Below, in pieces: positions 1 to 64,000 of a stretch of 64,000 nt of DNA. Location of the stretch: positions 1-64,000 of the forward strand of contig SHUG01000003.1 of assembly GCA_009694735.1 (NCBI GenBank). Reading direction: 5' to 3'. The position numbers and the translations under genes were made by a program. Within the stretch, counting starts at the first letter, position 1; each line of letters begins with the position of its first letter. The notes beneath the pieces are model-generated. The model was not told the origin of the DNA. It did no database searches and worked only from the letters and a program-made list of their open reading frames with translations. Source of the DNA: Acidobacteriota bacterium (GTDB lineage Bacteria; Acidobacteriota; Vicinamibacteria; Vicinamibacterales; UBA2999).

Positions 1-113
1 GTCGTCAGACTGTGCGCGTGGTGCGAAGTGGCGACAAAGACAAAATAATGACAATCGGAGACTCGGCGCCTATACGCCCGAGTTCCCCGATCACGCTAAG
101 TAGTTGTCGGTGT

Positions 114-200
114 TGGTGCCGGAGGAGGGACTCGAACCCACACACCCTTGCGGATACGGGATTTTGAGTCCCGCGCGTCTGCCAGTTCCGCCACTCCGGC
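114..200 (-). tRNA. tRNA-Leu (anticodon CAA), CCA encoded
   Basis: Reverse complement reads GCCGGAGTGGCGGAACTGGCAGACGCGCGGGACTCAAAATCCCG...GGGTTCGAGTCCCTCCTCCGGCACCA: paired acceptor stem, CTCAAAA anticodon loop, T-loop GTTCGAGTC. Confidence 0.95.
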
Positions 201-271
201 CCGAACGATGGATTATATCCTGTCAGGCACCGCCGCTGGCTCGTCTACCTAATCTGCGTCGAATCTGCGGC

Positions 272-676
272 CTACGGCGAGATGATCCGCAGCTTCGGAA
301 AGTAATGCCGATACCGCCGCGCATCCCGGGTGAGCAGGGTGTGGCCGGCCACGGCCGCGTGAGCGCCAATGTAGAAATCCGGGAGCGGAGATCGGCGCTC
401 CCCGCCGCGCCGCCGGTAAACGCGGAACGCCTGGCCGGCCAGAAAGGCGGCCCCCCACGGCAACGACTCGCGATGCAGCATCGTAGTCGGGAATATCTCT
501 TCGACCAAGTCCGCCGAGGCAAAGCCTGACGACACTTCCGCGAAAATGATGGGGTTGATGACAACGGGACCACGGTCCCGGCACAATTGGACCATGGCGT
601 CCGACCAGGATCGCCACTCCGACTCGAGGTCAATGAGGTCGATCAGGACGTTGGAGTCAATCAGCGTCGAGTTCAT
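272..676 (-). CDS. vapC: PIN-domain toxin, VapC-like
   Basis: LIDSNVLIDLI start and LPDFYIGAHAAVAGHTLLTRD acidic PIN motifs; overlaps upstream AbrB-like antitoxin gene. Confidence 0.85.
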   Translation of the reverse strand: MNSTLIDSNVLIDLIDLESEWRSWSDAMVQLCRDRGPVVINPIIFAEVSSGFASADLVEEIFPTTMLHRESLPWGAAFLAGQAFRVYRRRGGERRSPLPDFYIGAHAAVAGHTLLTRDARRYRHYFPKLRIISP

Positions 677-911
677 CTGGCTCGTCGCGTAGCAGCGCCA
701 TCAGTTCCTTGCTGCTCATGATCATCTTGCCCGTCCCGTTCTCGCGAATGTGCTTCACCAATTTCGCACCGGGACTGAGGGGGTCGGCTTTGGGGTGCAG
801 GACGGCTCGTCCGTCCTCGACCGCAAATTCGACTTCGGTATTTGGAAGCAGCCCCAGCTCTTCCCGAATGTGCTGGGGAATGGTGACTTGGCCCTTGCTG
901 GTAATTCTCAT
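657..911 (-). CDS. vapB: AbrB/MazE-like antitoxin (VapB)
   Basis: MRITSKGQVTIPQHIREELGLLPNTEVEF is the SpoVT/AbrB swapped-hairpin motif; stop overlaps toxin start. Confidence 0.88.
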   Translation of the reverse strand: MRITSKGQVTIPQHIREELGLLPNTEVEFAVEDGRAVLHPKADPLSPGAKLVKHIRENGTGKMIMSSKELMALLRDEPDELDAD

Positions 912-941
912 GGTAAGACTCTTACTGGTAAGAATCTTACC
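912..941 (-). promoter_or_regulatory. Twin-palindrome operator directly upstream of vapB
   Basis: Two perfect 13-nt palindromes, GTAAGACTCTTAC (913-925) and GTAAGAATCTTAC (928-940), spaced 15 nt, abutting the vapB start. Confidence 0.75.
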
Positions 942-959
942 ATACCGCTGGTGGCCTCG

Positions 960-1685
960 CTAAACGCGCGTGCCGTTCCAGGTGCCGCTACACGTTCCGC
1001 CCGAGAAGCTCCCGGTCAACGACCGGCGATCGGACGCCAGATTACCCGTGAACGTGTACAGCGCGTCGACGACCACCGCGAACTGGAGTGTGTTACCCGT
1101 GATCGTGACGTTCACCGTCTGGTTGACGACACCCGCCGCCGGGATGTTGATGACGAACTCATGGAAGCCGCCGGCATTGCGGCGAAGCAGGCCGGTCCAC
1201 TGCACCGATGACGGCAGGCTGGCGGCGCAGCCAGCTCCCTTCGTGATCGTCCCGGCCCAGTTGCCGAACACCGGGTCACCCGCTGCCTGATTCACCGTCA
1301 CGGTTTGCCCGGCGATCGTCAGCGTTGTGCTGCGGGCATCGCCGAGGTTCTCGGCGACGGTGATGCGAACCGTGCCCGGTCCGGTCGCGCTGCCGGCCGA
1401 AGTCACGGAGACAAACGAGCTGCTCGACGCGACCGTCCACGCACAGCTGGCGTTCGTGGTGACGCCAATGGTTGCGCTTCCGCCAACGCCCGCCATGCTC
1501 AACGCCGTGGTCCCAAGCGCGTAAGAGCACGTCGCCGTCGGCGGAGCAGTGGGCGTCGGCGAGGACGGCGTTCTCGAACACGCCACCGCGATCGAAGTCA
1601 GCCAGACCATCAGCCAGAGTCGACGCACGTACCCTCCCGTTTCGAGGGTAGCGCCAGCTGCGCACCGACACAAGCTCAATGGCAT
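960..1685 (-). CDS. Secreted protein with BACON/Ig-like domain
   Basis: Ser/Pro-rich post-signal linker, then SVGGSATIGVTTNASCAWTVASSSSFVSVTSAGSATGPGTVRITVAEN...RSTTLTIAGQTVTVNQA, typical of BACON-like domains. Confidence 0.65.
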   Translation of the reverse strand: MPLSLCRCAAGATLETGGYVRRLWLMVWLTSIAVACSRTPSSPTPTAPPTATCSYALGTTALSMAGVGGSATIGVTTNASCAWTVASSSSFVSVTSAGSATGPGTVRITVAENLGDARSTTLTIAGQTVTVNQAAGDPVFGNWAGTITKGAGCAASLPSSVQWTGLLRRNAGGFHEFVINIPAAGVVNQTVNVTITGNTLQFAVVVDALYTFTGNLASDRRSLTGSFSGGTCSGTWNGTRV

Positions 1686-1894
1686 CGCCGTCTCGTCCGT
1701 GAGGTGCTACGCCACGCCGCGGTGAGGCCTGGCATGTCGAGTTGGAGTGTCGGCCGACTCGTGCTAATCAGGACAGCATGTCATCGAAATACTCTGCCGT
1801 TGTCGCCGCCTACCACCAGCGAAACGATCGCCGAGGCGACGCTGACGGCCGACTACACGATCGAATAGGCCCGCCTCACTTACCACATCGGTCG

Positions 1895-4276
1895 TCATAG
1901 GCGCGGGACCCAGGCGAGAGCCACCAGTTGCACTGACACGCCACCGCGCTTCGGCTTCACCAGCACCCGCTCCAGCGGCGCGGCCGACAGATCCCACTCG
2001 GCAGCGACCGCCTGCAGGTTGGCTTCGAGTGCTGCCTGCAGGTCGTGCAACTGTTGCGTGAGCGCCGACACGTTCTCGGACGCCCGTGTCACGTCTTGCG
2101 CCTCACGCCCCACCTTGCCCATGCCCCTGGCCGCCGTGGTCGCGCGCCCCAGCGTGCTGGCGCTCACTGCCTTGCGACCGAGCAGGGCGCCAAAGATCGT
2201 GGCGCCAATCGAGACCGCGGCCGACATCCTGGCGCCGGTCGCCTGTTCGCTTTGTACTTGAACGGCCTGTTCGGCGCGGCGAATGCGATCCTGGATGGTC
2301 GCCAGCCTGGTGGCGTATTTCTCTCGCACCTTGGCCAGCCCCGCGTCTCGGGCCTCGCGCGCGTCGGCACCCAGCCGAATGCGGAAGTCGCGCTCCGACT
2401 CATCAGGCGCCGACAGTATTTTCGCGCCCGGGCTCTTGAAGAGTTCGATCGATTGCGACTGCGCCGCCCACCGCCCAAAGTCTTTTTCCCAGGTGGCGTA
2501 GCTCTTGGGCCTCGCGGCCGCCGCGGGCAAGGCAGCGAAAGTGGCCGACGCGCTCTCTGGCGATTTCAGCAGGTCTTTCACCGCGAAGCCCGCAAGCTCC
2601 GCTTGCTCCCAATCGACTGCCACGGGGCCATCGCCGATCGGCGTGACCACCGCCACCTCGCGCGTCTCATCCAGCTCGAGCTTCGCATCGGAGTACGACA
2701 CCCGCGCCACGCCCAGCACCATGGGGACATGCGAGTCGCCACCCGGAACGAAGTATTGCGTGATCGCGGGATCCAGCACCGGCACGGTAGGCACCAGTGG
2801 CACCAACCCCTTAGGCACCCCAGGCACCGTACGCACTGTAGGCACCGTTGTCAGTGCAGGTGCCGGCCGCGAGGCCGTCAAGGTTCTGATCTCGTCGCGG
2901 CCCAGGGGTCCCCGCAGGTACGAAAGCGCCCAGCGCGTTTCAAAGACCACGGGTGCCTTGTCGTGCACGTTGTGCAGCAAGAACACGCGCTTGCCGAGTG
3001 ACGACAGCAGCCGATCGAGCTTCGCCCGATCGAAACCGGCGCCGGCGCTGCCGGCTGCGCCCTCGAGGCCGTCGAGCACGCGCGCTTTGTCGCGCTCGGT
3101 CTGCAGACGCCCCAGCATCCAGGTGCCGGCATTGGCCAGTGCCTTGTAATCCAGGTCCACCGGGTTCTGGGTGGCCACGGTCAGGCCCAAGCCGAACGCG
3201 CGCGCCTGCTTGAGCAGCGTGAGCAGCGGCGCCTTCGAAGGCGGGTTGGCGACCGGCGGCAAGAACCCGAAAATCTCGTCGAAGTACACCAGCGCCCGCA
3301 GGCTGGAGGTGCCGCGCTGACTGCGCATCCAGCCAACCAGCTCATTGAGCAGCAGCGAGACGAAGAACATCCGCTCCCGATCGTCCAGGTGCGCGATCGA
3401 GATGATGCTGACGCGAGGCCGGCCGTTAACGCCGTAGAGCAGGCTGTCGATGTTCAACGGCTCGCCCTGCAACCACGCGCCGAACCCTGGCGCCGCCAGC
3501 AACTGGTTGAGTTGCACGGCCAGCTCGAAGCGATCCCTGGCGGGGTAGAACGACTCGAGGTCGAGGACACCCACCTCGGTGAGGGGCGGCGTCCGCACCT
3601 GCGCAATCAGTTTCGGCAGGTCGAGATCGGCGCCGGCCCGCCAGGCCTCGGTAAACAAAGTTGACACCAGCACGTGCTCGCGGCTGCGGAGAGGTTCCGC
3701 GGTGACGCCAGCCAGGGTGAGCACGCTCGTGGCGGCGGTGGCGACGCGGTCCGACAGCAACTCCGGGTCGTTGAGGGTCGCCGGCTCCGGAGCCGCGAAC
3801 GATCGCACAATCGAAATCGGCCGGCCGCTCGAGCTGCCGGGCGTGTAAAGCGCGAACTCCGCGGCGTTGCGGAGGCGCTCGATGCGCGACCCGTCCTGAT
3901 CCCACTCGGCCAGGCCCTTCGCCCACCGTGCGGCCTCGGCCTGCCCAAACGCCTCCGCCGACTGCCCGGCCCGGCGCGCCTCGTCTTGGTTCACCCACGG
4001 CGTGAACTCCGCGGCTGACAGCCCGGGAAACGTCAGCAGCAGGTTGCCCAGATCGCCCTTTGGATCGATGGCGATCACCGGCACGCCGTCGATCGCCGCC
4101 TCTTCGATCAGATCGATGCCAAGGCCGGTCTTGCCGCTGCCGGTCATGCCGACGATCACACCGTGCGTCACTAGGTCAGACGAGTCGTACAGCACAGGCA
4201 CGTCGCCACGGATCCTGGTGGCCGGGTCGACTTCGCGACCCAGGTAGAAGAGGCCCAGCTTTTCGAAATCCGTCAC
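1895..4276 (-). CDS. HerA-like/DUF87 ATP-binding protein
   Basis: Walker A GMTGSGKTGLG, VIAIDPKGDLGNLL, Walker B ALVYFDEIFGFLPP; long C-terminal region. Confidence 0.8.
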   Translation of the reverse strand: MTDFEKLGLFYLGREVDPATRIRGDVPVLYDSSDLVTHGVIVGMTGSGKTGLGIDLIEEAAIDGVPVIAIDPKGDLGNLLLTFPGLSAAEFTPWVNQDEARRAGQSAEAFGQAEAARWAKGLAEWDQDGSRIERLRNAAEFALYTPGSSSGRPISIVRSFAAPEPATLNDPELLSDRVATAATSVLTLAGVTAEPLRSREHVLVSTLFTEAWRAGADLDLPKLIAQVRTPPLTEVGVLDLESFYPARDRFELAVQLNQLLAAPGFGAWLQGEPLNIDSLLYGVNGRPRVSIISIAHLDDRERMFFVSLLLNELVGWMRSQRGTSSLRALVYFDEIFGFLPPVANPPSKAPLLTLLKQARAFGLGLTVATQNPVDLDYKALANAGTWMLGRLQTERDKARVLDGLEGAAGSAGAGFDRAKLDRLLSSLGKRVFLLHNVHDKAPVVFETRWALSYLRGPLGRDEIRTLTASRPAPALTTVPTVRTVPGVPKGLVPLVPTVPVLDPAITQYFVPGGDSHVPMVLGVARVSYSDAKLELDETREVAVVTPIGDGPVAVDWEQAELAGFAVKDLLKSPESASATFAALPAAAARPKSYATWEKDFGRWAAQSQSIELFKSPGAKILSAPDESERDFRIRLGADAREARDAGLAKVREKYATRLATIQDRIRRAEQAVQVQSEQATGARMSAAVSIGATIFGALLGRKAVSASTLGRATTAARGMGKVGREAQDVTRASENVSALTQQLHDLQAALEANLQAVAAEWDLSAAPLERVLVKPKRGGVSVQLVALAWVPRL
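2813..2848. repeat. 9-bp tandem repeat (AGGCACCNN)x4 inside the HerA-like gene
   Basis: aggcacccc-aggcaccgt-acgcactgt-aggcaccgt in register; encodes a VP-rich linker. Confidence 0.8.
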
Positions 4277-4863
4277 TGGCGGACCTGGCCGTCGGCGCGG
4301 TACAGGAACAACATGCGGGCCCGGCCTTCGGCGTCGGTGAACGAATCGGCTTTCTCGGGTGTCCAGTCACCCATGCCAAACGAGTGGGCGACGATCCGCG
4401 AGTCGGGCTTGAGCTGGCGGGTGAGGATGGGGCGCAGCTTGAGGTTCGAGGCCGAGAGCAGATAGAGCGTCACCACGGAAGCGCCCGAGACATCGGTCGT
4501 CATCGCGTCCTGCAGCTTGAATGTCACCAGGTGTTCGACGCCTGCCGCCTTGGCGTTGGCGTTGGCTTCGGCGATGCGTTGGGGGTCGATATCGACGCCC
4601 ACACCGCGCGCGCCGTACTTCTTGGCGGCGGTAATCGGGATCCGGCCGTCGCCGCATCCCAAATCGAAGACGACGTCGCTCTTGCTGACGCCGGCCAGCG
4701 TCAACATCCGCTCGACGACCTCCTGCGGAGTGGGGACATACGGGGCTAATTGGGGGGCATCGGGCCGTTTGGCGGCCGGCGCCTGTCCGGCCGTGATTGT
4801 CGGGACGACCAGGAAGAGTGCCAAGCTCAGCTGAAGGGCAATCCTGAACATGGTCGTGAGCAT
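4273..4863 (-). CDS. Class I SAM-dependent methyltransferase with signal peptide
   Basis: VVFDLGCGDGRIPITAAKKYGARGVGVDIDPQRIAEAN motif I; hydrophobic N-terminus. Confidence 0.8.
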   Translation of the reverse strand: MLTTMFRIALQLSLALFLVVPTITAGQAPAAKRPDAPQLAPYVPTPQEVVERMLTLAGVSKSDVVFDLGCGDGRIPITAAKKYGARGVGVDIDPQRIAEANANAKAAGVEHLVTFKLQDAMTTDVSGASVVTLYLLSASNLKLRPILTRQLKPDSRIVAHSFGMGDWTPEKADSFTDAEGRARMLFLYRADGQVRQ

Positions 4864-4982
4864 ATCAAGGTGGTCAAAACAGGAGGGTAAAAGCGGTCTA
4901 ACCGTGTGTCGAATCAGGGGTTACTCCGGGCAGAGCCGATCGGGTGAAATTGCCCAAACGCGGCTTTTTTGGCCTATTTTCG

Positions 4983-5011
4983 TTGATTTCGCCTCGTTTC
5001 TCGGCTATACT
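4983..5011 (+). promoter_or_regulatory. Sigma70-type promoter upstream of carD
   Basis: TTGATT (4983-4988), 17-nt spacer, TATACT (5006-5011) in the intergenic region before carD. Confidence 0.6.
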
Positions 5012-5070
5012 GACTGAAGCTGATAGCGCACTAACTCCTGCCAGTATCACCATCTCGAAACGAGGGGCAC

Positions 5071-5679
5071 GTGGGATTTAAGATCGGTGACAAGGTCATT
5101 TACCCGAATCATGGGCTCGGGGTTGTCGAGAAGGTCGAAGAGAAGACCATTCTCGGAACCACGTGTGGATTCTTTCACCTCCGGATTCTTTCGAACGAAA
5201 CAACCGTCTTGGTGCCCGTAGCCAACGTCGACAACGTTGGGCTGCGCCGGGCCATTACGGACGAGGAAGTTGAACGACTGTTCCAACTGCTGGGCGACGG
5301 CAAGATCGACAACCACCAGAACTGGAAAGGCCGCTTCAAGGACAACTCAGACAAGATGCGCACCGGTTCCATCTATGACATGGCCGATGTGCTGAAGAGC
5401 CTGACGTTCCTGGCCAAGTCGAAGAGTTTGTCGTTCCGTGAAAAGCGCATGCTCGACCGCGCCAAGGCCCTCATCGTCTCGGAGATTTCCGAAGTGATGC
5501 GGGCCACCGTGGCCGATATCGAAGAGCGGGTCAACACCGCGCTCGAGAAGTGCTTCGTGCAGAAGGCGCGTTCGGCCCAGCGGGCCGCGACCCGTGCGAC
5601 CAAGGCGGCTCCCGCCAAGGCCGCCGCTCGCGTCACGCCGATCCCGGCGCCCGCGCGCCGGCAAGCCCGCGCGTCGTAG
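5071..5679 (+). CDS. carD: CarD-family transcriptional regulator
   Basis: FKIGDKVIYPNHGLGVVEKVEEKTILG...LRILSNETTVLVPVANVDNVGLR; basic Ala/Lys/Arg-rich tail. GTG start. Confidence 0.88.
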   Translation: MGFKIGDKVIYPNHGLGVVEKVEEKTILGTTCGFFHLRILSNETTVLVPVANVDNVGLRRAITDEEVERLFQLLGDGKIDNHQNWKGRFKDNSDKMRTGSIYDMADVLKSLTFLAKSKSLSFREKRMLDRAKALIVSEISEVMRATVADIEERVNTALEKCFVQKARSAQRAATRATKAAPAKAAARVTPIPAPARRQARAS

Positions 5680-5707
5680 CGCGCATTGACGTTACACTGA
5701 CGGCGGC

Positions 5708-6427
5708 ATGACTACGCTCATTGCCGCCGTCAGGTCAGTCCTGACCTACGTCGTCGTCTCCCTTTATGTCCTCATTGCTGGCCCGATCGGGCTCGGCATC
5801 GCCATTCCCTTCAAACTCAAAGGCGTGCTCTACGAACTGGGCCACATTGGTGTGGGTCTGGCGCTGGGCCTGGCTGGGATCCGCTATCGGGTCGCCGGCA
5901 CGGAGAAAGTCCCCGCCGGCCGAGCCGTGGTGTTCTGCTCGAACCACGAAAGCAACGTTGACCCGCCGGTGCTGTTTCGGGCACTGCACCGCCGGTTGCA
6001 TGTGCTGTTCAAGGCCGAGCTCAAGAAACTGCCGGTGCTCGGCAAGGTGATGCTGGCGGGCGGCTTCGTCGCGGTGGAACGCGAGCGCAAGGAAGCCTCG
6101 ATGGCGTCGATTGATCGGGCGGCCGATTCCATTCGCGCCGGCAACACCTTCCTGATCTTTCCCGAGGGCACCCGCAGCCGCACGTCGGAGCTCTTGCCAT
6201 TCAAGAAGGGCGGCTTCATCATGGCCATCAAGGCGCAGGCGCCGATCGTGCCGGTGGCGATTTCCGGCGGCCGCGACGCCATGCGCAAGGGCAGCTGGTT
6301 CGTGCGGCCGGTGATGTGCCGCATTCGTATTGGGGAGCCCGTGGAGACGACCGGGATGGACGTGGACGATCGCGATAAGTTGATCGAAGTCGTTCGGGCA
6401 CGAATCGAAGCGTTGCTAAAAACCTAG
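5708..6427 (+). CDS. plsC: 1-acyl-sn-glycerol-3-phosphate acyltransferase
   Basis: SNHESNVDPP (HX4D-type box) and FPEGTRSR motifs. Confidence 0.88.
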   Translation: MTTLIAAVRSVLTYVVVSLYVLIAGPIGLGIAIPFKLKGVLYELGHIGVGLALGLAGIRYRVAGTEKVPAGRAVVFCSNHESNVDPPVLFRALHRRLHVLFKAELKKLPVLGKVMLAGGFVAVERERKEASMASIDRAADSIRAGNTFLIFPEGTRSRTSELLPFKKGGFIMAIKAQAPIVPVAISGGRDAMRKGSWFVRPVMCRIRIGEPVETTGMDVDDRDKLIEVVRARIEALLKT

Positions 6428-6434
6428 GGGTCTG

Positions 6435-7016
6435 ATGGACCTACTCGCGACCCTCGGACGCACGCTCGGGTTCTCGCTCGCCGCGGGCGTCAACCTGTAC
6501 GCCACTGTGGCCGTGCTCGGCCTGGCCGCGCGCTTTGACTGGGTGCAACTTCCCGAACAGTTCCAGGTCTTCAACAACCCGTGGGTGATCGGCGCGGCCG
6601 GTGTGCTTTACGTGGTCGAATTTGTCGCCGACAAGATTCCGTGGGTCGATTCCATTTGGGACTCGGTCCACACGGTCATCCGCCCGGTGGGCGGCGCCTT
6701 GATCGCGGTCGCGGCGCTGGGCGACGCGTCGCCGGTTACGGTCGGGCTGATCGCGCTACTCGGGGGCACCGCCGCGGCCGGCAGTCACATCACCAAGGCC
6801 GGCACCCGTGTCGCCATCAACACGAGCCCTGAACCGTTCACCAACTGGTTTGCGAGTCTGGCGGAAGACGCGTTCGTGATTGGCTTGAGCCTGCTGACCT
6901 TGAAGTTCCCGCTACTGGCGCTGCTCGTCAGCGTGACGGTTCTCGTGATGATCGGGTGGCTGGCGCGCCGTTTGTGGCGCTGGCTACGCCCCGGCGACCC
7001 CGCGCCGCCGGTCTAG
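6435..7016 (+). CDS. DUF4126-like membrane protein
   Basis: Multi-TM protein with GVNLYATVAVLGLAARF and HTVIRPVGGALIAVAALG motifs. Confidence 0.7.
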   Translation: MDLLATLGRTLGFSLAAGVNLYATVAVLGLAARFDWVQLPEQFQVFNNPWVIGAAGVLYVVEFVADKIPWVDSIWDSVHTVIRPVGGALIAVAALGDASPVTVGLIALLGGTAAAGSHITKAGTRVAINTSPEPFTNWFASLAEDAFVIGLSLLTLKFPLLALLVSVTVLVMIGWLARRLWRWLRPGDPAPPV

Positions 7017-7091
7017 AACCTCGACGGGGGTGCCGGGAATGGCTTGCGGGGAGGCCATTCGTGACGGGACCAGACGCAGTAAAGTGACCTC

Positions 7092-9158
7092 ATGCGCATT
7101 CGGCTAACCGTTCTCGGAATGGTGGCGGCGTCGCTGGCTCTTGCGGTTGCGCAGGAGCGGCCGCCCGAAGAACAGTTGCCGCGGTTCCGGGCCGGCGCCA
7201 ACCTGGTTCGGGTTGATGCCTACGTGTCGCTCGACGGCGTCGCCGTCACCGACCTCAAGCCTGCAGACGTCGAGATCTTCGAGGACGACAAGCCGCAGCG
7301 GATCGAAACCTTCGAGTTGATCGCCGCGCGCGCGCCGACCCCACAATCGGAGCGGATCAATTTTACCACCGTGCGAGACATGCGGCAGGAAGCGAACGAT
7401 GCAGCGCGACTGTTCACCCTGTTCTTCGATCGCGCGCATGTGTCGGTAGCGGGCTCCTATCACGCCAATAAGCCAATCGTCGAAACACTCGATCGCGTGA
7501 TTGGGCCGGATGATCTAATCGGGACGATGACCGCCGAGATGTCGCCCAGTGCGATCACCTACAGCCGCCGGACTTCGAGCATCGAGCGGATGGTCACCGA
7601 CACGTGGCACTGGGGCACGAAAGACCGGCTGGCCCAGGATAGCCCGCAAGAGCGTGCGATCAGGGAGTGCTATCCGTCTTCCTGGATTGCCGATGAGATG
7701 ATCGCCCGTCGCCGCGAGCGTGAGACGCTCGACGCGCTCGAACACCTCGTGACGCACCTCGATGGGCTGCGCCCCGAACGCAAGTTCGTGATGGTCTTCA
7801 CCGAGGGGTGGCCGCTCTACCGTCAAAGCGACGCGCTGGCCGGCGGAACGGCGCCAAGGACCGACGGCGTGGGCGTTGACCCACGCACCGGCCGCATCTC
7901 GCCCTCAACGCCGCTCGACTCGTCGCGCGAAGGCAGCCTGTCGCTTGAGTCGTGCGAGCGCGAACGCGTGATGCTGGCGTTCATCGATCACGAACTGAAG
8001 TTCCGCGAGCTGCTGCAGCGCGCGAACCGCGCTAACGTCAGCTTTTACCCAATCGATGCGCGCGGGCTGATCGTGTTCGACCGGCCGACACGATTTGACC
8101 TGCCGCCATCAGTGGACGCGGCGTGGCTGCGCGATCGGCACGAGGATCTGCGCATGATGGCGTTGCAAACCGACGGCCAAGTCGTACTCGATAGCACCAA
8201 CGACATCTCCGGCGCGATGCAGAAGATCTTCGCCGACGTTGGCTCGTATTACCTGGCCAGCTACTACTCATCGAACCAGAAGCTCGACGGCCGCTTCCGT
8301 CGCATTCGCGTCGAGGTGAAGCGCGACAAGGTGGAGGTGCGTGCGCGTCCGGGCTACCTGGCGCCGACCGAAGCCGAGGCTCGCGCCGGGGGCGCGACGC
8401 CGGAGCGTCCGGCGGGCAGCCGCCCCGCCCCGCCACCGTCGGTCACCCGCGCGCTCGATGCCATCGCGCCTGGCCGCGGCAATCTCCCGGTGAGAATTCA
8501 GGCCGCCGGTGGCCGCGGACTGATCCGGGCCGTGGTCGAACTCGACGTCGCGACCGTGAAGCAGCCGGAGTGGCTGTCAGGCGGCACGTTGCGGCTGACG
8601 GTGGAGCCGGAACGAGCCGGCGGCGCCACGACGGCATCGCCGGCGCAAACGGTCACGGTGGCGATCGAACCCGGGCAGCGGAGCATCCCGGTCGACGGCA
8701 TGGAGTCGCCGCTGGTCGCTGGCCGCTATCTTGTGCGCGCGGAACTCACGCCGAGAGCCGGCCGACTGCCGATCCAGGTGAGCACATTCGTTACCGTGCC
8801 TCCCGACACCGCAGTGGTCGGCACCGCGGCCCTCGCGCTGCGTCGCGGCCCCAGCACGGGCTTGGCCTACGTGCCGACCGCGGACCCGCGCTTCCGGCGA
8901 ACGGAGCGGCTTCGCATCGAAGTGCCGCTGACCGACGCCGCCATCCAGGCGACCGGCCGCCTGCTAACCCGCGAAGGTGCGGCCATGCCGCTGGTGGTGA
9001 GTTACTCGACCCGCGTTGATGATGCGAAGAAACTGACCGTAGCCGTGGCCGAGGTCGTGCTGGCGCCGCTCGCCGCCGGCGAGTACGTGCTCGAACTGGC
9101 GATCAAGAAAGCCGGCGAGCCCGCGATCATCACTTACGGATTTCGGATTGTTCCGTGA
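7092..9158 (+). CDS. VWFA-related (acidobacterial type) secreted protein
   Basis: RFRAGANLVRVDAYVSLDGVAVTDLKPADVEIFEDDKPQRIETFELI is the typical VWFA-like N-terminus; signal peptide. Confidence 0.75.
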   Translation: MRIRLTVLGMVAASLALAVAQERPPEEQLPRFRAGANLVRVDAYVSLDGVAVTDLKPADVEIFEDDKPQRIETFELIAARAPTPQSERINFTTVRDMRQEANDAARLFTLFFDRAHVSVAGSYHANKPIVETLDRVIGPDDLIGTMTAEMSPSAITYSRRTSSIERMVTDTWHWGTKDRLAQDSPQERAIRECYPSSWIADEMIARRRERETLDALEHLVTHLDGLRPERKFVMVFTEGWPLYRQSDALAGGTAPRTDGVGVDPRTGRISPSTPLDSSREGSLSLESCERERVMLAFIDHELKFRELLQRANRANVSFYPIDARGLIVFDRPTRFDLPPSVDAAWLRDRHEDLRMMALQTDGQVVLDSTNDISGAMQKIFADVGSYYLASYYSSNQKLDGRFRRIRVEVKRDKVEVRARPGYLAPTEAEARAGGATPERPAGSRPAPPPSVTRALDAIAPGRGNLPVRIQAAGGRGLIRAVVELDVATVKQPEWLSGGTLRLTVEPERAGGATTASPAQTVTVAIEPGQRSIPVDGMESPLVAGRYLVRAELTPRAGRLPIQVSTFVTVPPDTAVVGTAALALRRGPSTGLAYVPTADPRFRRTERLRIEVPLTDAAIQATGRLLTREGAAMPLVVSYSTRVDDAKKLTVAVAEVVLAPLAAGEYVLELAIKKAGEPAIITYGFRIVP

Positions 9159-9213
9159 AAAAGGGACCTGCTCCCCTTTTACGGTTTTCGTAAAAGGGGA
9201 GCAGGTCCCTTTT
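9159..9213. terminator. 25-bp perfect inverted repeat between convergent genes
   Basis: aaaagggacctgctccccttttacg (9159-9183) / cgtaaaaggggagcaggtccctttt (9189-9213) with 5-nt loop. Confidence 0.85.
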
Positions 9214-10324
9214 ACGATCCGCCGGTCGTGAAGGTGAGCGTGAACGGCGCCAGCGGGCCGCCGTCGGTGCCCGTGATCCCTGCCAGGAATTCGATCCGCA
9301 CCAGCTGAAACGGCGCCAACGGCTGTGACGGCTTGATCTCAAGCGAGCGATTCTCTCTCGTGTAGGTCGCCGCGAACGTGATCACATCCGTTGACGAGGC
9401 CTTGTCGTAGGTGATCCGCACGCGATCCTTGAGGGACGCGGGGTCGAGGTCTCGCGATAGCTGCATCCGCAGGCGCTCGCCGACCTTCACGTCGGTTTCG
9501 CCCTCGGTGGGCGCCGTGAACAACACCTCGACCGGCGCTGGTGGTGGCGGGGCGATCTCCACTTCCGCAGCCGATTCCGCAGGCGCCTGCGCCAGCTCGA
9601 TGGTCGTGCCGTCCAGCCACGTGAGGCCCTTCGCGGTACGCACGGTGCCCTGCACTTTGACCCAGCGGCCCGAGTCGATGCGCTTGCCTGGGTCGAAATT
9701 GAACGTCTTGCCCCTGGGCTGCAAGCCCATGACCCAAAGGGCGGTGTCGGTTGCACGCAACACGAACTGCCACTTGGACGGCGCCGGGGCCTCCGGCAGG
9801 TCGCCGAAGAGATTACGACCGCGGAACTGCCCGAGAATGGCAACGCGCCGGCCTTCGAAGCGCGCTGGCTCCAACGCCACCGAGCGCAGCGGCGGTGCCG
9901 TGGCATCCACCGCCGGCGGAGGGGGAGTGGTGCCGGCCAGCAGCAGAATCAATTCTTCCCCGGGCCGCGGCCAGCGTTCCGGATATCTCGTGCGGATGTG
10001 GTCGAGCAGGTTAAAGGGGATGAGCCGCGGGTCGTCTGGTGACATGCGGCCAATGTCGAGGAACTGGCCCCGGGCCTCGAGCCGGCCTTCCCTGGGCAGC
10101 TCGCGCGCAATCAATCGGACGGTGGCTTCGTCACTTGCCAACAAGGCGTCTTCAACGCGTTCGCCCTTGACCGCGCCGATCACCGACACAATCTGCTGGT
10201 GATAGAAACCAGGATAGCTGCGCAACGCAGCGATGGTCGTGGCCCGCCGCGCAGCCGGCTGGGCCGCAGCCTGGGCGATCAGCAGGCTGCAGGCAATCGC
10301 GATCGCGAGGACGATCCGTCGCAT
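9212..10324 (-). CDS. Secreted protein with Ig-like C-terminal domain
   Basis: Signal peptide; VLFTAPTEGETDVKVGERLRMQLSRDLDPASLKDRVRITYD resembles a bacterial Ig-like (Big_5-type) domain. Confidence 0.55.
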   Translation of the reverse strand: MRRIVLAIAIACSLLIAQAAAQPAARRATTIAALRSYPGFYHQQIVSVIGAVKGERVEDALLASDEATVRLIARELPREGRLEARGQFLDIGRMSPDDPRLIPFNLLDHIRTRYPERWPRPGEELILLLAGTTPPPPAVDATAPPLRSVALEPARFEGRRVAILGQFRGRNLFGDLPEAPAPSKWQFVLRATDTALWVMGLQPRGKTFNFDPGKRIDSGRWVKVQGTVRTAKGLTWLDGTTIELAQAPAESAAEVEIAPPPPAPVEVLFTAPTEGETDVKVGERLRMQLSRDLDPASLKDRVRITYDKASSTDVITFAATYTRENRSLEIKPSQPLAPFQLVRIEFLAGITGTDGGPLAPFTLTFTTGGS

Positions 10325-10355
10325 GGTCAGCCCATGCTAACAAATCGCCGCCCGC

Positions 10356-12305
10356 TCACACTTTGCGCTGGGCAAAGCGCGTCAGGATCATCGCCAGCGC
10401 GAAGAACAGCAGCGCGCCGGCAATCTGCCCGAAGGCTTCCTCGCCACGCAGCGCCGGGAAGATCTCGCCCACCACCTGGAACGGCCGTAGCCAATCGGCG
10501 CCGACCAGGATCGCGTAGAGAATGCCCGCGAGCGATCCCCCGGCGATCAAGCCCGAGCTGAATAGCGTGCCGGAACTGAGGTCCGAGTCGCTCTTCTCGC
10601 CGGTCTTGCGTTCCACCCACCACCGCACCAGGCCACCGGCGAAGATCGGCGCGGTGGTGGCAATCGGCAAGTAGGCTCCGACCGCGAACGACAGCGAGTG
10701 AATGCCACACAACTCGAGCGTGACCGCCACGAACACACCCACCAACACCAGGCCCCACGGCAGGTTCTGTGACAGCAGGCCCTTGATCAACGTCGCCATC
10801 AGCGTGGCCTGCGGCGCCGGCACGTCAGCCGAGCCGATGCCGAACACCTGGTGCATATACAGCACCGTCATGCCGATGATGAAGGCCGACGTCACAACGC
10901 CGATGGCCAGGCCCATCTGCTGATACATCGGTGTCGCGCCGACGAGATATCCGGTCTTGAGGTCCTGTGAGGTGTTGCCGGCGTTCGCGGCGGCAATGCA
11001 GACGATGGCGCCGACCGAGAGCGCGACCGGTCCGTAGGCGTCGCCGGTCCACCCCAGTGCCACGAAGATCATGCAGGTGATGATCAACGTCGCGATGGTC
11101 ATGCCGGAGATCGGATTCGACGACGAGCCGATCAAGCCGGTGATGCGCGACGACACCGTGGCAAAGAAGAACCCGAAGAAGATAATCAGCACCGACACGA
11201 GGACGTTCCCCTGCGTCGGCAGGCCGGGCGTCACGGCCAGGAAGACGGCCAACAGGAGCGAACCCACCAGCACCACCACGATCGGCACGTCGCGCTCCGT
11301 GCGGAGTTGCGCGCCCGCCGCGCCGGCGCCAAAGCCCTTCAGGCCCTCTCGAGCGGAGGCAATGATGGTCGGCAGGGTGCGCGCCAGGGTAATCAGCCCG
11401 GCCGCGAGCACCGCGCCGGCGCCGATGTAGCGGATGTAGGCGCTCCAGATCTGTCCGGGACTCATCTCCGAGATCAAGAACGGCAGCCCGGTCGTCGGAT
11501 TGTTGGCGAAGTTGGGATGAATGGGCGGAAACGGGGTCGTGATGGCCGCGCCGAGCAGCGACAGCAGCGGCAGCAACACCAGCCACGACAGCACGCCGCC
11601 AGCGAACATGGTGCCGGCGATGCGCGGGCCGATCACATAGCCGACGCCCAGGTATTCAGGCGAGATGTCGACGTTCAGCGTCGCATTCGGGAACTGGCTG
11701 GTTCGCGCGAGTGAGTGGCCAATCTCCTGCCTGAAGATATTAAACGTCCACGACAGCGATTTCCACAGCGCGCCGATGCCAAGGCCGCTGAACACCAGGG
11801 TGGCCAACTGGCCCCCTCGTTCACCGGCCACCAGCACTTCCGCGCAGGCCGTGCCCTCGGGATAGGGCAGCACGCCGTGCTCCTTGACGATCAGCGCGCG
11901 CCGCAGCGGCACCATCATCAGCACGCCCAGGATGCCCCCGGCAAACGCCAGCATGGTGATCTGGGTATAGCTGAAGTACTTGGGTCCGTCGGGCAGCAGG
12001 AAAATCAGCGCCGGAATCGTGAACACCACGCCGCCGGCCACCGATTCGCCGGCCGAGCCGATGGTTTGGACGATGTTGTTCTCGAGGATCGTCGAGCCGC
12101 CAAATTTCTTGAGTACGGAAATGGCGAGCACGGCGATCGGAATCGACGCGCTCACCGTCAGGCCCGCGCGCAGGCCCAGGTAGACAGTGGAGGCGCCGAA
12201 CAACAAGCCGAACAGCACGCCGAGCACGATGGCTTTGGCGGTGAATTCGGCCGGGGATTGTGACGCGGGAACGTAGGGCTGAAAACCTTTCGAGGGGTCG
12301 GCCAT
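10356..12305 (-). CDS. OPT-family oligopeptide transporter
   Basis: [40 protein letters not shown]...[23 protein letters not shown]. Confidence 0.88.
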
Positions 12306-12359
12306 GGGCCGGATGATACTCGCTTCGCTCCGTCGATTGCGGTATTCTGACGTCTGCTT

Positions 12360-13028
12360 GTGAATTCGCCGAACAAGCGGAGACTGGCCGCCGAGCCCGT
12401 TTCCGAGCTGACCACCAATCGGTTGTCGGTCTACCTCCGCTGCCTCAACCAGCTTGAGTCAGCCGGGGTCGAGACCATTTCGTCGCGGGCGCTGGCGGAC
12501 CAGTTCCATCTGAACGCCGCCCAGATCCGCAAGGACCTCGCCTACTTCGGTGAGTTCGGCGTGCGCGGCGTCGGATACTACGTCAAGGATCTCAAGCGCA
12601 ACCTCCGCCACATCCTGGGTCTCGATCGCAATCTGCGCGTGGTGGTGATGGGCGCCGGCAATCTCGGCCTGGCGCTGGCCGACTATCAGGGCTTCAAGCG
12701 CGAAGGCTTCGAGATTGTGACGATGTTCGACGTCGCCGATGCGAAGATTGGCGACCAGTCGCGCAGCGGTGTCCCGATTCATGACCTGAAGGACCTCAAG
12801 AAGGTAGTACGGAAGGAACACATCGACATCGCCGTCATCGCCGTGCCGGCCGAGTCGGCCCAGCACGTGCTCGACCAGGTGGTGGCGGCGGGCATCAAGG
12901 CGGTGCTCAACTTTTCCCCGGGCGCCTTGAAGGTTCCACCCGGTGTCAAGATGAAGGGCGTGGATTTGACGGTGTCGCTCGAAAGCCTATCGTTCTACCT
13001 GGCACAGGGTATTGATGTCAAAACGTAA
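12360..13028 (+). CDS. rex: Redox-sensing transcriptional repressor Rex
   Basis: [52 protein letters not shown] and Rossmann [16 protein letters not shown]. Confidence 0.93.
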
Positions 13029-13566
13029 GGAGGCAGGTGCATCGGGTGCGTCAGGTGCATCAGGTGCAAAGCTGACGCACGTCGACACCAAGGGTCGCAT
13101 TCGCATGGTGGACGTCGGCGCCAAGCCGATCACCGATCGCGAAGCCGTCGCCCGCGGTGTCATCTCGATGTCGGCCGCCGCTCGCACGCTGATTCGCGCC
13201 GGGGCCGTGAAGAAGGGCGATCCGCTGCAGGCCGCCCGCTTGGCCGGCATCATGGCAGCGAAGAAAACGAGCGAGCTCATTCCACTCTGCCATCCGTTGA
13301 TCATCACCCATGTGTCGGTGGAGCTCACGCCGACGCGGACCGGCTACGCCATCGAAGCGCGCGTCCGCACCGCGGGCCAAACCGGGGTGGAGATGGAAGC
13401 CCTCACCGCGGTGTCGGTGGCCGCGCTCACGCTGTATGACATGGTCAAGGCGGTGGACAAGGCGATGGAGATCTCCGAGGTCCATCTGGTCGAAAAACGT
13501 GGCGGACGGAGTGGTCATTACTTGCGAATAACGAATCACAAAGTGCGAATAACGAAAAGAAAGTAG
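13015..13566 (+). CDS. moaC: Cyclic pyranopterin monophosphate synthase MoaC
   Basis: [51 protein letters not shown], overlaps rex end. Confidence 0.93.
13034..13068. repeat. 9-bp tandem repeat (CAGGTGCAT, about 3.9 copies) at moaC 5' end
   Basis: caggtgcat-cgggtgcgt-caggtgcat-caggtgca; encodes [11 protein letters not shown]. Confidence 0.85.
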
Positions 13567-13609
13567 CAGCCTTCGTTCTTCTCACTTCGTTATTTGTTAT
13601 TCTCTTCGC

Positions 13610-14593
13610 TTGAAAGTTCTCATCTCCATCCAGCAACCGGTCCAGCAATGGCAGATCCCTGCCGAGAGCGTGGCCTCGTTGCGCGCCAGGTTCCCGCACA
13701 TCGAATTCGTTCACGCCACCTCGGATGAAGAGCGCGCTCGCGGTCTCGAGGCGTGCGATGCCGCGTACACCTGGATCCTGCGGGCGGCCGAGTTTACGAA
13801 CGCGCCGAAATTGCGATGGGTTCATACCTCGGCGGTTGCCGTCGAAACGTTGTGCCTGCCGGAGCTCTTTGCCAGGGGCGTGGTCGTGAGCAATACGCGC
13901 GGTGTTCAAGCCGTGCCGATCGCCGAACATACCCTGGCCGTCGTCCTCGCCCTGTCGAAGCAGTTGCCGCTCGTGCTCGCTCACCAGCGCAACGCCCACT
14001 GGGCGCAGAACGACTTCATGGGTGCCCAGTTGCCGTGGTTGCTGCGCGGGCGCACGCTCGGCCTGATCGGCGTCGGCACGATCGGCGCCGAGATCGCATC
14101 GCGGGCGCGGGCGTTTGGCATGCGGGTCGTGGCGCTGCGCCGCCGCACCGGGCAGGCGGAGACTCCGGCCGTGGACCAGATGTTCGGTCCCGGGCAGCTC
14201 GCGACCTTCCTGTCGCAAACCAACGTGTTGGTGATCGCCGCGCCGTTGACGCCACAGACGCTGGGGCTGATTGGCGCGGCCCAGATCGCGGCGCTGCCCC
14301 GCGGGGCGGTGATCGTGAACGTCGGCCGCGCGAAGATCGTGGACACCGACGCCCTGATCGCTGCGCTCCACTCCGGCCACCTGGGTGGCGCGTCGCTCGA
14401 TGTCTACCCGCAGGAGCCGCTGCCGCCGGACCATCCGCTGTGGGCGTGTCCCAATGTGATCCTGACGCCGCACACGTCGGGCTTCCGGCAGGGGCACTGG
14501 GAAGAGGTCGTCGATCTGTTCGCCGAGAATCTGGAGCGGTTCGAACGGGGCGCGGTGCCGCGTTTTCGCGTGGAGCCTGAACTCGGCTACTAG
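13610..14593 (+). CDS. D-2-hydroxyacid dehydrogenase, NAD-binding
   Basis: GRTLGLIGVGTIGAEIASRARAFGMRVVALRRR, NVGRAKIVDTDALIAALHSGHLGGASLDVYPQEPLP. Confidence 0.85.
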   Translation: MKVLISIQQPVQQWQIPAESVASLRARFPHIEFVHATSDEERARGLEACDAAYTWILRAAEFTNAPKLRWVHTSAVAVETLCLPELFARGVVVSNTRGVQAVPIAEHTLAVVLALSKQLPLVLAHQRNAHWAQNDFMGAQLPWLLRGRTLGLIGVGTIGAEIASRARAFGMRVVALRRRTGQAETPAVDQMFGPGQLATFLSQTNVLVIAAPLTPQTLGLIGAAQIAALPRGAVIVNVGRAKIVDTDALIAALHSGHLGGASLDVYPQEPLPPDHPLWACPNVILTPHTSGFRQGHWEEVVDLFAENLERFERGAVPRFRVEPELGY

Positions 14594-14605
14594 GGGTCAG
14601 ACCCC
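14593..14605. terminator. Palindrome GGGGTCAGACCCC at convergent gene ends
   Basis: 6-bp arms, one central A; overlaps stop codons of both flanking genes. Confidence 0.5.
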
Positions 14606-15469
14606 GTCCTTCGGCGGTGGCTCGATGTGAATGATCGCGTCCTTGATTTGCGGGAAGCGCGCCATCAATCGGTCTTTTACCACGTGCGACAGCCGGTGCG
14701 CTTCATCGAGGCGCATGTCGCGGTCGATCCAGACGTGCAAATCAAGAAAGACGAAGTCGTTCGACCCGCGCGTGCGGATGCGGTGACAGCCGATTACCTC
14801 GTGGACGCTGCGCACCACGTCGCGAATCGCTTCTTCCGGAATCACGTAGCGGTCGGCGAGAATGCCCGACGTCGACTGGAAGATCTCCCAACAGGCGCAG
14901 CCGATGAAGCCGGCGATCACGAGGGCGGCGACCGGGTCGAGCCACAGGTACCCCATCCGCACGCCGATCAACGCGCCAATCACGACCGCCGACGTGAGCA
15001 GGTCGCTGGTCGTGTGGTGGGCATCGGCCAGCAGCACCTCGCTCTCGAGGCGACGCCCCGCGGCCCGCTCGTAGATGACGACGCCGAGGTTGATCAGGAA
15101 GGTCGCGCCCATCACCAGGAAGGTGAGCCAGGTGATGACCGGTTGACCGCCGGACTGCAGCCGCTCGACCGCTGCCGACAGCACCTGGAACAGGACCAGC
15201 AACAGGAAGATCAGAATACCCACCGACGCCATGGTCTCGAACTTGCGATGGCCATAGGGGTGGTCATCGTCTGGCGGCTGGCTGGCAATGCGGACACCGA
15301 TCAGCGCGACGATGTTCGAGGCGGTGTCGGTGAGGGAGTGGAAGCCGTCGGAGAGGATGCTGACCGCGCCCGATGACAGCCCGAGCGCGATCTTGGCGGC
15401 GGCGACGACCAGGTTGAGTACGAGGACCCGCCAGAGAACCTGCGAAACCTGGCGGTAGCGCGTCTTCAC
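14597..15469 (-). CDS. Cation diffusion facilitator transporter
   Basis: ALGLSSGAVSILSDGFHSLTDTASNIVALIGVRIASQPPDDDHPYGHRKFE; start placed at GTG 15469 (VKTRYRQV) because the longer ORF runs into lepB. Confidence 0.88.
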   Translation of the reverse strand: MKTRYRQVSQVLWRVLVLNLVVAAAKIALGLSSGAVSILSDGFHSLTDTASNIVALIGVRIASQPPDDDHPYGHRKFETMASVGILIFLLLVLFQVLSAAVERLQSGGQPVITWLTFLVMGATFLINLGVVIYERAAGRRLESEVLLADAHHTTSDLLTSAVVIGALIGVRMGYLWLDPVAALVIAGFIGCACWEIFQSTSGILADRYVIPEEAIRDVVRSVHEVIGCHRIRTRGSNDFVFLDLHVWIDRDMRLDEAHRLSHVVKDRLMARFPQIKDAIIHIEPPPKDGV

Positions 15470-15506
15470 AGGACCGGAGCGGTCAACAGCGGGAAGGGAG
15501 CCGGGC

Positions 15507-16097
15507 TCAGAAAACTCTCGCGTGCGGCACCGGCCACCAGCGGACCTGGACCTTGCCGATGATGTACTTCTTCGGCACGAAGCCCCAGTGCCGGCTGTCG
15601 GAGCTGCCGTTGCGATGGTCACCCATCACGAAATAGTAGCCCTCGGGAATGACCTGCGGCCCCCAGTCGTCGTGGCTGCGGTACTCGGCCGGCACGAAGT
15701 CGTCGCGCATCGGCACGTCGTTCACGTAGACGCGGCCATCGACCACGCGCACCGAGTCGCCCTGTTCGGCGATCACGCGCTTGACGTATGACTTGTCGGG
15801 GTCGAGCGGGTAGTAGAGCATCACGATGTCGCCGCGCTGCGGCGCGCCCAGCCGGTAGCTCAGCTTGTTGACGATCAGGCGGTCCTGGTCGGCGAGGGTC
15901 GGCGCCATGCTCTGGCCCTCGACGCGCGCCACTTGCACGCCGAAGGTCACGACCAGGGTCGCGTAGACGGTGGCCTGCGCCAGGGTGCGGACCCAGGCCA
16001 GGAACTCGGCCCACCACACGTCGAGGCGGCGGCTGGTCTCGACTGGTGGCACGGCGGCTGATTCGGTCGGCATGAGTTCTGGAAGTTCTGGTTGCAT
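15507..16097 (-). CDS. lepB: Signal peptidase I (copy 1)
   Basis: VEGQSMAPTL catalytic Ser box, RGDIVMLYYP, KSYVKRVIAEQGDSV Lys box, VMGDHRNGSSDSRHWG. Confidence 0.92.
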   Translation of the reverse strand: MQPELPELMPTESAAVPPVETSRRLDVWWAEFLAWVRTLAQATVYATLVVTFGVQVARVEGQSMAPTLADQDRLIVNKLSYRLGAPQRGDIVMLYYPLDPDKSYVKRVIAEQGDSVRVVDGRVYVNDVPMRDDFVPAEYRSHDDWGPQVIPEGYYFVMGDHRNGSSDSRHWGFVPKKYIIGKVQVRWWPVPHARVF

Positions 16098-16121
16098 TGT
16101 TGCTGGCCTTGCTGCTGATCG

Positions 16122-16721
16122 CTAGAACACCCGCGCGGTTGGCACGGGCCACCACCGGATTTGCACCTTGCCGATGATGTATTTCTTCGGCACAAAGCCC
16201 CAGTGACGGCTGTCGAGGCTGTTGTTCCGGTGATCGCCCATCACGAAGTAGTAGCCCTCGGGAATGACCTGCGGGCCCCAGTCGTCGTGGCTGCGGTACT
16301 CGGCCGGCACGAAGTCGTCGCGCATCGGCACGTCGTTCACGTAGACGCGGCCGTCGACCACGCGCACGGTATCGCCATTTTCGGCGATCACGCGCTTGAC
16401 GAATGACTTGTCGGGGTTGACCGGGTAGTAGAGCATCACGATGTCGCCGCGCTGGGGCGAGGTCAGGCGATACTGCAGCTTGTTGACGATCAGTCGATCC
16501 TGGTCGGCGAGCGTCGGCGCCATGCTCAGGCCCTCGACGCGCGCGACCTGGAAGCCAAAGGTCACGATCAGCGTGGCATAGACCGCGGCCGAGGCCAGCG
16601 TCCGCACCCACGCGAAGAACTCGTCGCGCCACACTTCCAGCCGGCGCATCACCAGCGCCGGGTCCTGCTCGATGGCCATCGGCAGCGGTGTTTCGCGCGC
16701 GAGCGCATCGGCAGCCGTCAT
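16122..16721 (-). CDS. lepB: Signal peptidase I (copy 2)
   Basis: VEGLSMAPTLADQDRLIVNK, KSFVKRVIAENGDTV, VMGDHRNNSLDSRHWG; ORF extends to 16868 but overlaps the LytTR gene, so a shorter start is likely. Confidence 0.9.
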   Translation of the reverse strand: MTAADALARETPLPMAIEQDPALVMRRLEVWRDEFFAWVRTLASAAVYATLIVTFGFQVARVEGLSMAPTLADQDRLIVNKLQYRLTSPQRGDIVMLYYPVNPDKSFVKRVIAENGDTVRVVDGRVYVNDVPMRDDFVPAEYRSHDDWGPQVIPEGYYFVMGDHRNNSLDSRHWGFVPKKYIIGKVQIRWWPVPTARVF

Positions 16722-16762
16722 CGGAACCGGGGTCGTCTCGTCGCCGGGATCGGCAAACAAGA

Positions 16763-17539
16763 CTACAGCTTCAGGTAGTCCCGAAGCCGGCGGGTCTGCG
16801 ATCGGCTGACCGGGATTTCCGTCGCCTTCGCGTCTGTCATCCGCAGAATGTAGTTCCGGCTGAACCAAGGCACGATCTCCTTGACCTTGTTGATATTCAC
16901 CAGGTGTGAGCGATGAACCCGCCAGAACACGTCCTGGTCGAGCCTGGCATGCAGTTCGTCCAGGGTCCGGTCGTTCGACGTTCCCGAGACCTGGCTGGTC
17001 ACGATGTTAATCGAATCCTCGACGAGTGACGCATGGATGATGTCGTCCGCCTGCACCAGCACAAACCGGTCACTGACTTTGACGGCGACCTGCTCCCGGC
17101 GGTCTTTCTGGCTGGCCATCAGCCGGACCAACCGGTCCAATTGGCCCGCCAGCGGCTCGGCTTGTCCCTTGCGGCTGCGCGCTCGCGCCACCGCGGTTTC
17201 CAACCGCCGCGCGTCCACGGGCTTCAGGATGTAGTCCACGGCGTTCACCTCGAACGCCTCGATCGCCCGTTGATCAAAGGCGGTGACGAAGATCACACCC
17301 GGTCGGGTGCCCTGTTGCAGCAGGCGCTGGGCCACCTCGAAGCCGGTGAGTCCCGGCATTTGCACGTCGAGAAACGCCACGTCGGGGGTGTGGCGGGCGA
17401 TCTCGTTGAGTGCCTCCATGCCGTTGGCCGCCAGGCCCACCACCTCGACCCCACTCAGTTGTTGCAGCAGGAAGCACAGCTCGTCTCGCGCCAGCTGCTC
17501 GTCGTCGGCCACGACCGCGGTCAGGGTGGCGCCGGTCAT
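16763..17539 (-). CDS. LytTR-family response regulator
   Basis: VVADDEQLARDELCFLLQQLSG receiver plus LytTR domain (HRSHLVNINKVKEI). Start MTGATLTAVV; the longer ORF is an extension. Confidence 0.9.
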   Translation of the reverse strand: MTGATLTAVVADDEQLARDELCFLLQQLSGVEVVGLAANGMEALNEIARHTPDVAFLDVQMPGLTGFEVAQRLLQQGTRPGVIFVTAFDQRAIEAFEVNAVDYILKPVDARRLETAVARARSRKGQAEPLAGQLDRLVRLMASQKDRREQVAVKVSDRFVLVQADDIIHASLVEDSINIVTSQVSGTSNDRTLDELHARLDQDVFWRVHRSHLVNINKVKEIVPWFSRNYILRMTDAKATEIPVSRSQTRRLRDYLKL

Positions 17540-18855
17540 GCGGTGATTCTTTCGGTCGCCAGGTCGAGCGGAATCTCGACCCGTGCGCAGGCGCCCTTGC
17601 CGGGCGAGCCGGTCAGCACCAGGCGGCCGGAGGTGCCGTAGAGCACGCGCAGGCGTTCGTTCACGTTGCTGAGGCCAATGCCACTCGACAGCGCGTGCGG
17701 CAGCCGCTCCTGCGAGATCCCCAGCCCATCGTCGGCCACCTCGACGATCGCCGTGCGGCCTTCGCGCCAGCTGCGCAGCGTGATGGTGCCGGGACCGACC
17801 TTGCGTGCGAAGCCGTGCTTGATGCAATTCTCGACGAGCGGCTGCAGCAGGAGACTGGGAATGATGATGTCCAGCGTATCAGGCGCGATCGCCTTGCGGA
17901 CCACGAGCCGCGGGCCGAAGCGGATCACCTCGATGTCGAGGTATTCGTCGATCGCGGCCAGTTCATCGCGCAGGGTGACGAATTGCACCTGGTTGCTCAT
18001 CAGCTTCCTGAGCAGGCCCGACAGCTTCTGGATGACCTCACGGGCGGTCTCGGGCTGCAGGCGGATTAACGACGACACCGAGGTCAGGGTGTTGAAGAGG
18101 AAGTGCGGGTTGATCTGGCTCTTGAGCGCCTCGACCTTGGCCGCCAGCAACAGCTTTTCCTGCTCCTGCAGGCGATGCTCGATGCGCGCGTTGTTCCAGA
18201 TCTTGATCGGCGTCGAGACGGTGATGATCGTCGCGAGATACACCAGCAGCGTGATCCAGGCCGAGGGGCTGGACAACTCGAACAGGCGCGTCGGAAAGCG
18301 CGCGCCGACGGCCTGACGCACGGTTTCGAGGCTGATGATGGCGAGCAACAGGATCACCGGCCAGTTCATTTCGATGCGGCGGACCATGCGCCACGCGAGG
18401 CGCGGGACGCTCAAGAGGACGAACGGCGAGAAGCTCCAGATCTCTTCCTTCGGGCACGCCTCGCGCAGACCGCCGCCGGCAAAGCCGCACCCAACGGCGA
18501 AGAACGGCGCGCCATATTCGCCGGCGGCGAGGGCCGGCATGGCGATCGCGAGACCGACCAGCGCACCGGTATAGGGGCCCGCGATCAGCCCGGCGAGGAA
18601 GGCGCCTTCGAGCATGAGGTCGGCGGCGTCGTAATTGAGCAGCACGCGCGCCGCGACCCCGACCGTCAGTGGCACGCCGAGGCCCAAGGCAAATACCAGA
18701 CGGTCGGGCCAGTTCCGTTGTTCGAAGATCAGGATGTGCCGAAAGCGGCGATAGCGGGCCAGCATGGTCGCCAGCGCGGCCATGGCTACGAGCTTGACGA
18801 CCAGCGTCGTCAGCAGGAATTGCGTGGCCGAGAGGAATTTGGGTTCTTGCAGCAT
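17536..18855 (-). CDS. LytS/YehU-type sensor histidine kinase
   Basis: LKSQINPHFLFNTLTSVSSLIRLQPETAREVIQKLSGLLR (His_kinase domain), HATPase motif, multi-TM 5TM-type N-terminus. Confidence 0.88.
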   Translation of the reverse strand: MLQEPKFLSATQFLLTTLVVKLVAMAALATMLARYRRFRHILIFEQRNWPDRLVFALGLGVPLTVGVAARVLLNYDAADLMLEGAFLAGLIAGPYTGALVGLAIAMPALAAGEYGAPFFAVGCGFAGGGLREACPKEEIWSFSPFVLLSVPRLAWRMVRRIEMNWPVILLLAIISLETVRQAVGARFPTRLFELSSPSAWITLLVYLATIITVSTPIKIWNNARIEHRLQEQEKLLLAAKVEALKSQINPHFLFNTLTSVSSLIRLQPETAREVIQKLSGLLRKLMSNQVQFVTLRDELAAIDEYLDIEVIRFGPRLVVRKAIAPDTLDIIIPSLLLQPLVENCIKHGFARKVGPGTITLRSWREGRTAIVEVADDGLGISQERLPHALSSGIGLSNVNERLRVLYGTSGRLVLTGSPGKGACARVEIPLDLATERITA

Positions 18856-18922
18856 GCCTTGAACGGGCCTAAACGCCCGCCGCTACACCGTTGGTCGCTC
18901 CGAAATGGTATCATTTCCCTCG

Positions 18923-19369
18923 ATGATCGGTCCGCTCGCGAAAGGCTTTGCTCTTACCTTCAGGCACCTGTTCCGCCGTCCCATCACGGTGAACTACCCC
19001 GACCAGAAGGTCCCAATGTTTCCGCGCTATCGCGGCAAGCAGGTGCTGATGCGCGACGAAGCGGGGCTGGAGAAGTGCGTGGCCTGCGGGTTGTGCGCGG
19101 TGGCGTGCCCGGCGGATGCGATTTATCTCGAGGCGGCCGAGAATGACGGCACGGTCATGGCGGGCCCGCGCTACGCGTCGGTCTACCAGATCCACAAGAC
19201 GCGCTGCATTTTCTGCGGCTACTGCGAAGAAGCCTGCCCGGTGTCGGCCATCTTCATGGGCAAGGACTACGAGCTCGCCGTCTACAGCAAGGAAGACTTC
19301 GTGTGGGACAAGACCGAGCTGCTGGTCCCCGCCGCGGCGGATCAAACGGCGCCCCTGCCGGCGCGCTAG
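18923..19369 (+). CDS. nuoI: NADH-quinone oxidoreductase subunit I-like 2[4Fe-4S] ferredoxin
   Basis: CVACGLCAVACPADAI and CIFCGYCEEACPVSAI with RFPGK-like core; start assigned MIGPLAKGF. Confidence 0.85.
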   Translation: MIGPLAKGFALTFRHLFRRPITVNYPDQKVPMFPRYRGKQVLMRDEAGLEKCVACGLCAVACPADAIYLEAAENDGTVMAGPRYASVYQIHKTRCIFCGYCEEACPVSAIFMGKDYELAVYSKEDFVWDKTELLVPAAADQTAPLPAR

Positions 19370-19401
19370 TCCGTTCACCGCCCCTGGTGAAAATCGACTG
19401 A

Positions 19402-21249
19402 ATGAAGCCCTTCTTAACTGCGTTGGATGATCGTGTGCTCGTGTGCGATGGCGCCATGGGGACGATGCTGTACGCGAAGGGGGTGTTCATCAATCGCTGC
19501 TTCGAGTCGCTCAACCAGACGCAACCCGACCTGGTCGTGGATGTGCACTGCGACTACCTGAAGGCCGGCGCCGACGTCGTCGAGACCAACACGTTTGGCG
19601 CCAACCGCATGAAGCTGCGCGGCTTCGGGTTGGGCGACCAGGTGCGCGACATCAACCTGGCCGGCGCCACCCTGGCGCGGCGCGCGGTGGAGAAGTCGGG
19701 ACAGCCGGCGTACGTGGCCGGCGCCATCGGCCCGATCGGCGTGCGCATCGAGCCGTGGGGCAAGACCGGCGTGGACGAAGCCGAGGCCATGTTCCGCGAG
19801 CAGGCGCAGGCGCTCGTCGACGGCCAAGTCGACCTGTTCATTCTCGAAACCTTCCGCGACCTGAACGAGATTGGCGCGGCCATCGCCGCGGTGCGCAGCG
19901 TGTGCGACCTGCCGATCGTGGCGCAGATGACCACCGAAGAAGACGGCGCCAGTCTTGACGGGGCGCCGCCCGAGCAGTTCGCGCCCGACCTGATCGCGCG
20001 CGGCGCGAGCGTCGTCGGCGTCAATTGCAGCGTCGGCCCGGCGCCGATGCTCGAAACCATCGAACGGATCAGCGACGTCACCGACGTGTGGCTGTCGGCA
20101 CAGCCCAACGCGGGCCGGCCGCGCGACATCGAGGGCCGCAACCTCTACCTGTGCTCGCCTGAGTACATGGCGTCGTACGCGCGCCGGTTCATTGCCTCGG
20201 GCGTGCGCCTGGTCGGTGGCTGCTGCGGCACCACGCCGGAGCACATTCGGCAGATCGCGCTCGCCGCGAAGTCGATGGCCCCCGGTCTTGCGCGCCATGC
20301 CGCGACGGCGGACGTGCGGACGCCGGTGGCCAGCCAGCCGAACGCGCGTCCGGCGCTGCCGCGCGAGTCGAAATCGATCATGGGGCGGAAGCTGGCCAAC
20401 GGCGGATTCATCCGCGCGATCGAGCTGGTGCCGCCGCGGGGGCATGCCGCCAGCGCGGCGTTGGCCGATGCCGCCCGCCTCGCCAAACGCGGTGTGGATG
20501 TGGTGACCATTCCCGACGGTCCGCGGTCCGGCGCGCGCATGAGCGCGCTCTCGTTGGCCGTACTCGTGCAACAGCATGCGGCAGTGGAAGTGTTGCTGCA
20601 GTACTCCTGTCGTGATCGGAATCTTCTCGGCATTCAGTCGGATCTGTTGGGTGCTCACGCGATGGGTGTGCGGAACCTGCTCGGCATCACCGGCGATGTG
20701 CGCAGCCTGGGAGATATCCCTGACGCCACAGCTGTGTTCGACGTCGACTCGATCGGACTAACCAACGTCATCGCGCGTCTCAATCATGGGCTCGATATCG
20801 GCGGCCAGTCGATTGGCGAGCCGACCTCGTTCCATACGGGCGTGATGGTCAACCCGTCGCGTGATCTCGATCAGGAATTACGGCGCCTCGAGTTCAAGGT
20901 GGAAGCCGGGGCGGAGTTCGCGGTGACGAGACCGGTGTTTGATGTGTCCGCATTCGAACGTTTCCTCGCGCGCGTCACGCCGCTGGGCGTGCCGATCATC
21001 GTCGGCATCTGGCCGTTCGAGAGCGCGCTCAATGCCGAGTTCATGGCGAACGAAGTGCCCGGTGTGACGGTGCCTGATGCCCTGGTGGAGCGGATGCGTC
21101 GCACCACCAGTGCGGACGCGGCGGCCGCCGAAGGCGTGAAAGTGGCGCGGGAGCTCGTGGCAGCCATCAAGGGGATGGCTGCGGGTGTGCAGATCTCAAC
21201 GCCGTCGGGCCGGCTGGACGCCGCCCTCGATGTGCTCGACGTGGTATAG
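19402..21249 (+). CDS. Bifunctional homocysteine S-methyltransferase / methylenetetrahydrofolate reductase
   Basis: VCDGAMGTMLYAKG, GGCCGTTPEHIR zinc site, then MTHFR domain (IRAIELVPPRGHAAS...LLGITGDVRSLG). Confidence 0.9.
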   Translation: MKPFLTALDDRVLVCDGAMGTMLYAKGVFINRCFESLNQTQPDLVVDVHCDYLKAGADVVETNTFGANRMKLRGFGLGDQVRDINLAGATLARRAVEKSGQPAYVAGAIGPIGVRIEPWGKTGVDEAEAMFREQAQALVDGQVDLFILETFRDLNEIGAAIAAVRSVCDLPIVAQMTTEEDGASLDGAPPEQFAPDLIARGASVVGVNCSVGPAPMLETIERISDVTDVWLSAQPNAGRPRDIEGRNLYLCSPEYMASYARRFIASGVRLVGGCCGTTPEHIRQIALAAKSMAPGLARHAATADVRTPVASQPNARPALPRESKSIMGRKLANGGFIRAIELVPPRGHAASAALADAARLAKRGVDVVTIPDGPRSGARMSALSLAVLVQQHAAVEVLLQYSCRDRNLLGIQSDLLGAHAMGVRNLLGITGDVRSLGDIPDATAVFDVDSIGLTNVIARLNHGLDIGGQSIGEPTSFHTGVMVNPSRDLDQELRRLEFKVEAGAEFAVTRPVFDVSAFERFLARVTPLGVPIIVGIWPFESALNAEFMANEVPGVTVPDALVERMRRTTSADAAAAEGVKVARELVAAIKGMAAGVQISTPSGRLDAALDVLDVV

Positions 21250-21270
21250 TCCGGGTCGTTTCGGAGACTG

Positions 21271-21960
21271 TTGAAAATGGGCCTATTTAACGAAGAAACA
21301 CAGCGCTCGGGCGACGCGGCCACGAGGGCGCTGTCGGTCACTACGGTCGAGATCGACTTCGTCGAGAAGGTCTATCAAGGCATCGCCAGCGTGTACGACT
21401 ACACCTACGGCCCGACCCTGCATCCCGGGCGGCTCGAGGCCATCGAGAAGATGGCGGTTCGCCCTGGTACGCACGTGCTCGAAGTGGGCGTTGGCACGGG
21501 CATCAACCTCTCGCTGTATCCGCGCAACTGCCGGGTGACCGGCATCGACCTGTCCAGCAAGATGCTCGAGAAGGCGCAAGCCCGGATCGATGAGAAGGGC
21601 CTCCATCACTGCGACCTCGCGGCGATGGATGCGACCCAGCTCAAGTTCGCCGACAACTCGTTTGATGTCGTCTACGCGCCCTACGTGATCAGCGTGGTGC
21701 CGGAACCGGTCAAGGTGGCGCGCGAAATGTACCGTGTCTGCCGTCCCGGTGGCCGCGTCATTATCCTCAACCACTTCAAGAGCGCCAACCCGATCGTGGG
21801 CCGTATCGAGCGCGCGATTTCGCCGATGACGGTGCACATCGGCTTCACGGCCGATCTCGATCTGCCCGCGTTCCTCAAGCAGGCCGACCTGAATCCCGTC
21901 TCGATCGAAAAAGTGAACATCCCGAAAATGTGGTCGCTCATCACGGTCGTCAAAGACTAG
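21271..21960 (+). CDS. Class I SAM methyltransferase, PmtA-like phospholipid N-methyltransferase
   Basis: YDYTYGPTLHPGRLEAIEKM, VLEVGVGTGINLSLYP, GIDLSSKMLEKAQ, ILNHFKS. Confidence 0.75.
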   Translation: MKMGLFNEETQRSGDAATRALSVTTVEIDFVEKVYQGIASVYDYTYGPTLHPGRLEAIEKMAVRPGTHVLEVGVGTGINLSLYPRNCRVTGIDLSSKMLEKAQARIDEKGLHHCDLAAMDATQLKFADNSFDVVYAPYVISVVPEPVKVAREMYRVCRPGGRVIILNHFKSANPIVGRIERAISPMTVHIGFTADLDLPAFLKQADLNPVSIEKVNIPKMWSLITVVKD

Positions 21961-22428
21961 TTGGCGCCACCGCCCGCCACGCCTGAACCCGGCTGGACTC
22001 CCGTCCAGCCGTTTCCGTCTCTGGACCCACAGTCGTTCCTCGTTGCCAATCCGTCTGGCGAAAGCGTGCGCATTGCGTATTTTCGTCGGCCCGAGACGCC
22101 GGTGCTCCATGCCAGGGCGTGGTTCGGCCGCGAGACGCAGGGCCCGCCCGGCCACGTGCATGGCGGCGCGATGGCGGCGGTGCTCGACGAAGCGATGGGC
22201 GGCGCGTGCTGGATGAACGGCCACCGCACCGTGGCCGCGAAGATCTCGGTGTCGTTCCTGGAGATGCTGAAGCTCGAGACGGAGACCACGGTCGAGGCGG
22301 CAATCGAGCGGACCGACGGGCGCAAGATCTACCTGCGAGCGAAGATGTCGGACGGGCGCGGGACGACGATCGCCGAGGCCGACGGCCTTTTCATCGTGCT
22401 TAAGGACGACACGTTCAAGAAGCCGTGA
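21961..22428 (+). CDS. PaaI-like hotdog thioesterase
   Basis: GPPGHVHGGAMAAVLDEAMGGACW hotdog motif. Confidence 0.8.
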   Translation: MAPPPATPEPGWTPVQPFPSLDPQSFLVANPSGESVRIAYFRRPETPVLHARAWFGRETQGPPGHVHGGAMAAVLDEAMGGACWMNGHRTVAAKISVSFLEMLKLETETTVEAAIERTDGRKIYLRAKMSDGRGTTIAEADGLFIVLKDDTFKKP

Positions 22429-22479
22429 TCCAATGGTCACTCTGCTGCTTGTGACACCCCGTCAAGCTACAATAGAGAG

Positions 22480-22884
22480 GTGAGCTTTGACGAACGCGCC
22501 TTCTTCAGCGAGAAGCCCGAGAGCCGGCCGGCCAAGTACCCGTGCCCCCGCTGCAAGCGGACCAACGAGTACACCATCCGATGGATGCGGCGGACCAAGA
22601 AGGACCGCGCGCCGCAAGCCGCCGACGAGCGCGCCAAGTTCGACAAGCTGCGCGATCACCTACTGCGCCTGGACGATGAGGTGACGTGCAAGACCTGCGG
22701 CAAGAAGTTCGAGATTCCGTCGCTGCATTCGATGATGTTCATCGATCAGCTCGACGGCCTGCCGAAGGACGAAGAGGCCGACGAGAGTGAAGCCACCGCG
22801 GCACCTGGCAAGCCCATGGATGCCACGACTCGCGCGGCGTTGCCGGCGCGGTTTACGCGCCCGACCAAAGGCTGGCGCGGCTAG
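22480..22884 (+). CDS. Small protein with two zinc-ribbon knuckles
   Basis: YPCPRCKRTNEY and CKTCGKKFEIPS; GTG start 6 nt after TACAAT. Confidence 0.55.
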   Translation: MSFDERAFFSEKPESRPAKYPCPRCKRTNEYTIRWMRRTKKDRAPQAADERAKFDKLRDHLLRLDDEVTCKTCGKKFEIPSLHSMMFIDQLDGLPKDEEADESEATAAPGKPMDATTRAALPARFTRPTKGWRG

Positions 22885-22951
22885 GCCGCAGATTCATGCC
22901 AGGCCACAGATTAGACACCGATTAAACACAGATTAGCAGGCAGCCTGCTGT

Positions 22952-23641
22952 CTACCAGATGCCCGGCAACAGCCGCGACCGCACCTGGCGCTGGTAGGCG
23001 CGATACTTCTCGCCGAACGTCTCGACCAGCAATGCTTCTTCCCACGGAATTGCCACGATTAAATACGCCGTGCTGATTATGGCGAACAGCAAACGGCTGT
23101 AGGTCATGCGCTGCATGCTGAACACCATCAGGATCCAGGCGAGGTAGATGGGATGCCGGACGAAGCCGAACAGTCCGGTGACTTTGAACTCGACCGGCCG
23201 GCCGGGCGGCGCGACCCGAACGCCTGCCAGTTCCCACACGCCGATCGCACTTGCCGCGCGCGCGGTCATCGAGATGCCCGTCAGTGCCAGGAACCACATC
23301 ACCCAGCGCCACGGTCCGTCGATCGCCCACGCCACGCCGGGTAAGGGCTGCCAGAACCAGCACACGGCGAGGAACAGCAGGCTGGCGACCCACACGTAGA
23401 GGCTGCGCTCGAGCTCGGCCGGAACCGTGCGGGTAATCCAGGCCTTGGCGCCGGTCCTCGCCATCACGCTGTGATGCAGCGCGAACACCGTGAACAGCGC
23501 CACGTTGAAGGCGATCGCGGGCCACGCCGGCTGGCCGGTGGCCGGCGCGGGCAGGTCGAGGCGAATGCCGTAGACGACCGCAAACGAGGCGAGTGACAGG
23601 GCGAAGAGCAGCGCGCCGATCCACACGAATGTCTTTCGCAC
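22952..23641 (-). CDS. MddA/NnrU-like membrane methyltransferase
   Basis: Multi-TM; GLFGFVRHPIYLAWILMVFS and ETFGEKYRAYQRQVRSRLLP (ICMT-type C-terminus). GTG start at 23641 gives VRKTFVW. Confidence 0.7.
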   Translation of the reverse strand: MRKTFVWIGALLFALSLASFAVVYGIRLDLPAPATGQPAWPAIAFNVALFTVFALHHSVMARTGAKAWITRTVPAELERSLYVWVASLLFLAVCWFWQPLPGVAWAIDGPWRWVMWFLALTGISMTARAASAIGVWELAGVRVAPPGRPVEFKVTGLFGFVRHPIYLAWILMVFSMQRMTYSRLLFAIISTAYLIVAIPWEEALLVETFGEKYRAYQRQVRSRLLPGIW

Positions 23642-23647
23642 GAACGG

Positions 23648-23654
23648 TATTATA
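23648..23654. promoter_or_regulatory. Symmetric divergent -10 element
   Basis: TATTAT on + (23648-23653) and TATAAT on - (23649-23654) in a 21-bp intergenic gap between divergent starts. Confidence 0.6.
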
Positions 23655-23662
23655 GAGGTCAG

Positions 23663-24931
23663 TTGAGCCTCCCCAAGGTCGCCATTACCGGCATCGGAGC
23701 CGTTTCCGCGTTTGGCGTCGGGCGCGAAGTGTATTGGGACGCGATTCGCCGCGGGCAAAGCGGCACCCGCGCCATCACCGAGTTCGACGTCTCAACCTAT
23801 CCCTGCAAGGTCGCTGCTCCCGTACCGCCCGTGGACATCGCCGCAGCGATGCCGCTCGCGGGCGAAGCCGCCCCCCGCGATTCGCGCGCCGACCCTAAGC
23901 GCTACTCCCGCGCGGCGTTGTTTGGTGTGGTGGCTGCGCGCGAAGCCTGGAACGACGCGAGACTTGGTTTTGGCGAAGCCAACGCCGGCGTGATTATTGG
24001 GAGCGGCGGTGGCGGCATCGACGTTGGCGAGCGCCAGTATCAGGACTTCTTCACGACCGGCGGACAGCATGTCACGCCCTATGCCATTGCCATCGGTATC
24101 TGCGGCATGGTGTCGAGTGAGATCTCGATTGCCCTCGGCGTCCGCGGGATCAGCCATGTGCTGTCGACCGGTTGCACCAGTTCCACCGACGCCCTCGGCT
24201 ACGCCTGCATGTTGCTGCGCCAGGGCGAATGTGACGTGTTGCTGTCGGGCGGCGCCGATGGCTGCGTGTTGCCGGGCATGATCTTCGGCTTCTCGCGCAT
24301 GCGCGCGGTCTCGACCCACTACAACGATCGCGGCGCCGAGGCGTCGCGGCCGTTCGACCGTGGCCGCGACGGCTTCGTGCTGGGCGAAGGCGCCTGGATG
24401 CTGACGCTGGAACTCGAGGATCGCGCGCGGGCGCGCGGCGCGAAGATCTACGCCACCATCGATGGCTATGCCTCGACCTGCGATGCCTATCACCGCGTCC
24501 AGATGGACCCCGATGGCGAGCAGATTGTCCGCTGCATGCACACGGCCATGGCGCGCGCGGGGCGCGCGGCCGAGGAGATTGGCTACATCAACTATCACGG
24601 CACCTCGACCCAGCTGAACGACGCCATTGAATCGCGGTGCACGCGCCTGGCGTTTGGCGCGCTGGCGGACCGCATCCCGGGGTCGTCCACGAAATCGATG
24701 ATTGGCCACCCGCAAGGTGCCAGCGGCGCCGCTGGTGTCGTCGCGACCGCCCTTGCCCTGTCGCGCGGGTTCCTGCCGCCGACCATCAACCTGACCGACC
24801 CGGATCCCAATTGCGACCTCGACTTCATTCCCAACGAGGGCCGCGCCGCGCAACCGGAGGCGGCGCTCTGCAATTGCCTCGGCTTCGGCTCGAAGAACAG
24901 CGCGCTCGTCCTCGGCCGCTCGCATGGATGA
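23663..24931 (+). CDS. Beta-ketoacyl-ACP synthase II (FabF-like)
   Basis: STGCTSSTDALG active Cys, NYHGTSTQLND and IGHPQGASGAAG His motifs. Confidence 0.9.
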   Translation: MSLPKVAITGIGAVSAFGVGREVYWDAIRRGQSGTRAITEFDVSTYPCKVAAPVPPVDIAAAMPLAGEAAPRDSRADPKRYSRAALFGVVAAREAWNDARLGFGEANAGVIIGSGGGGIDVGERQYQDFFTTGGQHVTPYAIAIGICGMVSSEISIALGVRGISHVLSTGCTSSTDALGYACMLLRQGECDVLLSGGADGCVLPGMIFGFSRMRAVSTHYNDRGAEASRPFDRGRDGFVLGEGAWMLTLELEDRARARGAKIYATIDGYASTCDAYHRVQMDPDGEQIVRCMHTAMARAGRAAEEIGYINYHGTSTQLNDAIESRCTRLAFGALADRIPGSSTKSMIGHPQGASGAAGVVATALALSRGFLPPTINLTDPDPNCDLDFIPNEGRAAQPEAALCNCLGFGSKNSALVLGRSHG

Positions 24932-26099
24932 CGTCGTAATTGCCGGGGGCGGACCGGCGGGCGCCCTGGCCGCCATCATCCTGGCGCGGGCCGGCGCCCG
25001 GGTCCGCCTGTTCGAGCGCGCCCGCTTTCCCCGGCACAAGCTGTGCGGCGACACCCTGAATCCGGGCGCACTGGCGGTGCTCGCGCGTCATGTCGACACG
25101 ACCGCACTCGTGACGGGCAGCGACGAGATCCACGGCATGCTGCTCACCGGTCCCGGTGGCGTCGCCGTGCGTGCGCTCTACGGGGCGGGCCTGGCGGGAC
25201 GAGCCGTCACGCGCAGTGTCTTCGATGAATGGCTGCTTCGGCAGGCGGTCGCTGCTGGCGCGCGAGTGGAGGAGGGCGCCGCGGTCAAAGGCGCGCTCGT
25301 CTCGGCCGGCCGCGTCACCGGCGTGACGGTGGCCGGACGCGCGGGTCAGGACCTTGCCCACGAGGGCCGCCTGGTGATCGCCGCCGACGGACGCCGATCG
25401 ACACTCGCGTTTTCGCGAGGCCTCGCGCATCAGCCGGCCCGCCCCAGGCGCTGGGCCATCGGCGGATATTTCACCGGTGTGGCCGGCTGCGGAACCGTCG
25501 GCGAGATGCACGTGCGCAAGGGGCACTACATCGGCGTGGCGCCGGTACCAGGCGGCCTCACCAACGTTTGCGTGGTGATTCCCCACGCCGTCGGCGATCG
25601 GGCGTTCGGCGCGCCGGCCGAGTTGATCCGCTCACGCCTGAACGCCGATCCGGCGCTGCGCGATCGGTTTGTGGATGCGCGTCCTGAGGGCGATCCGGTC
25701 GTGCTCGGCCCGATGGCCGTGGATGCCGATGCCGCCGGTGAGCCGGGACTGTTGCTGGCCGGTGATGCCGCGGGTTTCATCGATCCGATGACCGGCGACG
25801 GCCTGCGCCTCGCGTTGGCAGGCGCGGAGCTGGCCGCCGCCGTCATTCTGGAAGTGTTCGCCGGGCGCGGTTCACCAGAAGCTGCTCACCTGGAGCTGGC
25901 GCGCCGCCGCCGCGCGGCCTTTGCCTCGAAATGGCGCTTCAACCGCACGTTGCGCTCGCTGGTCACGTACCCGCAGGGCGTCTCGGCCGCTGCGGTCTGC
26001 GCCCGCGCCGTGCCGTCGGTGTTGGTAACGATCATCCGCTACGCCGGAGACTTGCCCACCGAAGCGCGGCGCGCGAAGGCGGGCTGCCCGTCATCATGA
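24924..26099 (+). CDS. FAD-dependent oxidoreductase, geranylgeranyl-reductase-like
   Basis: DDVVIAGGGPAGALAAIILARAGARVRLFERARFPRHKLCGDTLNPGAL, LLAGDAAGFIDPMTGDGLRLAL. Confidence 0.87.
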   Translation: MDDVVIAGGGPAGALAAIILARAGARVRLFERARFPRHKLCGDTLNPGALAVLARHVDTTALVTGSDEIHGMLLTGPGGVAVRALYGAGLAGRAVTRSVFDEWLLRQAVAAGARVEEGAAVKGALVSAGRVTGVTVAGRAGQDLAHEGRLVIAADGRRSTLAFSRGLAHQPARPRRWAIGGYFTGVAGCGTVGEMHVRKGHYIGVAPVPGGLTNVCVVIPHAVGDRAFGAPAELIRSRLNADPALRDRFVDARPEGDPVVLGPMAVDADAAGEPGLLLAGDAAGFIDPMTGDGLRLALAGAELAAAVILEVFAGRGSPEAAHLELARRRRAAFASKWRFNRTLRSLVTYPQGVSAAAVCARAVPSVLVTIIRYAGDLPTEARRAKAGCPSS

Positions 26100-26617
26100 C
26101 CACCCAGGGCCCGGCCGTTGCCGCTCTCACGATCGCCGCCGCGCTGCTGATGATGGGCGGTGAGCTGGTACTCTCGCTCTTCAACGAGCGCCAGTTGCGC
26201 GCCAGGGGCGCGGTTGAACCGCCGGACGACGTAATTACCACCATGCGGTGGGCGTATCCCGTGGCGTTTGTCGCGATGGGAGTGGAAGGCGCGGTGGTAG
26301 GACCCTCACCGGGCTCCGTGCTGCTGGGCGGGCTGGTGATGTTCGGTCTCGCGAAGGCGCTCAAGGTGTGGGCGATCACCTCGTTGGGGCCGCGCTGGAG
26401 TTACCGCGTGCTGATTCTTCCCGGTGCGCCGCTGGTGACGTCGGGGCCCTATCGGTATCTGTCGCATCCCAACTATCTCGCCGTCCTGGGTGAGCTCGTG
26501 AGCGTGGCGGCAATTGTCGCCGCGCCGATTACCGGCGTGCTCGCGACCGTGGGCTTCGGCTTGCTGATGCGCGCGCGCATCCGCGTCGAAGATCGCGCGC
26601 TGGGCCGCCTTCGCTAG
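26096..26617 (+). CDS. Isoprenylcysteine carboxyl methyltransferase (ICMT)-like membrane protein
   Basis: GPYRYLSHPNYLAVLGELVSVAAI and RIRVEDRAL motifs; overlaps previous stop. Confidence 0.78.
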   Translation: MTTQGPAVAALTIAAALLMMGGELVLSLFNERQLRARGAVEPPDDVITTMRWAYPVAFVAMGVEGAVVGPSPGSVLLGGLVMFGLAKALKVWAITSLGPRWSYRVLILPGAPLVTSGPYRYLSHPNYLAVLGELVSVAAIVAAPITGVLATVGFGLLMRARIRVEDRALGRLR

Positions 26618-26667
26618 GGCGGACCTGTCGCGCCGAAGCCTTGGCGAAGGCGGATACAATAGCCACC

Positions 26668-28080
26668 GTGAAACTGCCCAAATGGGCGACGGCGCTCGAC
26701 CTCGTGGCCGTCGCGATGGCCATCGTCGCGCTGTCGGTGGTGGTAGCCGGCGGTTTCCGCGAGACGGTCTTCGGCGTCCGCCTGTCGGTCACCGACTGGT
26801 GGCGGCCGGCGCTGTGGAGCGTCGCGGCGATAATTATTCGCCACGCCATCGTGCGGCGGCATCCGCTGCCGCAGCGGGTGGTGCAAGCGGTGGTGCGCTG
26901 GTGGCGCGATCCGGTCACCAAGGCGGTGCTTCCCATTCACCTGGCCACGCGCGGCGGTGTGCTCGCCGTTGGCTTTCTCGCGATCATCCTGATTGGCTTC
27001 CCGCCGGAGGCCTCGTCTCGCTGGCGCATCTACTCCCACGATTTTCTCGACTTGCCGGCGCGATGGGACACCGGCTGGTATCTCGGCATTGCCACTGGTG
27101 GGTATCAGTTCAACCCAAGGGCAGACGCGGGCTTCCAGCAGAACATCGCTTTCTTTCCCGCGTTCCCGATGGCGATGAAGTACCTGTCGATCGTGTTCGG
27201 GCGCCAGCCGCTCTGGACCGGCGTGGCGGTGTCACTGGTCGCCTTCTTCCTCGCGCTGGGATACTTCCTGCGACTGGCCCGGGACGAGCTGCATGACGAA
27301 GCTGCCGCCGTCACCGCCGTCATGCTGCTGGCCGCCTATCCGTTCGCGGTGTTTTTCAGCGCGGCATATACCGAAGGCCTCTTCCTGCTCACCCTGGTCG
27401 GCGCGGTCTATCACTTCCGCCACGATCAGCTCTGGCGCGCCGCGGCGTGGGGACTCGTCTGCGGGCTCACGCGTCCCAACGGCTGCTTCTTGTCGATCGT
27501 GCTGGGCTTGATGGCAGTGACACCCATGTGGGATGCCGTCCGCTGGCGTCCGCTCGTGCCGCCGCCCACTGGCTGGCTGCACCTCGGCCAGCGGCTGCTT
27601 GCCGCGTCGGCGCCCGGCGTCGGCATGCTCGCGTTCTCCGCTTACATCTACCAGCTCACCGGCAATCCCTTCCAATGGACGATGCAGAACGTCGCGTGGG
27701 GACGCGTCTACCGAGACCTGGATTCGCTGGTCTCCGATCGCGTGGGCTACATCGCGGCCAATGGCCTCTACAACTACGCCTCGACGCAGACCATCGACTT
27801 CTTCTACCTGCTCGCCGTGCTGTTTGTGCTCGGCTCCGCCTGGCCGGTGTATCGGCGGTTCGGCCTGCCGTACGCGGTGCTGCTGCTGGTGAGCATGTTG
27901 CCGCCCATGGCGGCCGGCGGGCTGCTCTCGATGGGCCGCGTCACCTCGGTGTTGTTCCCGGCGTTTCTCTGGATGGGCGGCGCCATTCCCGCGCGCCATC
28001 GCACGGCCTGGATCGCCGTCTTCGCGTGCCTGCAGGGGTTTGTCGCGGTGATGTTCTTTACCTGGCGTCCGTTGTTCTAA
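26668..28080 (+). CDS. PIG-V-like membrane mannosyltransferase
   Basis: ARWDTGWYLGIATGGYQFNP, FFPAFPMAMKYLS, LLAAYPFAVFFSAAYTEGLFLL are PIG-V-family motifs. Confidence 0.75.
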   Translation: MKLPKWATALDLVAVAMAIVALSVVVAGGFRETVFGVRLSVTDWWRPALWSVAAIIIRHAIVRRHPLPQRVVQAVVRWWRDPVTKAVLPIHLATRGGVLAVGFLAIILIGFPPEASSRWRIYSHDFLDLPARWDTGWYLGIATGGYQFNPRADAGFQQNIAFFPAFPMAMKYLSIVFGRQPLWTGVAVSLVAFFLALGYFLRLARDELHDEAAAVTAVMLLAAYPFAVFFSAAYTEGLFLLTLVGAVYHFRHDQLWRAAAWGLVCGLTRPNGCFLSIVLGLMAVTPMWDAVRWRPLVPPPTGWLHLGQRLLAASAPGVGMLAFSAYIYQLTGNPFQWTMQNVAWGRVYRDLDSLVSDRVGYIAANGLYNYASTQTIDFFYLLAVLFVLGSAWPVYRRFGLPYAVLLLVSMLPPMAAGGLLSMGRVTSVLFPAFLWMGGAIPARHRTAWIAVFACLQGFVAVMFFTWRPLF

Positions 28081-28089
28081 AGCAGAGTC

Positions 28090-28128
28090 CGATTCAATCG
28101 GTGTCCCACCGGTGTCAATCGGTGGCCT
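28090..28128. repeat. AATCGGTGT...AATCGGTGGCC interspersed repeat
   Basis: caatcggtgtcccaccggtgtcaatcggtggcc; related copies near 22893-22935 (inverted), 48121-48146 and 62927-62950. Confidence 0.6.
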
Positions 28129-28546
28129 AGACAGACGCGATCCACTGGCGCACGATCCCCTGGATCGCCGCCTCGTGCGCTTTCACGTCTTGAACGCCGG
28201 CAAAGTTCATGAGCGCGCGGTCCTTGGCCAGCCACTTGAGCAGTCCCTGCGGATTTTCGATCTGGAACGACGGGGTCTTGCGAACCTTCGCGCCGAGGTG
28301 AAGAATCACCCCGATGCCGTCCTTGGCGCGAAGATGCGTGGTGGCGAAATACTCGGTGGTGCGAAAGCTCGGCGGGTTCCACTTCACGCCTTCGGCGATG
28401 GCGGGATCGGCGCCGGCGATGATCGTGCGGAGCGCCTCGATGGCGGCCTTGTGCGGGTGCTCAAGGGTCGCCATGAACGCATCCACCGCTTCGGCGGTAT
28501 CGGCGTCTGTCTTCGTGCGTTCCGGACGTGGTTTCGGTGTGGCCAT
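28127..28546 (-). CDS. DUF1801-domain protein
   Basis: VDAFMATLEHPHKAAIEALRTIIAGADPAIAEGVKWNPPSFRTTEYFAT. Confidence 0.8.
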   Translation of the reverse strand: MATPKPRPERTKTDADTAEAVDAFMATLEHPHKAAIEALRTIIAGADPAIAEGVKWNPPSFRTTEYFATTHLRAKDGIGVILHLGAKVRKTPSFQIENPQGLLKWLAKDRALMNFAGVQDVKAHEAAIQGIVRQWIASV

Positions 28547-28639
28547 CCAGCAGGGATGTTATCAGGGAGCAGGGGCACGCTTGCGCACTCGACATGCGGC
28601 AGGCCCCGACGATGGTTCCGGCGTCCAATTCACATGCGC

Positions 28640-28811
28640 GGTGGCTATACTCGACCCAAGACCATGTCTCGCCGCGCCCTTCAGCTGGTGATGATGGGCG
28701 ACCAGCGTAATCCCACTGCCCGCGACGACGTCCGCGCGGCCCGTGCCGCGCGCGCACGGGGACGGTTCGACGATGCAAACGCGTTCTTCCGGGATGCGGA
28801 CGGTCTGGCGC
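28640..28811 (+). pseudogene. 5' remnant of the TPR/peptidase-MA gene at 35306-37807, 330-bp in-frame internal deletion
   Basis: 28640-28676 matches 35282-35318; 28671-28811 matches 35643-35783 with about 8 mismatches in 141 bp; junction at CGCCGCG direct repeat. Confidence 0.9.
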
Positions 28812-28836
28812 GTTGGCTCCATGTGAATGTTAACCG
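28812..28836 (+). other. Right half of an attC-like site (no left half)
   Basis: gttggctccatgtgaatgttaaccg resembles the right arms at 29463-29485 and 31511-31535. Confidence 0.6.
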
Positions 28837-29085
28837 GAACGGTTCTTCGTCGCCGGCACTAAACGAGGCATTCAGGGTCAGCATGAGGATCGATTGCGCC
28901 TGATCCTCGGTGCGCTCAATGCAGCAACGAGCCCCCAGGACTTGAACTTGCCCGGTCTGGGCCTCCATGAACTTCAAGGGAGTCGCACAGGCACCTGGGC
29001 GGTCAAAGTCAGCGGCAATTGGCGCGTAACTTTCGAGTTCGCCGGTAACGATGCTGAGCGCGTGGATTACGAAGACTATTACTGA
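28834..29085 (+). pseudogene. higB: HigB-like toxin lacking its N-terminus
   Basis: In-frame ERFFVAGTKRGIQGQHEDRLRLILGALNAATSPQDLNLPGLGLHELQG...VSGNWRVTFEF is HigB-like, but TAA at 28831 precedes it and no start is upstream; first candidate start is TTG 28894. Confidence 0.8.
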
Positions 29086-29094
29086 GGACGACCG

Positions 29095-29382
29095 ATGAAG
29101 ATGTACAACCCACCGCACCCGGGCGAAGTGCTCCGCGAACTGTGCCTGAAGCCGCTGGGCCTGACCGTCACCCAAGCCGCTCGGGGGCTGGACGTCAGCC
29201 GCAAGACCTTGTCCGCCATCTTGAACAGCCGCGCGGGGATCAGCCCTGAGATGGCTGTTCGTTTGTCGCTGGCCTTCGGCACGAGCGCCGAGAGCTGGAT
29301 GAACCAGCAGACCCAATACGACCTTTGGCACGTCGAGCGGCGCCGCAAGAAGCTGCATGTCGCCAGGTTGTCTGCCGCTTGA
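29095..29382 (+). CDS. higA: HigA-family HTH antitoxin
   Basis: [55 protein letters not shown]. Confidence 0.92.
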
Positions 29383-29407
29383 TTAGTTGATGGCTCGTTT
29401 CAATTCC

Positions 29408-29485
29408 GGCTAACGATTCAAATGAGCCGCGCCCGCAGACGCCCGTGAACGGGTCAAGGGCGTCGGCTCCATTTGAAGGTTAGCG
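29408..29485 (+). other. attC-like recombination site 1
   Basis: R'' ggctaac / R' gttagcg (6 of 7 complementary); L'' caaatgagccg vs L' cggctccatttg with one extra base. Confidence 0.85.
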
Positions 29486-29495
29486 GGCCGCTTGC

Positions 29496-29714
29496 TTACG
29501 CCGTCACTGGCATGAGTCGGTAGACCCGGCTGGCCAATCGCGATGCACGCCGGGGGTCACCGGACCGCAGCGCCTCTCGGACCTCGTCGAGCCGGTACGC
29601 GTCGCCGATTGACAGGTACGGCGCCCAGCCGCCCTCGGCCTCGAGGAGATCGACGTCGACTTCCGCAACGAAGTCGCCCTCGCGGACCAGTCGCTTGGTG
29701 GTCTTGGTGCTCAT
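29496..29714 (-). CDS. Antitoxin-like partner of a DUF4258 toxin
   Basis: MSTKTTKRLVREGDFVAEVDVDLLEAEGGWAPYLSIGDAYRLDEVREALRSGD; 4-nt overlap with the upstream toxin remnant. Confidence 0.6.
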   Translation of the reverse strand: MSTKTTKRLVREGDFVAEVDVDLLEAEGGWAPYLSIGDAYRLDEVREALRSGDPRRASRLASRVYRLMPVTA

Positions 29715-30033
29715 GTTCGTCTCTTCAGCCACGTCTCATCCCATCTTGCCGGATCTGGCCTGTACGCGGTGATCAAAACTGCCGGAGACGTTTGTCCCTC
29801 CGGAATGCCCCAGACGACGTGTACGGGCTTGCCTGTCTTGTCCTGCTCAAGCACGAGCACACAGGGGCCTTTCGGAAACTCGGGGTAGTCCTCAATGACT
29901 ACTGCCGCCCCAGCCCATCGACCACTTCGTGGACGAGAACCTGATCGGCTGCGAGTTCCTCGTATCCATAAACAGAAACACGCACCTCTGCGCGGGCCAC
30001 CAGTGCTCGCACCTGCTCCAAAGTCTGACTCAC
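29711..30033 (-). pseudogene. DUF4258-type toxin with frameshift
   Basis: VSQTLEQVRALVARAEVRVSVYGYEELAADQVLVHEVVDGLG|RQ*, continuing in another frame as [60 protein letters not shown]. One extra G in the run at 29908-29911 restores the frame. Confidence 0.78.
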
Positions 30034-30089
30034 CGCCTTGGCCCGTCCGTCATCGTGTAATCGTGTTGTCTCGGGATGGTCCTGTCCGT

Positions 30090-30665
30090 CTAAAACGAAT
30101 AGGGTTTCATCCGCACGGCCAGCGTCGTGATCTGCATGTGGCCCTCTCGACACACTGGACAGCGCGCCAGGTCGACCCCAGTAAGCCGGAGCACCAGCGC
30201 GTGCGACGATTCGGGAGGGGCCTCCTCGGTCGGCGGCTGGCCGAGCAGGTCACGACATGGGCGGACCATGTCGCGCCGCGTGCGATTGGCGAGCAGACCG
30301 AAGTGGCGAATGCGCATGAAGCCGCGGGGCACGACATGCAGCAGAAAGCGCCGGAGGAATTCGTCCGCCTCGAGGGTCATGACCTTCTCGTCCCCGGTTG
30401 CCGCGGCGACGGCACGCAGAACGACGTGCGGTCGCGCTTCAACCTCGCGTGACACAAGCAGCGCAACGCATTCACGGTGATGTTGCACGTACTCCAGGAC
30501 CGCCGGCGCTCGCGAATCAGATACCGCACATACGCTTGCACCTCGTCCTCCGACATCTGATCCGGTGATCGCCGGTAGTACCGGGCCAAGCCCGTGACGG
30601 CCGTCAGATACGTCTCGCGCGTCCGATGCTCGGTGGCGTCGATCGCCGAAGTGTGTGCGAGAGAA
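30090..30665 (-). mobile_element. Decayed IS91-type transposase fused to tyrosine-recombinase N-terminal fragment
   Basis: EADEFLRRFLLHVVPRGFMRIRHFGLLANR (IS91-like) and ETYLTAVTGLARYYRRSPDQMSEDEVQAYVRYLIRERRRSWSTCN (phage_int_SAM-like), both broken. Confidence 0.72.
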
Positions 30666-30716
30666 CTCTGGAAGGGCGCTGCGCCTCAGAGACGAGGCCT
30701 ACCGCGCAGCGGTTTC

Positions 30717-30799
30717 GTTCAACGCCGGCTTGAGCCGCGCGCCACGGTGACATGATCGCCCAGGACGCCTGGCGCGACGGCTCCAAGCCGATGTTATGC
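30717..30799 (+). other. attC-like recombination site 2
   Basis: R'' gttcaac; L'' cggcttgagccg vs L' cggctccaagccg with one extra base; R' gttatgc. Confidence 0.82.
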
Positions 30800-31213
30800 G
30801 ACGTGGCCCCGGAACAGCCTCAGGGGCGCGTGCCTCGCAATCGCCTTGAAGTCCTCGTCGACGGCGAAGAGTTCGTGGTTGCCGGTAATCGTACATGCGG
30901 CGATCAAGCAGTCGACCCCAGAAACGCTGAGCCCTTTGCCCAAGCAGACGTTCCTGACTCGCGCAGCCTCGACGTGTTCCGGAACTCCCGCGGGAACGAC
31001 GGCGAACGCCGCGAGCAGCTGCGTCGTGAGGTCGCTGAACTGCCGGGGGGACCGAATGCCGCTCAGCACCTCTTGCAGCACGATGCCGGGCAGGCCGAGG
31101 GGAACGTCCCTCGCCATCAGTTCGTCGAACACGACCTGCAGCCGTCGCTCCTCCGCCCCGGGGCGCCTTCGCCGGAACACGCGCGAGAGGACCGATGTGT
31201 CAAAGAGGATCAC
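30794..31213 (-). CDS. vapC: PIN-domain toxin, VapC-like (apparently intact)
   Basis: MILFDTSVLSRVF, SVSGVDCLIAACTITGNHELFAVDEDF; stop codon is supplied by attC site 2 (gTTAtgc). Confidence 0.85.
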   Translation of the reverse strand: MILFDTSVLSRVFRRRRPGAEERRLQVVFDELMARDVPLGLPGIVLQEVLSGIRSPRQFSDLTTQLLAAFAVVPAGVPEHVEAARVRNVCLGKGLSVSGVDCLIAACTITGNHELFAVDEDFKAIARHAPLRLFRGHVA

Positions 31214-31410
31214 CGGGCTCGTCGCTCCCGCTTGTAGTCGTACTGCGGGTCGTACGCGACCTTGCCCGCGAGCTTGGCCAGTTCCAGTCGCTGGCGCCGT
31301 TGGATGAACTCCCGTAGCGCCTCGTTCACCGTTTCGCGCTTGGTCCGGTACCCGCCCACGCTGCGGGCCTGATCGAGGAGTTGATCATCGATGGCGAGAT
31401 TGGTTGGCAT
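31210..31410 (-). CDS. vapB: VapB-type antitoxin
   Basis: MPTNLAIDDQLLDQARSVGGYRTKRETVNEALREFIQRRQRLEL; overlaps vapC start. Confidence 0.87.
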   Translation of the reverse strand: MPTNLAIDDQLLDQARSVGGYRTKRETVNEALREFIQRRQRLELAKLAGKVAYDPQYDYKRERRAR

Positions 31411-31447
31411 ACACAAAAATGCTACACATTCATCTTGTGTGCGTCAA
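31411..31447 (-). promoter_or_regulatory. Cassette-borne vapBC promoter and operator
   Basis: On - strand TTGACG, 17 nt, TAGCAT, 8 nt, ATG; ACACAA (31411-31416) / TTGTGT (31435-31440) inverted repeat around the -10. Confidence 0.7.
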
Positions 31448-31455
31448 GTTCTGTT

Positions 31456-31535
31456 GGCTATGCATTCCAAATGAGCCGCGCCGGGAAGCGGCGCGCGAGC
31501 GACGCGGCGGCGTCGGCTCCATTTGAATGTTATGC
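31456..31535 (+). other. attC-like recombination site 3
   Basis: L'' caaatgagccg vs L' cggctccatttg with extra base, R' gttatgc; left R'' degenerate (gctatgc). Confidence 0.78.
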
Positions 31536-31796
31536 CGCTACTTCGACCGTGGCGTAGAAATCGACCGCCCGAAGTAGTCGCCTCGGCCTGACTACACGCT
31601 GGCTTGGGCGCGGAATCGGAAGCCCGTCCTCGCGTAAGCCGCCGATGTGCAGCTCGATCGCCCGTTCGATCCGCCGCAGTGCCGTGTCGATCGTCTTTCC
31701 CGTGGCAACGCAGCCAGGCAAGTCTGGAACCGAGGCGCCCCAGTCGCTCCCGGCGTCGCGGTTAATGCGCACAAGATATTGCCGCGTCTTCGTCAT
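31530..31796 (-). CDS. hicB: HicB-type antitoxin
   Basis: YLVRINRDAGSDWGASVPDLPGCVATGKTIDTALRRIERAIELHIGGLREDGLPIPRPS; stop codon inside R' of attC site 3. Confidence 0.87.
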   Translation of the reverse strand: MTKTRQYLVRINRDAGSDWGASVPDLPGCVATGKTIDTALRRIERAIELHIGGLREDGLPIPRPSQRVVRPRRLLRAVDFYATVEVAA

Positions 31797-31797
31797 T

Positions 31798-31987
31798 TCA
31801 GTTCCTTCAACCCGGCTTGCCGCTTGACAGAGGCCAATGTGCCTTTCGGCATGTCGTCGCCGAGGCTGCCACTCACAGTCACCCGCCCGGGCTTCGTCAG
31901 GTGCTTGAACTGGCGATGACTACCTTCGGTACTAACCAACGCTCAGCCCTCGCCGTTCAGGCGCCGGATCACCTCACGAACCTTCAC
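31798..31987 (-). pseudogene. hicA: HicA toxin with in-frame TGA
   Basis: VKVREVIRRLNGEG*ALVSTEGSHRQFKHLTKPGRVTVSGSLGDDMPKGTLASVKRQAGLKELK; stop at the position expected to be Trp. Confidence 0.85.
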
Positions 31988-32071
31988 CCGACGACGCTAC
32001 CACAGCCGGCCGATGCGTTGGCGCCGATGGCGGAGGCTGTGTCGTGTGAGCATTTCGTCTGACTGGATTGC

Positions 32072-32146
32072 GGCATTACGATCGCGCTCACCCGTGAGCG
32101 CGCACGATAGCACCCGCGCGAGTCGGGTGCAGCGCCAAGTTGGCGC
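32072..32146 (+). other. Degenerate attC-like site 4
   Basis: gcgctcaccc ... gggtgcagcgc arms with extra base and R' gttggcg; closely resembles the site at 34530; R'' eroded (cattacg). Confidence 0.6.
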
Positions 32147-32260
32147 AAGATTCTTCGTCGTCGTGCTCTGTCCGGATCGGGCGCCGACGTCGGTTCGCGG
32201 GGTCGGCGCTCAGTCCGTTGTCTTCGTGTTCGCGCCCCGCGTCAAGCTGCAGGCAGCGCG
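32147..32260. repeat. Non-coding cassette element copy 1
   Basis: cgacgtcggttcgcggggtcggcgctcagtccgttgt; looks like copy 2 with the central hairpin deleted. Confidence 0.5.
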
Positions 32261-32280
32261 CTGAGCTGGGGGACGTCCCC

Positions 32281-32688
32281 TCATGGATGCGAGCGTCGCC
32301 GCAGAAGGCGCGCGCGGAGTTGAACTTGGTCATGGTCGTTGATGTCCAGTAGCTCGACGGTCGCGCGTCCCTCCGAAGTCAGCCCCTTGATGGTCCCATC
32401 AGGCTAAGATGAGAAGTGCTCTCGCCACGCGTGGCGCCTGGGGTGGTAGAGCGCCACGAGAGAGCCGGTCTCGGGGTCGATCGACGCGATATTCGGGCCC
32501 TTCTTCAAGTTGCAACGGATACAGCACAAGCACAAGTTGTCGACCTCGTCTGTTCCACGATGCTGCCGACCGATGATGTGGTCGACCTGGTGAGGCAGAA
32601 TCGATGCGCTCTGGGGACCGCGGCAGTACTCGCACGCACCATGAGCGCGGCGCTGAGCCAGCTCCCGCAAATCGCTCGATACCTTCAC
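32281..32688 (-). pseudogene. HNH endonuclease with internal TAG
   Basis: CEYCRGPQSASILPHQVDHIIGRQHRGTDEVDNLCLCCIRCNLKKGPNIASIDPETG...HFSS*PDGTIKGLTSEGRATVELLDINDHDQVQLRARLLRRRSHP. Confidence 0.72.
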
Positions 32689-32900
32689 GATGCCGCGCGC
32701 ATCGTCCAGAACTGCTCGGCCTCCAGCTTAAGGAGGCTCAGCATGTCGTTCAAACGAACGACTTCCGAGTACTCCTTCTGATCCTCAGGAGTGAGAAGGC
32801 CCGCGGTGCTCTTCTCGGCGAGCTCTTCGACTCGTGGGGCCAAGTCCTTGCTGATGGCGTCGAGCGCCGCTTCGAGCTGCTCCAACGTGTGCTTTTCCAT
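32685..32900 (-). CDS. Small protein upstream of the HNH gene
   Basis: MEKHTLEQLEAALDAISKDLAPRVEELAEKSTAGLLTPEDQKEYSEVVRLNDMLSLLKLEAEQFW; overlaps HNH start. Confidence 0.6.
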   Translation of the reverse strand: MEKHTLEQLEAALDAISKDLAPRVEELAEKSTAGLLTPEDQKEYSEVVRLNDMLSLLKLEAEQFWTMRAAS

Positions 32901-32979
32901 AAGGTTCTCCGTCGCCGGCACTTGCGGCAGCATGCCACCGATCCGCGGTCGCCACAAGCGCGGCACGGAGCGAGCCCGC

Positions 32980-33141
32980 CCAGTAGCCATCGTGCTGCCC
33001 GCGCCGGATCGACCACCGTCTACGTCGGTTCACGGGGTCGGCGCTCCCCCCGGTAGGGTCGAGGCGGGCCTCATGATTGTCACGGCCCGCCCCACGCTCT
33101 TGGCTCAGTCCGTCGTTCTCTCTCCGGTTCGTTCTTTTTCC
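32980..33141. repeat. Non-coding cassette element copy 2
   Basis: tacgtcggttcacggggtcggcg...ggcgggcctcatgattgtcacggcccgcc...ctcagtccgtcgttctctctccggttcgttc; contains GGCGGGCC/GGCCCGCC hairpin. Confidence 0.55.
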
Positions 33142-33215
33142 AGCCAACGCCCGGCTTCAGCCGCGGCGGCTCTCAGCATTTCACTCGCCGCCGTCGGCTG
33201 CAAGCCGTGTTGGGC
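33142..33215 (+). other. attC-like recombination site 5
   Basis: R'' agccaac / R' gttgggc; L'' cggcttcagccg vs L' cggctgcaagccg with one extra base. Confidence 0.82.
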
Positions 33216-33283
33216 GGCTCATCCAAGTCGTGCAGGGCGTCGTCAGCGCACCGTGAGACCGTTATCGACAAGGTTCAGAATTC

Positions 33284-34213
33284 CTAGTTGGACGCTCTCT
33301 CTGGCGCGGCTGGTCCCATGCCAGCAACCAGAAGCCAGAGGTCCTCATCCTTCGTCCCCTCGTAGTGCGTGCCGTTCGCAAAGTCGTGAATGTACGACCC
33401 CTTCGGCATTCCGACTGTCTTGTCCTTGTCGACGGACGATCCCGCGCCAATGTACATGCGTCCGCCCATGACCCAGACGAATTGATCGTTGGCGTGGCGG
33501 TGCGCCGTGCTCCAGCTATTCGGTGGCCGGCGGACAAACTGAACGTACAGGCCGGCTTTGCCCGGATCACCAAAGACATTGACGAACGTGCTGCCGTCGG
33601 CTGCTTTGGTCCACGCCATATCTTCCAGTTTCTTGGCTACACGCGCAGTCGGGTCGACATTCGGTCCACCAGGGGCACGAGGTGCCTCGTTGGCCGGGCC
33701 GCTATTCGTCCCACCCAGTCCGATAAAGAACAGCGTCACTCCATCTTGCCCCACGCCGTCGTAATGCATTCTTCCGGGGACTTCGCTGACAACCGTGCCG
33801 CCCCTCAGGGCATCCACTCGATTCCGATCTTGAACTGGCCCTGTGCCGGCCAGGAATGTTCCCTCGAGCACCGTGCCGTAGCGTTCCGTCGGGTGAGTGT
33901 GGGGGGCGCTCCAATTGTCGAAGGGGCGTCTCAGGAGCGAGACATAAATTCCGCCCGGTTTTGACGCGTCGCCGTAGAGCGTGAGACTTCCAGTGCCATT
34001 CCGCTCGACCCACGGAATCTCTGACGGCAGCTTGTAATCGCGGATGCTGCGATCCAGCGTGACGGGGGCCTGTGCCGCGACTGGCACAATGAGGCCAAGC
34101 TGTTTACTGATGACATCCCGCTGAGGGATTGCAGGCCAGAGCGAGACGCTCGGGCAGATTGCGAGCAGGACGAGAAATCGAAGCAGGAGCTTCTGTGATT
34201 TCGACGTTGTCAT
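33284..34213 (-). CDS. Secreted bicupin protein
   Basis: Signal peptide; two cupin repeats (PFDNWSAPHTHPTERYGTVLEGTF and PPNSWSTAHRHANDQFVWVMGGRMYIG). Confidence 0.75.
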   Translation of the reverse strand: MTTSKSQKLLLRFLVLLAICPSVSLWPAIPQRDVISKQLGLIVPVAAQAPVTLDRSIRDYKLPSEIPWVERNGTGSLTLYGDASKPGGIYVSLLRRPFDNWSAPHTHPTERYGTVLEGTFLAGTGPVQDRNRVDALRGGTVVSEVPGRMHYDGVGQDGVTLFFIGLGGTNSGPANEAPRAPGGPNVDPTARVAKKLEDMAWTKAADGSTFVNVFGDPGKAGLYVQFVRRPPNSWSTAHRHANDQFVWVMGGRMYIGAGSSVDKDKTVGMPKGSYIHDFANGTHYEGTKDEDLWLLVAGMGPAAPERASN

Positions 34214-34529
34214 AATTCGCTCTCCAGTTAGATGATAGTCCGCATTGGCGGGGCCGGTCACGGAAGACGCGGTGTTCCCCCTTGTCGCGTCGCCCCTTCG
34301 GATCGTGTACTTCAACCACGGGCAGGGCAGCGGATGGTTCGCGAACGGTTTGAGTGAACGACTGACCAGACATGTTCTTGACGTTGTTCCACAGCGGGGC
34401 ATCGGCGACATGTGCGACGTTGGTCGCAAGAATCAGCCGCGACGTGCTCCAAGCCAACGAATCATGGCGACCAATGAGACAACTCATCGTTTTCAAAGCT
34501 CTCGCCGAAGATTCTCTGGAAACCTGCCT

Positions 34530-34602
34530 AGACAACGTTCGCGCTCACCCGCGAGCGCGCACCAGACGACCCGCGCGAGTCGGGTGGAGCGCCCTGTTGG
34601 GT
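34530..34602 (+). other. attC-like recombination site 6
   Basis: R'' agacaac / R' gttgggt; L'' gcgctcaccc vs L' gggtggagcgc with one extra base. Confidence 0.82.
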
Positions 34603-34830
34603 TCTTGTTCGTCGTCGTCGCGTTCTTGCCGTGCCTTGATCATCCGCGCCGCCGACGCTCGGTTCGCCAGGTCGGCGGGGGAGTTCCGTTCCGGATCGTC
34701 GCCGCCTACCGCATCGACTTCCGGCGGGCCTCATGGTTCGCCACGGCCCGCCGACGCCGCGCCGGACTCGGTCGCCGTCACATCGTTCGGTTCTCTTTCG
34801 TTCGTGTCTTTCGTCTACCCAACGTCATTT
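34603..34830. repeat. Non-coding cassette element copy 3
   Basis: gacgctcggttcgccaggtcggcg...ggcgggcctcatggttcgccacggcccgcc...gttcggttctctttcgttcg. Confidence 0.55.
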
Positions 34831-35305
34831 GGGTGTCTGGTGCCAATTGCTGGTCAGCGCCCGCGGTCAAGACGCCTGCGCTTGAGTGCCACCCCCCACT
34901 CGCGCGCGTTATTGCCGTTATTCCAACCGGCCGCAAGTCCTTCTGCCCAAACGATTCGCCTCACTTGAACGACACCCGAACCCGGGAATTGGCACCGGCG
35001 CCATAACCCCGAAAATCCGTGGATAGGCAGTTGGCGCCATTCCCGGGATTGGGGCCAGCCGGGGTTGCAAACTGCCAACCGCGGTCTCGTTCGCCGAAGC
35101 GCGCCGCGCGAAGACGTGTCATGAAACCGGAATGCTCCCTGTTGTTGAAGGCTCCTTCAGGCTTCTGGCTGGCTCCTGACGTCCTACTCGTATGCGCCTG
35201 AGTGCCGGCGGGCCCCACGAGGCGGGCCGGTCCGCCGAAGCCGCCGCTCCGCTGAGTATCCACCCCAAGGGCCGCGGCGAAGGCGGCTATACTCGACCGA
35301 AGACC

Positions 35306-37807
35306 ATGTCTCGCCGCGTCTGGTTGCTCCTGGCTTCGGTCGTGCTAACCGTCGGGCTCGCGCCGTTCGTCACGGCTGAGCAGTCGCAGAACGTCGCGGC
35401 TGCGCGGGCCAACGCCGAGAGGTCGTGGCACCGTGGGCGTCTCGACGAGATCGGCAAGTTCGCCGATGCCTTTCCGAAAGACGAAGTGCTTGCCGTCTGG
35501 CGCGCCAAGGCCACCGCGGCCCGCGGCGATTACGCCGGTGCCGAATCGGGGCTGCAACCGTTTGCCGCCGCCAATCCGGCTGGCGACGCCGCACTCGAAG
35601 TGGGACTGCTCCAGCAGTTGGTCGGGCGCCGCGTTGAGGCGCGCCGCGCCCTCCAGCTGGTCATGATGGGCGACCAGCGCAATCCCACCGCCCGCGACTA
35701 CGTCCGCGCCGCCCGCGCCGCGCGCGCACTGGGACGGTTCGACGATGCAAACGCGTTCTTCCGGGATGCGGACGGTCTGGCGCCGAATGATCCGGCGATC
35801 AACACGGAGTGGGGCGACCTGTTCGTTGAGAAGTACAACAACAAGGACGCCGCGCGGTCGTTTCAGGAAGCCCTGAAGGCCGACCCCGAGTACGGCCCGG
35901 CGCTACTCGGCATGGCGCGGTCGCTCGCCGACCAGAACCCGGCGCAGGCCGTCGGCCTGGCGCTGCAGGCCCTCAAACAGAACCCCGTCGATTTGGGCGC
36001 ACACCTGTTCGTCGCCGAAATGGCGATCTACCAGGACAAGAAAAAAGACGCGCTCGAATCGATCGGCAAAGTGCTGGCGGTCAACCCGCAGCACCTCGAA
36101 GCGCTGTCGATGCAGGCGGCGCTGGCATTTGTCGAAGGACGCACGCAGGACTACGACGCGGCGCTGGCCGCCGCGCTCGCCATTCATCCGGCCTACGGCG
36201 AGATTCATCGCGTGGTCGGGTCGGTCACCGCGCATTACTACCGCTTTGACGAGGCGGTCGAGCATGTGCGCAAAGGCATTGCCCTGGACCGCGACAACGC
36301 CGTGGCCTATGCCGACCTCGGCGCGCACCTGATGCGCACCGGCGACGAGCGCAACGCCCGGCGCGCGCTCGAAACGGCATTCAAGGTCGACCCGTGGAAC
36401 GTCGTCACCTTCAACCTGCTCGCCCTGCTCGACACGCTGGAACCATTCGACACCATTCGCGAAGGCGACCTGGTGATCCGACTGCATCCCGACGAGAAAG
36501 ACGTGATGCGGCAGTACGTGCCGCAGCTCGCCAAGGAGTCGCTCGACGCGCTCAGCAAGCGGTGGGAGTTCACACCGAAGGGCCCCATCCTGATCGAGAT
36601 GTTCCCGAATCACGACGACTTCGCGGTGCGCACCCTCGGCCTGCCCGGCATGATTGGCGCGCTCGGTGCTTGCTTCGGTCGCGTGGTCACGGTCGATTCG
36701 CCGAAGGCCCGCGCGCCCGGCAGCTTCAACTGGGGCGAGACGCTGTGGCACGAAATGGCCCACGTGATCACGCTGCAGCTGTCGAACAACCGCCTGCCGC
36801 GATGGTTGAGCGAAGGCGCGTCGGTCTACGAAGAGCGGCGCGCCCGCCAGCAGTGGGGCCGGGAAATGGACATCCCTTTCGCCCGAGCGATGGACCGCGG
36901 CAAGTTGATCAGCCTGCGCGATCTGAACTCCGGCTTCAGTAACCCGGAACAGATTTCTTACTCCTATTACCAGGCGTCACTGGTCGTCGAGCACATCGTC
37001 GACGTGCATGGCCAGGCCAAGCTGCGTGCGCTGGTCGCGGCCTACGCTGATGGCTCCGACACGGAGACGGCCATTGGCAAGGCCCTGGGCGTTGACATCG
37101 ACTCATTACAGAAGACCTTTGATGGCTTTCTTGAGGGCCGCTACGCCGGCCTGCGGCGGGCGCTGGCCGTGCCGGAAGGGCTGACCGAGAAGACCCCCCT
37201 GGAACTGGTTAAGGTGATCGCCTCGGCCAATCCCGGCAGCTACACGGCGCAGATGGCACTCGGCGAAGCGCAGATCGAAAGCAGTCCCGATGGCGCCATC
37301 GCCGCATTCGAGCGTGCCGCGCAACTGATTCCGAACGTCACCGGCGAAGACAGCCCAGAGGCGCTGATCGCGGCGGTCGCCTTGAAGAAAGGCGATAAGT
37401 CGCGCGCCGCCGCCGCCCTGGAATCCCTGAGCGGCAAGAGCAACACTGACATCGCGTCGGCCCGGCAATTGGCGACGCTGGTTGACCCCGTGAAGGAACG
37501 TAGCCGTTTGCACGTCGCCCTCAAGAGCCTGGTGGCCATCGACCCGTTCGATGGCGCGGCCCATGCCACGCTGGGCCGTCTTGACCTTGACGCCAAGCGG
37601 ACGGACGAGGCCATTCGCATGTTCCGCGTGGCCCTGGCGTCGAAGCCGCTCGACCGCGCCGGCGCGCACGCCGATCTTGCTGAGGCCCTCGCCGAGGCGG
37701 GCCAGCGCGACGAGGCGAAGAAGCAAGCGCTCGCGGCGCTCGAGATCGCCCCCACCTTCACCCGTGCGCAAGACCTGCTGCTCAGGCTCGCCCAGGGCAG
37801 TCGTTGA
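35306..37807 (+). CDS. TPR protein with peptidase-MA-like gluzincin domain
   Basis: Repeated TPR-like helices; ETLWHEMAHVITLQLSNNRLPRWLSEGASVYEE (HExxH + downstream E). Start ATG 35306. Confidence 0.83.
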   Translation: MSRRVWLLLASVVLTVGLAPFVTAEQSQNVAAARANAERSWHRGRLDEIGKFADAFPKDEVLAVWRAKATAARGDYAGAESGLQPFAAANPAGDAALEVGLLQQLVGRRVEARRALQLVMMGDQRNPTARDYVRAARAARALGRFDDANAFFRDADGLAPNDPAINTEWGDLFVEKYNNKDAARSFQEALKADPEYGPALLGMARSLADQNPAQAVGLALQALKQNPVDLGAHLFVAEMAIYQDKKKDALESIGKVLAVNPQHLEALSMQAALAFVEGRTQDYDAALAAALAIHPAYGEIHRVVGSVTAHYYRFDEAVEHVRKGIALDRDNAVAYADLGAHLMRTGDERNARRALETAFKVDPWNVVTFNLLALLDTLEPFDTIREGDLVIRLHPDEKDVMRQYVPQLAKESLDALSKRWEFTPKGPILIEMFPNHDDFAVRTLGLPGMIGALGACFGRVVTVDSPKARAPGSFNWGETLWHEMAHVITLQLSNNRLPRWLSEGASVYEERRARQQWGREMDIPFARAMDRGKLISLRDLNSGFSNPEQISYSYYQASLVVEHIVDVHGQAKLRALVAAYADGSDTETAIGKALGVDIDSLQKTFDGFLEGRYAGLRRALAVPEGLTEKTPLELVKVIASANPGSYTAQMALGEAQIESSPDGAIAAFERAAQLIPNVTGEDSPEALIAAVALKKGDKSRAAAALESLSGKSNTDIASARQLATLVDPVKERSRLHVALKSLVAIDPFDGAAHATLGRLDLDAKRTDEAIRMFRVALASKPLDRAGAHADLAEALAEAGQRDEAKKQALAALEIAPTFTRAQDLLLRLAQGSR

Positions 37808-38601
37808 TGCGCCAGCCGCGCTCGGTCACCGCCATCGCCCTGCTCGTGGCACTGGTGTGGCTCGCATCCGAGGTCAGTGCGCAAATCCCGGTCATTGGCG
37901 GCGACAAGTTCCAGGGCCTGAAGTGGACCTTCGTTCGCATCAAGTACGGTTCCTACCAGGGTGAAGGCGCCGCTCGAAATTCCCAATTGGCCTACTGGGA
38001 TGAGCCCTGGGCGATCGATGCCCCGGCGGCCGAACAGAATCTCTCACGCCGCATCAAGTCGGTGACCGCCATTGACGTGGGCGAGCCGCAGGTGATGACG
38101 CTTGATGACGAGAAGCTCTTCGAGTACCCGTGGATCTACATCGTCGAGCCCAGCAACCTGGTGCTGTCGGAGAAGGAAGTGCCGATCCTGCGCGAGTTCC
38201 TGCTGCGGGGTGGCACGCTCACGATGGACGACTTTCATGGTCCGTACGAGTGGGACCTGACCGTCCGCCAACTGCAGCGCGTGTTTCCGGATCGCGAGAT
38301 TGTCGAGATCGCGCCGCCGCATGCGATTTACGACTGCTTCTATCGCCTCGAGAAGTATCCGCAGATTCCCGGCCTCGGTTCGTTTCTGAGCGGACGGACC
38401 TGGGAGAAGGGTGGCTTCGTCGCGCGGCTGCGCGGCATTCTGGATGACGCCGGCCGCCCCATGGTGCTGATTAACTGGAACACTGACATGGGCGACGGCG
38501 TGGAGTGGTCGAACGCGCAGGAATACCCGGGCTACATCAAGTGGACGGCGCAGGCCTACCAGATGCTCATCAATGAAGTGATTTATTCGCTGACACACTG
38601 A
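37807..38601 (+). CDS. DUF4159-domain protein
   Basis: FQGLKWTFVRIKYGSYQGEG..., YPWIYIVEPSNLVLSEKEVPILREFLLRGGTLTMDDFHGPYEW. Confidence 0.83.
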   Translation: MRQPRSVTAIALLVALVWLASEVSAQIPVIGGDKFQGLKWTFVRIKYGSYQGEGAARNSQLAYWDEPWAIDAPAAEQNLSRRIKSVTAIDVGEPQVMTLDDEKLFEYPWIYIVEPSNLVLSEKEVPILREFLLRGGTLTMDDFHGPYEWDLTVRQLQRVFPDREIVEIAPPHAIYDCFYRLEKYPQIPGLGSFLSGRTWEKGGFVARLRGILDDAGRPMVLINWNTDMGDGVEWSNAQEYPGYIKWTAQAYQMLINEVIYSLTH

Positions 38602-38607
38602 GGTCTC

Positions 38608-39618
38608 ATGAATCGGATGACGGACGTGGCTGTGGAAGGCCTGGCAGAACGGGTCGCCGGGAGCCGGCAGAAGATCCTGACCGAGCTGCGGAAGGTGATT
38701 GTCGGGCAGGACGACGTGGTGGACGAAGTGCTGATGGCGCTGTTTTGCGGCGGCCATTGCCTGATCACCGGCGTGCCCGGCCTGGCCAAGACACTGCTGG
38801 TCAAGACGCTCGCGCAAATCCTGGACCTCAAGTTCAAGCGGATCCAGTTCACGCCCGATTTGATGCCGGCCGACATCACCGGCACTGAAGTGCTGGACGA
38901 AGAGGGTGGGCATCGCTCCCTTCGCTTCGTCCACGGTCCGATCTTCGCGCAGATTATCCTGGCCGACGAAATCAACCGGACCCCGCCGAAGACCCAGGCG
39001 GCATTGCTCGAGGCCATGCAGGAGTACCACGTCACCGCCGCGGGCCGCACGTATCAACTGGAGCGGCCGTTCTTCGTGCTGGCGACGCAGAATCCGATCG
39101 AGCTCGAAGGCACCTATCCGCTGCCCGAAGCGCAGCTCGATCGCTTCCTCTTCAACGTCGTGATGACCTACCTGTCGGAAGACGATGAAGTGCAGGTGGT
39201 GACCGACACCACGAGCACGAAGAAGGCTGAGCCGTCACGGGTGCTCGATGGGGCGGAGATTCTGGCCATCCAGGACTGCGTGCGCCAGGTGCTGGTGGCC
39301 GAGGAAATCGTACGCTACGCGGTGCGCCTGGCCGACAGCTCGCGCCCGGGCCGCGGCGCGAAGCTGGATTTCATCGAGAAGTGGGTGAAGTGGGGCGCCG
39401 GGCTGCGCGCCTCGCACGCGTTGGTCATCGGCGCCAAGGCGCGGGCGCTGCTGCATGGCCGCGTGCACGTCTCGGTGAAGGACATCCAGGCGCTGGCCAA
39501 GCCCATCCTGCGGCACCGCGTCCTGCCGAATTTCTATGCCGAGGCCGAAGGCATTACGCCGGATCGCATTGTCGATCAACTGCTGGATGCCGTGCCGGTG
39601 CCTGCCAGCGGGTTGTAA
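38608..39618 (+). CDS. MoxR-family AAA+ ATPase
   Basis: GGHCLITGVPGLAKTLLVKTLA, FVLATQNPIELEGTYPLPEAQLDRFLF. Confidence 0.93.
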   Translation: MNRMTDVAVEGLAERVAGSRQKILTELRKVIVGQDDVVDEVLMALFCGGHCLITGVPGLAKTLLVKTLAQILDLKFKRIQFTPDLMPADITGTEVLDEEGGHRSLRFVHGPIFAQIILADEINRTPPKTQAALLEAMQEYHVTAAGRTYQLERPFFVLATQNPIELEGTYPLPEAQLDRFLFNVVMTYLSEDDEVQVVTDTTSTKKAEPSRVLDGAEILAIQDCVRQVLVAEEIVRYAVRLADSSRPGRGAKLDFIEKWVKWGAGLRASHALVIGAKARALLHGRVHVSVKDIQALAKPILRHRVLPNFYAEAEGITPDRIVDQLLDAVPVPASGL

Positions 39619-39621
39619 GCC

Positions 39622-40512
39622 ATGGGTGAGGCACGGTTCCTCGACCCGGCGATCGTCGCGCGACTCGGCACGATCGACCTGAAGGCGCGGACCATCGTCG
39701 AAGGATTCCTGACCGGGCTGCATCGCAGCCCGTACAAAGGATTCAGCGTCGAGTTCGCCGAGTACCGTCAGTACCTGCCCGGTGACGACCTGGCCACCCT
39801 CGACTGGAAGGTCTACGCGCGGTCGGATCGCCACTTCGTCAAGAAGTACGAAGAGGAAACCAACCTCACCTGCCACCTGCTGCTCGACGTCAGCGCCTCG
39901 ATGGGCTATGGCTCTGGCCCGGTCACGAAGCTGCAGTACGGTTCGTACCTGGCGGGGGCCCTGGCGTACCTGATGAACCGCCAGCGTGACGCCTTCGGCC
40001 TGGTCGCCTTCGACGCCGGCATCACGTCGCTGGTGCCGGCCAGTGCGCGCACTGGCCACCTGCGTGCCGTGCTGCTCGCGCTGGAGCGCCTGAAGCTCGG
40101 CGCGCACACCAACGTCGCCAAGCCGCTGCACGACCTGGCGGCGGCCGTCCGCCGGCGGGGTCTCGTCGTGCTGGTGTCCGACCTGCTCGACGATCCGCAG
40201 CAGGTGCTCGACGGATTGAAGCACTTCCGCTATCGCGGCACCGACGTGGTCGTGTTTCAGGTCCTCGATCCCTTTGAACTGAAGTTCCCGTTCGAGCAGG
40301 CCGCGCGCTTCCGGGACATGGAAACCGCCGATGAGGTGATGGCGGTGCCGGCGGCGGTTCGCCGGGACTACCTCGACCGGATGCAGGCGATGATTGCGCA
40401 CTACAAGCGCGAACTGGCCCTGGTGGGCATCGACCACTGCCTGCTCGACACGTCACAGCCACTCGAGCTTGGGCTGATGGCGTACCTGATGACGCGCCGC
40501 CGGATGCCGTGA
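39622..40512 (+). CDS. DUF58-domain protein
   Basis: GFSVEFAEYRQYLPGDDLATLDWKVYARSDRHFVKKYEEETNL. Confidence 0.92.
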   Translation: MGEARFLDPAIVARLGTIDLKARTIVEGFLTGLHRSPYKGFSVEFAEYRQYLPGDDLATLDWKVYARSDRHFVKKYEEETNLTCHLLLDVSASMGYGSGPVTKLQYGSYLAGALAYLMNRQRDAFGLVAFDAGITSLVPASARTGHLRAVLLALERLKLGAHTNVAKPLHDLAAAVRRRGLVVLVSDLLDDPQQVLDGLKHFRYRGTDVVVFQVLDPFELKFPFEQAARFRDMETADEVMAVPAAVRRDYLDRMQAMIAHYKRELALVGIDHCLLDTSQPLELGLMAYLMTRRRMP

Positions 40513-42392
40513 TGTTCGGCGTGTCCTTTCTCGCACCGTTGTTCTTGATTGGCGCGCTGGCCGCGGCGGTGCCAATCCTGCTGCACCTGTTCCATCGCAA
40601 GACCGACGTCGTGATCGACTTTCCGTCGGTCAGGCTGTTGACGCGCGCGCCGGTGCAGCAGCATCGCCGCCGGCAACTGCGGGAGCTGATCCTGCTGGCG
40701 CTGCGGGTGGCCGCGCTGATTTTGCTGGCGGTGTCGTTTGCCCGCCCGTACGTAGCCGGCGCTGCCGCGCCAGTGTCAGCGCCGGTGACCGTGGTGCTTC
40801 TTGATACCTCGATGAGCCTGTCGGCGCCTGGGCAGTTTGCCAGCGCGCAGAAAGCCGCGTCGCAGGCCGTGCAGTCGGCGCCCGCCTCGGATGCCGTGGC
40901 ACTGATCACCTTCGCGGATTCGGCCACCGTCACGGTGCCGCCGACATCGGATCGCGGTGCCGTGTTGGCCGCTATCGCTGCCGCCGCCGCTGGCGCCGGC
41001 GGCACGCGCTACCGCACGGCGCTGGCGAGCGCGAGCGAAGTGATCGGGGCGCGCGAGGCACGGGTCGTCATCGTCACCGACCTGCAGCAGGCTGGTTGGG
41101 AAGCGAATGACGATGGCGGGATTCCGGACGGCGTGGACGTGCGAGTGGTGGCCGTGGCAGGTCCGCGCGGCAACCTCGCGGTCACCTCCGCGAGCAGGCG
41201 CGACCAGGTCGTGATCGCCACCGTGCAGAACTACGGCGCCGACGAGGCGCGGGCGGCCGTGCAGCTGATGGTGGAAGGGAAGGAAGTTACCCAAACCACC
41301 GCGGTCATGGCGCCGTTTGCTGCCGCCGAGGTCGAACTTCGTGGCGGGTTCGGCGAAGCCGGAACGGCGCGGGTCGTGATCGAGGATGCCACCGGCTACC
41401 AGCCCGACAACGCGCGCTTTCTGCCCCTGGATCCACCTCCGGCGGTGCCGATCGCCGCGCTGGTGGCCGATCCATCCGGTGCGACCGGCGGCATTTACAT
41501 CGAACGCGCGTTGTCGGTGGCCGACGAAGGCCCCGAGTTCGCGGTAACCGTGGCCGATGGCCGCGTGCTGTCGGAGTGGACGACCGCAGAGATGTCACGG
41601 TACGCCGCGTTGGTGATTCTCGGCACGCGCACGCTCGACCGCGGCGGCCGCGCGCTCGTGAAGGCTTACCTGGCGGGCGGCGGCCAGGTGCTGCTCACGT
41701 TGGGACCCGATGTCGATCCCGGAACCCTGGGTGATGTCATTGGCGCGGACCTCGGCGTGGTGCCGGCGCCGGTGCGTGCACCAGGCGCAACCCTGGTGGC
41801 CAGCGACAGCCGGCATCCCATCTTTCGTCCGTTTCTCATCCCTTCTGGTGCGCTCGGAGACGTCCAGGTCGACCAATACCGGCGTCTCAAGGATCAGGAA
41901 GGCCGGACGGTGCTGGCGCGACTCACGGGCGGGGATGCCGCGCTGACCGAACAGGTCGTGGGCCAGGGGCGATTGCTGGTGTTCGTGTCGGACCTCGACA
42001 ACCAGTGGAGCCGCTTTCCCTTGCAGCCGTCGTTTGTGCCGTTCGCCGTCGAAACCGCGCGCTACCTGACGCACGGACGGCAACTGCGGCAGCAGTTGAC
42101 ACTGCCCGAGGTGCCCGCCGGCGCGGCGATGGCGCCGGGGGTCGTGACGACGGGCGAAGGCGCCGCGGCGCGCCGAATGGTGGTGAATGTGGACGTCCGC
42201 GAGTCGAGCCCGGCGGCGACCACGGTGGAGGAGTTTACTAACGACATCAGCCGCACCAACCGATCCGATCAGCGCGCGCCGGTGAACGTGGCGCGCGAGG
42301 TCGAAGAGCGGCAGCGGTGGTGGCAGGTGGGATTGCTCGTGATGCTGGTCGCGCTGGCCGGCGAAGCGCTCGTTGGCCGCCGCGCCGCGTGA
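40512..42392 (+). CDS. BatA/VWA-domain membrane protein
   Basis: FLAPLFLIGALAAAVPILLHLFHRK N-terminus; VVLLDTSMSLSAPG MIDAS-like motif. Confidence 0.88.
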   Translation: MFGVSFLAPLFLIGALAAAVPILLHLFHRKTDVVIDFPSVRLLTRAPVQQHRRRQLRELILLALRVAALILLAVSFARPYVAGAAAPVSAPVTVVLLDTSMSLSAPGQFASAQKAASQAVQSAPASDAVALITFADSATVTVPPTSDRGAVLAAIAAAAAGAGGTRYRTALASASEVIGAREARVVIVTDLQQAGWEANDDGGIPDGVDVRVVAVAGPRGNLAVTSASRRDQVVIATVQNYGADEARAAVQLMVEGKEVTQTTAVMAPFAAAEVELRGGFGEAGTARVVIEDATGYQPDNARFLPLDPPPAVPIAALVADPSGATGGIYIERALSVADEGPEFAVTVADGRVLSEWTTAEMSRYAALVILGTRTLDRGGRALVKAYLAGGGQVLLTLGPDVDPGTLGDVIGADLGVVPAPVRAPGATLVASDSRHPIFRPFLIPSGALGDVQVDQYRRLKDQEGRTVLARLTGGDAALTEQVVGQGRLLVFVSDLDNQWSRFPLQPSFVPFAVETARYLTHGRQLRQQLTLPEVPAGAAMAPGVVTTGEGAAARRMVVNVDVRESSPAATTVEEFTNDISRTNRSDQRAPVNVAREVEERQRWWQVGLLVMLVALAGEALVGRRAA

Positions 42393-42398
42393 GCTAGG

Positions 42399-45300
42399 AT
42401 GAACACAGACAGGCCCATGACCGACCGGTTCGCTGAGCTACGGACCATTCTCGCGGATGTCAGGGCGCGCTGGACGCGTCGCGCGTTGCTGCGCGCATGG
42501 ACGCTCGGCGCGGTCACGGCTGCGGCCATGCTGATGGTGGGCCTGCTGGCCGTTTGGCTGGTGGCCCGCGAAGGTGTGCCGCTGGTGCTCGCGGTGACTG
42601 CCGTGAGCGTGGTCGCCATGATCGCGCTGGTGTTCGCGCTGCTGCCGCTGCGGCAGCCGCCGTCAGATCAGCAGGTCGCCCGTTTCATCGAAGAACAATC
42701 CGGCGGCCTGGACGATGTGCTGGTGACAGCGGTGGAGAAGGGCCGTGCCGGACCGTCGCCGATAACCGACCTGCTGGTGGCCGACGCCGTGCGGACCGCG
42801 CGGTCGCTGCCGCTCGACTCGATCGTCAGCGCCGCGACGGTGAGGCGCGCCCTGGCGGGTGCGACGCTGGCCAGCCTGACATTGCTGATGTCGCTGGTGT
42901 TCTTCGCGCCGTCCGCGGGCCGTGCCGTCGACGTGGTCGGCAGTTACCTGTTTCCGACGCGCTACGTCATCGAGGTGGCGCCAGGCTCGGTGAAAGTGCG
43001 AGTGGGCCAGCCGCTGACGGTGGTCGCGCGAATTGCCGGCATTGATGGCGGGCTGGTGCCCGACCTCACGGTCGGCAGTGGCGAGGCCGCGCGCTCCGCG
43101 CGCATGGCCCCGGGCGCGGCGGCCGGTGAGTTCACGTTCATGTTGAACAACATCGAGACCTCGTTCCCGTACCTGGTTTCGGTCGGCGCCGTGCAATCAG
43201 CACAGTTCCAGGTCGACGTGATCCGCCCGGTTCGCGTGGCGCGCGTGGATGTGCGCTACGAGTATCCCAAGGGCGTTGGCCTGGCGCCCCAGACCGAGCA
43301 GGACACTGGCGACATCTACGCGCCTGCTGGCACGAAGGCCTACCTCACCATCACCACCGACAAGGCCGTGACGCACGGCCAACTCACTCTCTCGGACGGC
43401 GCGGTCGTGGCGATTGAAGGCACTGACACCGTGTTATCGGCCGCCCTGACCGTGGCGAAGGACAGCTCCTATCGTATTGCGCTGAATGACATCGACGGGC
43501 TGTCGAGCGAGGGTACGGAATATTTCATTCGGATGCTGAACGATCGGCCGCCCGACGTGCGCATTTTGCGACCGGCCGTCGACCGGCACGTGTCGCCGCT
43601 CGAAGAGGTGGCGATCGAAGCGCGGGCAGACGACGACTACGGCGTGCAGTCGCTGGAGTTGGTGTTCAAGACCTCGGGTGGAAAACAGACCGTAGTGCCG
43701 CTCGGACAACCGATTACGGGTTCAATGGCGGCTGGCGCCCATACGGTCTACCTCGAAGACCTGCGCGTGTCGCCCGGCGACTTCGTGACCTACTACGCCC
43801 GCGCGCGCGATGTCGGCCGGGGACGGCGCGCCACCGAGGCACGCAGCGACATCTTTTTTCTGGAAGTGAAGCCGTACGAAGAAGAGTTCACCGCCTCCGA
43901 GAGCCAGGCCATGGGCGGCATGCAGGGCGAGCAGACCGGACTCGAAGAGCTGGTGGCCGAGCAGAAGGACATTATCGCCGCCACCTGGAAGCTCGACGCG
44001 CGCGCCCGCCGCGCGCGCGCTGCGCGCGCTGACGGCGACATCAAAGCCGTCGCGGTGGCCCAAGCCGGCGTCAGGGAGAAGGCCGAGGAGATTGCCGGCG
44101 ACCTGTCGGCCGCTGCGCTCGCGCAACAACGGCGGCGGCGCGGCGCGCAGCCCGGCCTGTCGCGCGCCGGCACCGAGGATCCCATCGCCCAGGCGGTCAC
44201 CGCCATGGGCCAGGCCGTGACCGAACTCGATCGCTTCAGTACCGCGAAAGCGTTGCCGTTCGAAGAGGCCGCGCTCGGCAGCCTGTTGAAGGCCCAGGCC
44301 GAGATTCGTCGCCGGCAGGTCGCCATGCAGCAGGCCCAGGGCGGCGGTGGCAACGGCAACCGGCAGTCGCTCGACCTGTCGACGTTGTTCGAGCAGGAAC
44401 TGCGCAAGCGCCAGCAGACCAACTACGAGACGCCGTCCACGAGCGAGACGCGGGCGGAGGCAGCCAAGCCGGATGAGGATCCGCTGGCCGGCATTCGCGA
44501 ATTGGCCCGTCGGCAAGAGGCGCTGGCACGCCAGCAGCGAGAGCTGGCCAAGAATCAACCGGGGCTGACGGCGGAGGAGATCAAGCGGCAACTCGAACGC
44601 CTGACCCGCGATCAGAGTGAGCTGCGGAAGCAGGCAGAAGAGCTCTCCAAACAACCGCAACAGCGGGGCGGGCAGGGCGGGCAAGGCTCGCCGGCCGAAG
44701 GCCAGAAGCTGCGCGACATTGCGGATGAGATGCGCAACGCCGAGGGCGATCTGCGCCGGCAAGACCCGCAACAGGCGAGCGCCCGCGGCGATCGGGCGTC
44801 GCAGCAACTGCGGCGTCTTGAACAGCAAATGCAAGGGACGCGGCCCGACGAACGTCGCCGCGCGATCGGCGATCTCCAGATGGAGGCGCGGCAGCTCGCG
44901 GAGGCTGAGCGCCGGTTGGGAAACGAGGCGAAGCGGACGAGTGCCGGCAATGCTGGTGAAGATGCTCGCCGCCGCCTGGCGGCGGAACAGGAGCGGCTGG
45001 CGGCCCGCACCGACCGTCTGGGTCAGTCCGTCCGCCAACTGGCCGGCGGCACCGCCGGCGCCGAGGCGGCCGATCGCCAGGCCATGTCGGAGGCGTCGCG
45101 TGAACTCGATCGCCAGAAGCTTGCCGATCGCATGCGGCAGTCGGCGCAGGTGATGCGACAGCCCCAGGCTGCAGGCGAGGGTGACGCAGCCACGCCGGAT
45201 GAACTCGGGCGTGCCCTCGACAAGGTCGCCGAACGCCTGGGTGCCGCCACTGGCGCGCAAGATGGCGAGGCCGGCAAGCTGTCGGATCAATTGGCGCGCA

Positions 45301-45806
45301 CGCAGGAATTGCGCGACCGCCTGACTGAACTGCAGCGCACCATGGATGCCCTGGTCCGGGCCGGCGCATCGCCCGAGGGTCAACCACCAGGCCAACCAGG
45401 TGCCACCGGGCAGCCGGGCAGCGCTGAAGGGGGCCGCGGCGAGTCGGTGCCACGCCTGCAGCGCGACGCCGACAATCAGTTGAGAGAGGCACGGAAGCTC
45501 GTCGATGAAGTGCAGCGCGAGAATCCGCAAATGTCCGGCGGCACCACGCCCGAGCAGTGGTCTCGCAGCGTTTCCGCGCCAGGCACCGAAGCCTTCAAGC
45601 AGGACTTCGCCCACTGGGAGTCGCTCAAGAAGAGCCTGTTGGTGGCCCTCGACCGCACCGAATCGCAGTTATCGGACCGGTTGCGCACGCGAGAGAACAA
45701 GGAGCGGCTGAATGCCGGCCGGCACGACGCCGTGTCTGAGACCTATCGCAAGCTGGTGGATCGCTATTACCAGGCGCTGGCCGCGCCACGAAAGCCCAAC
45801 CGGTAG
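42399..45806 (+). CDS. DUF4175-like large membrane/coiled-coil protein
   Basis: N-terminal TMs, then long Gln/Arg/Glu-rich helical region; position in MoxR/DUF58 cluster. Confidence 0.75.
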   Translation: MNTDRPMTDRFAELRTILADVRARWTRRALLRAWTLGAVTAAAMLMVGLLAVWLVAREGVPLVLAVTAVSVVAMIALVFALLPLRQPPSDQQVARFIEEQSGGLDDVLVTAVEKGRAGPSPITDLLVADAVRTARSLPLDSIVSAATVRRALAGATLASLTLLMSLVFFAPSAGRAVDVVGSYLFPTRYVIEVAPGSVKVRVGQPLTVVARIAGIDGGLVPDLTVGSGEAARSARMAPGAAAGEFTFMLNNIETSFPYLVSVGAVQSAQFQVDVIRPVRVARVDVRYEYPKGVGLAPQTEQDTGDIYAPAGTKAYLTITTDKAVTHGQLTLSDGAVVAIEGTDTVLSAALTVAKDSSYRIALNDIDGLSSEGTEYFIRMLNDRPPDVRILRPAVDRHVSPLEEVAIEARADDDYGVQSLELVFKTSGGKQTVVPLGQPITGSMAAGAHTVYLEDLRVSPGDFVTYYARARDVGRGRRATEARSDIFFLEVKPYEEEFTASESQAMGGMQGEQTGLEELVAEQKDIIAATWKLDARARRARAARADGDIKAVAVAQAGVREKAEEIAGDLSAAALAQQRRRRGAQPGLSRAGTEDPIAQAVTAMGQAVTELDRFSTAKALPFEEAALGSLLKAQAEIRRRQVAMQQAQGGGGNGNRQSLDLSTLFEQELRKRQQTNYETPSTSETRAEAAKPDEDPLAGIRELARRQEALARQQRELAKNQPGLTAEEIKRQLERLTRDQSELRKQAEELSKQPQQRGGQGGQGSPAEGQKLRDIADEMRNAEGDLRRQDPQQASARGDRASQQLRRLEQQMQGTRPDERRRAIGDLQMEARQLAEAERRLGNEAKRTSAGNAGEDARRRLAAEQERLAARTDRLGQSVRQLAGGTAGAEAADRQAMSEASRELDRQKLADRMRQSAQVMRQPQAAGEGDAATPDELGRALDKVAERLGAATGAQDGEAGKLSDQLARTQELRDRLTELQRTMDALVRAGASPEGQPPGQPGATGQPGSAEGGRGESVPRLQRDADNQLREARKLVDEVQRENPQMSGGTTPEQWSRSVSAPGTEAFKQDFAHWESLKKSLLVALDRTESQLSDRLRTRENKERLNAGRHDAVSETYRKLVDRYYQALAAPRKPNR

Positions 45807-45831
45807 GCCGTCGAAATAGGGTGATGCGCCC

Positions 45832-48054
45832 ATGAGGTTCGCCATCGTCCTCCCATGGTGGGGCTACGCGCTGCTGTTCGGCGGCGCGCTGGCTCTCGCC
45901 TGGCTGGCCTACGCCCGCGTGCCCATCGCCCTGACCCGCGCCATGCGGCTGTCGCTGTCGGGATTGCGTGCGGTCACGCTCGTCCTGCTGATCGCGATCT
46001 TGCTGCGTCCCGTGGTGTTGGTGCCGCCGGCGGCCGCGCGCAACAGCCTGTTACCGGTACTGGTGGATATCTCGCGCAGCATGCGGCTGACTGACGGCGA
46101 TGGGGTATCGCGTCTCGACCGCGCACGGGCGATCGTTCGTGACCTGCAGGCGCAGGTGGCGGACGAGTACCGAATCGAGCTGCTGACCTTCGGCGAGGCC
46201 CTCGCACCCGGCAACGTCGATGAGATGGCCGCGACCGCGCGGCGCAGCGACCTGAGTGGCGCACTCAACGACCTGGCCGATCGCCACCGGCGAGAGCGGG
46301 TGGCCGGTGTCATCGTGCTGTCTGACGGCGGGGACACCTCGCCGCGGGAACGCGACGCGGTTGTGCGGATGGTGGATGCGCCGGTGCTGGCGGTCGGCAT
46401 GGGCCGCGCCGAGACGTCCCGCGATCGCGAAGTGCTCAACCTCACGGCCGGCGAGCCGCTGCTGGCTGGCGCCTCGATCGACCTCAGCGTCTCGGCCATC
46501 AGCGCCGGGTTTGGCACCGACCCCGTCGAGCTGCGCATCAGCGCCAATGGCCGGCCCATCGAGGTGCGGCGGGTGACGCCGACCGCCGATGGCGCGCCGA
46601 TCCATGAAGTGTTCATGGTGTCACCAACGCCCGACTCGGCCACGGTGTATGCGATCGAGATTCCCGCCGCCGATGGCGAGCTGTCGGCCGAGAACAACGT
46701 TCGCAGCGTGCTGGTGCCCGCGCAGACGGGGCGCCGCAAGATCCTGATGGTGGAGGGCGCGCCAGGTTACGAGCACACCTTTCTGAAGCGGGCGCTCGCC
46801 CAGGACCCCGGCCTCGACGTCGACGCCGTGGTGCGCAAGGGTCAGAACGACGATGGGCGGGACACGTTTTATGTGCAGGCGGCGCCGGGGCGGGTCGCGG
46901 CGTTGGCGAGCGGGTTCCCCGCCAAGCGCTCGGAACTGTTCGTCTATGACGCCATTATCTTCGGCAACATCGAAGCCGATTTCTTCACCCGCGAACAGCT
47001 GGAGTTGACGTCGGCATTCGTGGCCGAGCGCGGCGGCGGGTTGCTGGTGCTCGGCGCCCGATCCTTTGACCGACAGGGATTGTCGGGCACACCGCTCGAC
47101 CAAGTGCTGCCGATCGATCTCACCGATCGCCGCGCGACGATCGCCCTGGCCTCGAGCCCGCGTGACACCGCGCCCCCCAACTCGTCGGCGTTGACGGCCG
47201 ATGGCGCGCGACATCCGGCCACCCGCCTGGCGGTCACCACGGCAGAGAGCCGGCAACGGTGGGCCCAATTGCCCGCGCTGGCTTCGGTGGCGCCGATCGG
47301 CGGTCCCCGCCCTGGTGCGCAGGTATTGGTAGTGGCCACTGGCGGTGATGGCGTGACGCAGCCGTTGATCGCGGCCCAGCGCTACGGTCAGGGCCGGTCG
47401 CTGGTGTTTGCCGGCGAGGCGTCGTGGCGCTGGCGCATGATGCGGCCGGCGACGGATCACAGTTACGAGACCATCTGGCGGCAACTAGCGCGCTGGATTA
47501 CCGCCGGCTCGGCGGCGCCGGTGGCGATTGCGGCGATGACGCCGACCGTGCCTGGCGTAACCGAGCGCATTTCGGTCACGGTTCGCAACCAAGAGTTCGC
47601 CCCCGTCGCCAATGCCGAAGTGTCGCTGGCCGTGACCGCACCCAACGGCGAGGCCCGGTTGCTGACGCCCGCGCTGTCGAGCCCCCAGGATGGGCGCTAT
47701 GCGGTCGCCGCGCGATTCGACCAGCCTGGCGTCTACCGCCTGGATGCGACCGCGACTCGCGCCGGGGTGCGCATCGGTGCCGCATCGCGGCAGGTCCTGG
47801 TCGGCGGCGCCGACCAGGAGATGGCGCAGCCACGACTGAACGACGCCGTGCTGAAACGGCTGGCTGCGGAAACGAGCGGCCGCTACTTGCCGGCCGACCG
47901 CGCCGGAGAACTGCCAGCGTTGCTGCGAGAATCGCGGGTTGACGCTGGGGTGCCCGAACCACGCGACCTCTGGCACAATGGCGGGAGCTTTCTCGCGCTG
48001 GTCGCCCTGCTGGGCGCCGAGTGGCTATTACGTAGACGAGCAGGGCTCGCGTGA
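45832..48054 (+). CDS. VWA/glutamine-amidotransferase-like membrane protein
   Basis: LLPVLVDISRSMRLTDGDG, RVAGVIVLSDGGDTSPRE, GGGLLVLGARSFDRQGLSGTPLDQVLPI. Confidence 0.83.
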   Translation: MRFAIVLPWWGYALLFGGALALAWLAYARVPIALTRAMRLSLSGLRAVTLVLLIAILLRPVVLVPPAAARNSLLPVLVDISRSMRLTDGDGVSRLDRARAIVRDLQAQVADEYRIELLTFGEALAPGNVDEMAATARRSDLSGALNDLADRHRRERVAGVIVLSDGGDTSPRERDAVVRMVDAPVLAVGMGRAETSRDREVLNLTAGEPLLAGASIDLSVSAISAGFGTDPVELRISANGRPIEVRRVTPTADGAPIHEVFMVSPTPDSATVYAIEIPAADGELSAENNVRSVLVPAQTGRRKILMVEGAPGYEHTFLKRALAQDPGLDVDAVVRKGQNDDGRDTFYVQAAPGRVAALASGFPAKRSELFVYDAIIFGNIEADFFTREQLELTSAFVAERGGGLLVLGARSFDRQGLSGTPLDQVLPIDLTDRRATIALASSPRDTAPPNSSALTADGARHPATRLAVTTAESRQRWAQLPALASVAPIGGPRPGAQVLVVATGGDGVTQPLIAAQRYGQGRSLVFAGEASWRWRMMRPATDHSYETIWRQLARWITAGSAAPVAIAAMTPTVPGVTERISVTVRNQEFAPVANAEVSLAVTAPNGEARLLTPALSSPQDGRYAVAARFDQPGVYRLDATATRAGVRIGAASRQVLVGGADQEMAQPRLNDAVLKRLAAETSGRYLPADRAGELPALLRESRVDAGVPEPRDLWHNGGSFLALVALLGAEWLLRRRAGLA

Positions 48055-48140
48055 CACCGATGATACCGACCAAGACAGCTGGGCCCCAGACCTGTCCGCC
48101 GAAGCGCGTAGCGCGAAGGTGGATGACGCAGATTACTCAG

Positions 48141-49103
48141 ATGAGATTCAAAGGCTCGCTACTTGCCACGCTGCTTCTCCTGCTCTCGCCAATAGCAGCA
48201 GCCGCCGAAACGCGGTGGGCGGTCATCATTTCCGGCGCGTCCGGGGGCGAGAAGTACGCGGAACAGATGCGCGATTGGCGCGAAGGCCTGCGGTCGGCCC
48301 TGGTCGATCGTTACGGCTTCACGAGCGAGCACGTGCGCCTGTTGGTGGACGAATCGGCGGCGGCGGGCGAGAAGGGCTCGGGCGCGAACGTTCGCAAGGT
48401 GTTCACCGAGATCAAACAGGCCGGGACCAAAGACGACTTCGTGCTGGTGGTGCTGCTTGGTCACGGCACCTACGACGGCGAGGTCGCCAAGTTCAACCTG
48501 GTCGGGCCTGACCTGACGGCTAAGGACTGGACCGACCTGCTGGCCGGCGTGCAGGGCCGGCTCGCCGTGGTGAATACGACCGAAGCCAGCTTCCCGTTTC
48601 TCGAGTCGCTGACGGCCAAGGGCCGCGTGGTGATCACCGCCACCGATTCGGCGGCGCAGAAGTACGCCACCGTGTTCCCCGAGTACTTCGTGAAGGCGAT
48701 GCGCGAAGCCTCGACCGACCTGGACAAGAACGGCCGCACCTCGCTCTTCGAAGTGTTCGCCGCGGCGAGCGCCGCCGTGAAGCAGCACTACGAGCAGAAG
48801 GGGCAGCTGGCGACCGAGCGGGCCGTGATCGACGACAACGGCGACGGCAAGGGCCGCGAAGCCAGCGCCGAGGGGCCCGATGGTGGCGTCGCGCGCATCT
48901 CGTACCTGGATGCGGAAAGCGCGGCGGAGAACGCCAGCCCTGAACTCGCCGCGTTGGCGAAGCGCCGGCGCGCGCTGGAGATGCAGGCCGAAGAGCACAA
49001 GCAGCTCAAGGGCGTGATGCCAGAGGCCGAATGGAACGCGCGGTTCGAGAAGTTGATGCTGGAATTAGCGCAAGTCTCCGCGGAGATACGCAAGAAGTCC
49101 TAG
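48141..49103 (+). CDS. Caspase/C13-fold-like secreted protein without cysteine
   Basis: RWAVIISGASGGEKYAEQMRDWREGL, LVVLLGHGTYDG; no Cys in the mature ORF. Confidence 0.6.
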   Translation: MRFKGSLLATLLLLLSPIAAAAETRWAVIISGASGGEKYAEQMRDWREGLRSALVDRYGFTSEHVRLLVDESAAAGEKGSGANVRKVFTEIKQAGTKDDFVLVVLLGHGTYDGEVAKFNLVGPDLTAKDWTDLLAGVQGRLAVVNTTEASFPFLESLTAKGRVVITATDSAAQKYATVFPEYFVKAMREASTDLDKNGRTSLFEVFAAASAAVKQHYEQKGQLATERAVIDDNGDGKGREASAEGPDGGVARISYLDAESAAENASPELAALAKRRRALEMQAEEHKQLKGVMPEAEWNARFEKLMLELAQVSAEIRKKS

Positions 49104-49110
49104 TCCAGGG

Positions 49111-49785
49111 CTAGGACGTGCGCGTATCCCACCAGTCGACGTCCATGCGCTCGCGGCGCCGCATCGGAATGACCAGCGCCAGACCGCACGCGAACCCCGC
49201 CACGTGGGCCCAGAACGCAACCCCGCCAGAGAGATTGCCGGCCTGGAAGACCGGCAGCGTGCTGATTCCGCTCAGGAACTGCATGACGAACCAGAAGCCC
49301 AGGAAAAACACCGCCGGCAGCTCGAACACGATCGGTGGGAACGGGAACAACATCAGCACCCGCGAGTGCGGATACAGCACGAGGTACGCGCCCATCACGC
49401 CGGCAATGGCGCCGCTCGCGCCGACCATGGGGATCAAGGAGTCAGGGTTGAGCGCCGTTTGCGCGAACGCGGCGACGAATCCGCAGATCAGGTAAAACAC
49501 GGCGAAACGGCCGTGGCCGAGGCGGTCTTCGACGTTGTCGCCGAAGATCCAGAGAAACAGCAGGTTGCCCGCCAGGTGCGCGACGCCGGCATGCACGAAC
49601 ATCGAGGTGAACACGTCGACCAGCGAGAAGTGCGCCGGCACCATGGCGAAGGTGTTGACGAACGCTTCAGCCGTGCGCTCTGACAGCATGGCCTGGAACA
49701 GGTAGACCAGCACGTTGACGGCGATCAGGCTAATCGTTACGCCGGGGTGTGTGCGAGAGGGAATGACGTCGCGCAGCGGAATCAA
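49111..49785 (-). CDS. Rhomboid-family intramembrane protease
   Basis: AHLAGNLLFLWIFGDNVEDRLGH, VGASGAIAGVMGAYLVLYP (GASG active site). Confidence 0.92.
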   Translation of the reverse strand: MIPLRDVIPSRTHPGVTISLIAVNVLVYLFQAMLSERTAEAFVNTFAMVPAHFSLVDVFTSMFVHAGVAHLAGNLLFLWIFGDNVEDRLGHGRFAVFYLICGFVAAFAQTALNPDSLIPMVGASGAIAGVMGAYLVLYPHSRVLMLFPFPPIVFELPAVFFLGFWFVMQFLSGISTLPVFQAGNLSGGVAFWAHVAGFACGLALVIPMRRRERMDVDWWDTRTS

Positions 49786-49817
49786 TGACGTGCCTGCAGT
49801 TAGAATAGCGAATAACG

Positions 49818-50018
49818 ATGAAATGTCGCTCGTGCCCCGCCGAAATTGCGGCTAACGCCCTCATTTGCTACAAGTGCGGCACCGCCACCGAGGAGCCGCG
49901 GATCACCCCGCCGGCATCGCGTCCGCGGCGCTCGCGCCTGCCACTGGCGGGCCTGGTGCTGTTGGGGCTGGCGCTGGCGGCGGTCGTCCGCCAGGTGGCG
50001 TGCGGAAGCCTGTTATGA
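49818..50018 (+). CDS. Small zinc-ribbon membrane protein
   Basis: MKCRSCPAEIAANALICYKCGT plus one TM. Confidence 0.6.
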   Translation: MKCRSCPAEIAANALICYKCGTATEEPRITPPASRPRRSRLPLAGLVLLGLALAAVVRQVACGSLL

Positions 50019-50058
50019 TGAGGCGTTCGGGCCTCCCAAATGGCGCCCGCTCGTCCCT

Positions 50059-51672
50059 ATGGCAAATGCGCGGCTCGAAGTAAACGACGGCCTCGGCCAG
50101 CGAATCGTCCCGATTACGAAGGCCCAGCTGATGATCGGCCGCCGTCCCGAGAGCGACCTGCGCCTCGTCGGCACCGACGTCTCGCGCGAACACGCCGAGA
50201 TCGTCGAGATCGATGGCGAGTGGCTGCTGCGCGACAAGGGGTCGCGCTATGGCACCTTCGTCAACGGCGAATCGGTCACCGAACACAAGCTCACGCACGG
50301 CGACAAGGTGCAGTTCGGCCGGGCCAGCGGCGCCGACGTCGTGTTCCTGACCGGCGATGCGCCCGCGCACGCCGACCGCTCGCAGGCCAGCGCCGTCAAC
50401 GACCTGCGCCAGCTCGCCGCGCTGCTCGAAGGCCTGCGCGCGCTCGGCTCGGGCCGCGTCCTCGACGAAGTGCTCGCGCTGGTGCTCGACGCCGCCATCG
50501 ACGTGGCCGGCGCCGAACGCGGCTTCATCATGTTGGCGGCGACCGGCCAACCGCTGGAGTTGAAGCTGGCGCGCGCGAAAGGCCGCATTACCCTGCCCGC
50601 CACCGGTTTCAACACCAGCCGCAAGATCCCCGAAGAGGTCTTTGCCACCGGCGAACTGAAGATCTTTGCCGACCTGCTCGATGGCGACCTCGCCAACGTG
50701 CACATGGGCACGGTGGCGCTTGGCATTCGCCACGTGGCCTGCATTCCGCTGCGCATGGTCCGCTACCTGGATCGTGCCGACATGGCGAGCGAGACCAAGA
50801 ACATCGGCGTGCTCTATCTCGACAGCCGCGAGAAGGGCAGCCTGCTCGCGCCGCATACCCGCACGGCGCTCGACACACTGGCCAACGAGGCCGGCGTGGC
50901 CATCGAGAACGCCCGGCTCTATCGCGAGACGCTCGATAAGGCCCGCCTCGAGCACGAGCTGAAGCTCGCCGCGGAAATCCAGCGCGCGCTTCTGCCCGAG
51001 GGTACGCACAACGGTGTCTTCTTCGAGTCGGCCGGCACCTCGCTCCAGGCCCGTTCGATTGGCGGCGACTTCTTCGATCTGATCGACACGCCCGACGGCA
51101 TGTTCGGATTCTTGTGCGGCGACGTCGCCGGCAAGGGGCCGGCGGCGGCGCTGCTCACGGCCAAGATCATGGGTATCTTCTCGGCCTTCGCGTCGATCGG
51201 CGACGACCCGGCGCAGACGGTAAACCACATCAACAAGGTGTTGACCCGTCGTCAGATCGACGCGCGCTATGCCACCCTGATGTACGGGCAGTTGGCGCCG
51301 ACCGGCAAGCTGGTGTTCTGCAACGCCGGCCACAACCCACCGCTCATCTACGGCGTCGACGGCTTGCGCCGCATCGAGGTGGGCGGCATGCCGGTTGGTT
51401 TGTTCGAGATGGCGCCGTACTCCGCCGATTCGGTGGACCTGAAGCCCGGCGACACCATGGTGCTCTACAGCGACGGCGTCACCGAAGCGCACAACGTCAA
51501 CGGTGACGAGTTTGGTGAAGAGCGCATGGTCGAGGTGCTCGAACGCCACCACCAGGAACCCGCGACCGTCGTGCTCGAGAAGCTGGTCGACGCCGTCACG
51601 ACGTTCGCGCACGGCGCCGAGCAGTACGACGATGTGACGGCGCTGATCGTGAAGTACACCGGACCGTCATGA
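50059..51672 (+). CDS. FHA-GAF-PP2C (SpoIIE-type) phosphatase
   Basis: FHA (IGRRPESDLRL...REHAEI), GAF region, FFDLIDTPDGMFGFLCGDVAGKGPAAALLTA, DTMVLYSDGVTEAHN. Start ATG 50059. Confidence 0.9.
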   Translation: MANARLEVNDGLGQRIVPITKAQLMIGRRPESDLRLVGTDVSREHAEIVEIDGEWLLRDKGSRYGTFVNGESVTEHKLTHGDKVQFGRASGADVVFLTGDAPAHADRSQASAVNDLRQLAALLEGLRALGSGRVLDEVLALVLDAAIDVAGAERGFIMLAATGQPLELKLARAKGRITLPATGFNTSRKIPEEVFATGELKIFADLLDGDLANVHMGTVALGIRHVACIPLRMVRYLDRADMASETKNIGVLYLDSREKGSLLAPHTRTALDTLANEAGVAIENARLYRETLDKARLEHELKLAAEIQRALLPEGTHNGVFFESAGTSLQARSIGGDFFDLIDTPDGMFGFLCGDVAGKGPAAALLTAKIMGIFSAFASIGDDPAQTVNHINKVLTRRQIDARYATLMYGQLAPTGKLVFCNAGHNPPLIYGVDGLRRIEVGGMPVGLFEMAPYSADSVDLKPGDTMVLYSDGVTEAHNVNGDEFGEERMVEVLERHHQEPATVVLEKLVDAVTTFAHGAEQYDDVTALIVKYTGPS

Positions 51673-51944
51673 CCACGGTGGCGCGCGTCGCCATCGGGCT
51701 GTGGGCGGTCCTCGCGCTGGTGGTGTTCAGCGTGACCTTCGACTGGCAGACCCGCAAGGCGGGACTGCTGTTCGCCAGCCATCAGGTGCAGCGCCACGCC
51801 GCCGGCCTCCCGGTCGCCACCATCACCGAGGGCTTCCGCCCCATGGTGCGCTCGGCCGCCCTTCGGTCGAGCGCCTGGCTGGGCCTCAGTCTGATCACCG
51901 GCGTCATCGCGACGGTCGCGGCCTCACGAGCGTCGAAACAGTAG
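51669..51944 (+). CDS. Small membrane protein
   Basis: Overlaps previous stop; two TM segments. Confidence 0.5.
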   Translation: MTTVARVAIGLWAVLALVVFSVTFDWQTRKAGLLFASHQVQRHAAGLPVATITEGFRPMVRSAALRSSAWLGLSLITGVIATVAASRASKQ

Positions 51945-53156
51945 ATGTTGGATTCGCTGATTTACGACTGGAACAAAATCGGCGCGCCGGCGGTGCCCAA
52001 ACGGGTGATGCTGAACGACGAGACGTTGCGCGACGGCTTGCAGTCGCCGTCGGTGAAGACGCCCACCATCGCCCAGAAGATCAAGATCCTCCATCTGATC
52101 GATCGGCTCGGCATCGATACCGCCGACATCGGCTTGCCGGGAGCCGGCCCGCACGTCGTCCAGGACGTGGAGCGGCTCGCGCGCGAGATTGTCGGCGCGC
52201 GGTTAAAGGTGCGCGCCAACTGCGCGGCACGGACGATCATCAGCGACATTCGGCCGATCGCGGAGATTACCCAGCGCACGGGTCTGCCGATTGAGGTGGG
52301 CACGTTCATCGGCTCGTCGCCGATCCGCCAGTACACCGAGGGCTGGACGATCGACTGGCTGTTGAAGAGCACCGAAGACGCCATTACGTTTGCCGTGGGC
52401 GAAGGCCTCGATGTCATGTACGTGACCGAGGACACGACACGGGCTGATCCGGAAACGTTGCGCCGGTTGTACGTCTGCGCCATTCGCGCCGGGGCCAAGC
52501 GGATTTGCCTCGCCGACACCGTCGGGCACGCCACCCCGTGGGGCGCCACCGCCGTGGTCAAGTTCGCGGCGCAGGTGATCAAGGACGAAGGCGCCGATGT
52601 CGGCATCGACTGGCACGGTCATCGCGATCGTGACCTGGCCATCATCAACAGCATCGCCGCACTCGAAGCCGGCGCTTCGCGCGTGCACGCCGCCGCCCTG
52701 GGAATTGGCGAACGCGTCGGCAATACTCCGATGGACCTGCTGCTTGTGAACCTGGTCGTGATGGGCTTCATCGAGCGCGACCTCACGGCGCTGATGCCGT
52801 ACTGCGACGCGGTGTCCGAGGCCTGCGGCGTCCCGATTCCCGACAACTATCCCGTCGTCGGCAGGGATGCCTTCCGCACCGCGACCGGGGTGCACGCCGC
52901 CGCGGTCGTGAAGGCCTGGCGCAAGGGTGACATCGAGCTGATGGACGCGGTCTACTCGTCGATTCCCGCCAGCCTCGTCGGCCGGCACCAGGAGATCGAA
53001 GTCGGCCCGATGTCAGGGAAGTCGAACGTGTTGTTCTGGTTGGAGCAGCACGGCATTCCGGCCACTGACCCGGTCGTCGATCGTGTCTTCGCGAAAGCCA
53101 AAGAGTCGACGACGGTCCTAACAGAAGCCGAAATTCTCGCGGAAGTTTACCGCTAG
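51945..53156 (+). CDS. LeuA/homocitrate-synthase-family (HMGL-like) enzyme
   Basis: VMLNDETLRDGLQSPSVKTPTI, DWHGHRDRDLAIINSIAALEAGASRVHAAALGIGERVGNTPMD. Confidence 0.87.
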   Translation: MLDSLIYDWNKIGAPAVPKRVMLNDETLRDGLQSPSVKTPTIAQKIKILHLIDRLGIDTADIGLPGAGPHVVQDVERLAREIVGARLKVRANCAARTIISDIRPIAEITQRTGLPIEVGTFIGSSPIRQYTEGWTIDWLLKSTEDAITFAVGEGLDVMYVTEDTTRADPETLRRLYVCAIRAGAKRICLADTVGHATPWGATAVVKFAAQVIKDEGADVGIDWHGHRDRDLAIINSIAALEAGASRVHAAALGIGERVGNTPMDLLLVNLVVMGFIERDLTALMPYCDAVSEACGVPIPDNYPVVGRDAFRTATGVHAAAVVKAWRKGDIELMDAVYSSIPASLVGRHQEIEVGPMSGKSNVLFWLEQHGIPATDPVVDRVFAKAKESTTVLTEAEILAEVYR

Positions 53157-53160
53157 TCGG

Positions 53161-53218
53161 TCCGCCTAAAGGCGGACGCCACATTTACTTGCCTGTAGCG
53201 TCCGGCTTTAGCCGGACT
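53161..53218. repeat. Paired REP-like hairpins
   Basis: gtccgcctaaaggcggac (53161-53178) and gtccggctttagccggac (53201-53218) between convergent genes. Confidence 0.8.
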
Positions 53219-53222
53219 GCCG

Positions 53223-54152
53223 CTAGTTCTTCAACAGCCGCGCTTCGATTTCCGGCAGCGCCACCACCACCACCTCACCCACCACTTGCAGGCTGCGCGC
53301 TGACACGGCGTCGAGCGTGTCTTGCGCGGTGTGCCATGCCGGGTAATCGAGATCGATGATGTCGAGCGAGGGTACCCCGGCCTTGAGGAACGGGAGGTGG
53401 TCGTCTTCAACGGCCATCGACTCGGTGATGAAGTGCGCCTGGTGTCCGAGCCGTCGCGCCACGCTCCACACGATGTCAGTCAGCCAGGGCGTCGAATTGG
53501 TCTCGCGCCGGATGTTCAGCTGGCGATCGCCGATCATGTCGAGCAGGATCATCGCGCGCAGCGACTTGAGCGTGCCGGCCGTGCGCGCGACCTCGACGTA
53601 ATGGCGGCTGCCGTAAGTGTTGTCGGTGCCCTGCCATGCGCCGGTGGCTTCTTCGCCATCGAGGAACAGTAACTCAATCGTGAAGGGGAGCTGCGGGCGC
53701 GCCTTAATCACCCGCGCCAGTTCGAGCAGCGCCGCCGTGCTGGAGGCGCCGTCGCTGGCGCCGACGAAGCGGAATTCGCGGAACAACTTGGTGTCGAAGT
53801 GGCTCGCCAACACGATGCGCTCGGCGCGCTGGCCCGGGATGGTCGCGATCAGGTTGACCATTTTGATCGGCCCAATCGGCGTGGTCGCCGTCCAGGCCTG
53901 TTCGACGGTCTTGAGGCCGACCGCCGCCAGCGTCTTGGTGATGTACACGCGATTCTTGACGATGCCCGGCGAGCCCGAGGGCCGCGGCCCGATGGCCACT
54001 TGCTGGCGCAAGTGTTCCCACGCCCTGGAGCTGTCGAACGCCGCCGGCGCCTGAGCGGAAACCGTCAGCGACAACAGCACGCCGCTAATCGCCAATTGGA
54101 TCAATCGAATCACGAATTCACCCGAATCGCCATTCACCCAACAATCAATCAA
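53223..54152 (-). CDS. M28-family peptidase
   Basis: RIVLASHFDTK, GASDGASSTAALLELAR, LLFLDGEEATG, ESMAVEDDHLPFLKAGVPSLDIID. True start may be about 35-40 nt downstream. Confidence 0.88.
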   Translation of the reverse strand: MIDCWVNGDSGEFVIRLIQLAISGVLLSLTVSAQAPAAFDSSRAWEHLRQQVAIGPRPSGSPGIVKNRVYITKTLAAVGLKTVEQAWTATTPIGPIKMVNLIATIPGQRAERIVLASHFDTKLFREFRFVGASDGASSTAALLELARVIKARPQLPFTIELLFLDGEEATGAWQGTDNTYGSRHYVEVARTAGTLKSLRAMILLDMIGDRQLNIRRETNSTPWLTDIVWSVARRLGHQAHFITESMAVEDDHLPFLKAGVPSLDIIDLDYPAWHTAQDTLDAVSARSLQVVGEVVVVALPEIEARLLKN

Positions 54153-54170
54153 TCGTCAATCGGTCGTTCG

Positions 54171-55463
<1,293 letters not shown>

Positions 55464-55530
55464 AGGATGATCCGATTCATTCTAGATCACCCGCCCAGCG
55501 CCGTCACGGATTGAGTGCGCGGCCGGGGAT

Positions 55531-56213
55531 CTATTCGGCCTTGGCCGGCCCGGCCCCGGTGTGCCGGACGTCCTTGGCCGACAGGATGAAGATGACGTCT
55601 TCCGCCACGTTGGTGGCGTGGTCGCCGATGCGCTCGAGGTGGCGGGAAATCAGGATCAGGTCCAGCGCCGGCTCGATGGTGACCGGATCCTGCAGCATGT
55701 AGGTCAACAGCTCGCGGAAAATCTGGGTCTTGAGGGCATCGAGCGTGTCGTCCTGCGCCAGCACCGCCTCGGCCAGGGCAATGTCGCGGCGGACAAAGGC
55801 GTCGAGGGCGTCGCGCAGCATCGACTGCGCCAGCTCGCCCATCCGCGGGATGTCAATCAGCGGCTTGACCGGCGCGTGGCGCAGGTAGCGCTTGCCGGCC
55901 TCGCCGATGTTCACGGCCAGGTCGCCCACCCGCTCGAGGTCGGTGTTGATCTTGACGGCGGCGACGATCACGCGCAGATCGGCGGCCATCGGCTGGTGCA
56001 AGGCCAGCAACTTGAAACAGCGGTCGTCCAACTCGATGTGCAGGTCGTTGATGGGCTGGTCGCCAGCGAGCACGGCCTCGAGCGTCGCACTGTCACGGTC
56101 CATCAGGCCGCGCAGCGACTCGCGCACCCGTTCCTCGGCCAGGCCGCCCATGGCCAGCAAGCGCTGCTTGAGCGCGTCGAGTTCGTCCTGGAAGTGTCGA
56201 AACACGCGTTCCA

Positions 56214-56223
<10 letters not shown>
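55531..56223 (-). CDS. phoU: Phosphate transport regulator PhoU
   Basis: [14 protein letters not shown] and [17 protein letters not shown] motifs; next to pst genes. Confidence 0.94.
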
Positions 56224-57049
<826 letters not shown>

Positions 57050-57053
<4 letters not shown>

Positions 57054-57892
57054 ATGCGCCCCCGGCGCTGTTGGCGGTCCCGGACGACAATGGCGATCGC
57101 GTTCATCGACAACAGCAGCACCATGAGCACAAGAATACCAGCGGCGGCGTTCGCCTTGAACTCGGGTTGTGGCCGCGAAACCCAGTTGAAGACCTGGATC
57201 GGCAGCACGGTGAACTTCGACCAGATCCCGTCGGGCGCGAACGGGATGTAGGTGAGCGCGCCGATGGTGATCAGCGGCGCGGTTTCGCCGACCGCTCGTG
57301 ACAGCGCCAGGATCAGGCCGGTGAGCACGCCCGGCAGGGCCATCGGCAGCACCTGGTTCCAAATCGTCTGCCACTTGGTGGCGCCGAGCGCGTATGAGCC
57401 TTCACGGATGGAATTAGGCACGGTTCGCAAGGCCTCGCGGGTGGACAGAATCACCACCGGCAGCGCCAGCAGCGCCAGGGTCGCGGCGCCGGCCAGCACG
57501 CTCTGGCCCATGCCCATCAAGCGGACGAACAGCCCCAGGCCCAGCAGGCCATAGATGATCGACGGCACCGCCGCGAGGTTCGAGATGTTGAGCTCGATGA
57601 AGCGCGCCATGCGGCTGCGCGAGCCGTATTCCTCGAGGAAGATCGCCGCGGCCACGCCGATCGGCAGCGCCAGCGCGCCGGTGAGCGCAATCACCCAGAT
57701 GCTGCCCATCAGGGCGTGGTAGACACCGGCCTCTTCGGGCTTGCGTGACGCGATGTTAGTGAGGAACTGGAAGCTCAGGCGACCGGCGCCGTCCGAGACG
57801 ATGTCGAAGACCAGCGCGGCCAGCGCCGCCAGTGCGATCACCAGCGCGCTGAGCGACACCAACTGGAAGATCAGGTCGGCGTGCTTCCTCAT
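57050..57892 (-). CDS. pstA: Phosphate ABC transporter permease PstA
   Basis: [44 protein letters not shown]. Confidence 0.93.
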
Positions 57893-58812
57893 GCGTATTC
57901 CTCGCGGTAGCGCTCTCGCAGCCAGGTGCTGATCAGGTTGAGGCTGAAGGTCATCACGAACAGCAGCATGCCGACCGCGAAGATCGTTCGATACTCGAGG
58001 GTCCCCTGGGGCGTGTCACCGAGCGACACCTGGACGATGTAGGCAGTCATGGTTTCGATCGGCACGAACGGATTGCCGGTGAGGCGCGGCTGCTGGCCCG
58101 CGGCAATCGCCACGATCATCGTCTCGCCAATCGCGCGCGAGACCCCGAGAATGAAGGCGGCGGTAATGCCGGAGAACGCGGCGGGGACGACGACCCTGAG
58201 CGCGGTCTGCATGCGTGTCGCGCCCAGCGCGTATGAGCCTTCGCGCAGGCCCTGCGGCACGGCGCGCATCGCGTCTTCCGACAGCGACGACACCAGCGGC
58301 AGGATCATCAGGCCCATCACCAGCCCGGGGCTGAGCGCGTTGAAGCCCGAAAGGGTGGGGAAGACCTGCTGCAGCAGCGGCGTGACAAACATCAGGGCGA
58401 AGTAGCCGTAGACCACCGTCGGCACGCCCGCCAGGATCTCCAGCACCGGCTTGACGACTCGGCGGAAGCCGCTCGGCGAGTATTCACTCAGGTAGATCGC
58501 CGAGAGCAAGCCCATCGGCAAGGCGACGACCATGGCAATGCTCGACACCAGCATGGTGCCGGCCACCAGCGGCAACACGCCGAACTTCTGGTTCGAGAAC
58601 AGCGGGGTCCACTCGGTGCCGGTCAGAAAGTCGAGTACCGGTACCTCGCGCAGGAACTCGTAGGTCTCAATTGCCAGCACGGCAATGATGCCGGCGGTGG
58701 TGAGCACTGAGAGCGCGGCGCACAGGAACAGCGCCCGCTCGATGATCCATTCGCCTTTCAGCAGGCTCAAGGCGCCCCGAGCACGTCGCGGGGCCAGCGT
58801 CCGGGTCGTCAT
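57889..58812 (-). CDS. pstC: Phosphate ABC transporter permease PstC
   Basis: [46 protein letters not shown]. Confidence 0.93.
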
Positions 58813-58821
58813 GACGCTGCG

Positions 58822-59862
58822 CTACTGCGCGCGTTCCTTGTTGAGCAGCTGATCGATGGTGACGCCGACGGTGTTCTGTCCGGAGAACACCGAGCCGGTG
58901 TGGCGCTTGGCGAAGCGGTCGGTGACCATGCCGTAGATCTCCGGGCCCAGGCCCACGTAGTTCACTTCGCGGACCAGGGTTTCGGCGTTCTTCATGTAGA
59001 ACTCCACGAACTTCTGCACTTCCGGACGCTCGGCGGCCTTCTTCGAGATGTAAATGAACACCGGCCGCGACAGCGGCTGGTAGGTGCCAGTCTTGATTGA
59101 GTCAGGCGACGGCAGCATCGGGCCGGCGCCGTTGTCGGCCTTCTCATCGTCCACCGGCACCAGCTTCAACCGTTCTGCGTTCTCTTCGTAATAGGCGAAG
59201 GGCAGGAAGCCCAGCGCGAGCTCGTCGCTGCTGATGCCCTGCACCAGCACGTTGTCGTCTTCGCTCGAGGTGAAGTCACCACGGCTGGCCTTGGCCTTGC
59301 CGTTGATGGCTTCGGTAAAGTAATCGTAGGTGCCCGAGTCAACGCCGGCGCCAAACAGGTGAATCTCGCGATCCGGCCAGGTGGCGCGAATCTGGTTCCA
59401 CTTCTTCACCTTGGCCTGCGCATCCGGCGCCCACAGCGTCTTCAGTTCGGCCACCGTGATCTTGTCAGCCCACGCGGCCTTCGGGTTCACCGCGATGGCA
59501 ATGCCGTCGTAGGCCACCGGCATCTCGATGAACTCGATGCCCGACTTGGTGCAGGCTGCCACCTCGCTGGCGCTGATCGGACGCGAGGCATCGCTGATGT
59601 CGATTTCACCGCGGCAGAACTTCTGGAAGCCACCGCCCGTGCCGGAGATCCCGACGGTCACGTTGATGTTCTGGTTGGACTTCTGGAATTCCTCGGCGAC
59701 TGCCTCGCTGATCGGAAACACCGTGCTGGACCCGTCAAGCGTCACGAGAGCCGTGCCCCCGGATGATGTGCCGCTGGATGAGCTGCCGCCACAGGCGGCA
59801 AGCGTGAAAACCAGCACCACGAGGGGCGCGACGTGACGGACAGGGGACAGCAACATGGTCAC
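58822..59862 (-). CDS. pstS: Phosphate-binding lipoprotein PstS
   Basis: Lipobox LAACGG; LDGSSTVFPISEAVAEEF, GTGGGFQKFCRGEIDISDASRPI. Confidence 0.93.
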   Translation of the reverse strand: MTMLLSPVRHVAPLVVLVFTLAACGGSSSSGTSSGGTALVTLDGSSTVFPISEAVAEEFQKSNQNINVTVGISGTGGGFQKFCRGEIDISDASRPISASEVAACTKSGIEFIEMPVAYDGIAIAVNPKAAWADKITVAELKTLWAPDAQAKVKKWNQIRATWPDREIHLFGAGVDSGTYDYFTEAINGKAKASRGDFTSSEDDNVLVQGISSDELALGFLPFAYYEENAERLKLVPVDDEKADNGAGPMLPSPDSIKTGTYQPLSRPVFIYISKKAAERPEVQKFVEFYMKNAETLVREVNYVGLGPEIYGMVTDRFAKRHTGSVFSGQNTVGVTIDQLLNKERAQ

Positions 59863-61469
59863 TAGCCTACGCGGCGGGGGTTTCGCGGTAGTTTCTGGCG
59901 TGTTAATTCCGTGTTAACGCCCTTGAGACCTTTCCGGTACGGCACCTTCTCAATCCAAATCTTCCGGTCGAGCGCCACCTCGAGCGCACGAGCCTGCCTA
60001 TGCGCCGCCCACACTTCCAGCTCGCCATCACCAACCGCCTGCACCTTGATGCGCAGCTCGCCCAGCCGCTCGCGAATCTCGAGGCCGCGCACCACGCCGT
60101 GGCGGCTGCGGTCGAGGGTTTCGGCAAGACGGAGGAACGCCGACAGGATCTCCACCGCGCGGCGGTGCTGCTTGCTGAGGTCCTGCTGGCCGATGTGATG
60201 ATCCTTCGGCGTCGCGCGACGGTGATAGCGCGTGACGAGCGCCATGATCTCGATCTCCTCCGGCTCGAACCCGCGCAGGTCGCCGTTCTTGATCAGGTAG
60301 TACGAGTGCCGATGATGCTTCTCGTAGCTGATGTGATTGCCGATGTCGTGGAGGAACCCGGCAAACTCCAGCCACTCGCGCTCGCGGTCGCCCAGGCCAT
60401 GAATCCGCTTGGTGAAATCGAACATCGTCAGAGCCAGCGCGGCGACCTGCCGGGAGTGTTCCGCCTCCCAGCGGCAGCGCTCCGCCAGCTCGACCACCGA
60501 ACGGCGGCGCACATCGGGATACGAGTCCACGCGCGCGATGTCCTTGCGATGGCGGTGGATGTAGTCGAGCAGCACGCCTTCGCGCAGCGCGAGATCACAG
60601 AGCGTGATCTCGTCCGCGCCCAGTTTTTTCAGCAGCGTATCGAGCAAAATGGCGCCCGCCACCATGAGGTCGGCGCGGCGGGAGTCCTGGCCGGGCAGGT
60701 GCATGCGCTCTTCAAGGTCCATCTCGACCGCGGCCTTGCGCAGCCGGCGCAAACTCTTCGCCGGCACGCGCAGGTTGCGCACTTCCTCCGGGGCCGTGCC
60801 GCGATCCATGGCGGTGGCCACGACGCCGAGCGACAGGATGGTGCCGGACGTGCCGATCACGCGGTCGTAGCCCGCCTCGACGAGGTGGCCGAGGTAGCGG
60901 TCGACTTGTTCGCTGATGAACTCGGTCATCTTGCGCTCGTCGCGGCTCGAGATCGGATCGGAGTCGACGAACCGCTCGGTGAGGCGGATGACGCCCAGCT
61001 TGAAGCTGCGCGCGAACTCGACCGCACTGCCGCTGCCGCGCGTGATCTCGACACTGCCGCCGCCGATGTCGATCACCACGGCACGCTTGGGCGTGTCGAC
61101 GCCGTAGACCGCCGACAGGTGGATCAGCCGCGCTTCTTCGGTACCGGTGATCAGTCGTGCGCGAATGCCGGTCTTGCGCTCGATGGCCTTGAGAAACGCA
61201 CCGCCGTTCTCGGCTTCGCGAGTGGCGCTGGTGGCGACGGCGAGAATCTCATCCACTTGATGCGACGTCGCGAGGCGCTGGAACTTCGACAGCGCCTGAA
61301 GTGCCGCGTGCATCGATTCAGGGGTGAGCTTCTTGCCGTCGAGGCCGCCGGCACCCAGCCGGACCATTTCCTTTTCGCGGTCAACGACCTCGAACGAAAA
61401 GTCAGGCCGGACGCGCACCACAATCATGTGGACCGAATTAGTGCCGATGTCGATGGCGGCGAGGCGCAT
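59862..61469 (-). CDS. ppx: Ppx/GppA phosphatase with C-terminal HD domain
   Basis: AAIDIGTNSVHMIVVRV, VIDIGGGSVEITRG, FLHDIGNHISYEKHHRHSYYLI. Confidence 0.92.
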   Translation of the reverse strand: MRLAAIDIGTNSVHMIVVRVRPDFSFEVVDREKEMVRLGAGGLDGKKLTPESMHAALQALSKFQRLATSHQVDEILAVATSATREAENGGAFLKAIERKTGIRARLITGTEEARLIHLSAVYGVDTPKRAVVIDIGGGSVEITRGSGSAVEFARSFKLGVIRLTERFVDSDPISSRDERKMTEFISEQVDRYLGHLVEAGYDRVIGTSGTILSLGVVATAMDRGTAPEEVRNLRVPAKSLRRLRKAAVEMDLEERMHLPGQDSRRADLMVAGAILLDTLLKKLGADEITLCDLALREGVLLDYIHRHRKDIARVDSYPDVRRRSVVELAERCRWEAEHSRQVAALALTMFDFTKRIHGLGDREREWLEFAGFLHDIGNHISYEKHHRHSYYLIKNGDLRGFEPEEIEIMALVTRYHRRATPKDHHIGQQDLSKQHRRAVEILSAFLRLAETLDRSRHGVVRGLEIRERLGELRIKVQAVGDGELEVWAAHRQARALEVALDRKIWIEKVPYRKGLKGVNTELTRQKLPRNPRRVG

Positions 61470-61498
61470 GGGTAAAAAAGGTTAAAATTCATCCTAGC

Positions 61499-62386
61499 AT
61501 GGAGCAGTCAGCCCTTTCCGTCGCCATCCTTCGCCAACGCCTGGTCTCGCTGCTCACCGCCATGCCCGCGGCGCAGTCGGGCGACGAAACGTCGGTGCAC
61601 CAGGCCCGCGTCGCGTCGCGCCGGTTGCGCGGCGCCTTGCCAATGCTCGGCGCCAGCGCCGACGCCGAGGCCCTCGACCGTGTCGATCGCCGTGTGCGCC
61701 GCATTACCCGCGCGTTGGGACCCGTGCGCGAACTCGATGTCGCCCTGTTGTTGCTGGCCGAGTTCGAGGAGCGCGGTGTGGCATCGGCCGACGCCATCGG
61801 CCGCGTGCGCGAGGCGGTGATCGCCGAACGACTGGATCGCCGCCGCGACATGCTCGATGCGATCACCCCGTCGCGCCTCGAGCAGCTGCGCAAGCGTCTG
61901 GTCGACGTGACGGCGCCCGAGTCGCACCGCGGATCGGTGGCCAACGCCGTCGCCGAAGCGGTGGCGCAGGCAGGCAAACGGGCCCGGCATTTGCGCGCGG
62001 CCATCGAACGCGCCGGCGGCATTTACCTGGCCGAACGGTTGCATCGCGTCCGCATCGAGGCCAAGAAGTTACGCTACACCCTCGAGATCCAGCGCGAGCT
62101 CACACGCTCACGATCGCGCCTCCATCTCGACCGGCTGAAGACGCAACAGAGCCTGCTCGGCCGCATGCACGACCTCGAGATTCTGATCGATCGCACGCGT
62201 GCCGTGCAGGCCACGCTGGCCGCCCGCAACCGGCGTGGCATGGGCGAACTCGACGCGCTGATCCGCGTGCTCGAGGACGAGTGCCGCGCGGGACACGCCA
62301 CTTACATGCACGCGCGCCCGGCCCTGTTGAAGCTCTGTGAGTCAGTGATCGACACCGCCGGGCAATCGCGCTCGACGGCTGCCTAG
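61499..62386 (+). CDS. CHAD-domain protein
   Basis: VHQARVASRRLRGAL, LGPVRELDVAL, LHRVRIEAKKLRYTLEI conserved His helices. Confidence 0.9.
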   Translation: MEQSALSVAILRQRLVSLLTAMPAAQSGDETSVHQARVASRRLRGALPMLGASADAEALDRVDRRVRRITRALGPVRELDVALLLLAEFEERGVASADAIGRVREAVIAERLDRRRDMLDAITPSRLEQLRKRLVDVTAPESHRGSVANAVAEAVAQAGKRARHLRAAIERAGGIYLAERLHRVRIEAKKLRYTLEIQRELTRSRSRLHLDRLKTQQSLLGRMHDLEILIDRTRAVQATLAARNRRGMGELDALIRVLEDECRAGHATYMHARPALLKLCESVIDTAGQSRSTAA

Positions 62387-62398
62387 CCCCGGACATTC

Positions 62399-62908
62399 AT
62401 GGCCGCTACCATCGAGCTGTACCTCGTGCGCCACGGCATGGCCGCCGAGCGTGGACCCAAATACCCCGACGATCGCCTGCGGCCGCTCACGCCGACCGGC
62501 GTCAAGCGGTTTGCCGCCGCGGTTCCCGGCCTGCTCGAGCTGGATGTGGTCATCGACTTCGTGCTGACCAGCCCGCTGGTGCGCGCCCGCGACACCGCCA
62601 CGCTGCTGGCGGCTGGGCTGAAACCGAAACCAGCGATGACCGAGATCGAGGCCCTCGCGCCGGGCGGACGCCACCAAGCCGTGATGGAAGCGATCAAGAC
62701 GCACGCGAAACGGCATCGGCGCCTCGCGCTGGTGGGGCACGAGCCGGATCTGGGCGAGCTCGCCGCGCGGTTGCTCGGCGCGCGCGGCATCGTCCAGTTC
62801 AAAAAAGGCGCGATCTGCGCCATTGATGTGGATGGCGCCACCCCCGGCGGCCCCGGTACGTTGCGATGGCTCCTGACACCACGGGCGCTGCGCGCGCTCG
62901 CTCCCTAG
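62399..62908 (+). CDS. sixA: SixA-like phosphohistidine phosphatase
   Basis: LYLVRHGMAAERG RHG motif, LTSPLVRARDTATLLA, LALVGHEPDLGELAARLLG. Confidence 0.87.
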   Translation: MAATIELYLVRHGMAAERGPKYPDDRLRPLTPTGVKRFAAAVPGLLELDVVIDFVLTSPLVRARDTATLLAAGLKPKPAMTEIEALAPGGRHQAVMEAIKTHAKRHRRLALVGHEPDLGELAARLLGARGIVQFKKGAICAIDVDGATPGGPGTLRWLLTPRALRALAP

Positions 62909-62953
62909 AGCCCGGCAGAAATTTGTGTCAAATCGGTGGAATCCGTGGCCCTG

Positions 62954-63850
62954 ATGAAAGCCACCGTCGTCATCAACCCCATCGCCGGCCCCGGGCGCGC
63001 CCGCACGCTCGACGCCTGCGCTGCACTCGCGCGTGAGTCGCTTGGCCGCGGCGGTTTCGACGCTGATGTCCGCATCACGACGGCGCCAGACGATGCGCAG
63101 CGCTTCGCAACGGCGGCGGTCGAAGCGGGGCATGCGCTCGTGGTGGCGTGGGGCGGCGACGGCACGGTGAACGGTGTCGGTGCGGCGTTGGCCGGCACCC
63201 CGGTCGCGATGGCGATTATCCCAGGAGGTTCGGGCAACGGCCTGGCCCGCGATCTGGACCTGCCGCTCGACGCCGCGGCGGCGTTCGAGGTGGCGGCGTC
63301 TGGATCCGCCCGCCTGATCGATGCCGGCGAGCTGAACGGCTCGCTGTTCTTCAATGTCGCGGGCATCGGACTGGATGCGCGCATCGCCATGCGAATGGCC
63401 GCGCCGGGCGCTCGCCGCGGGTTACTGGGATACGTGGTTGCTACCCTCAGCGAACTGCCGTCGTACGTGGCCCGCGACTATTCGATCACGCCCCTGAACG
63501 GCGCCGGCGGCTCACCGTTTGCGACCTCGGCCTTGTTCATCGCGATGGCGAATTCGCGCCAGTACGGCAACGGTGCGCAGATCGCCCCGCACGCCCGAGT
63601 CGACGATGGCGAGTTGGATCTCGTGGTGGTCAGGCCGCAGTCGCTGCTGCGCATCGCGTCACGTATTCCCGCATTTTTCAACGGCAGCCTGCGAGCCGAC
63701 GAGACCCTCTGGATGAGAACGGCGGCCGAAATGGATATTTCGTCCGACCATGACATCTCGTTTCACGTGGACGGCGAGCCCCGCCAGGGGCCGACTACGG
63801 TCGCGCTGCGTACCCGTCCGCGAACGCTCCAGGTGAGAGTTAAAAGCTGA
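62954..63850 (+). CDS. Diacylglycerol/lipid kinase family protein
   Basis: VVINPIAGPGRA, VVAWGGDGTVNGVGAALAGTPVAMAIIPGGSGNGLARDL. Confidence 0.92.
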   Translation: MKATVVINPIAGPGRARTLDACAALARESLGRGGFDADVRITTAPDDAQRFATAAVEAGHALVVAWGGDGTVNGVGAALAGTPVAMAIIPGGSGNGLARDLDLPLDAAAAFEVAASGSARLIDAGELNGSLFFNVAGIGLDARIAMRMAAPGARRGLLGYVVATLSELPSYVARDYSITPLNGAGGSPFATSALFIAMANSRQYGNGAQIAPHARVDDGELDLVVVRPQSLLRIASRIPAFFNGSLRADETLWMRTAAEMDISSDHDISFHVDGEPRQGPTTVALRTRPRTLQVRVKS

Positions 63851-63939
63851 TTGCTCAATGGCTTATCTCATGTGAGCGAGAAGTTGTCGCGAAGAATTTA
63901 CACCCGGTCGGCAACCGTCTAGGCCAGGCTCAGTGAGCG

Positions 63940-64000
63940 ATGTACGCCTTCACCAAGAAGATCCAGCTCCTCGAACACACGCGCCGGTATTCGATTCTCA
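63940..64000 (+). CDS. Start of a CDS cut by window end
   Basis: MYAFTKKIQLLEHTRRYSIL open to the window edge. Confidence 0.3.
   Translation, partial: MYAFTKKIQLLEHTRRYSIL

Follow-up and report, generated by a model that had tools for sequence, protein, structure and literature searches.

An integrase-less cassette array between two copies of the 5' part of a TPR/peptidase gene in an Acidobacteriota genome

In the stretch of 64,000 nucleotides analysed here (the window), a truncated copy of the start of a TPR/peptidase gene lies on the left of an integron cassette array, and the intact gene lies on its right. We consider it probable (a probability of about 0.68) that the array, which has no integrase, entered a single-copy gene and that a stretch of about 502 bp of the target thereby came to flank it on either side. 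The empty site in relatives, the native flank on the left, both junctions and the 7-bp repeats are seen directly. The arrangement is a single case, found in a draft genome of 182 contigs that is 85.7% complete.

The truncated copy and its original position

The features of the gene and its surroundings are:

28127-28546, minus strand: DUF1801 gene (Pfam PF08818, E = 3.8e-12), native left neighbour of the TPR gene, which it adjoins in three array-free congeners
28600-28663, plus strand: DNA natively upstream of the TPR gene; contains the block GGTTC..GCGTCCAA..ACATGC and, at 28646-28651, the TATACT box; aligns with the upstream DNA of the congeners L034, L035 and L036
28664-28811, plus strand: native 5' end of the TPR gene (the remnant), codons 1-4/5 fused in frame to codons 115-159 according to the alignments, cut at 28811
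28670-28676, plus strand: CGCCGCG, the one copy left at the 330-bp deletion; partners at 35312-35318 and 35642-35648
35282-35783, plus strand: duplicated block, made up of the 24 bp before the ATG of the intact gene and 478 bp from the ATG onwards (repeat alignments, comparison with congeners)
35306-37807, plus strand: TPR/peptidase gene, intact, with a product of 833 aa (matches to Pfam PF13485 and to TPR families; 84-86% identity to congener orthologues)

According to Pfam the product of the intact gene is a TPR protein with an MA-family peptidase domain. A preliminary description, made from the sequence alone, had presented the region 28640-28811 as a remnant of this gene that had lost 330 bp in frame between 7-bp repeats, and both the alignment and a search of the genome confirmed it. 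More specifically, positions 28640-28676 form a direct repeat with 35282-35318 (95%, offset 6642) and positions 28670-28811 with 35642-35783 (94%, offset 6972), so that the pairwise alignment reproduces the offsets and the CGCCGCG endpoints that had been given. In the whole draft genome these repeats of the intact gene are the sole partners of the remnant, with E-values of 2.9e-58 and 1.7e-9 that rule out chance similarity. The gap corresponds to exactly 110 codons and the homology at its junction is exactly 7 bp. Among random deletions of 200-420 bp within the 502-bp block, only 0.17% would have a homology of 7 bp or more. Because such homology is rare by chance, repeat-mediated deletion between the CGCCGCG copies is a well-supported origin of the gap.

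The remnant is a truncated copy of a gene that is intact in the same genome, as would be expected of a pseudogene derived from a duplicate. The reading frame that starts at its ATG (28664) spans 79 codons, the first 50 or so of which are derived from the gene, after which it continues through half an attC site and the start of higB, out of the frame of the latter, to a stop at 28903.

The comparison with relatives revealed which of the two copies occupies the original site. In L034, L035 and L036 a GT gene, the DUF1801 gene, a short spacer and a single TPR gene follow each other, and there is no array. The upstream DNA of all three can be aligned to positions 28600-28664, which adjoin the remnant on its left, whereas before the intact gene the homology to the congeners starts only at about 35282. 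Since the upstream DNA of the remnant matches that of the congeners and that of the intact copy does not, the so-called remnant is, on this comparison, the native 5' end of the gene at its original site, and it is the intact gene that has moved away from its upstream DNA. The sequence TATACTC was found shortly before the ATG in nine of the nine relatives read. The block GGTTCNNGCGTCCAA..ACATGC is present in the three nearest relatives (as ATATGC in one of them), is kept by the stub and is absent before the intact gene. It is because the stub sits at the original promoter position that it has retained the TATACT hexamer and the ATG; the retention had been noticed correctly, but it is not the oddity of a degraded paralogue that it had been taken for.

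A full second copy in relatives, which the preliminary description proposed to look for, was sought and not found: the gene is single-copy, with no second or tandem copy, in all congeners whose locus is whole. Moreover, the remnant and the intact copy are each other's closest relatives, being 6% apart versus at least 17% to any congener. Thus, the idea of a decayed copy with a duplication behind it stands, but that of a remnant of a full second gene was not demonstrated, considering that the native 5' end is cut at the array and that the relatives have one copy and an empty site.

The inserted array and its joins

The array and its parts are:

28812-35281 (right end approximate), minus strand: integron cassette array without integrase, recognized from attC-like sites and cargo families; missing from the same site in three congeners
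28807-28811, plus strand: GGCGC, possible microhomology at the left gene/array join; in the gene at 35779-35783, and the same letters at the matching place of the attC of the related cassette L055
28812-28835, minus strand: half attC with a single arm at the left end of the array; whole attC at the matching place in the related cassettes L054 and L055
28834-29085, plus strand: higB (Pfam PF05015), truncated at its 5' end, with the promoter and about 11 codons missing; the full-length start reads VAIKGFRHKGLEQFF in L054 and is similar in L055 and L056
29095-29382, plus strand: higA antitoxin gene (NCBIfam TIGR02607, E = 1.3e-32)
Near 29412-29481, 30721-30795, 31466-31534, 32076-32142, 33146-33211 and 34534-34598, minus strand: attC-like sites with imperfect two-arm folds
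30794-31416, 31530-31796, 32404-32688 and 33284-34429: cargo, in this order VapBC, HicB, HNH and cupin
34821-35131, minus strand: right-end array sequence, probably attI-side leader; common to contigs C11, C140 and C172

The six attC-like sites with two-arm folds share arm sequences with the attC of cassettes in other genomes. Four of them were recovered by a blind attC scan, which by itself is unspecific in this GC-rich DNA (20 matches elsewhere in the window). The cargo consists of HigBA, VapBC, HicB, the HNH and cupin proteins and a piece of an IS91 transposase. This piece is a truncated IS91-family transposase at 30090-30700 (NF033538, positions 261-355 of 356); beside it lies an open reading frame (30377-30589) that resembles the start of a recombinase and has no family match.

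A tblastn search with the integrases of relatives gave no match in the array or its flanks, and no integrase remnant was found in 34600-35281. Integrase fragments are present on other contigs of this genome (G000 contigs C123, C165, C163 and C2), and among 60 relatives there are 28 with an integrase that exceeds the curated cut-off. Some of the fragments lie at contig edges, which suggests multi-copy integrons that break the assembly. The asymmetry of the arms and the orientation of the genes suggest that the array is read on the minus strand, with the attI side at the right. The sequence at that end recurs at the right ends of cassette regions elsewhere in the genome (C11:13063-13188, C140:22936-23161 and C172:8791-8828), and its copy on C140 adjoins an integrase remnant that lacks the N-terminus. 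It is probably the leader of the attI side.

The gene remnant ends at 28811, exactly where one attC arm begins; it goes no further since the array, which opens with half an attC, starts at this point. A remnant that itself was a gene cassette was considered and rejected, as the join falls in the middle of an attC with only one arm there. The left join has GGCGC as a candidate homology, which would give a possible microhomology of up to 5 bp, and the right join has 2-3 bp at most. A single-strand fold of the right junction region gave nothing above shuffled sequences. The related full-length cassettes L054-L056 continue at this place with about 75 bp in which higB has its promoter region and its start. 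In the window that promoter region and the first 11 or so codons have been lost between GGA microhomologies (28829-28894), and higA is intact.

How the arrangement may have arisen

In the reading that we prefer, the array (28812 to about 35281) would have joined into the 5' part of the single-copy gene in a way that left some 502 bp of target (35282-35783) at each side. The left copy would have retained the native upstream region and been cut at codon 159, and the right copy would have comprised the whole gene with just the final 24 bp upstream of its ATG. Being useless afterwards, the left copy would then have lost 330 bp between the CGCCGCG copies and gained point changes. The joining itself was presumably a microhomology-type event and not the action of an integrase, i.e. 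a replication template switch to an array and back, or an end joining with duplicated target. One joining event, which placed the array between two overlapping gene parts, is the simplest reading, and the overlap of about 502 bp is as expected for one duplicated target. No full second gene is ever required, because what remains on the left is the native 5' end, which the array boundary cuts off.

The divergence of the copies is where a different history has to be weighed. In the ungapped alignment (28677-28811) there are eight mismatches, of which six are synonymous, in agreement with the earlier count; the two amino-acid changes (Y132D and L142R) are both carried by the remnant. The copies differ at 6% of sites (dS of about 0.2, dN of about 0.02), versus a whole-gene dS of 0.78-0.89 to the three nearest species, and the dN/dS of about 0.1 between them is the same as between orthologues. 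The synonymous majority and this dN/dS speak for a history in which the full TPR gene was tandem-duplicated, both copies remained functional while diverging, the array then replaced the 3' part of the first and the upstream region of the second, and the remnant decayed. Indeed, with insertion first and neutral decay of the left copy the probability of at least six synonymous changes out of eight is 0.04-0.09, the observed number being slightly above the prediction, and in the best-fitting mixture, from the same eight differences, constraint acted on the left copy for about 75-80% of its time. However, the likelihood ratio in favour of constraint on both copies over a left copy that was neutral since the insertion is just about 1-3 with only eight differences, and it is the left copy that carries both amino-acid changes. 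Such a history would moreover require an additional duplication and a large replacement, and no congener has a tandem or second copy. We therefore regard it as unlikely.

The excess of synonymous changes fits either history because the intact copy is constrained in both, and constraint before decay and decay after insertion are inseparable with eight differences. The proposal that the copies had diverged under protein constraint before the decay was thus not demonstrated. The preliminary description was to be refuted by relatives showing that the fragment arose after the array insertion, with mostly nonsynonymous changes. Half of this was found: the relatives lack any second copy, but the changes are mostly synonymous. 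The dS of about 0.2 can stand either for an old insertion or for two different starting alleles, and a foreign allele brought along with the array would give the same pattern of divergence.

The latter possibility leads to a circle that held the cassettes and a 502-bp piece of the gene, perhaps a diverged allele of another strain, and that entered the chromosome through one homologous crossover. An insertion of this kind gives exactly the layout seen, with native upstream region and truncated end on the left and truncated upstream region and whole gene on the right, and a diverged allele would explain the mostly synonymous differences without long constraint. Nevertheless, no piece of the TPR gene was seen in a cassette or circle among the 60 relatives, and an earlier illegitimate joining of the gene piece and the array would be needed anyway, which makes this origin rather improbable. 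An assembly artefact, in which strain variants were misjoined around an integron in the metagenome assembly, might be suspected from the draft state of the genome and the integron pieces at contig ends elsewhere, but it is very improbable: both flanks lie on one contig and show synteny to three congeners, there is a difference of 6% between the copies in addition to the 330-bp gap at a 7-bp repeat, and the left join falls in non-repeated DNA, within an attC.

Long duplications are not general to the arrays of this genome, because the array on C11 has none. This integrase-less array of about 1.6 kb (L087:3661-5281) lies between a peptidase gene and a tannase-like gene, and comparison with the empty site in G008 revealed no long duplication. 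Likewise, no long direct repeats were found within 9-10 kb around the related sequences on C11, C140 and C172.

Consequences and relation to known systems

Only the stub keeps the conserved DNA that precedes the TATACT box; the intact gene has lost it. A scan for the sigma-70 consensus gave no match on either copy. Judging from the layout, the stub with its native upstream DNA reads into the truncated higB region and may now help to transcribe higA, the promoter region of which is deleted, and the intact gene, left with the TATACT box only, would have to rely on its new upstream DNA.

The history of one array insertion is here fixed almost base by base, through the empty site, both ends and the upstream region that is split between stub and gene. 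Being one case, it amounts to modest genome archaeology, with the caution that a copy that has a promoter and an ATG may mark the original position and not the duplicate. Should comparable long repeats lie beside other orphan arrays, they would point to a way for cassettes to get to new loci with no integrase involved. As a general claim, that arrays can do so by replication template switching or by homologous capture that leaves long target copies, this is still doubtful. If true, long direct target repeats would be a recognizable scar of how some CALINs form, i.e. clusters of attC sites without an integron integrase, which have been proposed to be degraded integrons (IntegronFinder 2.0, PMC9024848).

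The case is a new instance of known processes, in which one feature is mildly to moderately unusual, namely that a cassette array is surrounded by a long duplication of its target. Where microhomology mediates a template switch, or where a tandem duplication takes up inserted DNA, the target is directly duplicated and foreign DNA lies between the copies. The direct duplication around foreign DNA and the possible short homology at a join are alike; here a footprint is seen, and the process behind it is presumed. With pseudogenes derived from duplicates the remnant shares the truncation, the (slippage) deletion at short direct repeats and the amino-acid changes that occur only in the remnant; it differs in that the stub is at the original position and the intact gene has been displaced.

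Cassettes can also be brought to new genomic sites outside an integron by integration at attG (Loot et al. 2024, cited in PMC12444791). Recombination by the integrase at such a site would be expected to give a conservative join at a short core, which would not by itself explain the 502-bp duplication or the join in the middle of an attC, and on those two features the array does not fit this mode of entry. The closest likeness is to CALINs, in the several attC-like sites, the cassette-type cargo that includes toxin-antitoxin pairs and the lack of an adjacent integrase. The array differs from them in that it interrupts the 5' end of a chromosomal gene, is flanked by direct gene copies of about 500 bp and has one end in the middle of an attC.
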